Origin: Methylophaga sp. OBS3 | GTDB lineage: Bacteria; Pseudomonadota; Gammaproteobacteria; Nitrosococcales; Methylophagaceae | NCBI RefSeq assembly: GCF_026319325.1 | Contig: NZ_JAPDMU010000002.1 | Location: forward strand, 372,001 to 436,000 | DNA: 64,000 nt | Reading direction: 5' to 3' | Shown here: piece after piece, positions 1 through 64,000 of the stretch | Numbering within the stretch: the first letter of the stretch is position 1 | How the letters are laid out: each line of letters begins with the position of its first letter | Translations under genes and position numbers: made by a program | The notes under the pieces: generated by a model | The model's database searches: none | Seen by the model: only the letters and a program-made list of their open reading frames with translations | Told to the model about the DNA's origin: nothing

Positions 1-565
1 CTAGCCAAATACGCATTGCATACTGAGAGCCAAATAAGTTGATCTGACCTACGCCGGTTACCCGACTTACGGGATCTTGGATATTTGCAGCCACATAGTC
101 AGCAATATCGTAGCGATCCATTTTGCCGTTTTCAGAGACAAAGCCCATAACCATCAAAAAGCCGGTACTGGACTTAGTGACACGAATACCTTGTTGTTGC
201 ACCTCTTGTGGTAGCAGTGGCATGGCAACTTGTAACTTGTTTTGCACCTGGACTTGGGCAATATCTGGATCCGTATCCGCCAAGAAAGTTACAGTGATTT
301 GACCGACGCCATTCGAATCACCGGTTGAGCTGATGTATTGCAAATCATCTAGGCCGGTCATATTTTGTTCAATGACCTGAATCACCGAGTCTTCAACGAC
401 CTGTGCCGAGGCGCCAGGGTAGGCAGTACGAATCTCAATGGCAGTCGGTGCGATACCTGGGTATTGGGCGATCGGTAACTGAAAAATAGACAGTAACCCT
501 GCCAACATGATCAGGATGGCGATGACCCATGCAAAGATAGGGCGATCGATAAAAAAGCGTGCCAT
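1..565 (-). CDS. RND multidrug efflux inner-membrane transporter, AcrB/MexB type (3' part outside the window)
   Basis: Proton-driven inner-membrane pump of a tripartite efflux system (HAE-1 family). Only the first 188 codons are present; the gene runs off the left edge. The N-terminus reads [16 protein letters not shown], the family start, followed by the first membrane helix. Further on come [22 protein letters not shown] and [10 protein letters not shown] (the first split here: VQVQNKLQ, then MPLLPQEV), which are hallmark porter-domain stretches of AcrB. It starts three bases after the adaptor gene stops, so the two are surely cotranscribed and form one pump. The outer-membrane channel is not seen here. 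Substrates cannot be told from this fragment. Confidence 0.93.
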
Positions 566-568
566 GAA

Positions 569-1732
569 TTATTCCCCGCTTTGCTTTAATTGCTGTTGTT
601 CATCAACATTGACTTCGGCGCCTTCAGCAATTTTTTGCAGACCTTCGACAATCACTTTCTCACCAGCCTCTAAGCCTGACTCGCTCAACCAATGATGGTT
701 GATGCTGCGGCTGACATTGATAAAGCGTTGTTCAACAATATTATTGTCATTCACTAACATGACAGAGGCACGACCTTCACGATCAAAAATAACGGCTTTA
801 TGTGGTACTAGAATGGCATCGTTCATCCGGCCTTCTTCGACTTCAGCGCGAACATACATTCCCGGCAGCAAAATGCCATCTGGATTAGGAAACTTGGCGC
901 GCATAACAATACTGCCGGTGTTTTGGTTCACATTAACTTCAGAGAATTGCAGTTCACCGGTATGTTCATAAAGGCTGCCATCTTCGAGCAAAAGGTTAAC
1001 CGATGGTGCTTCCTCACCAGCAACACGACCTGCCATTAATTGACGGCGAAGTTGCAGGATTTCTTTTGAAGCCTGTGAGATGTCGACATAAATTGGATCA
1101 AGCTGATGTATTGTCGCCAAGCTATTAGTTTGACCAGCATTGACTAAGGCACCTTCTGTGACATGTGAGATACCAATCTGACCATCAATAGGGGCGTTGA
1201 CCTTGGTATAACGAAGATTAATTTCTGCTGATTCCAGTGCTGCCTGATTAACGGCGATTTCAGCTTTAGCTTGTTCAAAAGCTGCTAACGCTTCGTCATA
1301 TTCTTGTTGGCTAATGGCATTATCGTCGAGCAAGTTTTTGTAACGTTGTTCGCGACGCTCTGTGACTTTTAAATCGGCTTTTGCACGTTGCAGTGTTGCT
1401 TTGGCATTGTTAACCACGGCTTGATAAGGCGCGGCTTCGATTTGATAAAGTTGTTGACCAGCTTTGACAGCAGCGCCTTCGGTGAATAAGCGAGACTCAA
1501 TAATGCCATCTACTTGTGGACGTACTTCTGCCATGCGGATTGCCGTTGTGCGAGCTGGCAGCTCTGTTTGAATATCAATCGCCTGAGTCTTCAGTTCAAC
1601 AACATTGACGGTCATTTTTGGCATCGCCACTTGCTGTTGCTCAGCATCACTATCTGAAAGACAGCCCGTTAAAAACAAGCTGCTCAGTAATACTGGCGTT
1701 AGAAAAGAGCGAAAATGGCTGCGCGATAACAT
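569..1732 (-). CDS. RND efflux periplasmic adaptor (membrane fusion protein), AcrA/MexA type lipoprotein
   Basis: Periplasmic adaptor that links the RND pump to an outer-membrane channel. 387 residues from the chosen ATG. That start has an AGGAG six bases upstream and gives a clean lipoprotein signal with lipobox LTGC, acylated Cys24. An in-frame start 135 bases further upstream would run into the tetR gene and bury the signal peptide, so I reject it. Domains in order: lipoyl half (about 65-95), coiled-coil hairpin rich in Ala, Gln and Glu (about 100-165), second lipoyl half (about 170-200), then beta-barrel and membrane-proximal domains. It lies between the tetR-type gene (13-base gap) and the pump gene (3-base gap). 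Confidence 0.93.
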   Translation of the reverse strand: MLSRSHFRSFLTPVLLSSLFLTGCLSDSDAEQQQVAMPKMTVNVVELKTQAIDIQTELPARTTAIRMAEVRPQVDGIIESRLFTEGAAVKAGQQLYQIEAAPYQAVVNNAKATLQRAKADLKVTERREQRYKNLLDDNAISQQEYDEALAAFEQAKAEIAVNQAALESAEINLRYTKVNAPIDGQIGISHVTEGALVNAGQTNSLATIHQLDPIYVDISQASKEILQLRRQLMAGRVAGEEAPSVNLLLEDGSLYEHTGELQFSEVNVNQNTGSIVMRAKFPNPDGILLPGMYVRAEVEEGRMNDAILVPHKAVIFDREGRASVMLVNDNNIVEQRFINVSRSINHHWLSESGLEAGEKVIVEGLQKIAEGAEVNVDEQQQLKQSGE

Positions 1733-1745
1733 AAAAACTCCTGTA

Positions 1746-2339
1746 TTAATCCGCTTTTGGGGTAGCGATCGCATCCCAAGATGCGGTGATAATCTCGCAA
1801 AGTCGGTTAGGATCGACTTGAATAACGCCGATAAGTTGCTGGCGGGCAAGATACATATAGGGCTCAAAGCTCAAACTGGCTAAAACATCATCTTGTAGAT
1901 CTTTGATTTCACCGGAAGCACGACCTTTGGCAAACAAGTCTCGTAATGGGGCAAACATGCTCCAGGCATCTTCGCGATGGCTACGCAAAATGTCGGGTGG
2001 TAAATGATCAAACTGTGCTTTGCTGAGCAAGACAGAGGGGTTGTTGTTCAAAAAGCTCCACAGGTTGCAGCAAATACGGTGATGCTGGTCCGCCAAAGGT
2101 TTTTCCGTATCTTGGTCAACAAAGATTGCCTCAGCAAATTGCTGCAATATTTTTAAGTGTAACTCTCTAATCATTGAGTCACGGTCTTCAAAATAGAGAT
2201 AAACCGTACCCGTGGCGACGCCTGCTTTAGCTGCCAATTGTTTGATAGAGAATCCATGAAAACCACAGCTGGCTAATAACTCCAGCGCAGCGTTTAGGAT
2301 CGCATTACGTTTTTCTGAGCTTGCACAAGAAAGGATCAT
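1746..2339 (-). CDS. TetR/AcrR-family transcriptional regulator
   Basis: Likely local repressor of the efflux operon. 197 residues. The N-terminal DNA-binding domain (about 8-55) has the TetR helix-turn-helix with the typical GTVYLYFEDRD stretch closing the recognition helix and helix 4. The rest is the variable ligand-binding and dimer domain. It is the first gene of the tetR-adaptor-pump operon. A perfect 18-bp palindrome lies just upstream of its start and abuts the -10 box, so autorepression, and with it control of the pump, is likely. The inducer cannot be inferred from sequence. Confidence 0.9.
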   Translation of the reverse strand: MILSCASSEKRNAILNAALELLASCGFHGFSIKQLAAKAGVATGTVYLYFEDRDSMIRELHLKILQQFAEAIFVDQDTEKPLADQHHRICCNLWSFLNNNPSVLLSKAQFDHLPPDILRSHREDAWSMFAPLRDLFAKGRASGEIKDLQDDVLASLSFEPYMYLARQQLIGVIQVDPNRLCEIITASWDAIATPKAD

Positions 2340-2355
2340 GTTAGGGGAAACTGAT

Positions 2356-2373
2356 TGAATGAACGTTCATTCA
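2356..2373. promoter_or_regulatory. Operator palindrome for the TetR-type regulator
   Basis: Perfect 18-bp inverted repeat TGAATGAACGTTCATTCA, 16 bases upstream of the tetR start codon and one base downstream of a consensus -10 box. TetR-family dimers bind palindromes of this size, so this is the expected autoregulatory operator. The match to this particular regulator is inferred from position. Confidence 0.8.
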
Positions 2374-2374
2374 T

Positions 2375-2402
2375 ATTATAGAAAAAATAGATGACAGTAA
2401 AA
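2375..2402 (-). promoter_or_regulatory. Sigma-70 promoter of the tetR-efflux operon
   Basis: On the minus strand TTTTAC (2397-2402), a 16-base spacer, then a perfect TATAAT (2375-2380). The operator palindrome follows immediately and would cover the transcription start. The -35 is weak, the -10 perfect. Confidence 0.6.
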
Positions 2403-2422
2403 TGTAATTTGGTTTTTTTTCG

Positions 2423-3670
2423 TTAAAGCAGGTTTTTGGCTAAGGCAATAAGCTGTTGTTTTTCGCTGTCTAGAACGAGACTTTTGTCAGCATGATCTAA
2501 ATCATATTGGGAAATACGGCGCACATCTTCTGCAAAAACATTGGCATTGGTTGTCATCAATGCCTGCAATGATTTTTGTAAGCGGATATGAACCTCAATG
2601 AGACCACCAGCATCACGAGCAATGGGTAAAAACAGATCATCCATCACATCGCTAAGCTGCATACTCGGCACCCATAGGTTTTGATATTGAGCTTTTGCAA
2701 CAGGATCTTTAGCTATTTTCCAGTGCTGTAAGATTCGAACGCTACGACTTAAGATATCAATAGCAGTGCCCGGATCATTGACGGCTGGTGATAATGCGCG
2801 AGAGGCAATTTCACCTAAAACGCACATGCCAAACCGAGGATCTTGTTCAAAAGAGCGTTCATCGCCAATAGAAAAAGCACGGCGAATATGATTGATTAAA
2901 TTTGTATCGCGAGTATTTCTAAGCCAGGCTATAGGCTCGCCAGTATGCACAAATTTACCGGTAAGACTTAATATGCCGACTTCGGCACTATGCTGACTAG
3001 CCATTGAAGCGATCGAGCCGGTATCGATATGTTGGATAAAACCAATTTTATCGGTAAAGATAGCGATGGCATCTGCTGGAACATTGCTACTTTCCATGGG
3101 GCGACCACCTAAAAAGGGATAGCTCATACGTTCAATTAATGCTTTTTCAGTCGCAACCTCAACCCGTTTGCTGGTTTCACCAACACGGCCAAGTCGAGAC
3201 AGGTGTTCAATCCAGCGCAAGATGGTAATAACAATAATGGCAATAACTGCCAGGGTCGTTGCAAATAAAATAATCAAGCCGGTTTGGCCATAAATATCCA
3301 TATGCAAAGCAATGATGCCAACCAAGCTATAAATAAAACTGCCGAGAAATGTCGCTAGTACATTTTGGCTAGTGGTGTCTTTTTTCACTAATTGGTTGGC
3401 ACGGGGTGTTGCACCTGAACTGGCTGAAGCATAGGCGGAAACCATGACACCTAGTGAAAAGGTGGTGACCGCTAACATGCTGGAAGCAACGATATGTAGG
3501 ATATCGCTGACAGCGGAGCTACTGATAGAAAATGGCAGAGGGTTATCGATGAGCTTTTCGAGTGGAATGGCAACAAGCGCAATAAAAATAGCTAACAGTC
3601 CAAACAAAGCGGCTCGTAACCACAGTTTTTGAAGTAGCTGGTTTAATAACCACTGCCATTTTGAAAACAT
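2423..3670 (-). CDS. DUF2254 family membrane protein
   Basis: Predicted inner-membrane protein of 415 residues, recognised as DUF2254. Four hydrophobic helices occupy the N-terminal part (about 17-37, 58-80, 105-125 and 130-152). A soluble C-terminal part of about 250 residues follows, containing the family-typical stretch around DPRFGMCVLGEIASRALSPA (about residues 277-296) and NDPGTA just after it. Its function is not established. It stands alone: the gap to erpA upstream holds a terminator, and the downstream tetR operon has its own promoter. No promoter was recognised for it. Confidence 0.85.
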   Translation of the reverse strand: MFSKWQWLLNQLLQKLWLRAALFGLLAIFIALVAIPLEKLIDNPLPFSISSSAVSDILHIVASSMLAVTTFSLGVMVSAYASASSGATPRANQLVKKDTTSQNVLATFLGSFIYSLVGIIALHMDIYGQTGLIILFATTLAVIAIIVITILRWIEHLSRLGRVGETSKRVEVATEKALIERMSYPFLGGRPMESSNVPADAIAIFTDKIGFIQHIDTGSIASMASQHSAEVGILSLTGKFVHTGEPIAWLRNTRDTNLINHIRRAFSIGDERSFEQDPRFGMCVLGEIASRALSPAVNDPGTAIDILSRSVRILQHWKIAKDPVAKAQYQNLWVPSMQLSDVMDDLFLPIARDAGGLIEVHIRLQKSLQALMTTNANVFAEDVRRISQYDLDHADKSLVLDSEKQQLIALAKNLL

Positions 3671-3737
3671 TCACACACTCCGATAACCATTTATTGGCGA
3701 GAACTATTATGCCTAGAAGCGATAAATAGGCATAAAA

Positions 3738-3758
3738 AAACCGACGTTAAGTCGGTTT
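3738..3758 (-). terminator. Rho-independent terminator of the erpA transcript
   Basis: Perfect 8-bp stem AAACCGAC / GTCGGTTT around a 5-base loop. On the minus strand the hairpin is followed by more T residues (seven in a row overall), 26 bases past the erpA stop codon. Confidence 0.85.
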
Positions 3759-3784
3759 CTTTAAAAATAAGGGCAAAGCGTTAC

Positions 3785-4129
3785 TTAAGGTGAGAATGAT
3801 GAACCACAACCGCAAGTTGTCGTGGCATTCGGATTACGGATCACAAACTGTGAACCTTCAACACCATCTGTGTAATCAATTTCAGCGCCAACTAAATACT
3901 GGTAGCTAGCAGGATCGATCAACAGGGTTACACCTGCTTTCTCAACTTGGGTATCACCTTCGCTGACTTCTTCTTCAAAGGTGAAGCCATACTGAAAGCC
4001 GGAGCAACCACCACCGGTGATAAACACCCGTAGTTTTAATTGATCATTACCTTCGTCAGCGATTAATTCGCTAACTTTAGCCGCTGCCGAATCAGTAAAT
4101 AAGACTGGGCTAGGCATTTCGCTGGTCAT
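3785..4129 (-). CDS. erpA: Iron-sulfur cluster insertion protein ErpA
   Basis: A-type carrier that delivers Fe-S clusters to apoproteins such as isoprenoid enzymes (known for the family). 114 residues, the usual length. The three cluster-binding cysteines are visible: Cys42 in GGGCSGF, and Cys106 and Cys108 in the C-terminal CGCG motif. It is the last gene of the argC - DUF6776 - bactofilin - erpA run, 60 bases after the bactofilin gene, and is closed by a clear terminator. ErpA rather than IscA is chosen because of the neighbours and because no isc genes are present. Confidence 0.93.
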
Positions 4130-4189
4130 AACAAACTCCGCAAATATATTTTTAAACGTCTGTCAGTATCTAATTTCTGACTAATTTAG

Positions 4190-4648
4190 TCAAGATTTGT
4201 CAGCGTCTGACTCTTGACCAGTAAGCTGCAAATTATCGCCATCATTACTTTCATGGCTGACATTCAACACATTGTCATCAACACTAGTATGAACAAGCTG
4301 ACCATTTACTGCGGCGCCCATTGCCATTTCTAGATAACGATAGAAAACATTGCCATCAATTTGAGCATTGCCTGCAAGTTCAACATGATCGCTTGCGTAG
4401 ATATGGCCTTTGACACTACCGTTGATTAGTTGGTTAGCAACACGAATTTCACCCTGCACACGGCCTTTTTCACTAAGTGTCAACATGGCGGCTTCACCTT
4501 CATCAGCAATGATGTTGCCTGTCACTGAACCATCAATACGAAGCCCGCCGCTAAAGTGCACATCCCCTTTGATATGGGTGTTTTCACCAATTAAGGTATC
4601 AATTCGAGTAACTTTTCGGGCTTTAGTCGTTTTTTGCTTGCTGAACAT
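4190..4648 (-). CDS. Bactofilin family cytoskeletal protein
   Basis: 152-residue polymer-forming bactofilin (DUF583 fold, a right-handed beta-helix). The core from about residue 17 to 120 is built of short repeats with regularly spaced Gly, Val and Ile, for example GENTHIKGDVHFSGGLRIDG and GSVKGHIYASDHVEL. Short charged tails flank it. Bactofilins form filaments without nucleotide and help shape cells or place envelope enzymes. The start follows the DUF6776 stop by eight bases, so cotranscription is likely. The Asp/Glu-rich C-terminal tail (about 121-152) is disordered in appearance. Confidence 0.88.
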   Translation of the reverse strand: MFSKQKTTKARKVTRIDTLIGENTHIKGDVHFSGGLRIDGSVTGNIIADEGEAAMLTLSEKGRVQGEIRVANQLINGSVKGHIYASDHVELAGNAQIDGNVFYRYLEMAMGAAVNGQLVHTSVDDNVLNVSHESNDGDNLQLTGQESDADKS

Positions 4649-4656
4649 GTTTTACC

Positions 4657-5343
4657 TCATGGTTCGTTGGGCATGATTTCCTGCCAATTAAAGGCACGTG
4701 TAATTAATGGTTTATTTTTCTGTGTAATCGTTACGACAAGCTGTGCAGGGGGAGTTTCAGATGGTGAAAACGTCCCTTCAATGACCTGTACAAAGCGTAG
4801 ATTCAATCCATGTTCACCAATAACGTCTGTGTTATCTGGTTTTTCTGTATTAGGTAGTAAACTAACGGCAACATGGCCGGTTAATGGCTCACTAATATTA
4901 TCGCCTTGCGTTAAGACAATCCGGTAGCGAAGATGGTTTGCCTCATTGCCTTCGGCGCGAAGCTGTACTTCCCTGACTTGCAACTCACTGCTGCCACTGC
5001 CTTGTGTGACTGTTTGATAAAACAATAATTCTTTGTTCAGATCAATGATCTTTTGTTGTAACTGCTGAAGCCTTGTTTCCAGTTGATTGGTGGCAACTTG
5101 ATGAATCGCCTCCAACTGCTGTTGGCTGGTTTGTGTTTGGCTAAGCGCCTGAAATTGAGGTCTTATCTCATCGAGCTCTTGTTTCAGTCGGCTATTCTCT
5201 GCCACTAATTCGGCTTGCTGGGCACTGATGTAACGATGGTAATACCACTGAGCCAGACCAGTAATAAAAACAACTAAGACAATCCACATCAGGCACCGAA
5301 AAGGGCGCCGTTGGCGGATTTCATAATCATGCAGCGCGGCCAT
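4657..5343 (-). CDS. DUF6776 family membrane-anchored coiled-coil protein
   Basis: 228 residues of unproven function. One membrane helix at about 15-38 follows a short basic N-terminus. A coiled coil rich in Gln, Leu and Glu runs from about 40 to 105, and a compact, probably periplasmic beta domain ends the protein. Its start codon overlaps the argC stop (TGATG), so it is translationally coupled to argC. The bactofilin gene follows directly, so a role in anchoring or scaffolding together with bactofilin is a reasonable inference from position, nothing more. Similar small anchored proteins sit between argC and erpA in other gammaproteobacteria. Confidence 0.75.
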   Translation of the reverse strand: MAALHDYEIRQRRPFRCLMWIVLVVFITGLAQWYYHRYISAQQAELVAENSRLKQELDEIRPQFQALSQTQTSQQQLEAIHQVATNQLETRLQQLQQKIIDLNKELLFYQTVTQGSGSSELQVREVQLRAEGNEANHLRYRIVLTQGDNISEPLTGHVAVSLLPNTEKPDNTDVIGEHGLNLRFVQVIEGTFSPSETPPAQLVVTITQKNKPLITRAFNWQEIMPNEP

Positions 5344-6371
5344 CAGGGTAATGTCGCGATAGTTTGCAATCCTTGCGTTTCATCAAAGCCAAACATAATG
5401 TTCATGCATTGAATCGCCTGTCCTGAGGCGCCTTTCACTAAATTATCGATTACCGATAACACCACAACGGTATTGCCTCCTTGCGGCTGATGAACCGCCA
5501 AACGACAAGTATTCGCACCACGAACACTACGTGTTTCTGGGTGTGCACCGGCGGGCATGACATCAACAAATGGTTCATTGGCATAATGTTCTTCAAACAA
5601 TGCTTGTAAGTCAGTAGCGCCTTGAAGCTGACCATACAGTGTTGCATGAATACCGCGAATCATTGGTGTGAGATGGGGAATGAACGTAAGGCCAACGGCT
5701 TGGTTAGCCATTTCTGTCAGCGTCTGGCGAATTTCAGGTAAATGGCGATGGCCATTCGCGCCGTATGCTTTAAAGCTTTCACTTGTCTCAGTTAATAACG
5801 TACCAATAGCCGCTTTTCTACCAGCACCACTCACGCCCGATTTCGCATCGGCAATTAATTGTTGTGGATCAATCAAACCTGCTTTAAGTAATGGGTAAAA
5901 GCCCAGTTGAATGGCTGTTGGATAACAACCCGGTACGGCAATTAGCTGTGCTGATTGAATAGCTTCGCGGTTTAATTCTGGCAGGCCATATACTGCTTGT
6001 TCAGCATATTCAGGACAGGTATGTGGGGTGTTGTACCACTGCGCCCACAGATCCGTATCTTTTAGTCTGAAGTCAGCAGATAAATCGATAACGCGAACGC
6101 CGCGTTTTAATAATGAAGGCACACTACTCATGGCAACAGTATGCGGTGTTGCAAAAAACACGACATCACATGCTGCTAAAGCATCTTCATCTGGTTCAGT
6201 AAATGTCAGATCGAGATGGCCGCGCAAGTTAGGAAACATGTCAGCAACGGGCATACCCGCCTCACTACGTGAGGTGATGATTTCAATCTTAACGTCTGGG
6301 TGTGGTGCCAGCAGTCTGAGAAGTTCGACACCGGTGTAACCGGTCCCACCGACGATTGCTACTTTAATCAT
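5343..6371 (-). CDS. argC: N-acetyl-gamma-glutamyl-phosphate reductase
   Basis: Third step of arginine synthesis: NADPH-dependent reduction of N-acetylglutamyl phosphate to the semialdehyde. 342 residues. The nucleotide-binding loop GGTGYTG is at 8-14, and the catalytic cysteine is Cys149 in VPGCYPTA. The C-terminal half holds the dimer and substrate domain. A strong ribosome site (AGGAAGG) precedes the ATG. It heads the argC - DUF6776 - bactofilin - erpA run. No ARG box was recognised in the 77 bases upstream. Confidence 0.96.
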
Positions 6372-6448
6372 ATTCCTTCCTAAAACATTTGCCGCAACAT
6401 CATAAAAGAGCCTAGCTTAAAGCAAAAGGGCTAATCCTGTGTTTGCCA

Positions 6449-8551
6449 CTATTTCAATCGTTTTAAAAGCAATGGGTCAACACGAAGCGTCGTATCATCT
6501 CCAGCTGGTTGCTGTTGCCAGTTTTTTAGGGGGGCAGCTTGTGTTTGTGCTTCAACCTGCGCATCTTGCCACTGTATTTGCCAATATTGTTTAGCGGTTT
6601 GAATGAGGTACTGACCTTGTTCAATTGTGGCTTGATTGAAATCGGTAAGGTCGATAATTAAGTCATGGAGACGCAGATTAATTGATTGACCAAAAAAGTT
6701 ACTCGGGCACCAGCAAAGTAAATTTTGAATCGCTTCTTTAGTTGGCTGCCAGCGTAATATCGTGGTTAATACGTCTACGACGGCATTTTCGCCAACATAT
6801 TTGAGGTGATGCCATTGCCCCCAACTACTCAGCAATAAGATATCAATGCTGTTAATAAGGTTTGTCTGTGCCGAGCTAAAACTTAATGGGTCACTCTGAT
6901 TACTGGTCATTTGTAACCCTTGTTGTTGCAGTTGGTCTAAAGGAGCTGGCTGCAAATTGGTTAACAAAATGAGTTGTGTCGCAACCGCAGGTTGTTGCAG
7001 TGCTTCAGCTTGAATCGGCGGAATAGGCTGCGCGACAGTTGAGCGTAACAATTGTTGACTCATATCTAAGATATGTTGACTGGCCAACTCTGGCTTTGGA
7101 TCACTGATACGTAACCAGCTATTGCGTGTTAATAAACGGTTGATGATGGCAAATGCCATCACGCTGACCAAGTCATCATGGCTAAATAGTGCATTTTGCG
7201 GGGCGTTACTGGGGGCTAAATCACTAAGATGCCATCGAGTACTGTTTTCGAGGCGATATAAATTAATCTGTTCTAAACCACCCTCAGGCAAGCCCGGTAA
7301 AGCTAAATCAATGGTGGTATCGGCTGGTGGATTTATCATCAGCGCGAGATATTTGCTGGCGGATTTAAGCTGCGTGGTATCAAGCGATAACTGCTGTGCA
7401 AATTGTTGTGCTTGTTGTAATTGGGCTGACAGCCACCGCCAACGCTCAGCAGGTTGGGTTAATAAGATCCGTATGCCTTGTGTTAAAGGTTGATCTATAT
7501 TTCGGACAAATTGTGCTGACCACTGCCAATGCGAAATCAGATTTTGTATAAAGTTTTGTCGCCAAGGCTGTGTGGGATGAAGCACTTTATTTGATAAACG
7601 CTCATGGCTGAGCCGGTATAACGACTCTCTCGCCCTTAGTAGAGATTTATCATCTTGCCTGCGACTGAGTGCAATGAGTTTGAGATTAGCGGTACAAAGT
7701 GCAGTGTTATCTTTTTCGCCAGCTTCTAAACGCTGCTTCAGCAATAGACTTAAATTATCGATTTCTGGATATAGCTGACATTGCTGAGTCGCAAACAGCA
7801 AATCCAGATCGTGCTGTGGGCCTTGATGAAATGCTAAAAACCAATAGTGCACAAAGTCATCAAGATATTGCTGGGCGCTAACTTCAAACGGAGCGCCAAA
7901 GTCTAAAACACTGGTTTCATTACTTCGCACTTGCGTTCGTAACGTTTCTGCCAAATTGGCATAAGCAGCTTGCTCTTTGCTGCTGATGGACCACCAAAGA
8001 GGCAGGCTTCCGGCCAGTGTTAAGCCATTGGTGTAAAAGTCAGCCAGTTGTTGTTTTATTGCTGGTGATTGCTGAAGGTTGGTTTCACTGACTAACTGGT
8101 AGTCGAGAGTGATGCCCATTTGTGCCGTCCAATTTTGGATCGCTATCAGTTTTTGATTTAGCGCGGCAATCGCCTCTGGCGACAAATGAAATTGATGTAC
8201 AACCCAAATCGTGAAACTGGCTGGCACCGGATACCGTAAGCCATTGAAGTTACTAAGAAGGTAGATGCCTTTTATTGCGTAACGTCGGAGGGCTTTACGA
8301 CGAAACTGAAAATTACGGTCAACGCTAGTGGCAGCACGTAATGTGTCGATTGTTGGTTGATAATCAGCGATACCAACGGGACAATCTTCGTTGGTATAGC
8401 CGGGCAATAACTTGAAACTGCCATGTAATAACAATGGCAACAATTGGAAAAATAATGCTTGGGGGTACGGCGCCATCGCCGTCAATCGATTTAACTGGAC
8501 ACGATTATGTGTTTCGTTAAGTTGAAGCGACTGCGCGCGTTCCCCTAACAT
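6449..8551 (-). CDS. Class I adenylate cyclase homologue lacking the catalytic residues (probable pseudoenzyme)
   Basis: 700 residues, intact, related to the class I (enterobacterial CyaA) adenylate cyclases, which are about 850 residues. The N-terminus keeps the family outline: LLPLLLHG and LLPGY at 37-52, and TIWVVHQ at 114-120 aligned with DIWVCHQ. In the active site, residues 95-120 align without gaps to the E. coli block from GVYTM to VCHQ. There the E. coli Gly-Ser and the Ser-Asp-x-Asp that bind the metal and nucleotide become Ser-Asn (100-101) and Ala-Ser-Phe-Thr (111-114). Both metal-binding aspartates are absent, so cyclase activity is not expected. The start lies two bases after the purH stop, so it is coupled to purH. 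The rest has many Gln and Leu and no membrane segment. It may be a regulatory or scaffold protein; that is inference. The E. coli alignment is from memory. Confidence 0.75.
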   Translation of the reverse strand: MLGERAQSLQLNETHNRVQLNRLTAMAPYPQALFFQLLPLLLHGSFKLLPGYTNEDCPVGIADYQPTIDTLRAATSVDRNFQFRRKALRRYAIKGIYLLSNFNGLRYPVPASFTIWVVHQFHLSPEAIAALNQKLIAIQNWTAQMGITLDYQLVSETNLQQSPAIKQQLADFYTNGLTLAGSLPLWWSISSKEQAAYANLAETLRTQVRSNETSVLDFGAPFEVSAQQYLDDFVHYWFLAFHQGPQHDLDLLFATQQCQLYPEIDNLSLLLKQRLEAGEKDNTALCTANLKLIALSRRQDDKSLLRARESLYRLSHERLSNKVLHPTQPWRQNFIQNLISHWQWSAQFVRNIDQPLTQGIRILLTQPAERWRWLSAQLQQAQQFAQQLSLDTTQLKSASKYLALMINPPADTTIDLALPGLPEGGLEQINLYRLENSTRWHLSDLAPSNAPQNALFSHDDLVSVMAFAIINRLLTRNSWLRISDPKPELASQHILDMSQQLLRSTVAQPIPPIQAEALQQPAVATQLILLTNLQPAPLDQLQQQGLQMTSNQSDPLSFSSAQTNLINSIDILLLSSWGQWHHLKYVGENAVVDVLTTILRWQPTKEAIQNLLCWCPSNFFGQSINLRLHDLIIDLTDFNQATIEQGQYLIQTAKQYWQIQWQDAQVEAQTQAAPLKNWQQQPAGDDTTLRVDPLLLKRLK

Positions 8552-8553
8552 GT

Positions 8554-10119
8554 TTAGTGGCGGAAGTGGCGCATACCAGTGAAGACCATGGCAATACCAT
8601 GTTCATCTGCGGCAGCAATAACCTCATCATCACGCATCGAACCACCCGGTTGGATAACCGCTTTAATGCCAGCTTCTGCAGCGGCATCTAAACCATCACG
8701 GAATGGGAAGAATGCATCCGACGCCATAACCGCACCTGGTACGGTTAAGCCTGCATCTTCGGCTTTAATGCCTGCGATACGACTTGAAACGACACGACTC
8801 ATTTGGCCTGCACCGATACCAACGGTTTGTTGGTCTTTGGCATAAACAATCGCGTTTGATTTCACATATTTCGCAACACGCCATGCAAACAATAAGTCAG
8901 CTAATTGGGCAGCATCTGGTGCTAATTTGGTAACGACTTTCAGCTCTTGTTCCGTGACCAACTGAATATCGCGGTCTTGAACTAACAGGCCGCCAGTGAC
9001 GCGTTTGAAATCAAGGCCACTATTTGCGTTTGCTGGCAAGTCACCACAAATTAACAGGCGAACATTGGCTTTTTTCGCAACGATGTCAGCAACACCTTCT
9101 GCGACGCTTGGCGCGATAATGACTTCAACAAATTGACGATCGATGATGGCTTGAGCTGTTTGTGTATCTAACGGTCTGTTGAATGCGATAATGCCACCAA
9201 ACGCTGAGGTTGGATCTGTTTGGTAAGCCAAATCATAAGCTGTTAACAAATCGTCAGCGCAGGCAACACCACATGGGTTCGCATGTTTCACGATGACACA
9301 AGCTGGTTGCTCGGTGAATGCTTTGACACATTCCAGTGCAGCATCAGTGTCGGCGATATTGTTATAAGACAGTTCTTTACCTTGTAATTGAACTGCAGCA
9401 CCAATTGAGCCTGATTCAGGGGTAGCTTCACTGTAAAACGCTGCGTTTTGGTGAGGGTTTTCACCGTAGCGCATGTCCTGTTTCTTATGGAATTGGCTGT
9501 TAAATGTGCGAGGGAACGCATTTTTGCTACCATCTTCGGCGATTGTGCCAAGATAGTTAGCAATCATGCCGTCATAATGTGCTGTATGTTCAAAGGTCTT
9601 TAATGCCAGATCAAAACGTGTCGCATCATCAGTGCCACCGTTATTTTTGATTTGATCTACTACGCGCGCATAGTCTGCTGGGTCAATCAGTACCGTAACA
9701 TCAGCATGATTTTTAGCAGCAGCACGTAACATGGTTGGACCACCGATATCGATGTTTTCAATTGCATCAGGCAATGAACAGTCAGGTCGCGCAACGGTCG
9801 CTTCAAAAGGATATAAGTTTACGACAACCAAATCGATTGGCTTGATGTCATGTTCGGTCATGATGGCATCATCAGTACCACGGCGACCTAATAAACCACC
9901 GTGAATTTTCGGATGCAGGGTTTTAATACGACCCGCCATCATTTCTGGAAAACCAGTGTGGTCAGAGACTTCAATAACGGGTAAACCCGCATCAGCCAAT
10001 AGTTTAGCGGTACCACCGGTAGATAATAATTCTACGTTAAGTGCGTTTAATTGTTCTGCCAGCGCGACAATACCAGTTTTGTCAGAAACACTTAGCAGAG
10101 CACGTTTAATTGAATTCAT
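8554..10119 (-). CDS. purH: Bifunctional AICAR formyltransferase / IMP cyclohydrolase
   Basis: Last two steps of purine synthesis: formylation of AICAR with 10-formyl-THF, then ring closure to IMP. 521 residues from the chosen start, close to the usual 520-530. The reading frame is open 102 bases further upstream, but the alignment start [16 protein letters not shown] is the family N-terminus, so that is used. The N-terminal cyclohydrolase domain has STGGTAKLL and [12 protein letters not shown]. The C-terminal transformylase domain has VKHANPCG. It is preceded by fis (29 bases) and followed by the adenylate cyclase homologue (2 bases). Confidence 0.96.
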
Positions 10120-10148
10120 GCAGTTTTTCCAGAGAGCGTAAAAACGGC

Positions 10149-10439
10149 TTACAAGCCGTATTGTTTGAGTTTTTTGCGAAGGGTGCCACGGTTGATGCCG
10201 AGGATTTCGGCAGCACGGCATTGATTGCCATGCGTATGTTCCAATGTGGCTTTTAGTAATGGGACTTCCACCTCGGTCATCAACATATTGTAGAGATTGG
10301 CGGTTGGCGTGCCATCAAGTTGTTCGAAATAGGTTTTGAGCGCATGTTCGACACACTCCTTCAGGGGCGCGTGACGAGTTTCTGGGCTGACGCCCAGATC
10401 GACGCAGCCTTCCATTGAGGAGTCGAGTGCTTTGTTCAT
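10149..10439 (-). CDS. fis: DNA-binding protein Fis
   Basis: Nucleoid-associated protein that bends DNA and adjusts stable RNA promoters and recombination. 96 residues, the usual length. The C-terminal helix-turn-helix (about 72-93) reads [20 protein letters not shown], the canonical Fis recognition segment. The start overlaps the dusB stop by four bases (ATGA), which reproduces the conserved dusB-fis operon. Control in E. coli is growth-phase dependent; no equivalent promoter could be seen here because the gene lies inside a longer operon. Confidence 0.96.
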
Positions 10440-11449
10440 GCGGCAAGCGGATCCTTTTGCGAGGCCTGTTCGGCCAATTGCGTAAAAAAAGCTTCAGTGT
10501 ACGCCAGTTGTTGCGCGGCGTGTTCAAGTTGATTCATTTCTTGACGGAACGCATTGCCATCGCGTAAACCCTTGCTGTACCAAGCAATATGCTTACGCGC
10601 CATACGCACACCTGAATATTCACCATAGAAATCGTACAGTGTCTTCAGGTGAGTAATCAAGGTGTCACGAACTTCTGTTATTAAAGGCGGTGCTAATTTT
10701 TCGCCGGTGCTGAGGTAATGCAAAATCTGCTGAAATAACCATGGGTTACCTTGTGCCGCCCGACCAATCATCAGGCCATCGACGCCGGTTTTTGCAAAAA
10801 CATGTGCTGCTTTTTCTGGGCTATCAATGTCACCATTAGCAATCACCGGGATCTGAATACGGCTTTTAATATCCGCAATGGTGTCGTATTCGGCATCACC
10901 TTGATACAAATCGGCACGCGTTCGACCATGAACCGCTAATAATTGGATGCCAGATTGTTCAGCAATTTGCGCTATCCGCAGCCCATTTTTATTTTGTCTA
11001 TCTGCGCCTGTGCGAATCTTTAATGTGACAGGCACATCAACGGCATTCACTACGGCTTCTAGAATGTCACCAACTAATTTCTCATGTGGCAATAAGGCGG
11101 AACCGGCCATGGCATTGCAGACTTTTTTGGCAGGGCAACCCATGTTGATATCAATGATGTGAGCGCCTTGGTCAACATTATGTTGAGCCGCCTCAGCCAT
11201 CATTTGTGGGTCAGCACCAGCAATTTGTACACTTCGCGGCTCAGGTTCACCATCATGATTAGCGCGTAGCAGAGATTTTTTGCTGGCCCATAGGGCTTTA
11301 TTGGCCGTGATCATTTCTGATACTGCCATGCCCGCCCCCAGTTTTCGACATAACTGTCGAAATGGGCGATCAGTCACACCGGCCATCGGTGCCAAAAATA
11401 AATTATTGGGCAACTGATAAGGGCCGATTTGTACTGATTTAATGCTCAT
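10436..11449 (-). CDS. dusB: tRNA-dihydrouridine synthase B
   Basis: FMN enzyme that reduces specific uridines in the D-loop of tRNA. 337 residues from the chosen ATG; an in-frame ATG 30 bases upstream lies deeper in prmA, but the family N-terminus is the downstream one (SIKSVQIGPYQLPNNLFLAP). Motifs: LAPMAGVTDRPFR at the flavin site and DINMGCPAKKV with the catalytic cysteine. The TIM barrel is followed by a helical RNA-binding domain. The start overlaps the prmA end by 11 bases and the end overlaps fis, matching the prmA-dusB-fis order of other gammaproteobacteria. Confidence 0.95.
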   Translation of the reverse strand: MSIKSVQIGPYQLPNNLFLAPMAGVTDRPFRQLCRKLGAGMAVSEMITANKALWASKKSLLRANHDGEPEPRSVQIAGADPQMMAEAAQHNVDQGAHIIDINMGCPAKKVCNAMAGSALLPHEKLVGDILEAVVNAVDVPVTLKIRTGADRQNKNGLRIAQIAEQSGIQLLAVHGRTRADLYQGDAEYDTIADIKSRIQIPVIANGDIDSPEKAAHVFAKTGVDGLMIGRAAQGNPWLFQQILHYLSTGEKLAPPLITEVRDTLITHLKTLYDFYGEYSGVRMARKHIAWYSKGLRDGNAFRQEMNQLEHAAQQLAYTEAFFTQLAEQASQKDPLAA

Positions 11450-12314
11450 GTCGAACACCTGACAATCGCATCCACTCATCTAACTGTGCTGGCTCATCCA
11501 TCGTAAAGTAAGGCAGATAAGCGTTTTGTACCATATCAGCCTGTGTATCTAAGACACCAGACAACACGATATCGCTCTTTGTGTGCGTTAAGGTCGCAAA
11601 CAATGGTGCTAATTCGGTTAATGGGCCAGCCAAGATATTGGCAAGTAATAGGTCGCATTCAAGTTGTGGTGCATCTTTAGGCAAATAGGTCTCAATCGTA
11701 ACCCCATTACGCTCGGCATTATCTTGCGTGGCTTCGAGTGCCTGCGGATCGGTATCAACACCAATGACACGCTCAGCACCAAGCAATGCTGCGGCGATAC
11801 CTAAAATGCCGCTACCACAGCCATAATCGATAACGGTTTTGCCTTTGACGGCTGCTTTATCTAGCCAGCGAAGACATAAAGCAGTTGTTGGATGCGTGCC
11901 AGTACCGAATGCTAAACCGGGATCTAGCAGGATATTCACCGCATCTGCCTGAGGTGGTTGATGCCAGCTAGGCACAATCCAAAGCTGGTCACCAAAGCAC
12001 ATAGGCTGGAAGTTATCCATCCATGCGCGTTCCCAATCTTTGTCTTCAACCGCTTCCATTTTAAAAGGCGGTAATTCACCTTGAAAAAATGGTTTTACAG
12101 CAGCGCGCATATCCGCTTCGGTAACATTGGCATCAAATAAGGCAATGACTTGCGTTGCTGACCATAACGGTGTTTCACCGACAGGAGGTTCATAAATAGG
12201 TTGATCAGCATTGTCCTGAAACGTAACCGCCGCCGCGCCAGCCTCAGTTAAGGCATCGGATAGCGCGTCGGCAGCGTCAGGAGTGCTGTTGAAAATAAAC
12301 TGGACCCAGGCCAT
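11439..12314 (-). CDS. prmA: Ribosomal protein L11 methyltransferase
   Basis: SAM-dependent enzyme that trimethylates ribosomal protein L11. 291 residues, usual length. The N-terminal L11-recognition domain (about 1-60) is followed by the Rossmann methyltransferase domain with DPGLAFGTGTHPTT and DYGCGSGILGIAA for SAM binding and LLANILAGPL as the post-II motif. It starts 12 bases after accC and overlaps dusB, so the whole aroQ to purH run may be one transcript. Confidence 0.96.
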   Translation of the reverse strand: MAWVQFIFNSTPDAADALSDALTEAGAAAVTFQDNADQPIYEPPVGETPLWSATQVIALFDANVTEADMRAAVKPFFQGELPPFKMEAVEDKDWERAWMDNFQPMCFGDQLWIVPSWHQPPQADAVNILLDPGLAFGTGTHPTTALCLRWLDKAAVKGKTVIDYGCGSGILGIAAALLGAERVIGVDTDPQALEATQDNAERNGVTIETYLPKDAPQLECDLLLANILAGPLTELAPLFATLTHTKSDIVLSGVLDTQADMVQNAYLPYFTMDEPAQLDEWMRLSGVRHEH

Positions 12315-12326
12315 CGTCGTGACGGC

Positions 12327-13667
12327 TTACAGGCCGAGCTTTTTCTCAAGATAGTGAATATTGGTGCCACCCGTTTGGAAGTGGGTGTCATCCATAATGT
12401 CACGATGCAATTCAACATTGGTTTTGATACCGTCAATGCCGATCTCTTTTAATGCTGTCTGCATACGCGCAATCGCTGACTCACGCGTGTTACCGTAAGC
12501 GATAAGCTTACCAATCAGTGAATCGTAGTTAGGTGGTACACGATAGCCACTATATAAATGTGAGTCCATACGAATGCCTGCGCCACCTGGAGCGTGGTAG
12601 TGCGTGACCACACCAGGACTAGGCATAAAGGTACGTGGATCTTCAGCATTAATACGACATTCGATGGCATGACCTTTCATCTTAATGTCTTCTTGTTTTA
12701 CTGATAATGGTAGGCCTGATGCAATACGAATTTGCTCAGCAACCAAGTCCATATCAGTAACACGCTCAGTGACAGGGTGCTCTACCTGAATACGGGTATT
12801 CATTTCGATGAAGTAGAACTCGCCATCTTGGTATAAGAACTCAAACGTACCCGCACCACGGTAACCAATACGCACACAAGCATCAGCACAAATTTTACCC
12901 ATACGAGCACGCATTTCAGGCGTGATTCCCGGCGCAGGCGCTTCCTCAACCACTTTTTGGTGGCGACGTTGCATTGAACAGTCACGCTCACCTAAATGAA
13001 TGGCATTGCCATGTTCGTCTGCTAATACTTGGAATTCGATGTGACGTGGGTTTTCAAGGAATTTCTCCATGTAAACCATATCGTTACCGAATGCGGCTTT
13101 AGCTTCTGACTTGGTCAGGGCAATAGCATTCAGCAAATGTGCTTCGCTATGCACTTCGCGCATACCGCGACCGCCACCACCGCCAGCAGCTTTAATGATG
13201 ATCGGATAACCGATTTCACGTGCTAATTGCAGGTTAGTTTGATCATTAGTACCGAGTGGGCCATCAGAACCTGGCACACAAGGGACACCGGCAGCTTTCA
13301 TCGCTTTGATAGCAGAAACCTTGTCACCCATCAGGCGAATGGTTTCAGCACGAGGACCGATGAAAATAAAGCCACTTTGCTCAACACGTTCAGCAAAATC
13401 TGCATTTTCTGACAAGAAGCCATAACCAGGGTGAATGGCGGTGGCATCAGTGATTTCAGCAGCACTGATCAAAGCAGGAATATTTAAATAGCTTTGATTT
13501 GATGGTGCAGGACCGATACAGACGGTTTCATCCGCCAGCAGGACGTGTTTCAGATCACGATCCACATCTGAGTGAACCGCTACAGTTTTGATATCCATTT
13601 CCCAACAAGCGCGCAGAATACGCAAAGCGATTTCGCCACGGTTGGCGATAACAATTTTATCAATCAT
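12327..13667 (-). CDS. accC: Acetyl-CoA carboxylase, biotin carboxylase subunit
   Basis: ATP-dependent carboxylation of the biotin on AccB, the first half-reaction of fatty acid synthesis. 446 residues, the usual length. The ATP-grasp glycine loop GGGGRGM is at about 164-170, and the catalytic stretch is around [12 protein letters not shown] (about 236-247). A typical N-terminal biotin carboxylase fold begins [15 protein letters not shown]. It is 59 bases downstream of accB and 12 bases upstream of prmA. Confidence 0.97.
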
Positions 13668-13726
13668 GGTATGAGATTATCCGCAGTTTGGATCAGCATG
13701 GAAGTCGGACAAGACCGACTTAAGGC

Positions 13727-14188
13727 TTAAGCAATAACGATCAGCGGTTCGTCATATTCAACCGGGTGACCATCTTCAACCAAAATGGCTTTAACTGTAC
13801 CGCTACGGTCAGCTTCGATTTGGTTAAACATTTTCATCGCTTCGATAATGCAGATGACATCACCAGCACTGACTTGTTGTCCTACTTCAACGAATGCTGC
13901 AGCTTCTGGTGAAGATGAACGATAGAAGGTACCAACCATTGGTGAGCGAATCGCATTCGCATCATTATTTGCTGCAGGTGCTTCTGCAGTTGGCGCTGCG
14001 GCCGGTGCAGCGGCTGCTACTGGGGCTGGTGCTGCGACTTGGTATTGTTGTGGTTGTGGCGCATATTGCACGGCTGTTGAGCTATTACGGCTGATTCTAA
14101 CCGATTCTTCACCTTCTGAGATTTCGATTTCGGCAACATCAGATTCTTGGATCAGATCAATCAGTTTTTTAATTTTACGAATATCCAT
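13727..14188 (-). CDS. accB: Biotin carboxyl carrier protein of acetyl-CoA carboxylase
   Basis: Carries the biotin between AccC and the carboxyltransferase. 153 residues. Layout: N-terminal helical domain (1-35), a flexible linker rich in Ala and Pro (about 42-78), and a C-terminal biotinyl domain with the biotinylated lysine in EAMKM. The order aroQ-accB-accC with a 3-base gap to aroQ is the conserved arrangement. Confidence 0.97.
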
Positions 14189-14191
14189 GGA

Positions 14192-14632
14192 TTAACCTTT
14201 TTTGATGTGATTAAAGGCAGCTTGTAGTGCCAGAAAATAACCTTGCGCGCCCAAACCGCAGATCACGCCAACTGCCAGCTCCGAAAAATACGAATGCTGA
14301 CGAAACGTTTCACGACGGTGCACGTTAGATAAATGTACTTCGATAAATGGAATATCAACGGCTGCAAATGCATCACGTAGCGCGACGCTGGTATGCGTAA
14401 AAGCAGCAGGATTGATAATAATAAAATCAGTGTTTCCCCGCGCTTGCTGAACGGCATCAACTAGTTCATGTTCAGCATTACTTTGTAGGGTTTGCAACTG
14501 ATGACCAGCCTCTGCGGCAGCATTTTTCAATTGCTGATTGATATCATCAAGGGTTGTCGCGCCGTAAATTTCAGGCTCCCGCTGCCCCAGCAGATTGAGA
14601 TTGGGGCCATGTAGCACTAAAAAATTCGCCAT
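14192..14632 (-). CDS. aroQ: 3-dehydroquinate dehydratase, type II
   Basis: Third step of the shikimate pathway by the type II mechanism. 146 residues, the usual length for the small dodecameric enzyme. The N-terminal motif [20 protein letters not shown] carries the catalytic tyrosine. [15 protein letters not shown] holds the substrate-binding residues. It is the first gene of the accBC transcript. The 135 bases upstream, up to dsbD, must hold the promoter, but no box stood out. Confidence 0.96.
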
Positions 14633-14767
14633 TGAAACTGATATCCGTTTATCGGTGACTTAAGGCGCGATTTTGCACCAGCAAGCGGGACAAAGTCCAG
14701 TTTTTTACTAAATTAGCGGTTTTTTGTCGCGAATGTCGGCGAAAAGGCTATTTTTTGAATTTTTGGC

Positions 14768-16606
14768 CTAATTCTCTTGAGCTGCTTGGAGTTTTGCCAG
14801 ATGTGCCTGCATTTCATCGGCGCTGACATGACCCACTAAACGACGGTTGGCATATTCTTCACCACCAGCTGCGAAAAATACCATAGTCGGTGGGCCAAAT
14901 ACTTTGAGCTGTTTCAAAATGGCCTGATGGTCGGCGGTGTTATCGGTTAAATCAACTTTTAATAAGTTGAAAGATTTCAACATAGCCAACACGGTTGGAT
15001 CTTTAAAAGTGGTTTGTTCCATCGTCTTACAATCAGTACACCAATCAGCATAAAAATCGAGCATCATTGGTTGTTGGCTATTACTTAAGGCACGCTCTAA
15101 TTCTGCTGGTGAATTAATTAGCGTAAATGACAAAGTCTCTTGGCTGGTTTCCGTGCTAACACCTTTTAAGTGTTTAAGGGGTTGCCAAATACTTTGCGCA
15201 CCGCTGGCAGCGCCAATCATTAACAAGGTGCCAAAAATGAGTCCAAGTAAGCCCAGACCTTTCCAGAACTTTTGCCAACCAGTGGCATCAATACCTAACG
15301 ATTCCAGTGCCCCCATATAAACGGCACTGACCACGATTAAGCCTGCCCATAATGCCAGCGTCAGACTGGCAGGAATCACACGAGATAACATCCAAATCGC
15401 TAAGGCAATGAGTAAAACACCAAATACAGCTTTAACGGTTTCCATCCAATTACCGGCTCGAGGCATCAGACTGCCAGCAGAGCTACCAATAATAAGTAGT
15501 GGAATGCCCATGCCAATGCTCATTGCAAATAAGGCGGCACCACCTAAAACCGGATCGGCATGTTGACTAATAAAGAGTAGGGCGCCAGCTAATGGTGGTG
15601 CTAGACATGGTCCGACAATCAGACCAGACAATAAACCCATCAAGGCAACACCAATAAACTTACCACCACGTTGTTGGTGGCTTATTTGATGTAATCGGTG
15701 TTGCAGACGATGTGGTAATTGCAGCTCGTAAAAGCCGAACATAGATAAGGCCAGTAACACCAAGACCAAACTAAACGCACCAATGACCCAAATGTTTTGT
15801 AAAAGGGCTTGTAAGTTGCCGCCCAATAAACCTGTTAATACACCGGCAGTGGTATAGGTAACCGACATCGCTAACACGTAAACGAGCGATAACATAAATG
15901 CGCGGCGTGTAGTGACTGACTCCCCCTCACCAACAATGATGCTTGAGAGGATCGGGATCATTGGAAATACGCAAGGCGTGAAGGCGAGTAATAAACCTAA
16001 ACCCAAAAAGCTGATGAGGATTTTTGGCAGATTTTCACTGGCTAGATGCGCCGCGATAGTGTCTTGGCTACTTTGACTATTGATACTGGTGACGGGGTTT
16101 GGCGCTTCACTGATAGGTGTTGTGATGGGGGGATCACCTTGCGCAATAGCTGGCAGCTTTAGCTGTGTCGTTTTAGTTTCTGGTGGATAACAAATATTAA
16201 ATGTTTCAGAGCAGCCTTGATAATGGACTTCTAAGGTAATGCTTTGAGTGCTGTCAGGTCGGTTAACTGGGACGGTTAACAACACATCGTCAAAGTAGAC
16301 TTCGGTCAGTCCAAAATAAGCATCATTTTTGTTGGTGCCTTGGGGTAGGTTGAGAGTTTTTAGCGTGACCCTATCGTTATCGATAATCCGCGCTTCAATT
16401 TTATTGCGATAGAGATAGTTTCCTTGCGCAATTTGCCAGCCAATATGTAGGTTTTGAGGATCTTTCACGCTAGCCGAAAAACGAAATGCGTCATCGACGG
16501 CTAACGGCTCATCTCCATCGCCAAAACCAAGCTGTTGCAAAACACTTTCGCGCGCATGCAAGTTGCAGCTAACCAAGATTAGAAAAAAAATTACCAGTGA
16601 ACGCAT
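14768..16606 (-). CDS. dsbD: Thiol:disulfide interchange protein DsbD
   Basis: Transfers electrons from cytoplasmic thioredoxin across the inner membrane to periplasmic disulfide isomerases and cytochrome c maturation proteins. 612 residues. Order: signal peptide (1-18), periplasmic alpha domain with a cysteine pair in CSETFNICYPP, eight-helix membrane domain (about 195-465) with conserved cysteines in TPCVFPMIP and GPCLAPPLAG, and a thioredoxin-like gamma domain with CTDC in DFYADWCTDCK. The gene is alone and diverges from the phosphate transporter gene. Confidence 0.95.
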   Translation of the reverse strand: MRSLVIFFLILVSCNLHARESVLQQLGFGDGDEPLAVDDAFRFSASVKDPQNLHIGWQIAQGNYLYRNKIEARIIDNDRVTLKTLNLPQGTNKNDAYFGLTEVYFDDVLLTVPVNRPDSTQSITLEVHYQGCSETFNICYPPETKTTQLKLPAIAQGDPPITTPISEAPNPVTSINSQSSQDTIAAHLASENLPKILISFLGLGLLLAFTPCVFPMIPILSSIIVGEGESVTTRRAFMLSLVYVLAMSVTYTTAGVLTGLLGGNLQALLQNIWVIGAFSLVLVLLALSMFGFYELQLPHRLQHRLHQISHQQRGGKFIGVALMGLLSGLIVGPCLAPPLAGALLFISQHADPVLGGAALFAMSIGMGIPLLIIGSSAGSLMPRAGNWMETVKAVFGVLLIALAIWMLSRVIPASLTLALWAGLIVVSAVYMGALESLGIDATGWQKFWKGLGLLGLIFGTLLMIGAASGAQSIWQPLKHLKGVSTETSQETLSFTLINSPAELERALSNSQQPMMLDFYADWCTDCKTMEQTTFKDPTVLAMLKSFNLLKVDLTDNTADHQAILKQLKVFGPPTMVFFAAGGEEYANRRLVGHVSADEMQAHLAKLQAAQEN

Positions 16607-16744
16607 AGAGCCTCAGACGCGTAAATATCACTCAATCCAACCATTCTAACAGGCCAATCATACAATGCCGTATAAGCAACAGGGTGCCATGTTGTCTTTA
16701 AACTGTAATAATTGGCGCCTTTATAGCGGCGACTTGGGTGTCTT

Positions 16745-18394
16745 GTGGAAATCAAAACCATTCATGAACTTGAAAAGCAGGCCTTTAAAAAAAGCCACGC
16801 TGAAATTGGCCGGATAGGTGCGGCATTATTCTTTTTGGCAGCAGTTCTTGTATTTAGTTTCACTACCAGCGGTGGTGTTCCAAATAATTTATTTTTAGCC
16901 ATTGCGGCTGTATTCGGCGCCTATATGGCAATGAATATAGGCGCGAATGACGTGGCCAACAATGTTGGTCCGGCGGTTGGTTCTCGAGCCATGACCATGG
17001 GCGGTGCGATTGTTATCGCCATGATTTTTGAAGCCTCAGGTGCGTTTATCGCTGGCGGTGATGTGGTCTCGACCATTAAAGGCGGCATCATTGATATCCA
17101 AGGATTTGGCGGTAATACCGATGAATTTGTCTGGGCCATGATGGCAGCATTATTAGCTGCTGCAATGTGGTTAAACCTTGCAACTTATGCGGGTGCGCCA
17201 GTTTCAACGACACACTCCATTGTTGGTGGCGTTATGGGCGCAGGTATCGCCGCAGCTGGATTCACAATTGTTGATTGGGGCACTATGGGCGCCATTGTCA
17301 GCTCTTGGGTTATATCACCTTTGTTTGGTGGTGTTATCGCGGCAACATTCCTACTGGCAATCAAGAAAACTATTATTTTCCGTGATGACAAAATCAGCGC
17401 CTCTTATAAATGGGTGCCGGTTTATGTAGGTGTCATGGCATGGGCATTTGCAACTTACCTCATCATCAAAGGTATCTCTAAGATCTGGAGCAAAATCATT
17501 GAACTGGTTAATTTTTTGCCTGGTGTCGAGATTGAAGTTGCTAGCAAACCCTCATTTTTATCTGCATTGATCATTGGTTTATTGATTGGTTTAGCGGTTT
17601 ATAAACTGGTCAAAAAGCGTCTCAAGAAAAAATTACCAGAGATGAGCAATGACAGAGGTAGCGTTAACACGCTGTTTACCATTCCATTAGTTTTTGCTGC
17701 GGCGCTATTAAGCTTTGCACATGGAGCCAATGACGTTGCCAATGCGATTGGTCCTTTGGCCGCGATTAACGATGCGATTATGACCGGTGGCATTACGGCA
17801 CAAGCCGGTATTCCATTTTGGGTTATGGCTGTTGGTGCATTGGGTATTGCTTTGGGGTTGGGTTTATACGGTCCGCGCCTAATCCGCACGGTTGGTGGTG
17901 AAATTACCGAACTTGACCAAATGCGTGCTTATTCCATCGCAATGGCAGCAGCGTTAACGGTCATTATTGCCAGTCAGCTTGGTTTGCCCGTTTCAACGAC
18001 ACATATCGCTATCGGCGGTGTCTTTGGTGTCGGCTTTTTACGTGAGTGGTTAGATGAATCTAACACTATCGAACGTGAAATTCGCAAAGATAAAAGCGAT
18101 TTGAAAGATGAGAAAAAACAGCTCAATGCCCTGCGCAAAGAGCTGGATTCACTGCAAAACAAAGGTAGCAAAAGCGTAGATGAATATCAGCGTGTCACCA
18201 CTTTGTATCGTTTGATTGATGAAGAAGAGTCAGCCATCAAGAAAGCCAAAAAGCAGTTGAAGAAAGAGCAGAAAAACCTGTTTGTGAAACGCGATATGGT
18301 GAAAAAAATCATCACGGCTTGGGTGGTTACTGTCCCAGCGGCAGCAGTATTGTCTGCGATGGTGTTTTACATGATTAAAGGCATCATGCTGTAA
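16745..18394 (+). CDS. Inorganic phosphate transporter, PiT family
   Basis: Low-affinity, ion-coupled phosphate uptake through the inner membrane; PiT proteins also take up arsenate and metal phosphates. 549 residues. The two inverted family signatures are clear: GANDVANNVGPAVGS near residue 66 and GANDVANAIGPLAAI near residue 328. Each is followed by a second repeat motif, APVSTTHSIVGG and LPVSTTHIAIGG. A long, highly charged coiled coil (about 440-515, rich in Lys, Glu and Leu) lies before a final membrane helix. The GTG start gives the longest sensible N-terminus; its ribosome site is weak. Function is certain at family level; the exact substrate preference is not. Confidence 0.93.
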   Translation: MEIKTIHELEKQAFKKSHAEIGRIGAALFFLAAVLVFSFTTSGGVPNNLFLAIAAVFGAYMAMNIGANDVANNVGPAVGSRAMTMGGAIVIAMIFEASGAFIAGGDVVSTIKGGIIDIQGFGGNTDEFVWAMMAALLAAAMWLNLATYAGAPVSTTHSIVGGVMGAGIAAAGFTIVDWGTMGAIVSSWVISPLFGGVIAATFLLAIKKTIIFRDDKISASYKWVPVYVGVMAWAFATYLIIKGISKIWSKIIELVNFLPGVEIEVASKPSFLSALIIGLLIGLAVYKLVKKRLKKKLPEMSNDRGSVNTLFTIPLVFAAALLSFAHGANDVANAIGPLAAINDAIMTGGITAQAGIPFWVMAVGALGIALGLGLYGPRLIRTVGGEITELDQMRAYSIAMAAALTVIIASQLGLPVSTTHIAIGGVFGVGFLREWLDESNTIEREIRKDKSDLKDEKKQLNALRKELDSLQNKGSKSVDEYQRVTTLYRLIDEEESAIKKAKKQLKKEQKNLFVKRDMVKKIITAWVVTVPAAAVLSAMVFYMIKGIML

Positions 18395-18463
18395 ACCGAC
18401 TGACTTAAATCGGTCATCAAATAGCCGCATGATAAGGCGTTGTTTTTCATTGCAGGACAAAAC

Positions 18464-19684
18464 ATGCTGGCTAAATTAAGTGCCTTACCTGACGCTGTTC
18501 GCCAATATTTGGTGGTAACGGTCAGCTATTGGGCATTTACCCTGACAGATGGGGCTTTGCGCATGCTGGTGGTGTTATTTTTCCACCAGCTTGGTTACAG
18601 CCCCCTCGAAGTTGCCATGTTATTCGTGTTGTACGAATTTTTTGGCATTGTCACCAATCTGTTTGGTGGCTGGTTGGGCGCGCGCCTTGGGCTTAATATC
18701 ACCCTTCACCTGGGTTTATTTATCCAAATTGTTGCCTTAGCCATGTTGTTGGTTGATCCCGCATGGCTAACTGTTGCTTATGTAATGGTGGCGCAAGCTT
18801 TATCCGGTATTGCCAAAGATCTGAATAAGATGAGTGCCAAGTCCAGTATTAAGATGCTGGTGGACGATGCGCAGCAAAACACGCTCTACAAATGGATAGC
18901 AGCTTTAACGGGTTCAAAAAATGCGTTGAAAGGTGTTGGTTTCTTTGTCGGTGCGGCATTGTTGTATTGGATCTCATTTCGCGGTGCGCTATTAGTTTTA
19001 ATGGGGTTATTACTAATAGTGTTGATTTGGAGTCTGGTGGCACTTAAACGAGATTTGGGTCGTAGCCAATTCAAGCCTAAATTTCGCGATGTGTTCTCCA
19101 AAAGCCAGACCGTCAATTATCTATCAGCTGCCCGTTTCTTTTTATTTGGCTCACGCGATGTTTGGTTTGTTGTCGCATTGCCTGTTTTTCTGCATAGTCA
19201 GCTGCAATGGCCCAGCATTTATATCGGTGCCTTATTAGCAACTTGGGTGATTGGTTATGGCATGGTGCAAGCGCTTACCCCAAAACTGACGGGTTATTCA
19301 AAACAACATGCCCCTGATGGTTATCAAGTGTGGCTTTGGTCTTTACCTTTGATGTTTCTGCCATTAACGCTTAGTGCCGCCATATACTGGAATATTGCTT
19401 TATGGTCGGCCATGACCGTTGGCTTATTCATTTATGGTGTGTTGTTTGCGATCAATTCGGCAGTACACTCTTATCTAATTGTTGCTTATGCCAATGCGAA
19501 TGGCGTATCGCTGGATGTAGGGTTTTATTACATGGCCAATGCTGCGGGACGCTTGTTCGGCACTATTTTGTCAGGCTGGATTTATCAGCAGGCAGGGTTA
19601 GCAGCATGCTTATTGGTATCGGCAATGATGATTGCTGCGGCGAGTATTATTTCAAGAATGTTACCGAGGCATAGCTATACCTGA
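18464..19684 (+). CDS. ArsJ-like MFS transporter (organoarsenical / arsenophosphoglycerate efflux family)
   Basis: Inner-membrane carrier with about 12 helices, 406 residues from an ATG that has AGGA six bases upstream. The N-terminal half resembles ArsJ, as I recall it: YWAFTLTDGALRMLVVL at about 25-41, then FYEFFG-like YEFFGIVTNLFGGWLGARLG, then SGIAKDLNKMSAKSSIK near 113-129. ArsJ proteins export 1-arseno-3-phosphoglycerate made by a partner GAPDH. No GAPDH gene is seen nearby, so either the housekeeping enzyme serves or the substrate differs. It sits between a Pit transporter, which lets arsenate in, and phoB, which fits arsenate or phosphate handling. Identification is from memory of the family. 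Confidence 0.7.
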   Translation: MLAKLSALPDAVRQYLVVTVSYWAFTLTDGALRMLVVLFFHQLGYSPLEVAMLFVLYEFFGIVTNLFGGWLGARLGLNITLHLGLFIQIVALAMLLVDPAWLTVAYVMVAQALSGIAKDLNKMSAKSSIKMLVDDAQQNTLYKWIAALTGSKNALKGVGFFVGAALLYWISFRGALLVLMGLLLIVLIWSLVALKRDLGRSQFKPKFRDVFSKSQTVNYLSAARFFLFGSRDVWFVVALPVFLHSQLQWPSIYIGALLATWVIGYGMVQALTPKLTGYSKQHAPDGYQVWLWSLPLMFLPLTLSAAIYWNIALWSAMTVGLFIYGVLFAINSAVHSYLIVAYANANGVSLDVGFYYMANAAGRLFGTILSGWIYQQAGLAACLLVSAMMIAAASIISRMLPRHSYT

Positions 19685-19698
19685 TGCGGTTTGCCGCG

Positions 19699-19732
19699 CT
19701 GTTATCATTTTGTCATATTTGACAGGTAGGCT
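19699..19732 (+). promoter_or_regulatory. Pho box and -10 box of the phoBR promoter
   Basis: Two 7-base direct repeats CTGTTAT (19699-19705) and TTGTCAT (19710-19716) separated by 4 bases, which is the PhoB box layout (consensus CTGTCAT, 4, CTGTCAT). Ten bases further is TAGGCT (19727-19732) as a -10. A Pho box replacing the -35 with this spacing is the known design of PhoB-activated promoters, so phoBR is probably autoactivated. Confidence 0.75.
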
Positions 19733-19762
19733 TGTGCCCAATTATTGACTGGGAATGGATTT

Positions 19763-20455
19763 ATGGCGACGACCGTACTGTTAGTGGAAGATGACGCGGC
19801 AATCCGCGACATGTTGAGTTTCAGCCTCAAACAAGCGGGGTTTACTTGTGAGCCAGCACGGGATGCTGAGCAAGGTCTAGAGTGGTTAAAAAACCAACAA
19901 CCAGACATGATTTTGTTGGACTGGATGCTTCCTGGTATTGATGGCATCGAATTTATTCGTCGTCTGCGCGCCAATGAATTTTTAGCGTCAATCCCGGTCA
20001 TCATGCTCACCGCAAAAGGCGAAAGTGAGGACATGGTGAAAGGTTTAAGTGTTGGTGCTGATGATTACATCAACAAGCCGTTCTCACCGCCTGAGCTGAT
20101 TGCACGTATCAAAGCCGTTTTACGTCGTTGCCGCCCACTCGGCGATGATGATGCTCAGAAGCTGCAGTTCGGTGATTTAGTGTTGGATACCAAAAGTCAC
20201 CGTGTCACGGTTAATGGTAGCCGTATTGAGTTAGGGCCTACCGAGTTTCGTTTATTGCACTTTTTCATGAAAAACCCTGAGCGCGCTTATAACCGATCGC
20301 AACTACTGGACTTTGTTTGGGGCGATACCGTTTATATCGAAGAGCGAACAGTTGATGTCCATATCCGTCGTTTACGTAAAGCGCTTGAACCAACAGGACA
20401 TGATCCGTTGGTACAAACTGTGCGTGGCGTTGGCTACCGTTTTTCAGTCGAATAA
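19763..20455 (+). CDS. phoB: Phosphate regulon response regulator PhoB
   Basis: Transcription activator of phosphate-starvation genes, phosphorylated by PhoR. 230 residues from the ATG, which matches the family N-terminus; an upstream TTG in frame is ignored. Receiver domain: acidic pair Glu9-Asp10, phosphoacceptor Asp53 in LLDWMLPG, and conserved Lys in MLTAKGE. The C-terminal winged helix (OmpR type, about 130-228) contains GPTEFRLLHFFM and RTVDVHIRRLRKAL. A Pho box is upstream. phoR follows 13 bases downstream. Confidence 0.96.
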   Translation: MATTVLLVEDDAAIRDMLSFSLKQAGFTCEPARDAEQGLEWLKNQQPDMILLDWMLPGIDGIEFIRRLRANEFLASIPVIMLTAKGESEDMVKGLSVGADDYINKPFSPPELIARIKAVLRRCRPLGDDDAQKLQFGDLVLDTKSHRVTVNGSRIELGPTEFRLLHFFMKNPERAYNRSQLLDFVWGDTVYIEERTVDVHIRRLRKALEPTGHDPLVQTVRGVGYRFSVE

Positions 20456-20468
20456 ATAGGCACTACCT

Positions 20469-21758
20469 ATGTCTTGGGATTATTGGCGCCTAATTACGCT
20501 AATGAGTTTGGCCGGCTTTTTGGGGCTGGTCATTGGTCATATGATGGAAGTGCTGTTTTTTACAGCCTTGGTCTATTTGTTGTGGCTACAAAAACAGTGG
20601 TTTGTTCTTCACAACTGGTTACTAAAACCTAAGAAAAACAAATCACCTAGCGGTGAAGGCGTGATTGACGATGTCTGTCGTCTGATTGAGAAAACACATT
20701 CACAGAGCAGCAGCCGTAAAAAGAAACTTACCGCCTATTTCAAACGTTTTCAAAGTGTTACAGCCGCTTTGCCTGATGCCATTTTGGTGCTGGGTGAGTT
20801 TGGCCAAGTAGAGTGGGCGAATAACTCCGCACGTGAGTTATTGGGTATTCATTGGCCAAGAGATAACAACTTACGAGTGAACAATTTAATTCGGGATCCG
20901 GCGTTTCAAAAGTTATTAGATGAAACCGAAGAGACGGGTGGTGTCGTTAATGTGACATCACCAGAAAACCCTGCATTACAACTTGAACTTAAATTGGTGA
21001 ACTACACTGATAAAGATCGGTTGTTGATTGCCCGCGATATCACGCAAACGATTAAGTTACAGCGGATGCGTCGAGATTTTGTGGCCAATGTGTCTCACGA
21101 ATTGCGTACCCCACTTACAGTACTACGTGGCTATCTTGAGAGCTTTGATCAAAACAGTGACCCAGCAATGTGGCAGCAAGCGCTGCCTATCATGCAGCAG
21201 CAAACGCAGCGCATGAATCTAATGATTAAAGATTTGCTGACCTTGTCACAACTCGAAACTGGCGAAAAAGCATTACAACATCGCCCAACCGATGTTTGTA
21301 AGTTATTACATAGCATTGTTGAAGATGCCAAACGTCTTGAGCATTATCAGCAGCAGCAAATTACGTTGAACTGTATGACGGATAAATGGCTGTTGGCGGA
21401 TAGTGATGAGCTCCGCAGTGCCATCTCAAACTTGGTTTTTAATGCGGTGAAATATACGCCAGAAGACACCGCTATTCGGGTGAACTGGTCTGTTGAAAAT
21501 GGCGCGGCAGTAATAGAAGTCGAAGATGAAGGCGATGGTATTGCCCAACATCATCTTGAGCGATTAACTGAGCGTTTTTATCGCGTTGATAGTGGTCGGG
21601 CTCGTGAAACAGGTGGAACAGGTCTTGGACTTGCCATCGTAAAACACGTTTTGCAACGTCACCATGCCGAATTGTCTATTCACAGTAATTTAGGTGAGGG
21701 CGCCACTTTCCGCTGCGTCTTTGATCGTAATAGTTTGATGGACAAGATCGACGTCTAA
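20469..21758 (+). CDS. phoR: Phosphate regulon sensor histidine kinase PhoR
   Basis: Membrane kinase that reads the state of the Pst transporter (through PhoU) and phosphorylates PhoB. 429 residues. Two short N-terminal helices (about 8-45) without a large periplasmic loop are typical of PhoR. A PAS domain follows (about 95-195). The H-box VSHELRTPL contains His210. The ATPase domain has N-box NLVFNAVKYTP, G1 DEGDGI and G2 GGTGLGLAI. It is cotranscribed with phoB. Confidence 0.95.
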   Translation: MSWDYWRLITLMSLAGFLGLVIGHMMEVLFFTALVYLLWLQKQWFVLHNWLLKPKKNKSPSGEGVIDDVCRLIEKTHSQSSSRKKKLTAYFKRFQSVTAALPDAILVLGEFGQVEWANNSARELLGIHWPRDNNLRVNNLIRDPAFQKLLDETEETGGVVNVTSPENPALQLELKLVNYTDKDRLLIARDITQTIKLQRMRRDFVANVSHELRTPLTVLRGYLESFDQNSDPAMWQQALPIMQQQTQRMNLMIKDLLTLSQLETGEKALQHRPTDVCKLLHSIVEDAKRLEHYQQQQITLNCMTDKWLLADSDELRSAISNLVFNAVKYTPEDTAIRVNWSVENGAAVIEVEDEGDGIAQHHLERLTERFYRVDSGRARETGGTGLGLAIVKHVLQRHHAELSIHSNLGEGATFRCVFDRNSLMDKIDV

Positions 21759-21762
21759 GGTC

Positions 21763-21840
21763 TTGTCATTGCTTACATATCTGTTTGTAACAGAATTGTC
21801 ATAAAGATTTCATACCCTTGTCACAGTTTGTCGCGATACT
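21763..21840 (+). promoter_or_regulatory. Pho box array and promoter of pstS
   Basis: PhoB half-sites recur with an 11-base period: TTGTCAT (21763), a weak TACATAT (21774), TTGTAAC (21785), TTGTCAT (21796), ATTTCAT (21807) and TTGTCAC (21818). Ten bases after the last one is GATACT (21835-21840), a good -10, the same geometry as at phoB. This predicts strong, cooperative PhoB activation of pstS under phosphate limitation. The first two sites lie just after the phoR stop and are less certain than the last four. Confidence 0.8.
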
Positions 21841-21906
21841 GCTCCGGTGTGCAGCGCGACCGAAGCGCTGCGACGCTTTGATTTTAATCCAAGGAGTTGA
21901 GCTCTC

Positions 21907-22863
21907 ATGTTCAGTAAGAAATTTGCGTTGTTTGGTGCTGCGATGGCACTGACTTTTTCTTCAGTTTCATTTGCAGATGTAGATCCAAACCTGCCTGCAT
22001 ATGAAAAAACAAGCGGTGTATCAGGTAGCCTGTCTAGCGTTGGTTCAGACACACTGGCTAACTTAATGACACTGTGGGCTGAAGAGTTCAAACGTGAATA
22101 CCCAAATGTCAGCATTCAAATTCAAGCAGCCGGTTCTTCAACTGCGCCACCTGCTCTGACTGAAGGTACTTCAAACGTTGGCCCTATGAGCCGCGAAATG
22201 AAAGACAGTGAAATCGCTGCTTTCGAAAAAAAATACGGTTACAAACCAACTGCAATTCCAGTTGCTGTTGACGCATTGGCTGTTTACGTACACAAAGACA
22301 ACCCAATCGAAGGTATGACTATCGCGCAAGTTGACGCGGTATTCTCTGCAACACGTACTTGTGGTTACAACGAAGACATCACTGACTGGTCACAACTGGG
22401 TGTAGACGGTCTGGGTTCAATCCAACTGTACGGTCGTAACTCAGTATCTGGTACTTACGGTTACTTCAAAGAAAACGCACTGTGTAAAGGTGACTTCAAA
22501 AACAGTGTTAACGAACAACCAGGTTCAGCTTCAGTTGTTCAAGGTGTGACTAAATCAGTCAACGGTATCGGTTACTCAGGTATCGGTTACAAAACATCTG
22601 GCGTTAAATTGGTTCCTTTAGCGAAAGAAGAAGGCCAGCCATTTATCGAAGCTAACACTGAAAATGCGGCTAACGGTTCATTCCCACTGTCACGTTACCT
22701 GTGGGTTTATGTGAACAAAGCACCTAACGCTGAAATGGCGCCAATCGACCGTGAATTCATGAAATTAGTTTTATCGAAAATCGGTCAAGAAGTTGTTGTT
22801 AAAGACGGTTACGTGCCACTGCCAGAAGCAGTTGCTAAAAAATACCGTGATTTACTGAAGTAA
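21907..22863 (+). CDS. pstS: Phosphate ABC transporter, periplasmic phosphate-binding protein PstS
   Basis: High-affinity periplasmic phosphate receptor of the Pst transporter. 318 residues. A Sec signal peptide ends after about Ala23 (SVSFA). The phosphate-loop stretches are GSDTLANLM near 42, [11 protein letters not shown] near 77 and [14 protein letters not shown] near 178. Ribosome site AAGGAG precedes the start. Compared with neighbours the gene uses CTG leucine, AAC asparagine and CGT arginine codons strikingly often, a sign of very high expression. A hairpin after the stop separates it from pstC. Confidence 0.96.
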
Positions 22864-22877
22864 GCTTTGCTCCTAAG

Positions 22878-22913
22878 ACACCCCGCACAATTAGTTGTGT
22901 GGGGTGTTTTATT
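22878..22913 (+). terminator. Strong hairpin between pstS and pstC
   Basis: A 13-bp stem, ACACCCCGCACAA (22878) with TTGTGTGGGGTGT (22895), with one G-T pair, a 4-base TTAG loop and then TTTATTATT. It looks like a Rho-independent terminator or mRNA-stabilising hairpin. Placed 15 bases after pstS, it would let pstS be made in excess over the membrane components. No separate promoter for pstC was recognised in the remaining 108 bases, so partial read-through is likely. Confidence 0.75.
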
Positions 22914-23021
22914 ATTAAGGACAGCGTTAACGGGCTTGCCCGCAGGTTCGTTAGCAGTGTTCCAATTGCCCCGCTTAAGCGGATGCAGAATATTAATTTA
23001 AAGAACTAGATAAGCTGACTT

Positions 23022-25298
23022 ATGGCTGAAAATACAATCGAAAAAGGTGTGATTCCGGCAGCAGACTCAAGTGTTGCTATTCGTCGCCGTAGGTGGCGTG
23101 AGATGAAAGACAAAATGGCACGCTTTTTTGTCACCGGTGGTGGCCTGATGGTCATTGTCGCGATCGTGCTGATTTTCTTCTATCTACTATATGTGGTTCT
23201 GCCTTTATTTGGTGGCGCTGATATACGGGCAAAAAAACAATATGAGATGGCAGCGGAAGACGTTGTTCATGTCATGCTCGATGAATATAACGAAGTCGGT
23301 TTATCGTTAGACCACGATGCGCAGTTACGCTTTTTCAACGCCCAAACGGGTGATGTTATTGCGACACCAGAATTGCCATTGCCAACAGATGCCGGCGTTT
23401 CTAGTTTTGCGGCTGGCAGTTTATCTGAGGGTGTGTTTGCTTACGGCTTTGACGATGGCCGTGCGTTGATGTTCAACGAAAGTTATCGCATCAGCTATCC
23501 AGAAGGAACAACCCGTCTTATTACACCAGAAATCGAGTACCCATTAGGGCAGGATTTAGTGGTTGTCGATGCGCAAGGGCAGTCATTAACGCAATTAGCC
23601 ACGCAGTTTGATGATGATATGGCGACCTTTGTAGCTTTAACTGTCGATAACCGATTAGTGTTGACCCGTGTTGAGAAGAAAGTGAATTTCTTGGACGACA
23701 CGCAAGTTGAGTTAACGGTGTCGCACCGTGATTTGCCGGTGAGCAATGTCAAAAACATCACCAGTTTCCGTATGGATAAAGATCAGCGTGATCTGTTTGT
23801 TGCTTATAACAACGGTGATATATCGTTCCTGAATATTCAGCGCTTAAATGCGATTAACCTAATTCAAACGGTTAGTGCCGTACCGGAAGGTGTTGATATC
23901 ACATCAATGGAATTATTGGCTGGTGGTATTTCACTGCTAGTTGGTCGTAGTGATGGTCAGATTGACCAGTGGTTCCCTGTACGTGATGAAAGCAACAACT
24001 ACACGTTACAGCTGATTCGTAGCTTTGATAAACAAACTGCGCCAATCCGTCGCATCCTGCCTGAGCAAAGTCGTAAAGGCTTTATGACGCTGGACGATAA
24101 TGGTGAAGTGGGTGTTTATCACACCACTGCACACCGCACCCTGATGGTGGAAGATCTATTTGAGAATGGTGAAGCCCATATGGCGTTATCACCCCGTAAG
24201 AATGGTCTATTGGTTGTCGGTAACGGCGGCAATACGCAGTTCTTCGAAGTCGATAACAAACACCCAGAAATCTCTTGGCATTCACTGTGGGAGAAAGTCT
24301 GGTACGAAAACCGTAGTGGTCCAGAGTATATCTGGCAGTCGACGTCAGCAGACAACAATTTTGAGCCGAAGCTGAGCTTGTCACCTCTGACTTTCGGTAC
24401 CATTAAAGCTGCGTTTTACGCCATGCTGGTTGCTGTGCCGCTGGCCATTATGGGCGCGATTTTCACCGCTTACTTCATGTCGCCAAAAATGCGTGGCATC
24501 GTCAAACCAACCATTGAGATCATGGAAGCCTTGCCAACCGTTATTCTCGGCTTCTTGGCGGGGTTGTGGCTGGCACCATTGGTCGAAGGTAACTTACCGG
24601 GTGTTTTTGCAATATTTATCATGACGCCGATCATGATCATATTAGTGGCTTGGTTGTGGTCACGTTTACCGCAAAGCATTCGTACCCGAATTCCTGATGG
24701 TTGGGAAGCCGCAGTACTCATTCCTGTCGTTGTGTTGGTTGGCTTTGTCTCAATGCAAATGAGTGTGCCATTGGAGGGCTTACTATTTGATGGTGATATG
24801 CCTGCATGGTTGGAGTCTGTCGGTATTGGTTATGACCAACGTAACTCTCTGGTTGTCGGTATGGTCATGGGTTTTGCCGTTATCCCAACAATCTTCTCAA
24901 TTACTGAAGATGCGATTTTCAGTGTACCCAAGCAACTGACCATAGGTTCGTTGGCGCTGGGTGCAACCCAATGGCAAACGCTGGTTAAAGTGGTCTTGTT
25001 GACGGCAAGCCCAGGTATTTTCTCAGCCGTCATGATTGGTTTAGGTCGTGCCGTGGGTGAAACCATGATCGTATTAATGGCAACAGGTAATACGCCAATC
25101 ATGGATTTCAATATTTTCGAAGGTTTCCGGGCCTTGTCTGCCAATATCGCGGTAGAAATGCCGGAGTCAGAAGTTAACAGTTCCCACTACCGGGTCTTGT
25201 TCTTGGCCGCATTGGTGTTGTTTATGGCGACATTTATCTTCAACACAATTGCCGAGCTGGTGCGTCAGCGCCTGCGTAACAAATACAGCAGTTTATAA
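23022..25298 (+). CDS. pstC: Phosphate ABC transporter permease PstC, long form with N-terminal extension
   Basis: Membrane subunit of the Pst phosphate importer. 758 residues, more than twice the 319 of E. coli PstC. One helix at about 37-62 is followed by some 380 residues without membrane segments. That stretch has repeated short beta-type units (for example SLDHDAQLRFFNAQTGDVIA and LLVGRSDGQIDQWFPV), which look like a beta-propeller and probably lie in the periplasm. The permease domain with five or six helices fills 455-745 and carries the ABC-permease loop SLALGATQWQTLVKVVLLTA. Long PstC proteins are known in other gammaproteobacteria. No strong ribosome site was seen before the ATG. 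Confidence 0.92.
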   Translation: MAENTIEKGVIPAADSSVAIRRRRWREMKDKMARFFVTGGGLMVIVAIVLIFFYLLYVVLPLFGGADIRAKKQYEMAAEDVVHVMLDEYNEVGLSLDHDAQLRFFNAQTGDVIATPELPLPTDAGVSSFAAGSLSEGVFAYGFDDGRALMFNESYRISYPEGTTRLITPEIEYPLGQDLVVVDAQGQSLTQLATQFDDDMATFVALTVDNRLVLTRVEKKVNFLDDTQVELTVSHRDLPVSNVKNITSFRMDKDQRDLFVAYNNGDISFLNIQRLNAINLIQTVSAVPEGVDITSMELLAGGISLLVGRSDGQIDQWFPVRDESNNYTLQLIRSFDKQTAPIRRILPEQSRKGFMTLDDNGEVGVYHTTAHRTLMVEDLFENGEAHMALSPRKNGLLVVGNGGNTQFFEVDNKHPEISWHSLWEKVWYENRSGPEYIWQSTSADNNFEPKLSLSPLTFGTIKAAFYAMLVAVPLAIMGAIFTAYFMSPKMRGIVKPTIEIMEALPTVILGFLAGLWLAPLVEGNLPGVFAIFIMTPIMIILVAWLWSRLPQSIRTRIPDGWEAAVLIPVVVLVGFVSMQMSVPLEGLLFDGDMPAWLESVGIGYDQRNSLVVGMVMGFAVIPTIFSITEDAIFSVPKQLTIGSLALGATQWQTLVKVVLLTASPGIFSAVMIGLGRAVGETMIVLMATGNTPIMDFNIFEGFRALSANIAVEMPESEVNSSHYRVLFLAALVLFMATFIFNTIAELVRQRLRNKYSSL

Positions 25299-25310
25299 GC
25301 AGAGATCAGC

Positions 25311-26978
25311 ATGTCGAATCAATCGTTTAAATCTTGGTATCAAAGCGGCAAGCCATTTATTTGGCTGAATGCCGGTGCGCTTACAATCAGCTTGGTCGCT
25401 GTTGTTGGTTTGTTGGCATTGATCGCTGTTCGCGGCTTAAGCCATTTCTGGCCAGCAGACGTTATGTCGGTGTCATACTCCGAGCCCGATACTGAAGTCA
25501 CTACGCTGATTGGTGAGCGTGTTGATACCGAAGTGGTGCCTGTTGAACGTTTAGGCAGTGATTATCCTCTTGCCGAAGGTCAGGTCAGTGCCACACGTTA
25601 TTTATTGAAAGTAGGTAACCGTGACCAGTTTGGTCTGGATTTTCGTTGGATCAATGCTGATTGGATGGGTGAGGTGACTTACCCAGAAGATATCGTTGCT
25701 GTTGAGCGTCGTGAATGGGGTCACTTTTATGGATACCTTAGCCGTGTATTAGAAAACGGTGAAGTGGTTGCCGAAGGTGAAGCCGCTTGGCCAGCGCTGA
25801 TAGAACGTTTGGAACGTAGTAACCATTTGGTTGGTGAAATCAAACACATCGAAAAAATCGAAATCGGCAAAGTCAACCAGGTGTTGGAGAACCAACGTCT
25901 GGCTGAAAAACGTTTGCAAATGGATGGTGTACCAGCTGGTGATCCAGCTTATGCTGAAATCGAAGCAGAAAGAGAAATCCAAAAGCAAAAATATGCTGAC
26001 TTATTAGATGAGTTGGGCGCACTGAACCAAGGCTTAAACCGTGACAGTATTGTCATGACTATGGCTGATGGTCGTGAAGTCACCATCAGATTATCTAAAG
26101 TGGTACATGCCTTTATGCCAAACGCGATGAGCCGTTTGGATAAGTTGCAGCATTACTTTGGTGAGATCTGGAAGTTTGTGTCTGGTGAGCCACGTGAGGC
26201 CAATACTGAAGGCGGTATTTTCCCGGCTATTTTCGGTACTGTCATGATGGTTATCATCATGTCGATTTTGGTGACGCCGTTTGGTGTCGTTGCAGCGATT
26301 TACTTAAAAGAATATGCCAAGCAAGGTTTTATTACCCGCACCATTCGTATTGCGGTAAATAACCTGGCTGGTGTGCCATCAATTGTTTACGGCGTATTTG
26401 GTCTAGGTTTCTTCGTTTACTTCCTGGGTGGCAGTATCGATGAAATTTTCTTCCAAGCGAAACTCCCAGCACCGACATTTGGTGCACCAGGTTTGATGTG
26501 GGCATCGTTAACGTTGGCAATTCTGACAGTGCCAGTCGTTATTGTGGCAACTGAAGAAGGTCTGTCACGTATTCCTCGGGCAATGCGTGAAGGTAGTTTG
26601 GCTTTAGGTGCGACCAAAGCAGAAACATTGTGGCGTACAGTTGTGCCTATGGCGGCGCCAGCCATGATGACCGGTTTGATTTTGGCGGTAGCGCGTGCCG
26701 CGGGTGAGGTTGCCCCGCTGATGATGGTCGGTGTAGTAAAACTGGCACCGGCATTAGCAGTCGATACTATTGCACCTTATTTACATTTGGATCGCCAGTT
26801 TATGCACTTAGGTTTCCATATCTACGATGTGGGTTTCCAAAGTCCAAACGTTGAGGCGGCACGACCACTGGTTTATGCCACAGCATTCTTACTAGTGTTG
26901 ATTATTGTGGTTCTGAATTTAACGGCGATCGGTATTCGTAATCGCCTGCGTGAAAACTTTAAAGCGAGTGATAACTAA
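25311..26978 (+). CDS. pstA: Phosphate ABC transporter permease PstA, long form
   Basis: Second membrane subunit of the Pst importer. 555 residues against about 296 in E. coli. A first helix (about 20-42) is followed by a roughly 250-residue extension that contains a charged coiled coil (about 165-245, with [19 protein letters not shown]). The permease domain (about 300-545) follows, with the loop [22 protein letters not shown] for contact with PstB. The matching extensions of PstC and PstA suggest that they pack together in the periplasm; this is inference. The gene overlaps pstB by one base. Confidence 0.93.
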
Positions 26979-27820
26979 TGGAAGCAGCTAATACAGAAAA
27001 AGCCGCAGCACGTGGAATTGATATCGAATCAATGCAACGTGGACCAAAATTGAGTCTGGAAAATGAAACAGCGTGTTTAGAAGTAAAAAACTTCAACCTG
27101 TTTTACGGCGAATCACAAGCGCTGCGGAATATTAATATGTCGATCCCAAAGAACCGCGTGACGGCCTTCATCGGTCCGAGCGGTTGTGGTAAATCGACGT
27201 TATTACGTTGTTTTAACCGTATGAATGACCTTATCGACAATGTGTCGGTAACCGGTGAAATCTTATTGGATGGTGCTGATGTCAATGCACCGAAAGTCAA
27301 CGTTGCTGACCTGCGTCGTAACGTCGGTATGGTTTTCCAAAAACCAAACCCATTTCCAAAAACGATTTATGAAAATGTGGCATATGGTTTACGTCTGCAA
27401 GGCGTTAATGATCGCCAAACATTAGATAAAGTTGTTGAGAAGTCGCTGAAAGGCGCAGCATTATGGGACGAAGTAAAAGATCGTTTGCATACGCTAGCAA
27501 TGGGCTTATCGGGTGGTCAGCAACAACGTCTGGTCATTGCGCGTGCTATCGCTATCGAACCCGAAGTGTTGTTATTGGATGAACCTGCATCAGCGTTAGA
27601 TCCATTATCAACATTGAAAGTTGAAGAGCTGATTCACGAACTGAAAGATAAATACACCATCGTTATCGTCACCCATAACATGCAGCAGGCTGCACGTGTG
27701 TCTGACTATACGGCGTTTTTATACATGGGTGAGCTGATTGAGTTTGGTGCGACGGATGAGTTATTCACCAACCCAAGCAAGAAGCAAACTGAAGACTATA
27801 TTACCGGCCGTTACGGCTAA
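26978..27820 (+). CDS. pstB: Phosphate ABC transporter ATP-binding protein PstB
   Basis: Cytoplasmic ATPase that powers phosphate import. 280 residues, with an N-terminal extension of about 30 residues over the E. coli protein. Walker [11 protein letters not shown]-loop [19 protein letters not shown], signature LSGGQQQR, Walker [14 protein letters not shown] and switch histidine THNMQQA are all present. Ala replaces the usual Thr or Ser in the DEPTSALDP stretch, which is a mild change. It overlaps pstA by one base and phoU follows. Confidence 0.97.
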
Positions 27821-27841
27821 TTGTGGCCAAGGAGCACTGAG

Positions 27842-28555
27842 ATGGTAACTAATCAATCACAACATATTTCTCAGCAATTCGAAAAAGAGTTGCAGGATAT
27901 CCGTACCCGCGTATTAGCCATGGGCGGCTTGGTAGAGCAGCAAATCGATAATGCGATGGATGCTTTAATAACCGGTAACTCAGAATTAGCCCGTGAAGTT
28001 ATCAGCACCGATGATCAAGTTAACGAACTGGATATTCTGATTGACGAAGAGTGCATTCAAATCATTGCACTGAGACAGCCAACTGCCAGCGATTTACGTT
28101 TGGTCACAGGTATTTTGAAAACCATTACTGATCTTGAGCGTATGGGGGATGAAGCGGTACGTATTGCACGTATGGCATTAAACCTGAGCGAAAAAGATCG
28201 CCCGAAAAAGAACTATCGTGAGCTGCAATCGTTAGGACAACATGTTCGTAACATGTTGCATGATGCATTAGATGCGTTTGCGCGTTTTGATGTGGATAGT
28301 GCTTTAGCCGTCGCCCAAGAAGACATGAATGTCGATGCTGAGTATGAGAGTATTCTGCGTCAGTTAATGACTTACATGATGGAAGATCCACGCACGGTAA
28401 GTCGTGTGGTCGATATGATGTGGTCAGCACGTTCTTTAGAACGTATTGGTGATCACTCACGTAATGTTGCAGAGCATATTATTTACTTGGTTGAGGGTAA
28501 AGATGTTCGCCACTTGTCAGCAGAAAAAATGAAAAAAGTAGTAAAAGGCGAATAA
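27842..28555 (+). CDS. phoU: Phosphate signalling regulator PhoU
   Basis: Negative regulator that links Pst activity to PhoR, so the Pho regulon is off in phosphate-rich medium. 237 residues. Two homologous three-helix bundles each carry the metal-binding style E/D-x-x-x-D motif, for example ERMGDEAVRIARMA near 98-111 and ERIGDHSRNVAEHI near 200-213. The ATG is chosen because AAGGAG lies eight bases upstream; an in-frame TTG 21 bases earlier is not supported. A terminator follows. Confidence 0.96.
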   Translation: MVTNQSQHISQQFEKELQDIRTRVLAMGGLVEQQIDNAMDALITGNSELAREVISTDDQVNELDILIDEECIQIIALRQPTASDLRLVTGILKTITDLERMGDEAVRIARMALNLSEKDRPKKNYRELQSLGQHVRNMLHDALDAFARFDVDSALAVAQEDMNVDAEYESILRQLMTYMMEDPRTVSRVVDMMWSARSLERIGDHSRNVAEHIIYLVEGKDVRHLSAEKMKKVVKGE

Positions 28556-28586
28556 AAAGTTTCTCTCAAAACTGGATAACAGCCTG

Positions 28587-28616
28587 GCCTGCCTCTTTTG
28601 ATGCAGGCTTTTTTTT
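28587..28616 (+). terminator. Rho-independent terminator of the pst-phoU transcript
   Basis: Stem GCCTGC / GCAGGC around a 10-base loop, followed by eight T residues, 31 bases past the phoU stop. The 154 bases after it, up to the exopolyphosphatase gene, hold no promoter that I can recognise. Confidence 0.88.
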
Positions 28617-28770
28617 GCTCAATTTTTTGGTAACAGCAGTGCTAGTCGACTGGTCACGCAGCTTTGAACTAGTGCAATTCATTTGAAAAAGCTTGCTATT
28701 CGCCATTCTAAGCGTGGCATCTGAAATTTAAGTCAGGCAAAATGCAAGCATCTTTCTCAAGTAGTTGTTT

Positions 28771-30279
28771 ATGGAATCTGCTAACGAAACAGAAGAAGTA
28801 TTGGCCGCAGTTGATTTGGGCTCTAATAGTTTCCACATGATTATTGCGCGGCTGCGTGATGGACATTTTCAGGTAATGGATAGGCTACGAGAAATGGTGC
28901 AATTACGTGCTGGTCTCGATAGCGACAATATGCTTTCAGAAGAAGCGCAAGCCAGAGCCATTGCTTGCCTTGAGCGGTTTGGTCAACGCATTCAGAACTT
29001 ACCCAGAGGTAAGGTTCGGGTGGTCGGTACCAATACCCTGCGTGTCGCTGAAAATAGCCGTGAGTTTTTACGCCAAGCCAGACGTGCACTAGGTCATCCC
29101 ATAGAGATTGTTACCGGTGAAGAAGAAGCGCGCCTCATATATTTGGGCGTTTCTCGCGCTTTAGCCTTTGATAATCAACGTCGTCTGGTGATGGATATCG
29201 GTGGTGGCAGTACCGAATTTATCATTGGTGAAGGTCTCAGTGGTTTAATGCGTGAAAGCCTAGAAATGGGCTGTGTTAGCTTTCATCAACAGTTTTTTGC
29301 TGATGGCAAAATCACCCAACTACAAATGCAGTCGGCCTTATTAGCATCCGCAATTCGCTTACGTTCTATTCAACGGCCTTATCAGCGTATGGGCTGGGTT
29401 GAGGCAGTTGGCGCTTCGGGCACGATTCGTAGCGTTGCCGATATTGTGACTGCGCAGGGCTGGAGTGAAAATGGGGTTATCACCAATGCTTCATTGGATA
29501 AATTGATTGAAGCCTTACTCGCAGCGGGCGATGAGGAAAAAATCAATCTGCAAGGCTTAAGTCCTGAGCGAAAAAATGTGTTGGCATCAGGTGTGGCGAT
29601 TCTCAAAGCCTCATTTGATAGGCTCAATATTGAACGTATGGTGGTATCAGATGGTGCACTCCGTGAAGGTCTGCTTTATGACCTACAAGGCCGTATCCAG
29701 CATGATGATGAGCGTGATAGAACCGTACAGGCCCTAGCGCGTCGTTATCAAATTGATGAAGCCCATGCGACGCGCGTTATTCGTATGGCCACCGAATTAT
29801 TTGAGCAAGTGGCAGCCGATTGGCAATTAAGTAGTGATGATCATCTGCATAAATTGGTTTGGGCGGCGCAGTTACATGAAGTGGGGCTGGCGATTTCTCA
29901 CTATCAATATCATAAACATGCCGCGTATTTAGTCGCGCACTCTGATATGCCGGGTTTTTCTCGCGAAGAGCAATATGCCTTGTCAGCTATGATGCGTGGT
30001 CAACGTCGCTCGATTCCTAAAAAGCAGTTACAGCAATTATCGGAAGAGCTGCAGCTCCCGACATTAAGACTAATGGTGTTGTTGCGTTTGGCGCTGGTGT
30101 TTAATCGCGGTCGAAGTGAGCAAACCGACACTTACGTGAAATTAGCCGTGACCAAAAAAGGCCTGCATTTAGATTTGCCAGAAGGTTGGTTAAACGACCA
30201 CCCGCTGACAGAAGCTGATTTAATGCAAGAAAAACACTATCTGAAATCAGCCGATATTCGTCTAAAGATTAATACTTGA
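28771..30279 (+). CDS. ppx: Exopolyphosphatase / guanosine pentaphosphatase (Ppx/GppA family)
   Basis: Releases phosphate from polyphosphate chains, or converts pppGpp to ppGpp. 502 residues from the ATG. The ASKHA phosphate-binding motifs AAVDLGSNSFHMIIARL (phosphate 1) and LVMDIGGGSTEFIIGEG (phosphate 2) are clear. An HD-like helical domain follows from about residue 315, which is the four-domain form of 500 residues. The place behind phoU supports exopolyphosphatase over pentaphosphatase, but sequence alone does not separate the two. Confidence 0.92.
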   Translation: MESANETEEVLAAVDLGSNSFHMIIARLRDGHFQVMDRLREMVQLRAGLDSDNMLSEEAQARAIACLERFGQRIQNLPRGKVRVVGTNTLRVAENSREFLRQARRALGHPIEIVTGEEEARLIYLGVSRALAFDNQRRLVMDIGGGSTEFIIGEGLSGLMRESLEMGCVSFHQQFFADGKITQLQMQSALLASAIRLRSIQRPYQRMGWVEAVGASGTIRSVADIVTAQGWSENGVITNASLDKLIEALLAAGDEEKINLQGLSPERKNVLASGVAILKASFDRLNIERMVVSDGALREGLLYDLQGRIQHDDERDRTVQALARRYQIDEAHATRVIRMATELFEQVAADWQLSSDDHLHKLVWAAQLHEVGLAISHYQYHKHAAYLVAHSDMPGFSREEQYALSAMMRGQRRSIPKKQLQQLSEELQLPTLRLMVLLRLALVFNRGRSEQTDTYVKLAVTKKGLHLDLPEGWLNDHPLTEADLMQEKHYLKSADIRLKINT

Positions 30280-30284
30280 GAGTG

Positions 30285-30315
30285 AAAGCGCAGGTTGCTA
30301 ACAACCTGCGCTTTT
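30285..30315. terminator. Bidirectional terminator between ppx and the TonB-dependent receptor gene
   Basis: Perfect 13-bp stem AAAGCGCAGGTTG / CAACCTGCGCTTT with a CTAA loop, flanked by short A and T runs. It lies in the 42-base gap between two convergent genes and can serve both. Confidence 0.88.
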
Positions 30316-30321
30316 CAATGT

Positions 30322-32541
30322 TTAGAAGCTGTAAGAAAGCCCTGCGTAGATAGAGCGACCCATGCCCGGTACGGTTACACCCCATGGAATAGCTGTACCC
30401 ATCGTCGCGCCTTGGCCCACATAAGCGCCACTAAGTGGGTGGCTGTAGCCTTTGTCTAATAAGTTTTCTATACCCACTTCGATGCGGGCATTATCAAACT
30501 CATAGCTGGTACGGAAATGCAGTAAGCCATAACCCGCCGTTTCGATTTCATTACGCTCATTATTGACGCGATCTTTGGCGTCAACCAATTCCCATTCAAA
30601 ACTATTACGCCATTTGTTTTTGCTTTGCGCCAACGTGAAGCGGGCATTCATTGGCATCATGTTGTACAAATCGTCACCTGAGTCACGGTTTTCACCACGC
30701 ACGAAGCTCAATGTCGCACTACCATCGACACGACCCAAAAAGCTGTTGTGGAATAGGTGTTTGTAAACCGCTAAATCCGCACCAAAAATACGTGCGCTGA
30801 CATTGTCATATTGTAGATTTACGAAGCTATCTTGCACCGTTAAGTTACCGGCGCTACAAGCGGCCATCATGCCCATACCTCCTGCGCAGCGAGTAGCGTC
30901 AATAAAATTATCTACATAACTGAAGTACGGCGTTAACGTGACTTGCCAATCTTGTTTCGCAGCATCATGCCAATTGGCGGTAAAGCTAATGGTGTGAGCA
31001 ACTTCTGGATCAAGTTCAACATTTCCAACATAGCCATTACCATCACCTACTAAATTCACCATGCGCATAGCCATGCCGTTACGTGACCAAGCAAAACGTT
31101 CATAAAGGTTTGGTGAACGTGTTTTACGGGCATAACCAAATTCATAAGATTCGGTCAGGTTGGGGGTATAGCGTGCTAGCAAGGTCAGATCGATGTTGTG
31201 ATCAGTTTGTGAACGATCCGCATTGTTAAATGCATCTGCATCAGCCGCATACATAGCGTTGTAGCCTTGAACTTCATCAGCATCCATTTTCACAGTCTCG
31301 TGACGAATACCGGCCAATGTCAGCCATTTATCCGTCCAAGCCGCTTCCCATTCACCGTAAACACCGTAGCGATCACGTTCGCCGTTATTGATGTTTAAGA
31401 AAGTATCTGGGGCCATCATCATGCCACCGGAAGCTTCCCAAAAATCATCAAGGCGGTAGCGCTGAATATCTGCGCCGACACGAATTAAATCACGCTCATT
31501 AACGGGAATTTCAGTTTTGACTGACAGCCCGGTATTTTCACCTTCCGTTTCCATGGGCATACCTTGGGCAGTGCCATACAAAAACTGCTTGTCATCACCA
31601 AACTGCATTTTATGGTGGGTTTTTTCGTGGAACAGATTGGTTTCAATCGAGCCCCAATCAAACTCACCGCTGTAAATCAGGTTAACTTGGTTACTGCGGT
31701 TTTCGACCATATCCATACGTTGATTTGGCCAAGCTTGGTAGGGAATATCTTGATGTGCCAGCTTCAATTGTAATAACTGTTTGTCAGTTAATTTGTAGGC
31801 TAAATCAACGGCATGGTTACGTGTTTCGTAGGCCGTTGAGCCCACTTCATCTGCATCCAATGCGCCACGATCAACAGCATCATTACCCGCAGCTTTGAAA
31901 CTGTCTCCAGCATCATAATTATTGGCTTTTGAGGTTGAACCATCGTAGCGGAAACTAAAACGATCATTGGCAATACTGGCTGACAAGCTGCCGCCGCGGG
32001 CATCACCATTACTGCGGTAGTAAGTGCTAATTTCGCCTTTTTGAATCACTTCATCAGGACTATTGGCAAATTCAGGTTTTGCAGAGTTGGCGATGATGGT
32101 GCCGCCAATACTGTCGCCGCCCAAACTGACTGGTGCGACCGCTGAGTAAACTTGAATATCTTCAACACGTGATGGGCTAATGTATGAAAGTGGAGGATTC
32201 ATGTGGTTAGCACATGCTGAAATTAAATCCATACCATCGACTTTGACGCGTAGCCGATCATCAGCAAAACCACGCATAAATGGCAGACTTGCCGCACCGC
32301 CACCTTGGTATACCGACATACCGGCAACGCCTTCTAGTAAGCTTGCTGTATCACTGGTCTGTGCACGTTTATCACGAATTGCATCTGGGCCTAAGTGCGC
32401 ATTGGCGACGGGCGTGGTTACCGGCGCGGTCACTAAAATTTTACTTAAGCTATCGTCGTGATCATGTGGATGTTCAGCCATAGCTGCGCCACAAGCTAAA
32501 ACGCCAGGAATAATGACTAGAGGAAGATACTTTGTTGTCAT
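30322..32541 (-). CDS. TonB-dependent outer-membrane receptor, copper (OprC) type
   Basis: Outer-membrane beta-barrel for active uptake. 739 residues from the chosen ATG, which gives a proper signal peptide ending near AMAEH; a start 33 bases upstream has no ribosome site. The mature N-terminus is His/Asp rich (HPHDHDD). The plug domain (about 40-165) contains CANHMNPPLSYISP at 110-123. As recalled, OprC of Pseudomonas binds copper with a Cys-x3-Met in the same CANHM context, so copper is the likely ligand. The barrel is rich in Met (MGMMAAC, GGMMMAPD). The C-terminus ends in aromatic SYSF. The gene diverges from a His-tailed membrane protein gene. Confidence 0.82.
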   Translation of the reverse strand: MTTKYLPLVIIPGVLACGAAMAEHPHDHDDSLSKILVTAPVTTPVANAHLGPDAIRDKRAQTSDTASLLEGVAGMSVYQGGGAASLPFMRGFADDRLRVKVDGMDLISACANHMNPPLSYISPSRVEDIQVYSAVAPVSLGGDSIGGTIIANSAKPEFANSPDEVIQKGEISTYYRSNGDARGGSLSASIANDRFSFRYDGSTSKANNYDAGDSFKAAGNDAVDRGALDADEVGSTAYETRNHAVDLAYKLTDKQLLQLKLAHQDIPYQAWPNQRMDMVENRSNQVNLIYSGEFDWGSIETNLFHEKTHHKMQFGDDKQFLYGTAQGMPMETEGENTGLSVKTEIPVNERDLIRVGADIQRYRLDDFWEASGGMMMAPDTFLNINNGERDRYGVYGEWEAAWTDKWLTLAGIRHETVKMDADEVQGYNAMYAADADAFNNADRSQTDHNIDLTLLARYTPNLTESYEFGYARKTRSPNLYERFAWSRNGMAMRMVNLVGDGNGYVGNVELDPEVAHTISFTANWHDAAKQDWQVTLTPYFSYVDNFIDATRCAGGMGMMAACSAGNLTVQDSFVNLQYDNVSARIFGADLAVYKHLFHNSFLGRVDGSATLSFVRGENRDSGDDLYNMMPMNARFTLAQSKNKWRNSFEWELVDAKDRVNNERNEIETAGYGLLHFRTSYEFDNARIEVGIENLLDKGYSHPLSGAYVGQGATMGTAIPWGVTVPGMGRSIYAGLSYSF

Positions 32542-32697
32542 GCGGTATCCGAGGGAAAATTGAGAAAAAGGCATCTTAAAGGCTAATACACCACAATTAA
32601 TTAGTGATTTGCTGGCGGACTGTGTGAAATGCCCTAAAATTTATCGTTAAAGCCGCGTTAGATTGTGGCAGATGAAAAAGTAGTTCAGGATTTACCC

Positions 32698-33459
32698 ATG
32701 GATCTTATTACCACCTCACTGATTAGCGCATTTTTGCTCGGTTTATTTAGTACCGCGCATTGCATTGCTATGTGTGGTTCTGTCATCGGCGCGTTGACGC
32801 TGAGTTTGCCTGCTGAAATACGCCAATCGCCCAAAGCGATGTTCCCGTATGTGTTGAATTACAACCTAGGTCGGGTCATTAGTTACGCGCTTGCTGGTGC
32901 GCTGGTCGCCGCATTGGCATCACCATTAAATGATATCGGCGGCTTGCAGTGGCTACGTTATATTTCCGTTGTTTTCATGGTAGCCATGGGGCTGTATTTG
33001 GCGGGTTGGATGCCGCGCTTTGCGCAAATCGAAAAAATTGGCACGCCAATCTGGCGTTTTTTACAGCCATTAAGCCAAAAATTATTACCGGTTAAATCAC
33101 GAAAGCAGGCATTTGCATTTGGCGCAGTATGGGGCTGGTTACCATGTGGTTTGGTATATGCCGCACTTGTTATGGCAGCAACAACGGGTGACGTGGTCAC
33201 GGGCGGTATGACTATGTTGGCGTTTGGTTTAGGCACGATGCCTGCGGTATTGGGTGCGGGGTTATTTGTCGGATTTTTAAGTAGTTTGGCGCGCAATATC
33301 TGGTTTCGTCGGGGAGCCGGCTTGTTGATCATCGTGATGGCGATTGCCATGTTTATGGGGCCACAATTTTTACCGCATGAACACAACCATGATGATCATG
33401 TCGCCCATGAGCATCATCCCGCAATGCACAGCATGCATGACAAAAGGGGAGAGTCATAA
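32698..33459 (+). CDS. TauE/SafE-like (DsbD_2-like) membrane protein with His-rich tail, probable metal handling
   Basis: Inner-membrane protein with about six helices, 253 residues from an ATG with AGGA seven bases upstream; an in-frame GTG 33 bases earlier is weaker. The first helix carries TAHCIAMCGSVIGAL, the paired cysteines found in the copper-linked branch of this superfamily, often annotated as sulfite exporter TauE/SafE. The C-terminus (about 227-253) has nine histidines and several Met and Asp, a likely metal-binding tail. A role in copper transport or delivery to respiratory oxidases fits the copper-type receptor across the divergent promoter region. The substrate is inferred. Confidence 0.75.
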   Translation: MDLITTSLISAFLLGLFSTAHCIAMCGSVIGALTLSLPAEIRQSPKAMFPYVLNYNLGRVISYALAGALVAALASPLNDIGGLQWLRYISVVFMVAMGLYLAGWMPRFAQIEKIGTPIWRFLQPLSQKLLPVKSRKQAFAFGAVWGWLPCGLVYAALVMAATTGDVVTGGMTMLAFGLGTMPAVLGAGLFVGFLSSLARNIWFRRGAGLLIIVMAIAMFMGPQFLPHEHNHDDHVAHEHHPAMHSMHDKRGES

Positions 33460-33461
33460 CC

Positions 33462-34391
33462 ATGGCTTTACCTGAATTTATCGGTCAAACACCGGCTATC
33501 ACCCATATCCAACGATTGTTACCGATGATCGCGTTAAGTGATGCTAGCGTATTGGTCAGCGGCGAAACCGGCACCGGCAAAGAGTTGGTCGCTCAAACCT
33601 TACATGGCTTGAGTCGTCGTCAGGATCAAGAACTTGTCACGATTAACTGTGCGGCATTACCGCTACAAGATGCAGAAGTAGATTTATTTGGTCGAGCCAA
33701 TGCCGCTGGAGAAATCATTGAAACGGGTCGGTTATTAGCCGCCGAAAAAGGGTCGGTTTTTCTGGATGAAGTTGATGCATTGCCGCTGAGCTTGCAGGCA
33801 AAAGTATTACGTTTTCTGGAGGCTGGTGAATGCCAGTTACCGGGCAGTCATAAATTGCACATTATTGATGCGCGAATTATTGCGGCGACCAGTGCTGATT
33901 TGCCTGCTTTAGTGAAAACAGGCCAGTTTCGTGCTGACTTATATTATCGGTTGCAGGTAGTACCAATTGAGCTACCGCCTTTGCAGCAACGTAAAGATGA
34001 TATCGCGCTGCTCACCAATTATTTTGCCAAGCAGTTTGCACGAGGTAATGCGCCGCTTCGATTTGAAAAGGCCGTATTACAGCAACTACAAAAATATCAT
34101 TGGCCGGGTAATGTTCGTGAGTTATCTAATCTGTGTCAGCGTTTGAGTTTGTTACATCCCGGCAAGCTCGTAACGCTCGAAGACTTACCGCTTGAGATGC
34201 AAACCCCAACAAATCGTGCTGCGGTATTTTCATTGCCAGATGAAGGGATTGATTTGGCGCAATTAGAGCTTGACATGATTGAGCAAGCATTAGAAAAATC
34301 GGCTGGCAATCGCTCTAAAGCGGCACGTTTACTTGGTATTAGTCGAGATACCTTGTTGTATCGCATGCAAAAGTACGGCTTATCTGAATAA
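33462..34391 (+). CDS. AAA+ sigma-54-interaction-domain regulator without a GAFTGA loop
   Basis: 309-residue DNA-binding ATPase. There is no sensor domain: the AAA+ domain begins at once. Walker A GETGTGKE (about 32-39), Walker B VFLDEVDAL (about 95-103), sensor and arginine-finger regions (FRADLYYRL) are present. Where sigma-54 activators carry GAFTGA after ELFGH, this protein reads DLFGRANAAGEIIETG, so it cannot contact sigma-54 in the usual way. A Fis-type helix-turn-helix ends the protein (about 283-307, NRSKAARLLGISRDTLLYRM). It begins two bases after the TauE/SafE-like gene, so both are cotranscribed. It probably acts on sigma-70 promoters or as a repressor; that is inference. Confidence 0.82.
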   Translation: MALPEFIGQTPAITHIQRLLPMIALSDASVLVSGETGTGKELVAQTLHGLSRRQDQELVTINCAALPLQDAEVDLFGRANAAGEIIETGRLLAAEKGSVFLDEVDALPLSLQAKVLRFLEAGECQLPGSHKLHIIDARIIAATSADLPALVKTGQFRADLYYRLQVVPIELPPLQQRKDDIALLTNYFAKQFARGNAPLRFEKAVLQQLQKYHWPGNVRELSNLCQRLSLLHPGKLVTLEDLPLEMQTPTNRAAVFSLPDEGIDLAQLELDMIEQALEKSAGNRSKAARLLGISRDTLLYRMQKYGLSE

Positions 34392-34460
34392 CGCTTCGAC
34401 GGGTGCGTGTTTGCGGCTGAGCGGTTACACTAGCGTCACTTCAAAGAGAGAAACGCGCTT

Positions 34461-35294
34461 ATGAAACAGTATTTGGATTTGATCCGTGATGTCATGGAAA
34501 ATGGCGTTGATAAAGGTGACCGTACCGGTACCGGTACACGAAGTGTATTTGGTCGACAAGTTCGTTATAATCTGTCTGAAGGATTTCCTCTACTGACCAC
34601 CAAAAAGCTGCATATTCGTAGCATTCTCCATGAACTACTGTGGTTTTTAAGTGGTGATACCAATATCCGTTATCTCAAAGAAAATGGCGTATCAATTTGG
34701 GATGAATGGGCAACGCCAGATGGTGAGCTAGGACCTGTTTATGGCGCACAATGGCGAAAATGGCAGGGCGCAGACGGTCAAGTTTATGATCAAGTCGCCG
34801 CGCTGATGGATGGCTTGAAAAATAATCCAGATAGCCGCCGTCACATTATTAATGGCTGGAATGTCGCATTACTGCCAGACGAAAAACAAAAGCCTTGGGA
34901 AAATGCCGCAGCAGGCAAAATGGCATTACCGCCTTGCCATGTGCTGTATCAATTTTACGTTGCGGATAACAAGTTGAGCGCTTCACTGTATATCCGCAGT
35001 AATGACCTCTTCTTAGGTAACCCTTACAACACGGCCTCATTGGCATTTCTAACACATATGTTGGCTCAACAGTGTGATTTGGATGTCGGCGAAATCATCA
35101 TGAGCATTGGTGATGCGCACATCTACAGTAATCACTTTGAGCAAGTGGAAACGCAGTTACAGCGTCAGCCTGGGCCATTACCGCAGTTAAAAATTCATCG
35201 CAAACCGGAATCTATTTTTGATTATCGCTTTGAGGATTTTGAAATCCTGAACTATGAAGCGCAGCCGCATATCAAAGCACCTATCGCCGTATAG
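34461..35294 (+). CDS. thyA: Thymidylate synthase
   Basis: Makes dTMP from dUMP with methylene-THF. 277 residues, slightly longer than the 264 of E. coli. The phosphate-binding [13 protein letters not shown] is at 20-32, the folate-site region around [21 protein letters not shown] (shown in pieces: [15 protein letters not shown]), and the active-site cysteine in [12 protein letters not shown]. It lies 69 bases after the AAA+ gene and is followed by a cytochrome b gene. Confidence 0.97.
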
Positions 35295-35335
35295 CTTTCG
35301 CTAGCAAGGCAGACATAAATTCAGCAGGAGGCAAA

Positions 35336-36070
35336 ATGTCAGAGCAATCGGTACATCGGTATCAGGTTTGGGACCGCAGCACGCGAATCTTTCATTGGGT
35401 AGCCGTATTGTCATTTTTGGTGCTGACCGCACTAGGTTTGGTGATGATGTTTAGCGAACAGATAGGTGTCACTAATGATGGCAAAATCTTTCTGAAAACA
35501 GTTCATAGCTGGGCGGGTTATGTGTTTGTTATCAATCTGCTATGGCGATTTGTTTGGGCATTTGCCGGTAACCGTTTTGCCCGCTGGGGCGCGATTTTGC
35601 CATTTGGTAAAGTCTATAAAGCGCAAATGAATGCGTATTTACAAGGCCGTAAGATTGGTCAACAAGTTAAGTTCTTGGGTCATAATCCGTTAGCGCGCTG
35701 GAGTGTGCTGGCGATGTTGTTATTGATGACAGGTCAAAGCGTGACGGGCTTGGTATTGGGGAGCACCGATATCTACGCAGCGCCTTTTGGTAACCAAATC
35801 AAGCACTGGGTCGCTGCTGATAAAACCGCATTAGATCAAATCAAACCTTACGATAAGACCAATGTTGACCCAATTGCTTACCAAGAAATGCGTGATTTTC
35901 GTAAGCCTTATCGGACATTACATACCTATATTTTCTATTTATTGGCGCTAGCAGTGATGGTTCATATTATTGCGGTCGTAATTGCCGAAAATCGTGAACG
36001 CAGTGGACTGACCTCAGCCATGTTTAGCGGTGAAAAACATTTTGATGGCAAACCATTTGATGCGGATTAA
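35336..36070 (+). CDS. Cytochrome b/b6 domain protein (Ni-hydrogenase b-type / b561-like)
   Basis: Membrane haem protein of 244 residues with four helices (about 17-38, 57-80, 122-145 and 195-220). Candidate haem histidines lie in FHW, VHSWAGY, LHTYIFY and VHIIAV, the pattern of the diheme cytochrome b family attached to hydrogenases, formate dehydrogenases or standing alone. It probably passes electrons between a periplasmic partner and quinone. No partner enzyme is adjacent, so the electron donor is unknown. AGGAGG precedes the start. It converges with radC, overlapping by four bases. Confidence 0.85.
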
Positions 36071-36741
36071 ATAACGCCGGTTTGTGCTAATGAGCAGGTC
36101 AGCGCATCACCAACAATAATGTGGTCTAACACGCGGATATCCACTAATGCCAAAGCTGATTGCAGACGCTTGGTAATTTGGATATCCGCTTGGCTAGGCT
36201 CAGCCACCCCGGATGGGTGGTTGTGTGCAAAAATGACTGCTGCAGCATTATGTTTTAGCGCTTGCTTAACCACCTCACGCGGATAAACATTTGCGCCATC
36301 AATGGTGCCCCGAAATAGCGGTTCAAAACTGATTAATCGGTGACGTGTATCCAAAAATAGGCACGCAAACACTTCATGATCAAAGTGCCGTAATTGTCGC
36401 TGCAGATAATTGCTGGTGGTGGTTGCATCAGTGAAAGCATTACCACGATTAAGCGTGGATTCTAGATGGCGGCGACTCATTTCTAACACAGCCTGTAATT
36501 GCACAAACTTGGCCTGACCAAGGCCATGTTGTTGGCTGAATGTGGCGAGATCTGCCTCGAGTAGTGGCCGAAGTCCGCCAAAATCAGCTAATAATTTTCG
36601 TGCTAGATCGACGGCAGATAAGCCTTGCACGCCAGTGCGTAAGAAGATGGCTAGAAGTTCAGCATCAGATAATGATGCCGTGCCTTGTTGTAACAGTTTT
36701 TCCCGAGGCCGCTCGTTGGCGGGCCAGTCCTTGATAGCCAT
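36067..36741 (-). CDS. radC: RadC/YsxA-like JAB-domain protein
   Basis: 224 residues from the ATG preceded by AGGGAG; the reading frame stays open 78 bases further upstream, but the family N-terminus [16 protein letters not shown] fits the chosen start. An N-terminal helix-hairpin-helix region (about 1-90) is followed by a JAB1/MPN metalloprotease-like domain. The JAMM signature is complete: Glu in EPLFRG, then AHNHPSG and a downstream Asp in SQADI. Although named for DNA repair, the cellular role of RadC proteins is unsettled. Confidence 0.92.
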
Positions 36742-36857
36742 GATTCGCTCCCTGCGATTAAGCTTTGGTTTAATGTAGCGCTGGCCTGTGGTAAAAACAA
36801 GTTGTTGAAAAATGAGCATGGCGTTAATGTCATGCCATCGTTTGAAAGGAAGTAATT

Positions 36858-37154
36858 ATGTTGGTGACATTTACCAGTAAAGCCTCTGCGGATATCACGA
36901 TGTTTGGCGATGTTGCTGTTCAGTTGCTACGTCTGATGGGACATAGTGGCACTGTTCCTGGCGCAATGCAGCCAGTTGATTTAGCGCCTGCCTTGGCAAA
37001 GTTAGAAAAGGCTGTCACGCAAAGTAAGGCTGAACAACAATCAACCGATCCTGACGATGAATTTAAGCCCGCTTTATCACAACGCGCTTTACCATTAATT
37101 TCACTATTAAAAGCAGCGATAAGCCAGAATGCTGATGTGATGTGGCGTTCGTAA
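36858..37154 (+). CDS. DUF1840 family protein
   Basis: 98-residue soluble protein of unknown function, recognised from the start MLVTFTSKASADITMFGDVA and the following LLRLMGHSG-x-PGA stretch typical of DUF1840. AAGGAAG is placed seven bases upstream of the ATG. No cysteine or membrane helix. It diverges from radC, with 116 bases between the starts. A lipoprotein gene follows after 31 bases. Confidence 0.85.
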   Translation: MLVTFTSKASADITMFGDVAVQLLRLMGHSGTVPGAMQPVDLAPALAKLEKAVTQSKAEQQSTDPDDEFKPALSQRALPLISLLKAAISQNADVMWRS

Positions 37155-37185
37155 GCCAATTTTGCAGTTTTAGGAGTTTAGAAAA

Positions 37186-37503
37186 ATGAAAAAACAATGG
37201 ATTTTATTATCGTTACTTCCAGTGCTTTTGGTGGGCTGTGGTTTGAAAACCTCTGGCGTCAATAATGTGGGCGGTAATTTGTATACCGTGACCAGTGATG
37301 GCCTGAACGATTCCGAAGCTAAAGGCTCAGCCTTGGGTCAAGCTGAAGCGCATTGTGCAGATATGGGCCAAAAAGTATTGGTCACGACAATGCGTAAACG
37401 TCACAAAGTACGTTATTTCTATGATGTGACTTTTAAGTGTCTGCCTGAAGGTGATGCACAGTTAAATAACCCAGAATACGAAACCACAATTACGCGTGAT
37501 TAA
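37186..37503 (+). CDS. Small putative lipoprotein
   Basis: 105 residues, not assigned to a named family. A lipoprotein signal peptide ends in the lipobox LVGC with Cys18. The mature part contains YTVTSDGLNDSEAKGSALGQAEAHCAD and YFYDVTFKC (first given in pieces: YTVTSDG, AHCADMG), that is two cysteines that could form a disulfide. This pattern resembles small envelope lipoproteins with a YgdI/DUF-type fold, but I cannot name it. The C-terminus RD and stop are part of a 9-base inverted repeat with the gap that follows. Confidence 0.75.
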   Translation: MKKQWILLSLLPVLLVGCGLKTSGVNNVGGNLYTVTSDGLNDSEAKGSALGQAEAHCADMGQKVLVTTMRKRHKVRYFYDVTFKCLPEGDAQLNNPEYETTITRD

Positions 37504-37519
37504 ACGCTGATTAATCACG
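37495..37519. repeat. Inverted repeat CGTGATTAA / TTAATCACG after the small lipoprotein gene
   Basis: Perfect 9-bp arms (37495-37503 and 37511-37519) around a 7-base loop. The left arm contains the stop codon of the lipoprotein gene. The same arms recur back to back at 37913-37932. There is no T run, so a simple terminator is unlikely. Confidence 0.7.
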
Positions 37520-37531
37520 GGAGCAAACACC

Positions 37532-37924
37532 ATGTTTTTTATCATGTTGATCGTGACTTTTTTGCTGGCTTTTGGGGTGTCGTTTATTGTCGTCTCGTTA
37601 TTTAAAACGCCACTGGCTGATATTTTTCAACGCATCATCAAAGACCCCATCAGCATTGCTTGGCAAAAATATATTGTCTTTGCCACCTATGTGGTCGGGA
37701 TCTCGGGCGGCGTCAGAATTTATCAGCTCGAACGATACATTACGGCGCAATACGAGGGGGCAGAAGAGCTAGCCTTAACCACCGAACGTTGGGTGATTGA
37801 AATCTATCGCACACTGATCGAAACCCTGCAAAGTATTGCATGGCTCTATTTGGTCGTTTTTGTGTTTGCTTTAATTGCCTATGTCATCGTCCGAGGTTTT
37901 GAGCTCAAGCATGCGCGTGATTAA
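37532..37924 (+). CDS. Small membrane protein of unknown function
   Basis: 130 residues with three hydrophobic helices (about 2-24, 46-63 and 101-122). The loop between helices two and three is charged and carries many Glu (ERYITAQYEGAEELALTTER). GGGAG lies about 11 bases before the ATG. No family was recognised. It shares a strand and probably a transcript with the lipoprotein gene before it, and both end in codons for Arg-Asp. It converges with ycaO, the stop codons being adjacent. Confidence 0.7.
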   Translation: MFFIMLIVTFLLAFGVSFIVVSLFKTPLADIFQRIIKDPISIAWQKYIVFATYVVGISGGVRIYQLERYITAQYEGAEELALTTERWVIEIYRTLIETLQSIAWLYLVVFVFALIAYVIVRGFELKHARD

Positions 37925-37932
37925 TCACGCGC
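37913..37932. repeat. 20-bp palindrome at the convergent gene junction
   Basis: Perfect palindrome GCGCGTGATTAATCACGCGC. It contains the stop codon of the small membrane protein and abuts the ycaO stop. Its core arms equal those of the repeat at 37495-37519. It may be a protein-binding site or may fold in both transcripts. Confidence 0.75.
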
Positions 37933-39688
37933 TGACAGCGTCTTTGCCACCCCAGTTAGTCCGTTTGGCTTGTTGCAACTTCTCATAACCGGCCAGCAAA
38001 GCATTGTGACGGGCAAAACCTTCAAGGCTTAAGCCTGGGCAATGGAGGTTATGAAATAGCTTTTTGCCTTCAACGATGAGTAGGCCGTCATCAACATTTT
38101 GCTGACCATACATCAGTGCTAACCCTTTGGTGTATTCGGCATAGTCGCGGTCGTCATCCCATTTGATTTCCAGCAACGCTTTTAAGCAGCGGTAATGCAA
38201 AATGGTTGCTTCGCTGGCTTGATCCAATGTCAGGCACCAATCAATCCAGTCGATAGCTTCTTCATCTTGCAGTGCTAAGCACAGCATCGCTTTAATTTCA
38301 CCAAGACGAATTTCGGCCCATAAGGTGCCTGGATCGGGTGCCAAACCAATAAACGGTGCAACCGGAGTTTGGTCGTTATAGCCACCTTCGTCTAGGCGCT
38401 CCAAAATATCGCGCCAATGATCTGGATTGCCATCTGTTAGGGTCAGAAAGTCTTCGCGAAATAGCGCGCCTTCATTGTTGTTTTCCCAAAAGATCTCATC
38501 AACGGGATAAATATCTGACATGCCCGGTACCAAAATACGACAAGCATAGACATCTAGATGACGGTAGTCGGCGATATAAATATCAAATCCTAACTCGTGA
38601 ATTTTATCGGTCAAAAACTTAAATTCATCGGCAGTGGCATCATCAAAATCCCAATCAGCAAAAGCATAATCAGGCGTTTCACGGAAAAAGTCGTTTGAGA
38701 TATAACCACTAGAATCGATGAAATGCATTTCTAAGTTGGCGGGTGAAGCGACTTCTTCTAAATCAAATGTCGGCGGATGGAAGACATCGAGCTGATCTAA
38801 GCCACGTCCTTGCAGTAACTCGGTAACAGTGCGCTCTAGTGCGACTTCAAAACTTGGATGAGCACCAAAAGACGCAAATACGGAACCATCTTTTGGATTG
38901 ATTAAGGTGACCGACATAACTGGGAACTGACCACCAAGAGAGGCATCAGCCACTCTCAAGTGATAGCCATGATTTCTCAGCTCTTGAAGCGCTTGCTGAA
39001 TTTTTGGAAAGCGATTTAATACGGCTTCAGGGACTTCCGGAAGGCAAATCGCTTCAGCAATGATTTTATTCTTAACGTAACGCTCGAAAACTTCCGATAG
39101 CCCCTGAACGCGGGCTTCATTTTGAGTATTGCCGGCAGACATGCCGTTACTGACATAAATATTGCCAATAACATTAACCGGAATATAACGCGTTTCACCA
39201 TCACGCAGACGGTGATACGGTACCGCGCAAATACCACGTTCACCAGCCCCCGAATTGGTATCAAATAATCTATCTGGTGTCAGTGAATTATCGGGATCAA
39301 AGTATTGCCACAAGCCTTCATCCATCAGGCCTTCTGGCATTGCTTCGCCGTCACTATCAAACCATTTCTCGTCAGGGTAGTGAACAAATTCACTGTTGCT
39401 GTGATGTTGACCCAAATAAAAGTCAGCGAAAAAGTAATTACAACTGAGTCGCTCGAAATATTCGCCAAGTGCACTGGCGAGACAGGCTTTTTCTGTACTG
39501 CCTTTACCGTTGGTAAACATCAACGGGCAAGTTTTGTCACGAATGTGGACGGAATAAACGTTACTGACTGGATTTAGCCATGAAGCGACTTCGATATCAA
39601 AACCAAAAGATTTCAATTTGGCTTGCATGGTCTCGATACTGGATTCCAGATCGCGATCTTTACCTTTGATAAACGTTTGTTCTGTCAT
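37925..39688 (-). CDS. ycaO: YcaO family protein, E. coli YcaO type
   Basis: ATP-dependent YcaO enzyme of the stand-alone E. coli type, 587 residues against 586. The N-terminus FIKGKDRDLESSIETMQAKL and the stretches TNGKGSTEKACLASALGEYFERLS (in pieces: TNGKGSTEKA, ALGEYFERLS), VSNGMSAGNT and VTELLQGRGL match it closely. ATP-binding Glu and Arg residues of the YcaO fold lie in these blocks. In E. coli the protein helps RimO beta-methylthiolate ribosomal protein S12; the chemistry is unclear. The C-terminal quarter is a TPR-like helical domain. Its promoter must lie in the 115 bases up to the DUF3185 gene. Confidence 0.92.
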   Translation of the reverse strand: MTEQTFIKGKDRDLESSIETMQAKLKSFGFDIEVASWLNPVSNVYSVHIRDKTCPLMFTNGKGSTEKACLASALGEYFERLSCNYFFADFYLGQHHSNSEFVHYPDEKWFDSDGEAMPEGLMDEGLWQYFDPDNSLTPDRLFDTNSGAGERGICAVPYHRLRDGETRYIPVNVIGNIYVSNGMSAGNTQNEARVQGLSEVFERYVKNKIIAEAICLPEVPEAVLNRFPKIQQALQELRNHGYHLRVADASLGGQFPVMSVTLINPKDGSVFASFGAHPSFEVALERTVTELLQGRGLDQLDVFHPPTFDLEEVASPANLEMHFIDSSGYISNDFFRETPDYAFADWDFDDATADEFKFLTDKIHELGFDIYIADYRHLDVYACRILVPGMSDIYPVDEIFWENNNEGALFREDFLTLTDGNPDHWRDILERLDEGGYNDQTPVAPFIGLAPDPGTLWAEIRLGEIKAMLCLALQDEEAIDWIDWCLTLDQASEATILHYRCLKALLEIKWDDDRDYAEYTKGLALMYGQQNVDDGLLIVEGKKLFHNLHCPGLSLEGFARHNALLAGYEKLQQAKRTNWGGKDAVSA

Positions 39689-39707
39689 AAAAAACTCTCG
39701 GCAAAAT

Positions 39708-39736
39708 AAAAAGCCCCCAAATCGAGGAGGCTTTTT
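39708..39736 (-). terminator. Rho-independent terminator of the DUF3185 gene
   Basis: On the minus strand AAAAAGCCTCC, a 7-base loop, then GGGGGCTTTTT followed by ATTTT. The stem has one G-T pair. It lies 67 bases past the DUF3185 stop and just upstream of ycaO. Confidence 0.85.
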
Positions 39737-39803
39737 GTTTAGTAAGTTAAAGCATGCTGCCTATGATATCAGCTTGGCTTTACGGGATTATGGCCAATCT
39801 CAA

Positions 39804-40004
39804 TTACTTACGAAAGGCGAGTAAAGCACCGACGACAACAGAAGCTGAGCCAGCCATGATGTACCACATGGTGTCATCAGTGAACTTGCCCGTGAATGTT
39901 TCAGTCAATTGATCGCCCAGTGATTGTGATGCGTTGTAACCAAAAAATAACAGAATGGCACCGATGACTAGTAAGACGACGCCCAAAATTTTATTACCAG
40001 ACAT
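39804..40004 (-). CDS. DUF3185 family small membrane protein
   Basis: 66 residues with two hydrophobic helices (about 5-24 and 45-63) and a short polar loop between them, the layout of DUF3185. The N-terminus is MSGNKILGVVLLVIGAILL. A ribosome site (GGAGAG) precedes the ATG. The role is unknown; it is a single-gene unit with its own terminator. Confidence 0.85.
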   Translation of the reverse strand: MSGNKILGVVLLVIGAILLFFGYNASQSLGDQLTETFTGKFTDDTMWYIMAGSASVVVGALLAFRK

Positions 40005-40102
40005 GCACGCTCTCCTCAGGTTTATTGAAATTATGCAGACACCATAGCGTAATTTTTAACGCTGTGATGTGAAAAGCGGCGGATAGTTGGAGGCAACGTG
40101 AG

Positions 40103-40417
40103 ATGAACACGCTGAATAACTTTGCTTTCATGGGGGCAATGATGTTGAGCTTTCCTGTTTTAGCGGATGTTCAGCAACAACTCGATGCTGAGTGCGAAGC
40201 GGCAAGAGTCCTTAAATTGGCACCAGAGCGTACCGAACTAATCCAAAACTGTGTGGCTAATGAATCGAAAACCTTAGCCGAATGTCAGCATTTTTATCGT
40301 GATCACGGTGCTGCGCTGATGCGTCAGGGTGAGGTCATTCGAGCGCCTTTATATTACGATTTACCAGCTTGCCAGGAAGCCTTTGAATATCGACAGCGTT
40401 ATCGGCGAGCAGATTAA
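40103..40417 (+). CDS. Small periplasmic protein with four cysteines, unknown
   Basis: 104 residues. A Sec signal peptide (about 1-21, ending SFPVLA) precedes a helical mature domain of 83 residues with Cys31, Cys50, Cys61 and Cys90, probably two disulfides. The cysteines are spaced 19, 11 and 29 residues apart. GGAGG lies eight bases upstream of the ATG. No family was recognised. It is the last gene before miaB, separated by 111 bases. Confidence 0.75.
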   Translation: MNTLNNFAFMGAMMLSFPVLADVQQQLDAECEAARVLKLAPERTELIQNCVANESKTLAECQHFYRDHGAALMRQGEVIRAPLYYDLPACQEAFEYRQRYRRAD

Positions 40418-40528
40418 ACATTGAAGATGCACATGTTTTTGGCTTTTGGGCCTGAAAAAACAATCACTTGTCTGTACTATTTCCCTTAAAAAGCGTATCC
40501 TTACGGCCCTTTGCAAATCTAAGATTTT

Positions 40529-41869
40529 ATGGCCGGAAAACTTTTTATCAGAACCTTTGGCTGCCAGATGAACGAGTACGACTCGAACAAGATGGCCGAA
40601 GTGCTGGGTAGCTCACATCAACTGGTGCCAACTGAAGTCGCTGAAGAGGCTGATGTTCTGTTGCTTAATACCTGTTCGATTCGTGAAAAAGCACAGGAAA
40701 AAGTCTTCCATCAATTGGGTCGCTGGAAGCGCTGGAAAGACAAAAAACCACATCTAGTGATAGGTGTTGGTGGTTGTGTAGCCAGCCAAGAAGGTGAGGC
40801 CATTCGTAAACGTGCGCCATGGGTTGATTTAATTTTTGGCCCACAGACACTGCACCGTTTGCCAGAAATGCTTAACGAAGTCCGCAAAAACAATAAGCCT
40901 GAAATCGATATTTCTTTCCCTGAAATTGAAAAGTTCGATCATTTGCCAGCCCCACGAGCTGAAGGCCCGACAGCTTTTGTTTCGATCATGGAAGGTTGCA
41001 GCAAATACTGCACATTCTGTGTTGTGCCTTATACCCGCGGTGAAGAAGTTAGTCGTCCGGTTGGCAGTATTTTGCGTGAGATTCGTCAATTGGCGGCGCA
41101 AGGCGTACGTGAAGTTAACTTATTGGGTCAAAACGTTAATGCTTACCAAGGCATTATCGAAGATGATGAAACAGCAGATTTGGCGCTACTCATCCACTAC
41201 GTTGCTGCGATTGAAGGCATTGACCGTATCCGCTTTACCACTTCGCATCCGGTGGAGTTCTCTGACTCGCTGATTCAAGCGTTTGCTGAGGTGCCTGAGT
41301 TAGTGAACCATCTGCATTTACCTGTGCAGTCTGGTGCGAACCGTATTTTGGCGATGATGAAACGTGGCCATACTGTTGCGCAATACATTGAAAAAATCGA
41401 ACGTCTGAAAGCGATTCGCCCTGAGCTGAGTATGTCTAGCGACTTTATTGTTGGTTTCCCGAATGAAACTGAACAAGATTTCCAAGACACCATGGATCTG
41501 ATTAACCAGATTGGTTTTGATCATTCTTTCAGCTTTATTTATAGCGCCCGTCCGGGTACACCTGCGGCAATGTTTAATGATGATGTTAGCGAAGACGTTA
41601 AAAAACAGCGGCTGCAAATCATGCAAGATCGTTTGCGTGAGCTAGAAATGGACATCAGCCAATCAATGGTCGGCAGTGTTCAGCGCGTATTAGTTGAGCG
41701 TGCTGCGCACCGTTATGAAGGCGAATTGGCCGGTCGTACCGAAAACAATCGAGTCGTCAATTTCCCTGGCGACGACACGCTAATCGGCAAATTTGTTGAT
41801 GTGCATGTGACTGAAGCACACAGCAACTCCTTGCGAGCAGAACTGCTTGCTGATAGCGTTATCCTCTAA
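40529..41869 (+). CDS. miaB: tRNA-2-methylthio-N6-dimethylallyladenosine synthase
   Basis: Radical-SAM methylthiotransferase that makes ms2i6A37 in tRNA. 446 residues. The N-terminal UPF0004 domain holds the auxiliary cluster cysteines ([11 protein letters not shown] at the start, [21 protein letters not shown]). The radical-SAM motif is [20 protein letters not shown]-terminal TRAM domain covers about 380-444. Closest to MiaB rather than RimO by its N-terminus and by its place before ybeZ. It heads the miaB-ybeZ-ybeY-ybeX-lnt order shared with E. coli. Confidence 0.96.
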
Positions 41870-41889
41870 GCCATTCACGGATATTATTT

Positions 41890-42864
41890 GTGAGCGAAAC
41901 CACTGCGTCATTAGACAGCATTAGCTTTGAATTAAGCCCTGCGGATAATCCGCGTCTTGCCAACCTGTGTGGCCATCTAGACGAACATATTCGTATGATG
42001 GAGCGCGGCTTTGGTGTTGAAATCAATAATCGCGGCGTCAAATTCCAGATCATTGGTCATGCTGACAAGCTGGCGGATGTTCAGGATGTGATTCACACCT
42101 TGTATGCCGAAACGGCCCAAACGGTGTTGGCACCTGAACAAGTCCACTTAGCAATTCGCGAAGTTGGCGGTGCGGATTCAACCGGATTTGAAGTCGAAAA
42201 AGAAGTCACCATCAAAACCAAACGTGGTTTGGTGAAAGCCCGTGGTGAAAATCAGCAGGCGTATCTTCGCCGCATCATGACCCACGACATTAACTTTGGT
42301 ATTGGTCCTGCTGGTACAGGTAAAACCTACTTAGCGGTTGCTTGTGCTGTTGAGGCTTTAGAGCGTGATTTTGCGCGCCGTATCGTGTTAGTTCGTCCTG
42401 CGGTTGAAGCTGGTGAGCGTTTAGGTTTCTTACCAGGTGACTTGGCACAGAAAGTCGATCCTTATTTGCGTCCTTTGTTTGATGCGTTATATGAAATGCT
42501 GGGCTTCGAGCGTGTTGCCAAACTGATTGAGCGTAATGTCATTGAAGTTGCGCCACTGGCTTATATGCGTGGTCGTACCTTGAATGAAGCATTTATCATT
42601 TTGGATGAAGCGCAAAACACCACAACCGAACAGATGAAAATGTTTTTAACCCGTTTGGGTTACAACTCAACGGCGGTTATCACCGGTGATATTACCCAGA
42701 TAGATTTACCTGCCGCCCACCGCAGTGGCCTGCGTCATGCCATAGAAGTGTTGAAAGACGTTGAGGGCATTGGTTTCACCTTTTTCCAAGCCAAAGACGT
42801 GGTGCGCCACTCTCTGGTACAAAAAGTGATTCTTGCTTACGATAAGGCTGAAAGAAAACAGTGA
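41890..42864 (+). CDS. ybeZ: PhoH-like ATPase YbeZ
   Basis: Cytoplasmic P-loop ATPase of the PhoH family, 324 residues, thought to work with YbeY in rRNA and RNA quality control. Walker [13 protein letters not shown] is at about 138-149, and the Walker B region reads [12 protein letters not shown]. The GTG start is weakly supported (CGGA upstream) but fits the family length. It overlaps ybeY by four bases, which implies coupled synthesis. Confidence 0.93.
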
Positions 42865-43325
42865 ACGTTTTCATAGATTTGCAACCGGTAAGTGATAACT
42901 TTTGTCCGGATGCAACCCAGTTTCAAGCTTGGGCCGAGGCTGCGTTGCAAGAAGTTGCGGAAGATTGTGAGTTAAGTATTCGTATTGTCGATGCTGAAGA
43001 AAGCCAGCAGCTCAATTATGAATATCGTGGTAAAGGCAAACCAACGAACGTGCTGTCTTTTCCTTTCGAATCTCCCGTACCATTAGAACCAAGATTGTTA
43101 GGTGATTTGGTGATCTGCGCGCCGGTAGTTGCGGCAGAAGCGGCCGAACAGCAAAAAACGGAATTAGCACATTGGGCGCATTTAACCGTTCATGGTTGTT
43201 TGCACCTTTTGGGCTATGATCACATCAATGATGATGATGCCGTAGAAATGGAAAGTCGTGAAATCGCCATTTTGCGACAGTTTGATATTGAAAATCCCTA
43301 TATTGAATCGAGGGTAACGCCATGA
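42861..43325 (+). CDS. ybeY: Endoribonuclease YbeY (rRNA maturation factor)
   Basis: Zinc-dependent single-strand RNase acting in 16S rRNA 3' end maturation and ribosome quality control. 154 residues. The UPF0054 signature with three metal-binding histidines is [11 protein letters not shown] at about 112-122. GTG start, overlapping ybeZ by four bases; the end overlaps ybeX by four bases. Confidence 0.96.
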
Positions 43326-44191
43326 ACGAGGGCCGACCGAGTCGCTCAAGTAACCCGCAGTCCTGGGTAAAGCGACTAAGTAATTTATTTTTAGAGCCAA
43401 AAGATCAAGAACAACTGATCGAGCTTATCCGAAGCGCTTCTGAACGACATATTTTGGATTCTGAAGCATTAGCGATTGTTGAGGGCGCACTCAGCGTCTC
43501 ACAAATGCAAGCACGTGACATCATGATTCCGCGCTCGCAAGTCGTCATGGTCTCTCGTGACGCACCCGCTGCAGAAACTCTCAAACTTGTTACCGAGACA
43601 GCTCACTCACGTTTCCCTGTGATTGATGATGACCGCGATGATGTTATCGGTATTCTGTTGGCCAAAGATCTCCTGACAGCGGTCGTCAATGCTGGGGAAT
43701 TTGATTTTGATTTACGTGAACTACTTCGTCCAGCTGTCTTTATTCCGGAAAGCAAACGCCTCAATGTATTACTGAGAGAGTTTCGTGCTCGTCGTAATCA
43801 TATGGCGATTGTGGTTGATGAATACGGCGGTGTTGCCGGTATGGTCACCATTGAAAACGTACTAGAACAAATCGTCGGCGAAATCGAAGATGAACATGAT
43901 ATCGACGATGATGCACCGATTTTGCAGCGTGATGAAAACACTTACACCATCAAAGCATTAACCCCAGTTGAAGACTTCAATGAGTTTTTTGAAGTGGAGT
44001 GGAGTGATGATGACTTTGATACAGTCGGTGGCCATGTCGTTAATCAATTTGGCCATTTACCGGGCCGTAATGAGCAGATCACCATCGACCGGTTTGAATT
44101 TACAATCTTACGCGCTGATAACCGCCGTGTGCATTTAATGCGTATGACGGTGTTGCCTGAAGTAATTGAGAGCGAGGCAGACGCAGAATAA
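43322..44191 (+). CDS. corC: CorC/YbeX family protein with tandem CBS domains
   Basis: 289-residue cytoplasmic protein (CorC, also YbeX). Two CBS domains (about 70-185, with [13 protein letters not shown] and [21 protein letters not shown] shown in part) bind nucleotides. A C-terminal CorC/HlyC transporter-associated domain covers about 205-282. It is implicated in magnesium or cobalt efflux and in ribosome maintenance. The gene overlaps its neighbours ybeY (four bases) and lnt (one base). Confidence 0.94.
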
Positions 44192-45702
44192 TGTTTAGTG
44201 AGCGTCGCTCGAAGTTGCGTGGTCCTCTAGGCAGTTGGCTTGCGTTAATGGGCGGTGCGATGTTGCCGCTGGCATTTGCTCCTTTTTATGGCTACCCAAT
44301 CGCGGTCGTCAGTCTCATTTTATTATTTGTTAGTTGGCGTGACGTCAAACCGCGTCAGGCATTTTGGCGTGGCTGGCTATTTGGCGTGGGCATGTTTGGC
44401 GTCGGCGTTTCTTGGATTTATGTTGCAATACATGAGTTTGGTCAGGCGAGTTGGCCGCTAGCGGGCGGTTTAACGTTAGGGTTTGTCGCGTTTTTGGCCT
44501 TAATGCCAGCGGCACTTGGCTGCTTTATAAAGTGGATTAATGATAAGCGCTTAAGCGGCCTTGATTATGTCTTGTTGCTACCTGCCGGTTGGATTGGTTT
44601 TGAGATATTCAAAAGCTGGTTTTTGAGTGGGTTTCCGTGGCTGGAAGTCGGTACTGCTCAAATCGATGGACCCTTAGCTGGCATTATTCCGATTTTGGGC
44701 GTGTATGGTGCCTCGTGGTTGGTGGCATTGACTGCCGGGCTGTTGCTCACCGCATGGCAACATAAACAGTTGTTGTGGGTTTTGCCGGCAATTTTATTGT
44801 GGCCAGCCGCCTCGGCTTTAAATACCATTGAGTGGACTACTGAGAAGGACTCACCCGTTAAGGTCGCAATGATCCAAGGTAACGTGGATCAAGCGATAAA
44901 ATGGGATCCCGAGCAACTTAGAAACACCTTACAACTCTACGCAAGTTTGAGCGCCCAAAATTGGGATAGCGATCTCATTATTTGGCCAGAAAATGCTGCA
45001 ACAGCTTTTTATCATCATATTGATGAGGCTTTTTTACTGCCACTAGCAGAAGAAGCTGCCAAGCATAACGCCGAATTGCTGGTTGGTTTGCCAGTGCTGG
45101 ATGAAGATGGTGAACGCTATTACAACAGCATGGCAAAGTTATCGCCGACACCTGACTTTTATCATAAAAAACAATTAGTACCTTTTGGCGACTATGTACC
45201 TTTTGAAACCTTACGTGGGCTAATCGCATTTTTTGATTTGCCAATGTCTGGCTTTGTGCCTGGTCCGCAGCATCAGCCATTGATCCATGCGGCAGGTCAG
45301 CCTTTAGGTATTACCATCTGCTATGAAGATGCGTTTACAGAAGAAGTTCGTGCAACGTTGCCTGAAGCAAGTTTGCTAGTGAATGCAACCAATAATGCTT
45401 GGTATGGTGATTCTTTTGCACCACATCAGCATTTACAGATTTCACGAAGCCGAGCTTTAGAAGCTGGGCGTCCTGTACTTCGGGTGACAACGAATGGAAT
45501 TTCAGCGTTTATTGACTACAAAGGTCAATTAGGCACGCAAAGTCCTCAATTTGAACAAGCGGTGATAACGGAATCAGTTCAACCGCGGGCGGGTGCAACA
45601 CCTTATGTACAGTTGGGGCCATGGCCATTAATTGGCATACTTTTGGTTTTGTTGGCGGGCTGGGCGTATTATCGGCATTTTTACCGTCAAGGCGAGTTCT
45701 GA
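44191..45702 (+). CDS. lnt: Apolipoprotein N-acyltransferase
   Basis: Adds the third acyl chain to the N-terminal cysteine of outer-membrane lipoproteins in the inner membrane. 503 residues: five or six N-terminal helices (about 18-215), the periplasmic nitrilase-like domain, and a last helix near 478-497. The catalytic triad is visible as Glu in IWPENAAT, Lys in YHKKQLVPFGDY and Cys in ITICYEDAF. It completes the ybe operon; trkH follows eight bases later. Confidence 0.95.
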   Translation: MFSERRSKLRGPLGSWLALMGGAMLPLAFAPFYGYPIAVVSLILLFVSWRDVKPRQAFWRGWLFGVGMFGVGVSWIYVAIHEFGQASWPLAGGLTLGFVAFLALMPAALGCFIKWINDKRLSGLDYVLLLPAGWIGFEIFKSWFLSGFPWLEVGTAQIDGPLAGIIPILGVYGASWLVALTAGLLLTAWQHKQLLWVLPAILLWPAASALNTIEWTTEKDSPVKVAMIQGNVDQAIKWDPEQLRNTLQLYASLSAQNWDSDLIIWPENAATAFYHHIDEAFLLPLAEEAAKHNAELLVGLPVLDEDGERYYNSMAKLSPTPDFYHKKQLVPFGDYVPFETLRGLIAFFDLPMSGFVPGPQHQPLIHAAGQPLGITICYEDAFTEEVRATLPEASLLVNATNNAWYGDSFAPHQHLQISRSRALEAGRPVLRVTTNGISAFIDYKGQLGTQSPQFEQAVITESVQPRAGATPYVQLGPWPLIGILLVLLAGWAYYRHFYRQGEF

Positions 45703-45709
45703 TTAAGCT

Positions 45710-47161
45710 ATGCAGCTTTTAACCATTCAGCGAATATTAGGTATTTTGCTGGCGATGTTTAGCATCACCATGCTGCCGCCAATACTCGTGTCATTCCTGT
45801 ATCACGATGGTGAAGCAAAAGCGTTCATAACCGCATTCGGCCTGTTAGTTTCTATCGGCGCATTACTCTGGTTGCCAGCACGAAAACATCGTAAAGAACT
45901 GAAGATTCGCGATGGTTTTATCGTGGTCGTGATGTTCTGGTTAGCGTTGGGCTTTTCAGGTTCGTTACCATTTTTCTTATCCACCGATCCGATGATGAGT
46001 TTCACTGATTCGGTATTTGAGTCTATGTCGGGATTGACGACGACGGGTTCCACTGTTTTGACGGGGCTAGATGAGTTACCTCGATCAATCTTATTTTACC
46101 GTCAGTTTCTACAGTGGTTAGGCGGCATGGGGATCGTGGTACTGGCGGTCGCGATTTTGCCATTATTAGGCGTGGGTGGTATGCAGCTTTACCGTGCTGA
46201 AACGCCGGGCCCAATGAAAGATGCCAAGTTAACCCCTAGGATCACGGAAACAGCTAAAGCGCTTTGGTATATCTACATGAGCCTGACCATTGCTTGTGCG
46301 GTTGCTTATCATTTGGCAGGTATGGCCTGGTTTGATGCGATTGGACATAGTTTTGCCACGGTTGCGATTGGTGGTTTTTCTACCCACGACGCCAGTTTGG
46401 GACACTACAACAGTGGTGTGATTGAAATGATCGCTGTGATTTTTATGCTCATTTCAGCCTTAAACTTTTCACTGCATTTTATTGCTTGGCGTAATCGTAG
46501 CCTCGCCCATTACTGGAAAGACTCAGAGCTAAGAGTGTTTTTAAGCATTATGGTCATCGTATCGATAGTGACCTTTGCCTATTTGTTGATTACCGCAGCC
46601 GTTGACGGTACTTCACTTGCCGCTCGCCAAGCCATATTCCAGACAGTCTCCATTGGCACGACTACCGGCTTTACCACCGCTGATTTTGCCTATTGGCCAG
46701 GTTTTTTGCCGATCTTATTGCTATTTGCCAGTTATATCGGTGGTTGTGCATTTTCAACGGGTGGCGGCATGAAAGTCATCCGTGTGATGCTGCTATTTAA
46801 GCAGGGCTATCGTGAAGTGTTACGGCTTATTCATCCGAATGCCGTGTTTGCGATTCGGGTAAATGGCAAAGCGCTACCAGCTAAAATTGTCGGCGCCGTT
46901 TGGGGCTTTTTTGCGCTATATGTCTTTTGCTTTAGCATCATGCATCTGGCGTTAATGTCGACAGGGCTGGATGTGGTGACTTCTTTCTCTGCTGTAACCG
47001 CCTGCTTGAATAATCTTGGTCCGGGACTTGGTGAGGTGTCATCAAACTTTAGCAGTATCAATGACACATCCAAGTGGATTCTGTGTGTTGCGATGTTGTT
47101 GGGTCGTCTAGAAATCTTTACCTTGCTGGTAGTGCTCACGCCCGCGTTTTGGCGTCGTTAA
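45710..47161 (+). CDS. trkH: Trk-type potassium uptake protein TrkH
   Basis: Ion-conducting membrane subunit of the Trk potassium system. 483 residues, usual length. Four pore loops with glycine-containing filters are seen, for example SGLTTTGST (about 107-115), FATVAIGGFSTHD, VSIGTTTGFTTADFA and TACLNNLGPGLGEV. No trkA gene is in the window. It overlaps the methyltransferase gene by one base (TAATG). Confidence 0.95.
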   Translation: MQLLTIQRILGILLAMFSITMLPPILVSFLYHDGEAKAFITAFGLLVSIGALLWLPARKHRKELKIRDGFIVVVMFWLALGFSGSLPFFLSTDPMMSFTDSVFESMSGLTTTGSTVLTGLDELPRSILFYRQFLQWLGGMGIVVLAVAILPLLGVGGMQLYRAETPGPMKDAKLTPRITETAKALWYIYMSLTIACAVAYHLAGMAWFDAIGHSFATVAIGGFSTHDASLGHYNSGVIEMIAVIFMLISALNFSLHFIAWRNRSLAHYWKDSELRVFLSIMVIVSIVTFAYLLITAAVDGTSLAARQAIFQTVSIGTTTGFTTADFAYWPGFLPILLLFASYIGGCAFSTGGGMKVIRVMLLFKQGYREVLRLIHPNAVFAIRVNGKALPAKIVGAVWGFFALYVFCFSIMHLALMSTGLDVVTSFSAVTACLNNLGPGLGEVSSNFSSINDTSKWILCVAMLLGRLEIFTLLVVLTPAFWRR

Positions 47162-47724
47162 TGTCTGATATTCAGCGTAAATGGGATGCAAAGTATCTAG
47201 GTCAAACGACGAGACCTATTGCAGCCGAAGTGTTAATACAAAACCAGCATTTATTGCCTAAAGCGGGTACTGCGCTCGATGTTGCCTGTGGGCGTGGTGG
47301 TAACGCTTTGCTTTTAGCTAATCTCGGTTTACAAGTGACAGCGCGAGATATTTCACCTGTTGCGATTCAGCAGTTACAACAATTTTCGAGTGCCGTGAAC
47401 GCCCAAGTTTGTGATGTTGTGAGTCAGACGCCTGAAGCGGAACAATATGACGTTGTGGTTGTCAGTTATTTCCTAGATAGAGCGTTGGCTGCGAGTATTG
47501 TTAACGCATTAAAACCCGGCGGTCTTTTGTTTTACCAAACCTGGTGTCAGCAAAAAACAGCTGACCGCGGTCCAAGTAATCCTGAATATTTGCTGGCGGA
47601 TAATGAATTACTTCAGATGTTTTCGGGTTTACGGCCACGTTTTTATCGTGAGGAGGCGCTACTAGGCGATGTTTCTCGTGGTCAGCGAGATATTGCGATG
47701 TTAGTTGCAGAGCGTGTTGGCTAA
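47161..47724 (+). CDS. Class I SAM-dependent methyltransferase (TehB-like)
   Basis: 187-residue cytoplasmic methyltransferase. Motif I LDVACGRGGNALLLA (about 37-51) and post-motif residues ARDISPVAIQQL show the Rossmann SAM fold. It resembles the TehB/thiopurine methyltransferase group, but the substrate is unknown. Its ATG overlaps the trkH stop, so it is translated with trkH; a functional link is not implied. An in-frame start upstream lies wholly inside trkH and is rejected. Confidence 0.85.
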   Translation: MSDIQRKWDAKYLGQTTRPIAAEVLIQNQHLLPKAGTALDVACGRGGNALLLANLGLQVTARDISPVAIQQLQQFSSAVNAQVCDVVSQTPEAEQYDVVVVSYFLDRALAASIVNALKPGGLLFYQTWCQQKTADRGPSNPEYLLADNELLQMFSGLRPRFYREEALLGDVSRGQRDIAMLVAERVG

Positions 47725-47847
47725 GTCTAAACGGAATATTGACAAATTAAACTTGCTGATTAATAAAGGGATCAGTAGAATTACGCGGTTCTAAAGCATC
47801 AAACGCCAAGGCGTGTTTTGGCAACCTAACAATTTGCGAGAAATGAT

Positions 47848-48048
47848 ATGAAAGCGGATATCCATCCAGAATACAGTGAAATCGACGTTACCTGCAGTTG
47901 TGGTAACAGCTTCAAAACCCGTTCTACCCGCGCTGGTGACCTGTCGCTGGATGTTTGTTCAGAATGTCACCCGTTCTACACTGGCAAGCAAAAAATGCTG
48001 GACAGCGCTGGTCGTGTTGATAAATTCCGTCAAAAATACGGAAAATAA
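47848..48048 (+). CDS. rpmE: 50S ribosomal protein L31 (zinc-binding type)
   Basis: 66 residues. Zinc-ribbon cysteines Cys16, Cys18, Cys37 and Cys40 (CSC and CSEC) mark the C+ form. The rest of the sequence, for example [20 protein letters not shown] (residues 41-60), is canonical. The 123-base leader contains a 5-bp inverted repeat (ACGCC, GGCGT) too short to interpret. Confidence 0.97.
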
Positions 48049-48067
48049 TCAAAGGGGCAATGCCCGT

Positions 48068-49570
48068 ATGAATTTAATCCATCATATTTTTGAACTTATC
48101 GTTTCAAAAAAATGGGGATCTCAAAGCCTCCGCCTTCCAGTGGGGGCTTTGTTGTTTTTGGGGTTAACTGCTTGTGCGCAGAACCCTGTCACCGGTAAAC
48201 AAGACTTTGTCATGTTCAGTGAAGACAAAGAGCTTGCCCTAGGCCGTGAATATCACCCGCAAATCATTAAAGAGTATGGCCGATACGAAGATGAGGCACT
48301 CCAAGCCTATGTTCAATCGGTCGGTGAGCGTGTTGCAGGAGTAGGTCACCGTAAAGATCTGGTTTATCGATTTACGGTATTAGACTCACCAGTAATCAAT
48401 GCTTTCGCTTTGCCTGGTGGCTATCTCTACATAACACGTGGCCTTATGGCTTATTTAAACTCAGAAGCGGAGCTTGCTGCAGTATTAGGCCATGAAGTTG
48501 GCCATGTCACGGCGCGTCATGGTGTTCGCCAGCAAAGTGCTGCACAGGCTGCCAATCTTGGTTATACCTTGGGCTCTCTATTTCTTCCGGGTTTACGCAA
48601 CGCTGGCGCACAAAATGTTTTTAACATTCTTGGCGGTGCCATGTTAAGTGGTTATGGTCGCGAGCACGAATTAGAGTCTGATCGCTTGGGTGCGGAGTAT
48701 CTCGCCAAGAGTGGATATGACCCTCAAGCAATGATTGAAGTCATTAGTGTTCTGAAAGACCAATCCGTTTTTGCTGAAGCCGAAGCAAAAAAACAAGGTC
48801 GTGAATATCAGGGCTATCACGGACTTTTTGCTAGCCATCCTGATAATGACACGCGCTTACAACAGGTCGTTAAAGCGGCAGATCAGTATTTAGCTGCTCG
48901 TGGTGGAGAAGTTGGTGAAGAAAAATACTTGAGCCGCATTGATGGCATGGTTTTTGGCGATAGTGAAAAACAAGGTATTCGTTCTGGTCGAAACTTTTAC
49001 CACAACGAAATGCAGTTTGCGCTTCAGTTCCCTCAAGACTGGCATATCCAGAACAACCCAAGCAACTTGCAAGCAATTGCCCCTGAAGGCAAAGCGTTTA
49101 TTCAAATGGGTGCAACCGATTTAAACCGCAAGCAAACGCCAGCAGAGTTTATTCGTGATCGTATGAATGTCAGTAATCTGCGTGAAGGTCGTAGCTTTAG
49201 TAGTAATGGTTTGGAAGGTTATACCGGCATCACCGAGCAAAATGGCAAGTTGCATCGTTTATCAGTGGTTTATCTCAAAGATAAGGCTTATATCTTTATC
49301 GGTGGCGTGAAAAACGAGCCAGAATTTGGTGAGTTCGATAAAGCCTTTTTAGCAACAGCTGACAGTTTGCACGTGTTACGTGAGAATGAGCGTCACTTAG
49401 CGAAAGCCCAACGTATTGAGGTGGTGCGGGCAACCAATGATGATAGTTATGCTAAGTGGGCACAATCAACTCGCATCAGCAATAGCCCAATGCAACAGCT
49501 GCAATTGCTTAATGGAGATTATCCAGACAAGCAATTACAACCAGGAAGATTGCTTAAACGGATTCGTTGA
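48068..49570 (+). CDS. M48 family metallopeptidase, lipoprotein
   Basis: Zinc peptidase of the envelope, 500 residues. The chosen ATG gives a lipoprotein signal with lipobox LTAC and Cys36; the frame is open upstream but there it only runs through rpmE. The peptidase domain follows QNPVTGKQDFVMFS, a common start of this lipoprotein type. The active-site motif is HEVGHVTARHG (about 143-153) with the third zinc ligand in ELESDRLG. The C-terminal part (about 300-500) resembles a peptide-binding or PDZ-like add-on. The ribosome site AAAGGGGC may pair with a following GCCC. BepA/LoiP-like proteases are relatives that maintain outer-membrane proteins. Confidence 0.9.
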   Translation: MNLIHHIFELIVSKKWGSQSLRLPVGALLFLGLTACAQNPVTGKQDFVMFSEDKELALGREYHPQIIKEYGRYEDEALQAYVQSVGERVAGVGHRKDLVYRFTVLDSPVINAFALPGGYLYITRGLMAYLNSEAELAAVLGHEVGHVTARHGVRQQSAAQAANLGYTLGSLFLPGLRNAGAQNVFNILGGAMLSGYGREHELESDRLGAEYLAKSGYDPQAMIEVISVLKDQSVFAEAEAKKQGREYQGYHGLFASHPDNDTRLQQVVKAADQYLAARGGEVGEEKYLSRIDGMVFGDSEKQGIRSGRNFYHNEMQFALQFPQDWHIQNNPSNLQAIAPEGKAFIQMGATDLNRKQTPAEFIRDRMNVSNLREGRSFSSNGLEGYTGITEQNGKLHRLSVVYLKDKAYIFIGGVKNEPEFGEFDKAFLATADSLHVLRENERHLAKAQRIEVVRATNDDSYAKWAQSTRISNSPMQQLQLLNGDYPDKQLQPGRLLKRIR

Positions 49571-51991
49571 TCAGAACAACTCGATTAACGAATCCTCTTC
49601 TTCGCTACCCGCTCCATAACTTTGCGAACTTGTTGCTTCCGGTACTTCATCAGCACGGAATGTTTCATAAATAGCATTTTCGCTATTTGGATGAGCGAGC
49701 AAACCTGAATCAGGGTCAATACGAACAGTCACCATATCTACTGGTGGAATAAACTCTTCTTCTGGCACTGAGCGCAGTGCTTCACGCATAAAGTCTATCC
49801 ACATCGGTAATGCAGCTCGGCCACCAGTTTCATATCGACCTAAGTTGCGTGGGTTATCAAATCCTACCCAACTGACAGCAACTAACTCTGGATTATAACC
49901 ATTAAACCAAGCATCAACTTGATCATTGGTCGTTCCTGTTTTACCAGCTAGATCATCGCGTCCTAAGCTGAGCGCCTGACGGCCGGTACCTGAACGGACA
50001 ACATCACGTAGCATGCTATTCATTAAATAGGCATTTTGTGCCGGAATGATTCTCTCAGCAGGTTTAAAGCCCATCCAAGAGCTGGCCAGAGACTGTTCTG
50101 TGTCGGCATCAATCTCTTTTGGCTTATCAAGTGGTGCAATACAGGTTTCGCAAACCGTAAATGGCTCAGCTTGCATCAGTATTTCACCATCACCATCTTC
50201 AATACGTTTAATAAAGTAAGGTTCAATTCGGTAGCCGCCATTGGCAAAGGTTGCATAAGCTCTCGCCATATCAATAGGCGCAGCACTACCACTACCTAAA
50301 GCCAAGGATAAATTTTTAGGTAATTGATCAGGTTCGAAACCAAAACGCTTGGCATAGTCGATAACGTACTCAATACCAATATCTCGCATCAAGCGAATAG
50401 AAACCAGATTGCGAGAGTGTGTGAGCGCCTCACGAAGTCTGGTTGGGCCATAAAATTGACCACTGTAATTTTGTGGACGCCATACGTTTTCTAAACCAAC
50501 ATCATCAAACACTACTGGAGCGTCATTCACGACGGTGGCAGCGTTATAGCCTTTTTCTAATGCAGCTGAATATATGAATGGTTTAAAACCAGAGCCGGGT
50601 TGACGCTTTGACTGAAGCGCACGGTTAAATTTGCTATTAAAGAAGTCAAAACCACCTTGTAAAGCCGTAATTGAACCATCAAAAGGTGATAATGCGACCA
50701 TGGCACCTTCGGCTTCAGGGATTTGGGCTAACTGCCATTCTTGTTCATTATCTTGTCGTAAATAAACAATATCGCCTTTAGCAATGACATCACTCAGCTT
50801 TTGTGGCCTTTTACCTAAACTATTTGTGCTCAATTTAGGTTGAGCCCAAGCAACCGCAGAGAAAGGAAGCGTAATTTCACCAATACGACGGATGTAAACA
50901 CTTGCTTCGGCTTTATCGTCGTCAATATTCAGTATTAAACTTGAACGCAGAGGCCCAAATGCTTGGAATGTGTCCAGCAGTTTTTCGGCTTCTTCGGCAC
51001 TTGGTGCTTCATCAAAAGTAACTTGTTTAAGTGCACCACGATAACCATGACGACGATCGTAAGCTAACAATGCGTCTTGTAATGCTGCAGTTGCAGCACG
51101 TTGATGGACAGACTTAATCGTTGTGAATACCTTTAAACCATTTGTATAAAGCTCGTCACCGTATTCATCATAAAGCTGGGTTCGGACCATTTCAGAGATA
51201 TAGGGTGCGTATACTTCAATATCGCGACCATGATATTTGGCAGTAACCGGTTCATCGATGGCCATTTGATAGGTTTGTTCATCAATAAAGCCAACATCAA
51301 GCATACGACTTAACACATAGTTTCGACGAGCTAAGGCTCTTTCCGGATTGTTAATTGGATTAGAAGCTGATGGTGCTTTAGGCAAGCCGGCAATCATTGC
51401 CATTTCGGATAATGTCAGTTGTGATAGCTTTTTACCGTAGTAGACTTCTGCAGCGGCACCTACACCGTAAGCTCTGCTACCAAGATAAATTTTGTTGAGA
51501 TATAGCGCGAGTATTTCTTCCTTTGACAAAGTTTGCTCAATTTGCAGCGCTAAAATAATTTCATTGACCTTACGTAAGTAAGTTTTTTCACGGCTGAGGA
51601 AAAAGTTACGCGCAACCTGCATTGTGATTGTACTGCCACCTTGTGATTTTTCACCTGTGACAGCCAGAGCATACACCGCACGAATAATACCTTGATAATC
51701 AACCCCTGGATGTTCGAAAAAACGGTCATCTTCAGCAGCTAGGAAGGCATTTATCATTTGTGGAGGGATGGCGTCATACTCCGCAGGCACACGACGTTTC
51801 TCACCAAACTCGGCCATTAGCAAACCTTCGCTACTATAAATTCGCATCGGAATTTGCAGGCGAACCTTTCTAAGTTCCTCGGTATCAGGTAATTTGGGCG
51901 CTAAAATATAATAAACTGCAGCGATACTGACCACGCCTAGAATAAATAAAGTAAACAGCGTGCTCACTAAACGGAAAAAAAATTTCGACAT
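49571..51991 (-). CDS. mrcA: Penicillin-binding protein 1A (bifunctional peptidoglycan synthase)
   Basis: Class A PBP that polymerises and cross-links peptidoglycan. 806 residues. One N-terminal helix (about 8-30). Transglycosylase domain: EDDRFFEHPGVDYQG with the catalytic Glu, and GGSTITMQVARNFFLS. An OB-like domain sits between the two catalytic domains. Transpeptidase domain: nucleophile Ser in KRQPGSGFKPF, SRN triad residue in THSRNLVS, and KTGTTNDQ. The gene diverges from pilM, as in other gammaproteobacteria, and its stop abuts that of the M48 gene. Confidence 0.96.
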   Translation of the reverse strand: MSKFFFRLVSTLFTLFILGVVSIAAVYYILAPKLPDTEELRKVRLQIPMRIYSSEGLLMAEFGEKRRVPAEYDAIPPQMINAFLAAEDDRFFEHPGVDYQGIIRAVYALAVTGEKSQGGSTITMQVARNFFLSREKTYLRKVNEIILALQIEQTLSKEEILALYLNKIYLGSRAYGVGAAAEVYYGKKLSQLTLSEMAMIAGLPKAPSASNPINNPERALARRNYVLSRMLDVGFIDEQTYQMAIDEPVTAKYHGRDIEVYAPYISEMVRTQLYDEYGDELYTNGLKVFTTIKSVHQRAATAALQDALLAYDRRHGYRGALKQVTFDEAPSAEEAEKLLDTFQAFGPLRSSLILNIDDDKAEASVYIRRIGEITLPFSAVAWAQPKLSTNSLGKRPQKLSDVIAKGDIVYLRQDNEQEWQLAQIPEAEGAMVALSPFDGSITALQGGFDFFNSKFNRALQSKRQPGSGFKPFIYSAALEKGYNAATVVNDAPVVFDDVGLENVWRPQNYSGQFYGPTRLREALTHSRNLVSIRLMRDIGIEYVIDYAKRFGFEPDQLPKNLSLALGSGSAAPIDMARAYATFANGGYRIEPYFIKRIEDGDGEILMQAEPFTVCETCIAPLDKPKEIDADTEQSLASSWMGFKPAERIIPAQNAYLMNSMLRDVVRSGTGRQALSLGRDDLAGKTGTTNDQVDAWFNGYNPELVAVSWVGFDNPRNLGRYETGGRAALPMWIDFMREALRSVPEEEFIPPVDMVTVRIDPDSGLLAHPNSENAIYETFRADEVPEATSSQSYGAGSEEEDSLIELF

Positions 51992-52054
51992 ATGGGTATT
52001 TCAGGATCGCAAAAAGAGTGTTAGTAGAGTATATATAAAGTATCGATAAAGCCA

Positions 52055-52072
52055 GTACATAGGCCCATGTAC
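52055..52072. promoter_or_regulatory. 18-bp inverted repeat between mrcA and pilM
   Basis: GTACATAGGCCCATGTAC, a palindrome with one mismatched pair. It lies in the 191-base divergent region, 21 bases upstream of the -35 of the pilM promoter candidate. It looks like a dimer-binding site; the binder is unknown. Confidence 0.5.
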
Positions 52073-52092
52073 TTGTTAAAGAACATTTTTTA

Positions 52093-52120
52093 TTGACATA
52101 TTAAAGATACCTAATAAACT
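52093..52120 (+). promoter_or_regulatory. Candidate sigma-70 promoter of pilMNOPQ
   Basis: Perfect -35 TTGACA (52093-52098), a 16-base spacer, and TAAACT (52115-52120) as a four-of-six -10. The pilM start is 63 bases downstream. Confidence 0.55.
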
Positions 52121-52182
52121 ACTTTAACTAACACAGGTAAGTGTTGCTTTATAAATCGGTTCGACCGGAATTGAGGCGAGTC

Positions 52183-53244
52183 ATGTTTGGACGGAAAAAA
52201 AATCCGCTACTGGGAATAGACATTAGCTCTTCTGTAGTAAAAGTATTAGAGCTACATAAAAAAGGCGACCGTTTCTTGGTCGAGTCTTATGCGGTTGAGC
52301 CTTTACCCGTAAATGCGGTCGTTGAAGGGCGAATCGAAAATGGTGACGAAGTCGCTGGTGCGATTAAGCGCGCAGTCAAACGCTCCGGTTCAAAGGCTAA
52401 AGAAGTCGCCGTTGCGGTTTCTGCAAATGCCGCCATTACCAAAACAGTTTCTTTCCCCGCCTCATTATCTGAGCGTGAGCTAGAAGAAAACGTATTACTT
52501 GAAGCTGAAAATTACATCCCTTATCCGCTAGAAGAAGTTCGTCTCGACTTTGAAGTTTTAGGGACTTCTGCAGTCGATGCTGAAGCAGTAGATGTATTGC
52601 TTGCAGCATCGCGTAGAGAAAATGTTGATGCGCGAACCGACGTCATCGAAAAAGCGGGACTAAAGCCCAAGCTAGTCGATGTTGAAGCCTACACTATGGA
52701 AAATGCTTTTACGTTGATTGCTGAGCAGTTACCTCATCATGGACAAGGCTTAACGGTGGGCGTTGTTGATGTTGGCGCAACAGTCACCACTTTACATGTT
52801 TTGGTAGACGGGAAAATCGTCTTCACCCGCGAACAAACATTCGGTGGCCGCATGCTTACCGAAGACATTGAGCGCCATTATGGTATGTCTTATCAAGAGG
52901 CTGGTCGGGCAAAAAAAGATCCTTCCAGTTTGCCAGATGATTACGTGCCTAAAGTCTTACAACCCTTTAAACGCTCAATGACCATGACGGTCACCAGAGC
53001 ACTGCAGTTTTTCTTTTCGGCATCTAGTCAGTATCAATCAATCGACCACATTATTTTAGCTGGTGGTTGCGCCTCGATTGAAGGCGTTGACGAAATGATT
53101 GAAGCAGAGACGGGTACCTCAACCTCGGTAGCAAACCCATTTGCCGATATGGCTATTGCCTCTCGTATTAAAGTGCAGTCATTAAGCAATGATGCACCGT
53201 CAATGTTGATTGCATGTGGACTAGCCATGAGGAGTTTTGACTGA
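52183..53244 (+). CDS. pilM: Type IV pilus assembly protein PilM
   Basis: Cytoplasmic actin-like protein that binds the N-terminus of PilN and supports pilus alignment. 353 residues from the ATG MFGRKKNPLLGIDISSSVVK, the family start; the frame is open 42 bases further upstream. ATP-binding motifs of the actin fold: LGIDISSSVVKVLEL, VGVVDVGATVTTLHV and IILAGGCASIEG. It overlaps pilN by one base. No obvious odd residues. Confidence 0.95.
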   Translation: MFGRKKNPLLGIDISSSVVKVLELHKKGDRFLVESYAVEPLPVNAVVEGRIENGDEVAGAIKRAVKRSGSKAKEVAVAVSANAAITKTVSFPASLSERELEENVLLEAENYIPYPLEEVRLDFEVLGTSAVDAEAVDVLLAASRRENVDARTDVIEKAGLKPKLVDVEAYTMENAFTLIAEQLPHHGQGLTVGVVDVGATVTTLHVLVDGKIVFTREQTFGGRMLTEDIERHYGMSYQEAGRAKKDPSSLPDDYVPKVLQPFKRSMTMTVTRALQFFFSASSQYQSIDHIILAGGCASIEGVDEMIEAETGTSTSVANPFADMAIASRIKVQSLSNDAPSMLIACGLAMRSFD

Positions 53245-53810
53245 TGGCTCATATAAATTTACTGCCATGGCGTGAAGTCCGCCGTCAGGAACGTCAGCAA
53301 CAATTCTATGTAGCATTGGTGGCGGGATTGATTTTTGCACTAGCGGTGCTGTACTTCGCAACGTCTTTTGCGAATGGCTTGATTGATGAACAAAACAGCC
53401 GTAACAGTTATTTGCAACAAGAAATTGCTCAGCTCGACAAAGTCATTAAGGAAATTCAGAACCTAGAAAAAGCGCGGGCTCGACTTGTTGCCCGTATGCA
53501 AGTTATTCAAGAGTTACAGGCAAGTAGACCTAAGGTTGTTAAGGTCTTGGATGCGTTGGTTAGAACGGTACCGGAAGGTATCCACTTAGATACAGTTAGT
53601 CGTGTTGGTGAAGACTATACTCTGCAGGGCGTTGCCCAAAGTAACGCAAGAGTTTCAGTATTTATGAATCAGTTAGACAACGATGCTGAGTTTAACGAAT
53701 CAAAACTCAAAGTTGTTGAGAGAACTTCTTCACGACGTGATGATGCAATTCGTAAATTCACCCTCAATGTTGATGAAAGTAAACCTGCTAAAAATGAGGA
53801 GGACAAATAA
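53244..53810 (+). CDS. pilN: Type IV pilus assembly protein PilN
   Basis: Inner-membrane alignment protein, 188 residues. The PilM-binding motif INLLPWRE is at 4-11, one helix spans about 23-45, and a coiled coil (about 50-85) leads to a ferredoxin-like periplasmic domain. Overlaps pilM and pilO by one base each. Confidence 0.95.
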   Translation: MAHINLLPWREVRRQERQQQFYVALVAGLIFALAVLYFATSFANGLIDEQNSRNSYLQQEIAQLDKVIKEIQNLEKARARLVARMQVIQELQASRPKVVKVLDALVRTVPEGIHLDTVSRVGEDYTLQGVAQSNARVSVFMNQLDNDAEFNESKLKVVERTSSRRDDAIRKFTLNVDESKPAKNEEDK

Positions 53811-54400
53811 TGGAATTATCCTCATTATCCGATCTGGATTTTAATGAAAGCGGTGAATGGCCGTTACCAATTAAAATTATCTCTATCATCCTAATTTGTT
53901 TGGTGGTTTGGGGTGCTGGTTACTATTTGATTATCAAAGACAAACGTACTGAGTTAGCTTCACTGGAGCAAAAAGAGTTGGAACTCAGAAAAACCTTTGA
54001 GGATAAGCAAGCAAAAGCCGTCAACCTTGAGGCTTACAAAGAACAGATGAAAGAGATGGAAGTTGTTTTCTCAGGCATGCTCGAACAGCTTCCACGTAAA
54101 AATGAAGTCGCTGACTTACTGGTTGATATCTCCAGAACGGGATTAATTAATGGTCTGGAATTTGAATTGTTCAGACCAGAAAGTGAGCGACCAATAGATT
54201 TTTACGCTGAATTGCCGATTACGATGCGGTTAACAGGTAAATACCATCAATTTGGCGAGTTCGTCAGTGGTGTCGCAGCTTTACCACGTATTGTGACACT
54301 CCATAATTTCAAAATGGGGCCACTGAAAGAAGATACTGGCATGATGACGATTGACCTTACAGCAAAAACGTATCGTTATTTTGATGAGAAAGACAAATGA
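53810..54400 (+). CDS. pilO: Type IV pilus assembly protein PilO
   Basis: Partner of PilN in the inner-membrane alignment complex, 196 residues. A short cytoplasmic N-terminus (ending NESGEWPLPIK) precedes one helix (about 24-42). A coiled coil (about 45-85) and a ferredoxin-like domain follow. Overlaps pilP by four bases. Confidence 0.94.
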   Translation: MELSSLSDLDFNESGEWPLPIKIISIILICLVVWGAGYYLIIKDKRTELASLEQKELELRKTFEDKQAKAVNLEAYKEQMKEMEVVFSGMLEQLPRKNEVADLLVDISRTGLINGLEFELFRPESERPIDFYAELPITMRLTGKYHQFGEFVSGVAALPRIVTLHNFKMGPLKEDTGMMTIDLTAKTYRYFDEKDK

Positions 54401-54948
54401 TGGGGCCTACAATGCATACTAATGTTTTTCGGCCTGCCCTCATTTTTTGGCTTGCTGCTTTTATTTTGCTGACCGGTTGTCAGCCCGAGAAAGACGATCT
54501 AAGAGCCTATGTTGCTGAGGTTAAATCACAGTCTCAGTCGGATATTCCGCCAATACCAGTGATGAAGCCATATGAAAAGTTTGAGTATGCAGCCGAGAAT
54601 CTCAGGGATCCTTTTGTACCGACAGTGGTTGATGTACCAACTAGTGAGATCGCTGGCAGTTTAGACAATGGCATTAGTCCAGATACTAATCGACGCAAAG
54701 AAGCGCTCGAGTTTTTTGCGTTATCAGATTTGCAGTTTGTGGGCACACTTGAACAAGATACTATTTGGGCACTTATTAGAGCGCCTGACAGTGTGATTCA
54801 TAAAGTGCGTACTGGTAATTATATGGGTAGTAACTACGGTCAGATCTTGGCCATTAGTGACAGTGAACTAAAATTGAAAGAGATCGTGCCGGAAGGCAAT
54901 GGTTATGTAGAGCGAGAAACCTCTCTTTCTGTGGTAGAGATTAACTAA
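54397..54948 (+). CDS. pilP: Type IV pilus assembly lipoprotein PilP
   Basis: Lipoprotein linking PilN/PilO to the PilQ secretin. 183 residues from the first ATG; alternative ATGs at codons 2 and 6 give the same lipobox LTGC with Cys28. A proline-rich linker (about 48-58) leads to a beta domain with the family stretch FFALSDLQFVGTLEQ. pilQ follows 12 bases later. Confidence 0.94.
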   Translation: MMGPTMHTNVFRPALIFWLAAFILLTGCQPEKDDLRAYVAEVKSQSQSDIPPIPVMKPYEKFEYAAENLRDPFVPTVVDVPTSEIAGSLDNGISPDTNRRKEALEFFALSDLQFVGTLEQDTIWALIRAPDSVIHKVRTGNYMGSNYGQILAISDSELKLKEIVPEGNGYVERETSLSVVEIN

Positions 54949-54960
54949 AGGCCATTCGAG

Positions 54961-57114
54961 ATGACTAGCAGAGACGTAATGACAATGGACAGACAACAGC
55001 TCCTGGCTCACCGTGGTAGTGATAAGTATCTTCGTTTAGGCGGTTTAGGGATCTTTATGACCATGTGGTTAGCCGCGACAGCACAAGCGGCAGACCTACA
55101 GAACTTAGATTTCAATAGTTTGCCCGGTGATAAAGCGCAGGTCACATTAACGTTTTCAGAGCCAGTAGAAGCGCCAAACAATTTTGCGACAGATGAGCCA
55201 GCTAGAATTGTCTTGGACTTTGATGGTGTCAAAAATGCTTTAAGTGAGCGTACCCGCCAGATTAATAGTGGTGAAACTCGCAGCATTGCCACCGTGGAAG
55301 CCGGTGATCGTACAAGAATGGTTATCAACTTGTTACGTAAAATTCCATACGAAATTCAAACAGACGGTAATATCGTCAAAGTCACTTTGAATGGTAATGC
55401 GCCACAAATGTCGAACAGTCAGGCTCGTGGTAGTGCTGTTCCAATGAGTGGTAATCAAGTGACGAATGTTGACTTTCGTCGTGGTGAAGATGGTGAGGCG
55501 CGGGTAATTATTGACTTGGCTTCTGCCGGTGCTGCTGTTGATGTAAGACAAGAGCGAGATACCGTTGTAGTTGAATTACCTGGTGTAGCGTTGCCAGAAA
55601 AACTACACCGTCGTTTAGATGTCGTTGATTTCGCAACACCAGTTTCATTGATTGATGCTGAGCAAAGCCGTGATGGTACAACTTTAACACTGACGACAAA
55701 CCGTGACTTCGAACATTTAGCGTATCAATCTGATAACCAGCTGGTTGTTGAAGTTAAAGCGCGTGAAACGGTTTCTCAATCAGATAGAGCTGGTGATCAA
55801 GTTGGTTATACTGGTGAAAAGCTGTCACTTAACTTCCAAAACATTGAAGTGAGAGCAGTATTGCAGCTGCTTGCAGATTTCAACGGTATGAATCTGGTGA
55901 CCAGTGATACGGTAACTGGCAATCTGACATTACGTTTGAAGAATGTGCCTTGGGATCAAGCTTTGGAAATCATTTTAAAAACCAAAGGTTTGGCAATGCG
56001 TCAAAATGGCAACGTAATGTTAATTGCACCAGCTGCCGAAATCGCTGCGCGTGAAAAGCAAGAGCTTGAAGCAAAGAAACAGTTAGTCGAGTTAGAACCG
56101 CTGTATTCAGAAATTATCGAAGTTAATTTTGCAAAAGCCGATGAAATTGCGACGATTTTGACTACAACCCAAGGTGACTCAGCTGATGGTAAAGGTGGAT
56201 TTTTATCTGAGCGAGGTAGCGTGGTTGTTGATGCTCGGACAAACTCATTGTTACTGCGTGATACGGCGGACCAGTTAGTTCAAATCCAAAAACTGATTGA
56301 GCAATTAGATATTCCAGTGCGTCAGGTCTTAATTGAGTCACGTATCGTTATTGCCAATAATGATTTTAGTAAAGAATTAGGTGTTCGATTTGGAGCTTCT
56401 GGGCGAAGCCGTACACTTGGAGCAGGTACGTCAGGCTCATTGGATGGACTAGAAGTTCGTGAGGGTAATAGCAATCCAAATCTTTCCTCACCAGTAGGCA
56501 TGGGGAATGATCCAAGAGGTTTAGGTGAAGACCTGAATGTTAATTTACCAGTAACAAATCCTGCAGGGAGCATTGCGCTTGCATTAGCGAAGTTACCAAT
56601 GGGTATGATTTTGGAGCTTGAGCTTTCAGCGATGCAAGAAGAAGGTCGTGGTGAAGTTATTTCTAGTCCTCGGGTTATTACCTCAAATCAAAAACAAGCC
56701 ACAATTGAACAAGGTACTGAGATCCCTTATCAGGAAGCCTCTTCAAGTGGTGCGACATCAGTGTCATTTAAAGAAGCAGTATTAAAGTTAGATGTAACCC
56801 CCCAAATTACACCTGATGATCGGATTGTGATGGATTTGGAAGTCAATAAAGATGAAGTTGGTGAAATCTTCTTGGGCGTACCAAGTATTGATACCCGTAG
56901 CGTGAAAACACAGGTTTTGGTAGACAATGGTGAGACTGTGGTGCTTGGGGGTATTTACGAACAAACCAAAAATACTGGTGTTCAGCGTGTCCCATTCTTT
57001 GGCGACTTACCTTATGTCGGTGTGTTATTCAGAAATACCTTCAACGAAGATCGTCAACGTGAGTTGCTTGTCTTTGTTACACCAAAGATTGTTAAAGAGG
57101 GCATGCAATATTAG
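54961..57114 (+). CDS. pilQ: Type IV pilus outer-membrane secretin PilQ
   Basis: Multimeric outer-membrane gate for the pilus. 717 residues. The signal peptide lies behind a rather long N-terminal region and ends near ATAQAAD (about 38-44). Two AMIN domains that bind peptidoglycan (about 48-145 and 150-265) follow, then the N0 (STN) domain near 285-350, N1, and the secretin pore domain (about 460-715) with VPFFGDLPYVGVLFR near the end. A terminator-like hairpin follows 36 bases later. Confidence 0.96.
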   Translation: MTSRDVMTMDRQQLLAHRGSDKYLRLGGLGIFMTMWLAATAQAADLQNLDFNSLPGDKAQVTLTFSEPVEAPNNFATDEPARIVLDFDGVKNALSERTRQINSGETRSIATVEAGDRTRMVINLLRKIPYEIQTDGNIVKVTLNGNAPQMSNSQARGSAVPMSGNQVTNVDFRRGEDGEARVIIDLASAGAAVDVRQERDTVVVELPGVALPEKLHRRLDVVDFATPVSLIDAEQSRDGTTLTLTTNRDFEHLAYQSDNQLVVEVKARETVSQSDRAGDQVGYTGEKLSLNFQNIEVRAVLQLLADFNGMNLVTSDTVTGNLTLRLKNVPWDQALEIILKTKGLAMRQNGNVMLIAPAAEIAAREKQELEAKKQLVELEPLYSEIIEVNFAKADEIATILTTTQGDSADGKGGFLSERGSVVVDARTNSLLLRDTADQLVQIQKLIEQLDIPVRQVLIESRIVIANNDFSKELGVRFGASGRSRTLGAGTSGSLDGLEVREGNSNPNLSSPVGMGNDPRGLGEDLNVNLPVTNPAGSIALALAKLPMGMILELELSAMQEEGRGEVISSPRVITSNQKQATIEQGTEIPYQEASSSGATSVSFKEAVLKLDVTPQITPDDRIVMDLEVNKDEVGEIFLGVPSIDTRSVKTQVLVDNGETVVLGGIYEQTKNTGVQRVPFFGDLPYVGVLFRNTFNEDRQRELLVFVTPKIVKEGMQY

Positions 57115-57150
57115 CGTCAATATTCGCCGCTATAGTATTGGCATCATGTT

Positions 57151-57178
57151 AGCCGGATCTGAAAAGATCCGGCTTTTT
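57151..57178 (+). terminator. Hairpin terminator between pilQ and aroK
   Basis: Perfect 9-bp stem AGCCGGATC / GATCCGGCT around TGAAAA, followed by four more T residues. It lies only 31 bases before the aroK start, with no room for a normal promoter in between, so aroKB must be reached by read-through or from a promoter overlapping the hairpin or the end of pilQ. Confidence 0.85.
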
Positions 57179-57209
57179 GTCGTTTAAAATCCGGGAAACG
57201 CTGGTAGTT

Positions 57210-57743
57210 GTGATTTCAGGTAATATATTTCTAGTTGGACCAATGGGGGCGGGTAAGTCCACAATTGGTCGGCAACTCGCCAAAAAACTAAAGCGCCGTT
57301 TTTGGGACAGTGACCGTGAAATTGAGCAGCGTACAGGTGTATCAATTTCTTGGATTTTTGAGCGAGAAGGTGAAGCTGGTTTTCGTGATCGAGAGCAAAA
57401 AATGATCGACGAATTAACCGACCTTAAAAATGTGGTGGTTGCGACCGGTGGTGGTGCAATTTTGGCAGAAAAAAATCGTCAAAATTTAGCAGACCGAGGT
57501 ACGGTGATATATCTCGCAGCAACAGCAGAACAACTTTATCGCCGAATGGCTCGCGATAAAAGCCGGCCGTTATTACAAACTGGCGATAAACGACAACAAA
57601 TTAAACAGTTATTAGCTCAGCGGGATCCGTTGTATAGGGAAATTGCCGACATTACGATCCCAACCGGTGAGCATTCTGTTCAACGCACGGTAAGTGAAGT
57701 TATTCGACAATTAGAAAAAGTGAATAAAGAACAATCAACATGA
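57210..57743 (+). CDS. aroK: Shikimate kinase I
   Basis: Phosphorylates shikimate at O3 using ATP. 177 residues from the chosen GTG, which fits the family N-terminus ([16 protein letters not shown]). The frame is open up to a TTG at 57177, but that lies in the tail of the terminator hairpin. Walker [13 protein letters not shown], shikimate-site [11 protein letters not shown] and ATGGGAIL, and the LID arginine in DKSRPLL are present. The exact start is uncertain. Overlaps aroB by four bases. Confidence 0.93.
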
Positions 57744-58819
57744 TGAAAACGTTACAAGTTGCACTCGGTAAGCGCAGTTATCCGATTTATATTGGTGAGC
57801 AGCTTCTGACACAAACAGAATTGTTTGCAGCTCATATTAAAGGCAAAGAAGTACTGATTGTTACCAATGACACAGTTGCACCACTATATTTGGATACGGT
57901 CAAAGAAACGTTAGCGAATTATCGTGTTGAAACCGTTATCCTGCCTGATGGTGAGCAATATAAAACATTTGAAGTTTTACAGGCTGTTTTTGATGGACTG
58001 CTAAAAGCCAGAATGTCACGTCAAACTACTATCATAGCTTTAGGTGGTGGCGTAATTGGTGATATGGCTGGCTTTGCTGCAGCATGTTATCAACGTGGTG
58101 TGCCATTCATCCAAGTGCCAACCACTTTACTGTCTCAAGTGGATTCCTCTGTCGGTGGTAAAACAGCAGTAAATCATCCTCTTGGCAAAAACATGATTGG
58201 TGCTTTTTACCAGCCACAATGTGTTTTTGCGGATATTGATACGCTAAATACGTTAGATGATCGTCAATTGTCTGCTGGGTTGGCTGAGGTCATCAAATAT
58301 GGCCTGATTAATGATGCCGATTTTTTTGATTGGCTTGAGGCCAACATGGCAGGTCTCGTTGCACGCCAACCTGAATTATTAACGCAAGCAATTGCACGTT
58401 CTTGCCAAGATAAAGCCGATACCGTTGCTGCGGATGAACGTGAGCAAGGCGTTCGGGCTCTACTGAATTTAGGACATACCTTTGGTCATGCAATCGAAAC
58501 AGGCTGTGGCTATGGTGTTGTGCTCCATGGGGAGGCTATTGCGATTGGTATGGTCATGGCGGCTGATTTATCGCAGCGTTTAGGTTGGATACAAACCGCT
58601 GAAGTAGAACGTATTAAGTCAGTATTACAAGCTGCTGGATTGCCAATAACAGTACCTGAAGAAATGACGACAGGTCGTTTTATGGATTTGATGGCCGTGG
58701 ACAAGAAAGTCCAAGATGGCGCTATACGCTTAATTCTGATGCGGGGCATTGGTCAGTCAGTTATCAGTGATGATTATGCGCCAGAACATTTAGCGGCTAC
58801 TTTGGACGCATTCTGCTAA
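57740..58819 (+). CDS. aroB: 3-dehydroquinate synthase
   Basis: Second step of the shikimate pathway (DAHP to 3-dehydroquinate), using NAD and a divalent metal. 359 residues, usual length. NAD-binding LPDGEQYKT and [15 protein letters not shown], substrate site [15 protein letters not shown], and metal ligands Glu in GLAEVIKYG and His in [10 protein letters not shown] are all seen. The first of two tandem ATGs overlaps aroK; damX follows after ten bases. Confidence 0.96.
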
Positions 58820-58829
58820 GGATTAGTTT

Positions 58830-60428
58830 ATGACGGAAATGCATGCTACTGCGGAGCCCGCTTATCTAGACCGTCTTGCATTGCATAGTAATCCGTTTAG
58901 CCGGCAAAACCTGCCTGGAAGCTTTTTTGCTGGCAGACAAGTGAGTCAGCGACTTAATTTAATCTTACATTTGCTTCGTAGTAGCAGTCAGATCTGTCTA
59001 CTACATGCCGCCGATGGTTTGGGTAAGTCTTCTTTATTGCGCGCTGTCCAACAACGAGCTGGTGAGGATTTACGTTTTTGCTTATTAACTGCTGGTGAAA
59101 ATATCAGCCTCGCCACAATTACACAGCAGTGTTTACAAGCTTTTGGTAGCACTGGTGATACGCAACTTGGTGGCGATCAGCAACAGTTACTTCGGCAGCG
59201 TCTGCAACAGTTATCGCAAATTCAGATAACACCAGTTTTGTTACTTGATGATGCTGACAAATTAGATAGCAGCATTCAGCAACAATTAGCGACTTGGTTG
59301 CATTGGCAGCATGAAGGCCAATATTTGTTAAAGGCCGTTGTTGCGACGAATAACATCACAGCAATTCAAAACATTCGAAACGACCGCTTCCAAGAACTGG
59401 AGTTGTTGCCAGTCGCAACGGATGAAATCCCTGCTTATTTATTACAAAGACTGCAAGCCGCAGGCTGGCAGGATGATCTGCCATTTACGGATAAACAACT
59501 ACAACGCATTCAAAAGCGAAGTAATGGTATTCCATCAGAAATAAATCATCAGGCTCATCAGCAACTTCTTGGCGTGAACCGAAGTTGGCAGCTACCTGCT
59601 TTACCTTCATGGCGAATGCCTAAGTGGATTAAATGGTTACCTATGTTGCCGGTAGCCATTGCCTTATTACTGTTATTAATTTTCCAGAAAAATATCAATG
59701 AATGGCTTGGGCAAAGTCAGCCAACGGACAATGATGTTGAGGAAATTATCGAGGCACCTGAGTTGCCAATGGTGGTAATTGATGAAGATACTGTGCTCAC
59801 AAATGCAGAGGCTGAAAAGCAAAATTTAATTGAGTTACTGGAAGAGCTGGAAGAGACACAAAGTGTCGAATCACCATCAATAGGTGAGCCATTCATTACT
59901 GAGCAGATAAGTACGGTTGAGCAAGCTAGTGATTCATCAGATACACAAAATGTGGTGGAAGAGGAATCGGTTGTCATCCCTCCTTTTACGCCTGTAGATG
60001 AGATGCCTACGCAAACTACTGAAGCTTTGCGCGATACCGAAGTAGAAAAAATTGAGACAATTGTTGAAGTAAAAACGCCGGAAGCCAAACAATCTGAGCA
60101 GCCTAAGTCAGTGAATAAGGTTCACGGCGCAGACTGGATCATGGAGCAACCAAAGACAGCGTTTACGTTTCAGCTAATGGGCAGCTGGGACAGAAGTGAA
60201 ATTGACGACTACATTAAAAAGTACCAGTTAACTGGTAATGTCGCGGTATTTGCCAGCATGCGTAATAACCAAGTGTGGTATGCGTTAATTTACGGGGTTT
60301 ACAACAGCAAAAATGCTGCTGTCCAAGCAAGTGCCAAATGGCCTAAACCTTTAAATGGTGTATCGAGCTGGCTGCGTCGATTTGATGGGGTCCAGACGCA
60401 GATCAGAGATAAGGCGCCAGACGCATAA
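58830..60428 (+). CDS. damX: DamX-like protein (AAA domain and SPOR domain)
   Basis: Cell-division protein that binds septal peptidoglycan through its C-terminal SPOR domain. 532 residues. The N-terminal AAA-type ATPase domain (about 15-250) has Walker A AADGLGKSS and Walker B VLLLDDADK. One helix lies at about 268-288. A long acidic linker (about 290-435, mostly Glu, Val, Thr and Ser) precedes the SPOR domain (about 445-525, FTFQLMGSWDRSEIDDYIKK). Place behind aroKB as in other gammaproteobacteria. The last 26 bases overlap the end of the convergent decarboxylase gene. Confidence 0.88.
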   Translation: MTEMHATAEPAYLDRLALHSNPFSRQNLPGSFFAGRQVSQRLNLILHLLRSSSQICLLHAADGLGKSSLLRAVQQRAGEDLRFCLLTAGENISLATITQQCLQAFGSTGDTQLGGDQQQLLRQRLQQLSQIQITPVLLLDDADKLDSSIQQQLATWLHWQHEGQYLLKAVVATNNITAIQNIRNDRFQELELLPVATDEIPAYLLQRLQAAGWQDDLPFTDKQLQRIQKRSNGIPSEINHQAHQQLLGVNRSWQLPALPSWRMPKWIKWLPMLPVAIALLLLLIFQKNINEWLGQSQPTDNDVEEIIEAPELPMVVIDEDTVLTNAEAEKQNLIELLEELEETQSVESPSIGEPFITEQISTVEQASDSSDTQNVVEEESVVIPPFTPVDEMPTQTTEALRDTEVEKIETIVEVKTPEAKQSEQPKSVNKVHGADWIMEQPKTAFTFQLMGSWDRSEIDDYIKKYQLTGNVAVFASMRNNQVWYALIYGVYNSKNAAVQASAKWPKPLNGVSSWLRRFDGVQTQIRDKAPDA

Positions 60429-61530
60429 AGACATCTTCTGCGCGAGCATGACGATCGGCAAAAACGATACGATAATAAGGCTGTTTATTGAGTGTTGTTT
60501 GTGACAGAACTTGCTCATCAATAGGCGGTTGTAAATTCTTGTTATGCTGAAAGCAGATGATGCCGGTTTCACCATAAATAAGATGACCAACTTTGCCTTG
60601 CAATAAGGCCATAAGCTGCTGAGACTCTTCAATTTTTCGTTTAAGATCTATTTTTATCTCGCACAACCCATGATGCTGCAGCGTCAGCCATAGCGATAAA
60701 AAATACTCTCCGCCCCTTGAGCCAATCAGACGCGTATCAGGTGCTTCTGATAAATACTCTGCATTGCTTGTGACTTTGGCTAGCGGCTGTTTATAAAACA
60801 ATAAACCACAGGGTCTTGGCTGACCGAGGGATTTATGTGGATCAAAACATAGTGAGTCAGCATAAAGACCAGCATCACTGATAGCGGTAACGTCTAATAA
60901 AGCCATAAAACCGCCCCAAGCCGCATCAATGTGAAACCAACATTGATATTGTTTGGCTATCTCAGCAATGTTAACTAACGGATCAATATGGCCACCACTC
61001 GTGCTGCCAGCATTAGCGATAATCGCAAGGGGTTTTTCAGCCTCGCAAGCCTGCTGAAGAGCTTGAAGGTCTATTCTGTAATCACTATCAGTCGGAATTT
61101 GAATTAACGATAAGCCTAAAAATAGGCAGGCCTTATTAATCGAATAATGACAGCTATCACTGACATAAACAGTATTTAGGTTGGGGTAACGTGCCTTGGC
61201 TTTAGCTAACGCCTCCAAGTTACCCATACTGCCACCTGTAGTGAAATGGCCAAAAGGAAACGAAAAAAGCGCAGCCATTTCAGCAAGCGTATCCGCTTCA
61301 ACTTGCCGTAGCGTTGGAAAATTGGCGGCTGATAATAAATTTCCTTGATGCAATGTTGCTAAAACCTGGCCTGCCAACGCTGCTGGATAAAGACTACCGC
61401 TCATATGCGCAGTTTGGGTAAAGGGCTTTTGGACAGTCTCATCAATAAGCTGTTGGCATAGTGACTTGGTTTCACCATTTAAAACCAAGCCAAGCTCATC
61501 AACTAATCCATCAAAAAACGTTTTGGTCAT
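60403..61530 (-). CDS. Group II PLP-dependent decarboxylase, MfnA-like (putative tyrosine decarboxylase)
   Basis: 375-residue pyridoxal-phosphate decarboxylase. The fold-type I motifs are clear: TGGSMGNLEAL binds the cofactor phosphate, HIDAAWGGF holds the PLP-contacting Asp, and DPHKSLGQPRPCGLL carries the Schiff-base lysine. Relatives decarboxylate tyrosine, aspartate, glutamate or diaminobutyrate. I prefer an MfnA-like role (tyrosine to tyramine, first step of methanofuran synthesis) because the next gene upstream is MfnE-like and the pair overlaps by four bases. Substrate is inferred from context, not from residues. Its end overlaps damX tail to tail by 26 bases. Confidence 0.75.
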   Translation of the reverse strand: MTKTFFDGLVDELGLVLNGETKSLCQQLIDETVQKPFTQTAHMSGSLYPAALAGQVLATLHQGNLLSAANFPTLRQVEADTLAEMAALFSFPFGHFTTGGSMGNLEALAKAKARYPNLNTVYVSDSCHYSINKACLFLGLSLIQIPTDSDYRIDLQALQQACEAEKPLAIIANAGSTSGGHIDPLVNIAEIAKQYQCWFHIDAAWGGFMALLDVTAISDAGLYADSLCFDPHKSLGQPRPCGLLFYKQPLAKVTSNAEYLSEAPDTRLIGSRGGEYFLSLWLTLQHHGLCEIKIDLKRKIEESQQLMALLQGKVGHLIYGETGIICFQHNKNLQPPIDEQVLSQTTLNKQPYYRIVFADRHARAEDVFMRLAPYL

Positions 61531-62099
61531 GTTAAACGCAGGTTTGAGCTGAGGCTGCTATTGAGGTTTGACTCTTGAACAATGTAGCAGGGGAGCGGAT
61601 ATTGATGGTATAGCGTTGAGAAGTGCCTATCTAACACACCCGTTTTTGTTAACGTTTTGATGTCATAGTCATAAAGATCACAGCTTTTAACAATAATCAG
61701 CTGCTCAGCCTGATGTTGCTGAGCTAACCAAAGCGCAATGCTATCGGAAGTCACTGCCCAAGAGCAGGGTAAGTCCGTTTCCATCATAGCCTTGTCATCA
61801 GGGAGCCAAATATACAGCCCTGTTTTGGGGAGCGTTGATAGATGATGGACGGCTGTTGCTTCTGGCTGCATATCAAGCAACAGTAAAGCAAATTGTTTCA
61901 TGGCAATGATGGCCATTTGATGTGCGGAAGTGTCTGATAGCTGGTGATCTTGCTGGGCCTCACGAACACAATCCGCAAATGGACCGCCACCTGCAACAAC
62001 CAAAATTGATGATGTTTTTGCTTCGTTTTGCAGCTTGTGTAACCAGCTTTTTAAGCGAGGTTGATGATATAAGCTGCCACCTAGCTTGACGACATTCAT
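61527..62099 (-). CDS. Amino acid kinase family protein, MfnE-like
   Basis: 190-residue small kinase. The N-terminus MNVVKLGGSL is the phosphate-binding loop of the amino acid kinase fold, followed by VVAGGGPFADCVRE. Later come WAVTSDSIALWLAQ and LIIVKSCDLYD. Archaeal MfnE, which phosphorylates an aminomethylfuran intermediate of methanofuran, is of this fold and has, as recalled, these features. The methylotroph homologue is often annotated only as a uridylate or delta-1-pyrroline kinase. It overlaps pabB and the decarboxylase gene by four bases each, so all are made together. Confidence 0.72.
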   Translation of the reverse strand: MNVVKLGGSLYHQPRLKSWLHKLQNEAKTSSILVVAGGGPFADCVREAQQDHQLSDTSAHQMAIIAMKQFALLLLDMQPEATAVHHLSTLPKTGLYIWLPDDKAMMETDLPCSWAVTSDSIALWLAQQHQAEQLIIVKSCDLYDYDIKTLTKTGVLDRHFSTLYHQYPLPCYIVQESNLNSSLSSNLRLT

Positions 62100-63481
62100 T
62101 GTTGGCGCAGTTGCTCGACAAGATGCAACATCGCTGCGGCTTTATCCAATACTTCCTGATGTTCGTCTGCACAATCTGAGTCAGCAACAATGCCGCCACC
62201 TGCCCAAAATCTGAGTCGGTTATGGTTATAGACCAATGTACGGATAGTAATGTTACTGTCCATATTGCCGTCAAAACCAATGTAGGCAATGCTGCCACAA
62301 TAAACGCCGCGCCGGTGTGGCTCGAGTTCTTCGATAATTTCCATAGCACGTAATTTCGGTGCACCGGTAATAGAGCCACCAGGGAAGCACGCACGAAGTA
62401 GTGATACAGGACTTTGATCCGCTGCTAAGGTTCCTGTGATGGTACTCACCAAGTGATGCACTGTAGCGAAAGACTCTAAGGCAAATGCTTTTGGTACTTT
62501 GATGCTGCCTGGTACGCAAACTTTGCCCAAATCGTTGCGAAGTAAATCCACGATCATCAGATTTTCAGCGCGGTCTTTGAGGCTAGTTAAAAGCTCATCG
62601 GCATTTTGTTTATCTTTCGCCGGGTTATTTAGCGCTCGTGGACGCGTACCTTTAATCGGTTTGGTCTCAATTTTACCATTGCGAACTGATAACAGTCTTT
62701 CTGGTGATGAACTGAGCACACAGGCTTTTGGCGTATCCAGAAATGCCGAGAACGGCGCAGCATTATGTTTTCTAAGTAACTTATAAGCTGCCCAAGGGTC
62801 ACCATCAGCAGCTATTTCAAATCGTTTGGCAAGGTTTACCTGATAACAGTCACCTTCAAGAATGTAGTCTTGAATACGCTGAAAAGCTTTAGCATAGGTC
62901 GACTCATCCATATTGGTATTAAGCTGACCTGACACTTTAAATTGACTATTTAATGGCGTGAGATTCTCAAAGCGCTTCACCAACAACGACAATAACGTTT
63001 CACTGTAGGGATCAAAGTTATGACAGACCAAGATACAGCTTTTGGTTTGATGATCGATGAGAAGCGCCCAATCATAAATACCGACAGCCATCTCCGGTAA
63101 ATGCTCAACATCTTCAGCCTTTATCGGTAAAGACTCAATGACACGGCCTAAGTCATAGGCAAAGTAACCAATCGCACCACCAGTAAAAGGAAAGTCAGCA
63201 CTGGCCGTTGGAAAGCGGGCTAATTGTGTTTGTAGTAGGTGGAACGGATCTTCGTGGTGGCTTTCAGATGTCTTATCGCGGAACTGAATATGTGTTTTAT
63301 CTCCCGAAGTTTCTAGGGTGATAAATGGGTCAGCTGTAATAATATCGAAGCGGCCAATATCATCAGCCATACCCGCACTATCAAGCATTACTGGCCAAGG
63401 GAGATCGCGGATCTGCTCAAAATAAATTGCACCATCGGCATGGTAGGGCAAGTTGATATGGCGCAGGCTAGATTCAGTCAT
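62096..63481 (-). CDS. pabB: Aminodeoxychorismate synthase component I
   Basis: Makes 4-amino-4-deoxychorismate from chorismate, the precursor of p-aminobenzoate. 461 residues. The chorismate-binding domain has ETKPIKGTRPRA, where the Lys in PIKGT marks PabB; anthranilate synthases have PIAGT. Further conserved stretches are NLMIVDLLRNDLGKVC, FPGGSITGAPK and YCGSIAYIG. p-Aminobenzoate serves folate and, in C1-users, H4MPT. The pabA partner is not in the window. It lies between an MfnF-like gene and an MfnE-like gene. Confidence 0.93.
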   Translation of the reverse strand: MTESSLRHINLPYHADGAIYFEQIRDLPWPVMLDSAGMADDIGRFDIITADPFITLETSGDKTHIQFRDKTSESHHEDPFHLLQTQLARFPTASADFPFTGGAIGYFAYDLGRVIESLPIKAEDVEHLPEMAVGIYDWALLIDHQTKSCILVCHNFDPYSETLLSLLVKRFENLTPLNSQFKVSGQLNTNMDESTYAKAFQRIQDYILEGDCYQVNLAKRFEIAADGDPWAAYKLLRKHNAAPFSAFLDTPKACVLSSSPERLLSVRNGKIETKPIKGTRPRALNNPAKDKQNADELLTSLKDRAENLMIVDLLRNDLGKVCVPGSIKVPKAFALESFATVHHLVSTITGTLAADQSPVSLLRACFPGGSITGAPKLRAMEIIEELEPHRRGVYCGSIAYIGFDGNMDSNITIRTLVYNHNRLRFWAGGGIVADSDCADEHQEVLDKAAAMLHLVEQLRQQ

Positions 63482-63490
63482 TCGACTATT

Positions 63491-64000
63491 TTACGTGAAC
63501 TGTCGCCAGCCAAGAAGCGCTAATGCAGTAGCTGGCGCACCAATGGTCGCTTGCGCATTTAATTGTAAATCCGCCATATCGAGATAAGGTCTATTTAATT
63601 TCTGAGCAAGCGTTAAAGCCAGAAAACGACCAACCCCCGCACCGATGACAGGGGCTTCTGGCATAAGCTTGTGTGTTTCAATAACTTGTTGGCAGGCTTG
63701 CAGCAGTTGTTGTATTTGTTGCTGCCCATACCACTCAGCCAATTCTTGCCAAGTTTCTTTCGAATAGTTTTCAGCGTCACTACCCACCATTCTTGCCAGT
63801 CGCTGTTGGCAGTGTTGTGCTTGCCATGACTGTCCATCAGCACTGCTATCAGCAATATCGACTGGTAACATATTTTGTAATCGCCAAACATCGGCTGTGG
63901 TAGCGAAAACTTCATTAGCTACTCGCTGATGAAGTCCTGAAAATGGTACATCCTGCGCTAATGCCATTAATGGTGTTCGAATCACGCCGTTATAAACCAG
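63491..64000 (-). CDS. H4MPT-linked C1 transfer pathway protein, MfnF-like (5' part outside the window)
   Basis: C-terminal 169 residues of a protein that continues past the right edge; the frame is open to the last base. The fragment contains VYNGVIRTPLMALA at its start and ends in VIGAGVGRFLALTLAQ and TIGAPATALALLGWR. These are, as recalled, marks of the TIGR03123 family (probable H4MPT-linked C1 transfer pathway protein, hydantoinase/acetate kinase fold), whose archaeal member MfnF joins the furan and tyramine parts of methanofuran. Nine bases separate it from pabB. Family assignment is from pattern memory and should be checked. Confidence 0.7.
   Translation of the reverse strand: MVYNGVIRTPLMALAQDVPFSGLHQRVANEVFATTADVWRLQNMLPVDIADSSADGQSWQAQHCQQRLARMVGSDAENYSKETWQELAEWYGQQQIQQLLQACQQVIETHKLMPEAPVIGAGVGRFLALTLAQKLNRPYLDMADLQLNAQATIGAPATALALLGWRQFT

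Follow-up and report, generated by a model that had tools for sequence, protein, structure and literature searches.

Genomic locus and family assignment

The window analyzed here is a stretch of 64,000 nucleotides from Methylophaga sp. OBS3, in which the ORF under study lies on the minus strand between purH and argC. The genes of this locus are:

5343-6371, minus strand: argC, 77 bp past the stop codon of the cyclase homologue, and the same neighbour in relatives wherever the flank is available
6449-8551, minus strand: class I adenylate cyclase homologue (pseudo-cyclase) of 700 aa, with PF12633 and PF01295 over cut-off
8554-10119, minus strand: purH, with likely start MNSIKRAL (TIGR00355, 786 bits)
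10149-10439, minus strand: fis-like gene upstream of purH, assigned by reading the sequence by eye

The purH frame (8554-10221) stays open for 102 bases 5' of the likely start at 10119, where it runs into the end of the fis-like gene, which is read in a different frame.

The 6449-8551 product matches PF12633 (88 bits, E-value 7e-25, residues 12-187) and PF01295 (126 bits, E-value 2e-36), both above the curated cut-offs of 27 bits, and profile-profile comparison by hhalign revealed collinear homology to E. coli CyaA with probability 100 across 875 columns. The class I scaffold claimed in the original prediction is therefore real, and the product is a member of the class I adenylate cyclase family of proteins. 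Matches to the corresponding NCBIfam models were also obtained, but far under their equivalog cut-offs. Sequence searches of the PDB with the window protein and E. coli CyaA as queries returned zero relatives. Named homologues were found in Methylophaga (M. muralis, M. lonarensis, M. thiooxydans, M. sulfidovorans and M. aminisulfidivorans) and in Methylophagaceae MAGs. The search for a second, intact cyaA that had been proposed was carried out: the ORF is the sole class I homologue in the 2.3 Mb genome of the window, and no class III cyclase was detected there.

The gene had also been described as coupled to purH and, through it, to the supply of IMP and AMP. Two bases indeed separate the purH stop from the pseudo-cyclase ATG, but the metabolic link was not supported, because the order purH-cya'-argC is common to Methylophagaceae copies that all fall in one clade, and three genomes have dropped the gene and kept purH-argC. 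The arrangement is thus inherited gene order, and purH adjacency was rejected as evidence of function.

Catalytic site of the window copy

The active-site blocks of E. coli CyaA and the window protein (GIYLLSNFNGLRYPVPASFTIWVVHQ) align with zero gaps in MAFFT and, independently, in hhalign (probability 100), as the original prediction had stated. The relevant segments of the window copy are:

8240-8254, minus strand: residues 100-104, SNFNG, at the place of the GS signature (E. coli G102-S103; MAFFT and hhalign alignments)
8204-8221, minus strand: residues 111-116, ASFTIW, at the place of S113-D114-L-D116-I-W118 (MAFFT and hhalign alignments)
8024-8041, minus strand: residues 171-176, DFYTNG, at the place of E. 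coli E185-FY-R188-TA, with E185 and R188 lost
7694-7708, minus strand: residues 282-286, NTALC, with C286 at the D300 place in the alignment

Relative to E. coli CyaA, the window copy carries G102S, S103N, S113A, D114S and D116T, and W118 is retained; both alignments reproduce the predicted replacement of Gly-Ser by Ser-Asn and of Ser-Asp-Leu-Asp by Ala-Ser-Phe-Thr. S103, S113, D114, D116 and W118 are reportedly essential in E. coli CyaA, according to work by Linder in 2008. The corresponding enzyme motif GS...SDxDxW, invariant across 21 intact class I homologues, is absent from the window copy, which has N, A, S, T and W at these five positions. The loop preceding the E185-FY-R188-TA place is shorter in all Methylophagaceae copies.

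A GS/GG signature together with three acidic residues that bind metal defines the nucleotidyltransferase fold (PMC11646218). By its conservation, we infer that D300 is a candidate third acid: this place holds D or E in 29 of 29 other sampled Methylophagaceae copies and Cys (C286) in the window copy. The polymerase-beta-like nucleotidyltransferase signature is likewise absent from the window copy, in which D114, D116 and D300 have no acidic counterpart and G102 is replaced by Ser. The predicted loss of the catalytic residues, D114 and D116 included, thus holds, and no other alignment supplied an acidic replacement.

Catalytic loss across Methylophagaceae

No Methylophagaceae copy whose site is readable retains the GS...SD motif; the usual sequence there is LINPxG..YPxxxxF[DE]LWLV. 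A loss private to the window genome, or a sequencing error, could be ruled out, since the loss is family-wide. Of the polar residues that never vary among 21 intact class I cyclases, 14 (S103, S113, D114, E185, R188, E242, K253, K260, K264, E269, R321, K332, D414 and K432) proved to be lost in most of 29 Methylophagaceae copies. All of them sit in the catalytic half, and about ten further charged residues are gone beyond the catalytic motif. R19, P58, G60, K136, Y187, G195, W200, W201, K286 and W464 are invariant in the Methylophagaceae copies as well. Compared with E. coli CyaA, the family shares full-length homology, the N-terminal catalytic and C-terminal regulatory halves and the conserved scaffold residues, but lacks GS / SDxD and those additional charged residues.

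The G102 place is occupied by N in 25 of the 29 copies, and D114 is kept in one; the D116 place holds D or E in 23. In copies such as L010 and L042 the D114 and D116 places each still hold D, although G102, S103 and S113 are gone, so that erosion continued after the ancestral loss. The Methylophagaceae copies form one clade separate from the intact cyclases (SH-aLRT 100). Across 276 evenly sampled Gammaproteobacteria genomes, N-domain scores were bimodal, with 80 hits at 213-269 bits and the Methylophagaceae at 90-105 bits; the remaining hits were one other family at 83 bits and one weak match at 20 bits.

The rest of the cAMP pathway

The cAMP phosphodiesterase CpdA was found in none of the 35 Methylophagaceae genomes, in which only weak matches of up to 41 bits were obtained; it scored 189-266 bits in all seven genomes sampled that carry an intact class I cyclase. 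Class III cyclases are missing from 34 of the 35 genomes. The single exception, G029, encodes a class III cyclase (L155) of 737 aa with a long sensor-like N-terminal part, about 10 kb from the CRP gene.

Thirty of the 35 genomes carry a CRP orthologue. Its pocket retains G71, E72, R82 and R123, but Ser83, which contacts the cAMP phosphate, has given way in 28 of the 30 to M, Q, T, G, K or I, most often to Met; Ser is found in G030 and G034. Outside Methylophagaceae, all six CRPs sampled from genomes that encode an intact class I cyclase retain Ser83, and it is replaced in both sampled genomes that have CRP but no cyclase. The orthologue in the window genome (L034, 1138-1851, minus strand; NF008732, 287 bits) has Met in place of Ser83 and retains the DNA-recognition helix; possibly it needs no cAMP or responds to a different ligand.

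Judged from gene content and pocket residues, the usual cAMP signalling is gone in Methylophagaceae. This conclusion draws on the absence of CpdA, the absence of class III cyclases and the change at CRP Ser83, all of them independent of the cyclase alignment. CRP was also considered as an obligate partner of the pseudo-cyclase; this idea is unsupported, as each is found without the other.

A precedent for altered CRP behaviour exists in Xanthomonas, in which the pocket residue changed in Clp is the equivalent of CRP Ser83. Clp, a CRP orthologue, needs no nucleotide to bind DNA and is released from it on binding c-di-GMP (PMC5449483). The Methylophagaceae proteins resemble it as CRP orthologues with a presumably changed ligand behaviour, and differ from it in that Ser83 is mostly Met and a dead cyclase is still retained.

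Selection, truncation and loss

Across eleven pairs of intact copies, maximum-likelihood dN/dS ranged from 0.10 to 0.21, and every pair rejected neutrality (LR 67-483; the L028/L029 pair, which gave a negative LR, was left out of the set). Comparison values were about 0.02-0.08 for purH and 0.03-0.08 for argC, so that the pseudo-cyclase exceeds purH several-fold in dN/dS. The N-terminal half is under constraint equal to that on the rest of the protein. Since no close relative of the window copy was available for a pairwise test, a five-taxon codon model was used, which gave dN/dS of 0.21 on the window branch against a background of 0.18; fixing the window branch at 1 costs 11.2 log units (2 dlnL 22.5), and neutrality is rejected. 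Long branches lie near silent-site saturation, so the exact dN/dS values are rough, while the rejection of neutrality is clear. The proposal that the gene is under selection was thus supported. At the level of sequence, it combines the three marks of a pseudoenzyme, namely homology to an enzyme, loss of the catalytic residues and retention by selection.

The claim that the window copy is intact was contradicted by the alignment with the M. muralis copy:

6449-6466, minus strand: early C-terminus of the pseudo-cyclase; relatives run about 170 residues on

Its last residue pairs with residue 728 of the 898-residue M. muralis protein, and relatives are about 876-900 aa long compared with 700 aa in the window. 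The absence of about 170 C-terminal residues that its relatives have also sets the window copy apart from E. coli CyaA.

These data bear on the alternative that the gene is a relict in slow decay, useless once cAMP was dropped, with a frame that survives by chance or through purH/argC coupling. Several features fit such decay. The gene has been cleanly deleted in three genomes (G009, G025 and G026), in which argC directly follows purH at a distance of about 106-184 bp, and the frame is interrupted in three others (G022, G028 and G030). Besides being shortened, the window copy is changed at 4 of the 36 columns that do not vary among 49 other copies, a set that includes near-duplicates and makes the leave-one-out controls lenient. 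Protein identity is merely 25-39 %, compared with 80-86 % for purH. However, 30 of the 35 Methylophagaceae genomes still have a pseudo-cyclase match, mostly in uninterrupted frames of about 880 codons, neutrality is rejected in all intact pairs and on the window branch, and dN/dS is higher (0.26-0.31) in pairs that include an interrupted copy. We consequently regard the relict explanation as improbable.

An enzyme with changed chemistry, in which other catalytic residues on the old fold carry out a new reaction, seems very unlikely. The acids at the D116 place in most copies and at the D300 place in all those sampled could be read in its favour, as could 14 lineage-specific conserved positions in the Methylophagaceae copies. 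Nevertheless, these newly conserved positions are scattered and mainly hydrophobic or in the regulatory half, and no new polar cluster at the former active site was found among them; the nucleotidyltransferase glycine and the acid at D114 have disappeared, and T and C occupy the D116 and D300 places of the window copy. That the protein is a class I adenylate cyclase that has diverged but remains active, as its whole-length homology at probability 100 might invite one to think, is highly improbable in view of the loss of S103, S113, D114, E185, R188, K260, K264, K332 and D414 in nearly all copies, the loss of CpdA and the altered CRP pocket.

Other class I pseudo-cyclases

Degenerate class I homologues were also detected outside Methylophagaceae:

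L101, 2565-5273 and 5251-6024, minus strand: cyclase homologue of family f123 and its double-receiver neighbour; likewise at L172, L173 and L175
L068, 4845-7448, plus strand: class I homologue of a Methylohalobius MAG, with IGTAAGFTHVDASELQVW in place of GS...SDxDxW

The f123 family of Gammaproteobacteria comprises class I homologues of 869-928 aa, and the Methylohalobius copy, which reads IGTAAG...SELQVW, represents a third degenerate case. Both resemble the Methylophagaceae copies in having lost GS / SDxD within full-length frames, and both lie on tree branches separate from the Methylophagaceae clade, f123 as a second clade of pseudo-cyclases. They differ from it in other respects: f123 has a shortened catalytic loop and, in four of seven genomes, a double-receiver protein encoded immediately upstream, overlapping or abutting, whereas the Methylohalobius gene lies downstream of argH and a PAS-like ORF. 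At the f123 loci, a transporter-like ORF precedes the double-receiver gene. A second class I homologue in G319 (L176, 1116-3722, minus strand; 869 aa) is highly divergent, about 18-20 % identical to f123 copies. The double-receiver neighbours of f123, together with the Methylohalobius case, suggest a tendency for class I pseudo-cyclases to persist as signalling proteins.

Proposed role and significance

We consider it likely that the gene is a clade-wide class I pseudo-cyclase retained for a non-catalytic role, most probably one in binding or regulation, with cAMP signalling dismantled. As the sequences show, metal-binding and phosphate-binding residues disappeared from the class I cyclase in an ancestor of Methylophagaceae, and cAMP signalling came apart through loss of the cAMP phosphodiesterase and a change in the cAMP contact of CRP. 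Purifying selection, which is evident from the codon analyses, has kept the scaffold, presumably for a non-catalytic role. Such a role would be non-essential, as the gene has been deleted in some lineages, and the three clean losses and three interrupted copies suggest that it is weak or conditional. The window copy itself is an unusually diverged, C-terminally shortened member on which selection still acted during most of its separate history.

One form that this role may take, which we put forward tentatively, is that of a regulatory protein whose former catalytic domain serves as a binding module and whose former regulatory half serves as an input or docking surface, with the old input relayed by protein contact in place of cAMP. 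Nucleotide sensing, which had been suggested for this protein, appears weakened, since nearly all copies have lost the conserved R188, K260, K264 and K332, a pattern that speaks against an ancestral mode of binding. A broader and somewhat doubtful reading is that non-catalytic signalling by protein contact arose when cAMP was given up, and did so separately in f123 with its double-receiver partner, so that a recurrent kind of regulator would be involved.

Dead nucleotide-cyclase and diguanylate-cyclase domains occur in other pseudoenzymes, in which the fold is kept, the catalytic residues are lost and purifying selection persists. To our knowledge, those known are class III or GGDEF/EAL proteins. 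The Methylophagaceae copies share their pattern of fold and selection and differ in being class I. The original statement that class I pseudo-cyclases had not been described stands within the open-access literature searched, in which we found neither such a description nor an account of cAMP in Methylophaga; the main texts of the Methylophaga expression papers searched do not mention the gene.

Since class I adenylate cyclase models match these genes, automatic annotation likely credits Methylophagaceae, a family of marine methanol users, with a cAMP synthesis that they very probably lack. The combination of a selected dead cyclase, a missing phosphodiesterase and an altered CRP pocket makes the family a natural experiment on how a global second-messenger system comes apart and which of its proteins survive, and the roles of cyclases besides catalysis become a directly testable question in culturable Methylophaga. 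If the broader reading is true, class I pseudo-cyclases would be a recurrent and unrecognised kind of bacterial regulator.

Follow-up and report, generated by a model that had tools for sequence, protein, structure and literature searches.

A lineage-specific decarboxylase gene closes a predicted methylofuran/H4MPT operon in Methylophagaceae

The window analyzed here, a stretch of 64,000 nucleotides (C4:372001-436000) from a Methylophaga genome assembly of 2.3 Mb (8 contigs, 94.7% complete), includes all but the first gene of a five-gene operon that runs mfnD-mfnF(orf9)-pabB-mfnE(orf21)-mfnA-like. The decarboxylase gene at the end of this operon is its lineage-specific and new element. From the identities of the genes at the family level, their order, their conservation and their co-occurrence in the genome, all directly observed, we infer with good confidence that the operon belongs to the H4MPT/methylofuran island of a Methylophaga-type methylotroph, in which the decarboxylase would supply tyramine and the product would be a tyramine-type methylofuran.

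Results

Four open reading frames run on the minus strand of the window at 60403-61530, 61527-62099, 62096-63481 and 63491-64000, the last one cut by the edge, and they are joined by two 4-base overlaps and a 9-base gap, the tight spacing already described in the initial annotation. The last gene of the operon (60403-61530) encodes an mfnA-like short group II PLP decarboxylase of 375 aa, a predicted L-tyrosine decarboxylase that matches PF00282 and, below the cut-off, TIGR03812. It is preceded by mfnE/orf21 (61527-62099, 190 aa; PF00696, NF040622) for a predicted [5-(aminomethyl)furan-3-yl]methyl phosphate kinase, by pabB (62096-63481, 461 aa; TIGR00553, 1k0e, PIKGT) for aminodeoxychorismate synthase component I, and by the 3' part of mfnF/orf9 (63491-64000; TIGR03123). 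DNA beyond the window completes the edge gene (L001:5491-6525, 344 aa) and adds, upstream of mfnF, a fifth co-directional gene that is MfnD-like and overlaps it by 8 bases (L001:6518-7483); the divergent orf17 starts 23 bases further upstream. The five genes are presumably co-transcribed. Promoter-like sites were rarer than in shuffled sequences, and terminator-like sites were hardly more common than in them; neither type of site serves as evidence here. Since the same succession of tightly packed genes is found again across the genus, the family and the order, the arrangement cannot be attributed to chance.

On the other side, the C1 operon is flanked by pilO, pilP and pilQ-like pilus-assembly genes, aroK and aroB (window 53810-60428), and the order of pil genes, aroK and aroB is constant across most of the order, which makes this an unusually stable neighbourhood. 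The 3' end of the decarboxylase gene meets a convergent AAA/SPOR-type gene (58830-60428, plus strand) in a 26-base overlap (60403-60428), and comparable convergent overlaps were seen again in relatives.

The initial annotation had proposed an MfnF-type coupling enzyme at the edge, an MfnE-type kinase and PabB, and all three identifications are supported. The whole MfnF/Orf9 protein reached 318.2 bits with TIGR03123 (cut-off 244.1) and 154 bits with the MfnF model NF040623, below its 520. The kinase, with 39.2 bits for PF00696, is an MfnE/Orf21 homologue whose best NCBIfam match is MfnE (NF040622; 87 bits, below the cut-off of 300), a model matched by 12/12 of its relatives with hardly any other family. 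Likewise, the fifth gene product is an ATP-grasp protein with MfnD as its best match, at 89.6 bits and below the curated cut-off. A Hadesarchaeal MfnE located inside a methanofuran block also stays under the MfnE cut-off of 300, with 132.8 bits, and because the cluster it belongs to has a clear MfnA and falls under both the MfnE and the MfnD cut-offs, these cut-offs are to be regarded as strict. PabB exceeded the TIGR00553 cut-off (378.8 against 328.4 bits) and matched E. coli PabB from end to end (1k0e, E 1.6e-126). At 275 it carries the motif PIKGT, the lysine of which is diagnostic of aminodeoxychorismate synthase; the other chorismate-binding protein of the genome, TrpE, has PIAGT, the form typical of TrpE. 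As this PabB and this TrpE are the only ones in the genome, the pabB of the operon probably serves both folate and H4MPT. In the literature, Orf22, Orf21 and Orf9 are given as homologues of MfnB, MfnE and MfnF (PMC8141765), and mfnD has been identified with orf1 (PMC5020050).

The operon lies in a classical bacterial "archaeal-like" C1 island, with mch (420.4 bits), orf5/myfB, orf7 (CitG family), fae (213.4 bits) and orf17 clustered beside it at L001:7507-11664. Elsewhere in the genome, fhcBADC is found at C4:261101-265801, with all four genes above their cut-offs, and a separate island contains mfnB (orf22), DUF447, a dihydropteroate-synthase-like protein and an AfpA-type flavoprotein. The search past position 64000 and through the genome thus recovered mch, fae, fhcABCD, mfnB and the afpA-type gene, in accord with the methylofuran/H4MPT reading first proposed for the window. 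A methylotrophic host, suspected at the same time, is supported by a PQQ methanol dehydrogenase above the cut-off and by the named relatives of the locus (Methylophaga muralis, aminisulfidivorans, thiooxydans and sulfidovorans), and the gene content marks the genome as that of a predicted methylotroph with an H4MPT/methylofuran pathway. PF02663 (FmdE) was absent from the genome, which is uninformative on Fhc. The H4MPT pathway has been reported in all Methylophaga genomes studied, and expression of its enzymes in Methylophaga thiooxydans (PMC6548844). Methanol dehydrogenase fragments occur at contig ends of the assembly (G000 C4:11-1093, C5:11-1093 and C7:3-410), two of them with identical match coordinates; near-identical gene copies are the probable cause of these contig breaks.

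In regard to conservation, 12 larger loci from within the genus and the family share the gene order mch-orf5-orf7-fae-orf17-mfnD-mfnF-pabB-mfnE-mfnA. Six sister-family genomes have the same mfnD-mfnF-pabB-mfnE block but lack the decarboxylase. Furthermore, among 26 loci of the class outside the family, pabB adjoins mfnE in 24, with mfnF in its place in one and neither of the two in the remaining one. The pairing of pabB with mfn-like genes, which had seemed new in the initial annotation, is therefore ruled out as a novelty by these loci (6/6 in the sister family) and by published work, in which pabB is commonly linked with H4MPT biosynthesis in methylotrophs (PMC3615186) and counted among the H4MPT pathway genes (PMC4109929); such pairing is common across the class and, as a type, was known before. 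Within one genus (genes at window 60403-62099 and L001:6518-11664), identity to the proteins of the window's operon is only about 33-47% for MfnE, the MfnA-like protein and MfnD, compared with about 85% for Mch and 95-98% for Fae, so that the genes for making the cofactors diverge much more rapidly than those for the pathway enzymes.

The decarboxylase lies directly behind mfnE in 31 of the 32 other family genomes that have mfnE. The exception (G010, locus L008) is a genome of the same genus, small and 68% complete, in which pabB and mfnE are present without the decarboxylase and without the SPOR gene before aroB, and its missing decarboxylase reflects either genuine gene loss or a defect of the assembly. 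Outside the family, where 26 loci were read among 370 sampled genomes of the class, none had the decarboxylase behind mfnE. The subfamily was not found elsewhere in the six sister-family genomes either, where the best score was 137.7 bits as opposed to 466-604 bits within the family, and 37 non-family genomes with mfnE yielded no match over 137 bits. In a collection of named genomes, mfnE is followed by the decarboxylase in 39 Methylophagaceae-type loci, many of them named Methylophaga, a count that leaves out the Hadesarchaeal locus, where mfnE and mfnA are not adjacent. These loci were gathered with the decarboxylase alignment (a single-protein MfnF scan gave no matches there). The sets of genomes and loci compared here partly overlap. 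A search of mostly open papers found no description of a decarboxylase encoded in this operon of Methylophaga.

With 104.5 bits for PF00282, the protein is a group II PLP decarboxylase, the only PF00282 protein in the genome, and its residues H128, D202 and K233 are invariant among relatives. The structure model has a mean pLDDT of 79.6. The initial annotation had likened it to MfnA, and this holds for the enzyme group and for the best NCBIfam match, TIGR03812 (MfnA), but not for membership, as the score is 127.7 bits and the curated cut-off 299.4. No MfnA over this cut-off was found among the 370 sampled genomes of the class; the true Hadesarchaeal MfnA reaches 441.8 bits and shares 33% identity with the decarboxylase over 257 aa. 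A first tree with long-branch rows was unreliable and was rebuilt without those rows, and the family's decarboxylases form one clade of their own (support 100/99). Holding them together with archaeal MfnA gave a p-AU of 0.227, in a test that included a single, long-branched archaeal row. Judged by its sequence, the decarboxylase belongs to a separate subfamily outside MfnA as curated, and since it scores below the cut-off and its placement with MfnA is neither shown nor rejected by the tree, we do not file it as a member of MfnA.

Discussion

The genes described above can be joined into one probable pathway. The decarboxylase would convert tyrosine to tyramine and CO2, and the MfnD-like ATP-grasp ligase would join tyramine to glutamate. 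MfnB, encoded at the other locus, together with a putative transaminase would yield aminomethylfuran phosphate, which MfnE would turn into the pyrophosphate; MfnF would then couple the two halves, and MyfB (orf5 of the same island) would add glutamates. PabB would provide p-aminobenzoate as a precursor for dephospho-H4MPT and probably also for folate. The expected outcome would be a tyramine-type methylofuran bound to Fhc and the oxidation of formaldehyde to formate via Fae, Mch and Fhc.

The step from tyrosine to tyramine is the one for which another explanation has to be weighed. Because the decarboxylase falls below the MfnA cut-off, in a separate subfamily, its predicted tyrosine activity rests on context, and it is by its place in the operon that an MfnA-like role and the formation of tyramine appear most likely. 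The last gene of a methylofuran operon might also act on another amino acid, such as histidine, diaminobutyrate, aspartate or tryptophan, its position being accidental or serving some other function, with a cofactor of the tyrosine type as in Methylorubrum. Such an explanation would be in line with the scores for the histidine (111.9 bits) and diaminobutyrate (107.5 bits) decarboxylase models, close behind that for MfnA, with PDB sequence and fold searches in which tryptophan and other decarboxylases rank above MfnA, and with the tyrosine form being made by Methylorubrum without any decarboxylase (PMC8141765). We nevertheless consider it unlikely, as the strict family-wide adjacency to mfnE and the absence of the subfamily from mfnE-bearing genomes outside the family tie the decarboxylase to the cofactor. 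The operon also encodes an MfnD-like ligase, an enzyme that uses tyramine in archaea, yet MfnD-like genes are present in the sister family without the decarboxylase as well. Aspartate decarboxylation for beta-alanine is weakened as a candidate because the genome has one PanD and does not need a second enzyme for it. That the cluster, although conserved, is a partly degraded relic with no working pathway, as the MfnE, MfnD and MfnA scores under the curated cut-offs might imply, is highly improbable given the intact reading frames and invariant key residues, the complete complement of Fae, Mch and Fhc genes, the MfnE and MfnD scores of the Hadesarchaeal cluster with its clear MfnA, which also lie under the cut-offs, and the expression of H4MPT enzymes in Methylophaga thiooxydans (PMC6548844).

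If the decarboxylase supplies tyramine, as we favour, it is possible that the enzyme of Methylophagaceae is an independently recruited tyrosine decarboxylase other than MfnA, inserted once in the ancestor of the family, and that an ancestral tyrosine-type cofactor was thereby changed to the tyramine type, a scenario that we put forward as tentative. Two forms of methylofuran are known, and the tyramine type is established in bacteria, where MfnA homologues were found in only 3 of the 6 tyramine-type strains, from which it was inferred that other tyrosine decarboxylases must exist (PMC8141765). The source of tyramine was thus left unexplained in half of these strains, and a decarboxylase fixed beside mfnE throughout a family whose sister family lacks it gives a direct genetic prediction of cofactor type: tyramine-type methylofuran is predicted in Methylophagaceae, perhaps via a recruited enzyme.

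Such a locus is a modest and testable variant of a known gene-island system. Bacterial gene islands of this kind were reportedly described by Kalyuzhnaya et al. in 2005. The H4MPT/methylofuran islands of Methylorubrum extorquens, Methylobacillus and Methylosinus hold the same genes (mch-orf5-orf7-fae-orf17, orf9, orf21, orf22 and pabB), and the order mch-orf5-orf7-fae-orf17 in Methylosinus trichosporium (PMC3615186) is the same as here; the difference lies in mfnE being directly behind pabB and followed by the decarboxylase gene. In M. flagellatus, a putative mfnA is located by the mxa cluster (PMC8141765). Archaeal MfnA (TIGR03812, 3f9t) resembles the protein of the window in enzyme group (group II PLP decarboxylase) and in length (about 375 aa); the latter differs in its score and in its separate, well-supported clade. 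On the side of archaeal methanofuran biosynthesis (MfnA-F), no pabB was found in the Hadesarchaeal block L147, and its MfnA passes TIGR03812, whereas that of the window does not. Still, this contig carries mch, orf5, mfnA, mfnB, mfnD, mfnF, mfnE and orf17 in one block, with mfnD, mfnF and mfnE as neighbours, and in this it is strikingly parallel to the bacterial operon.
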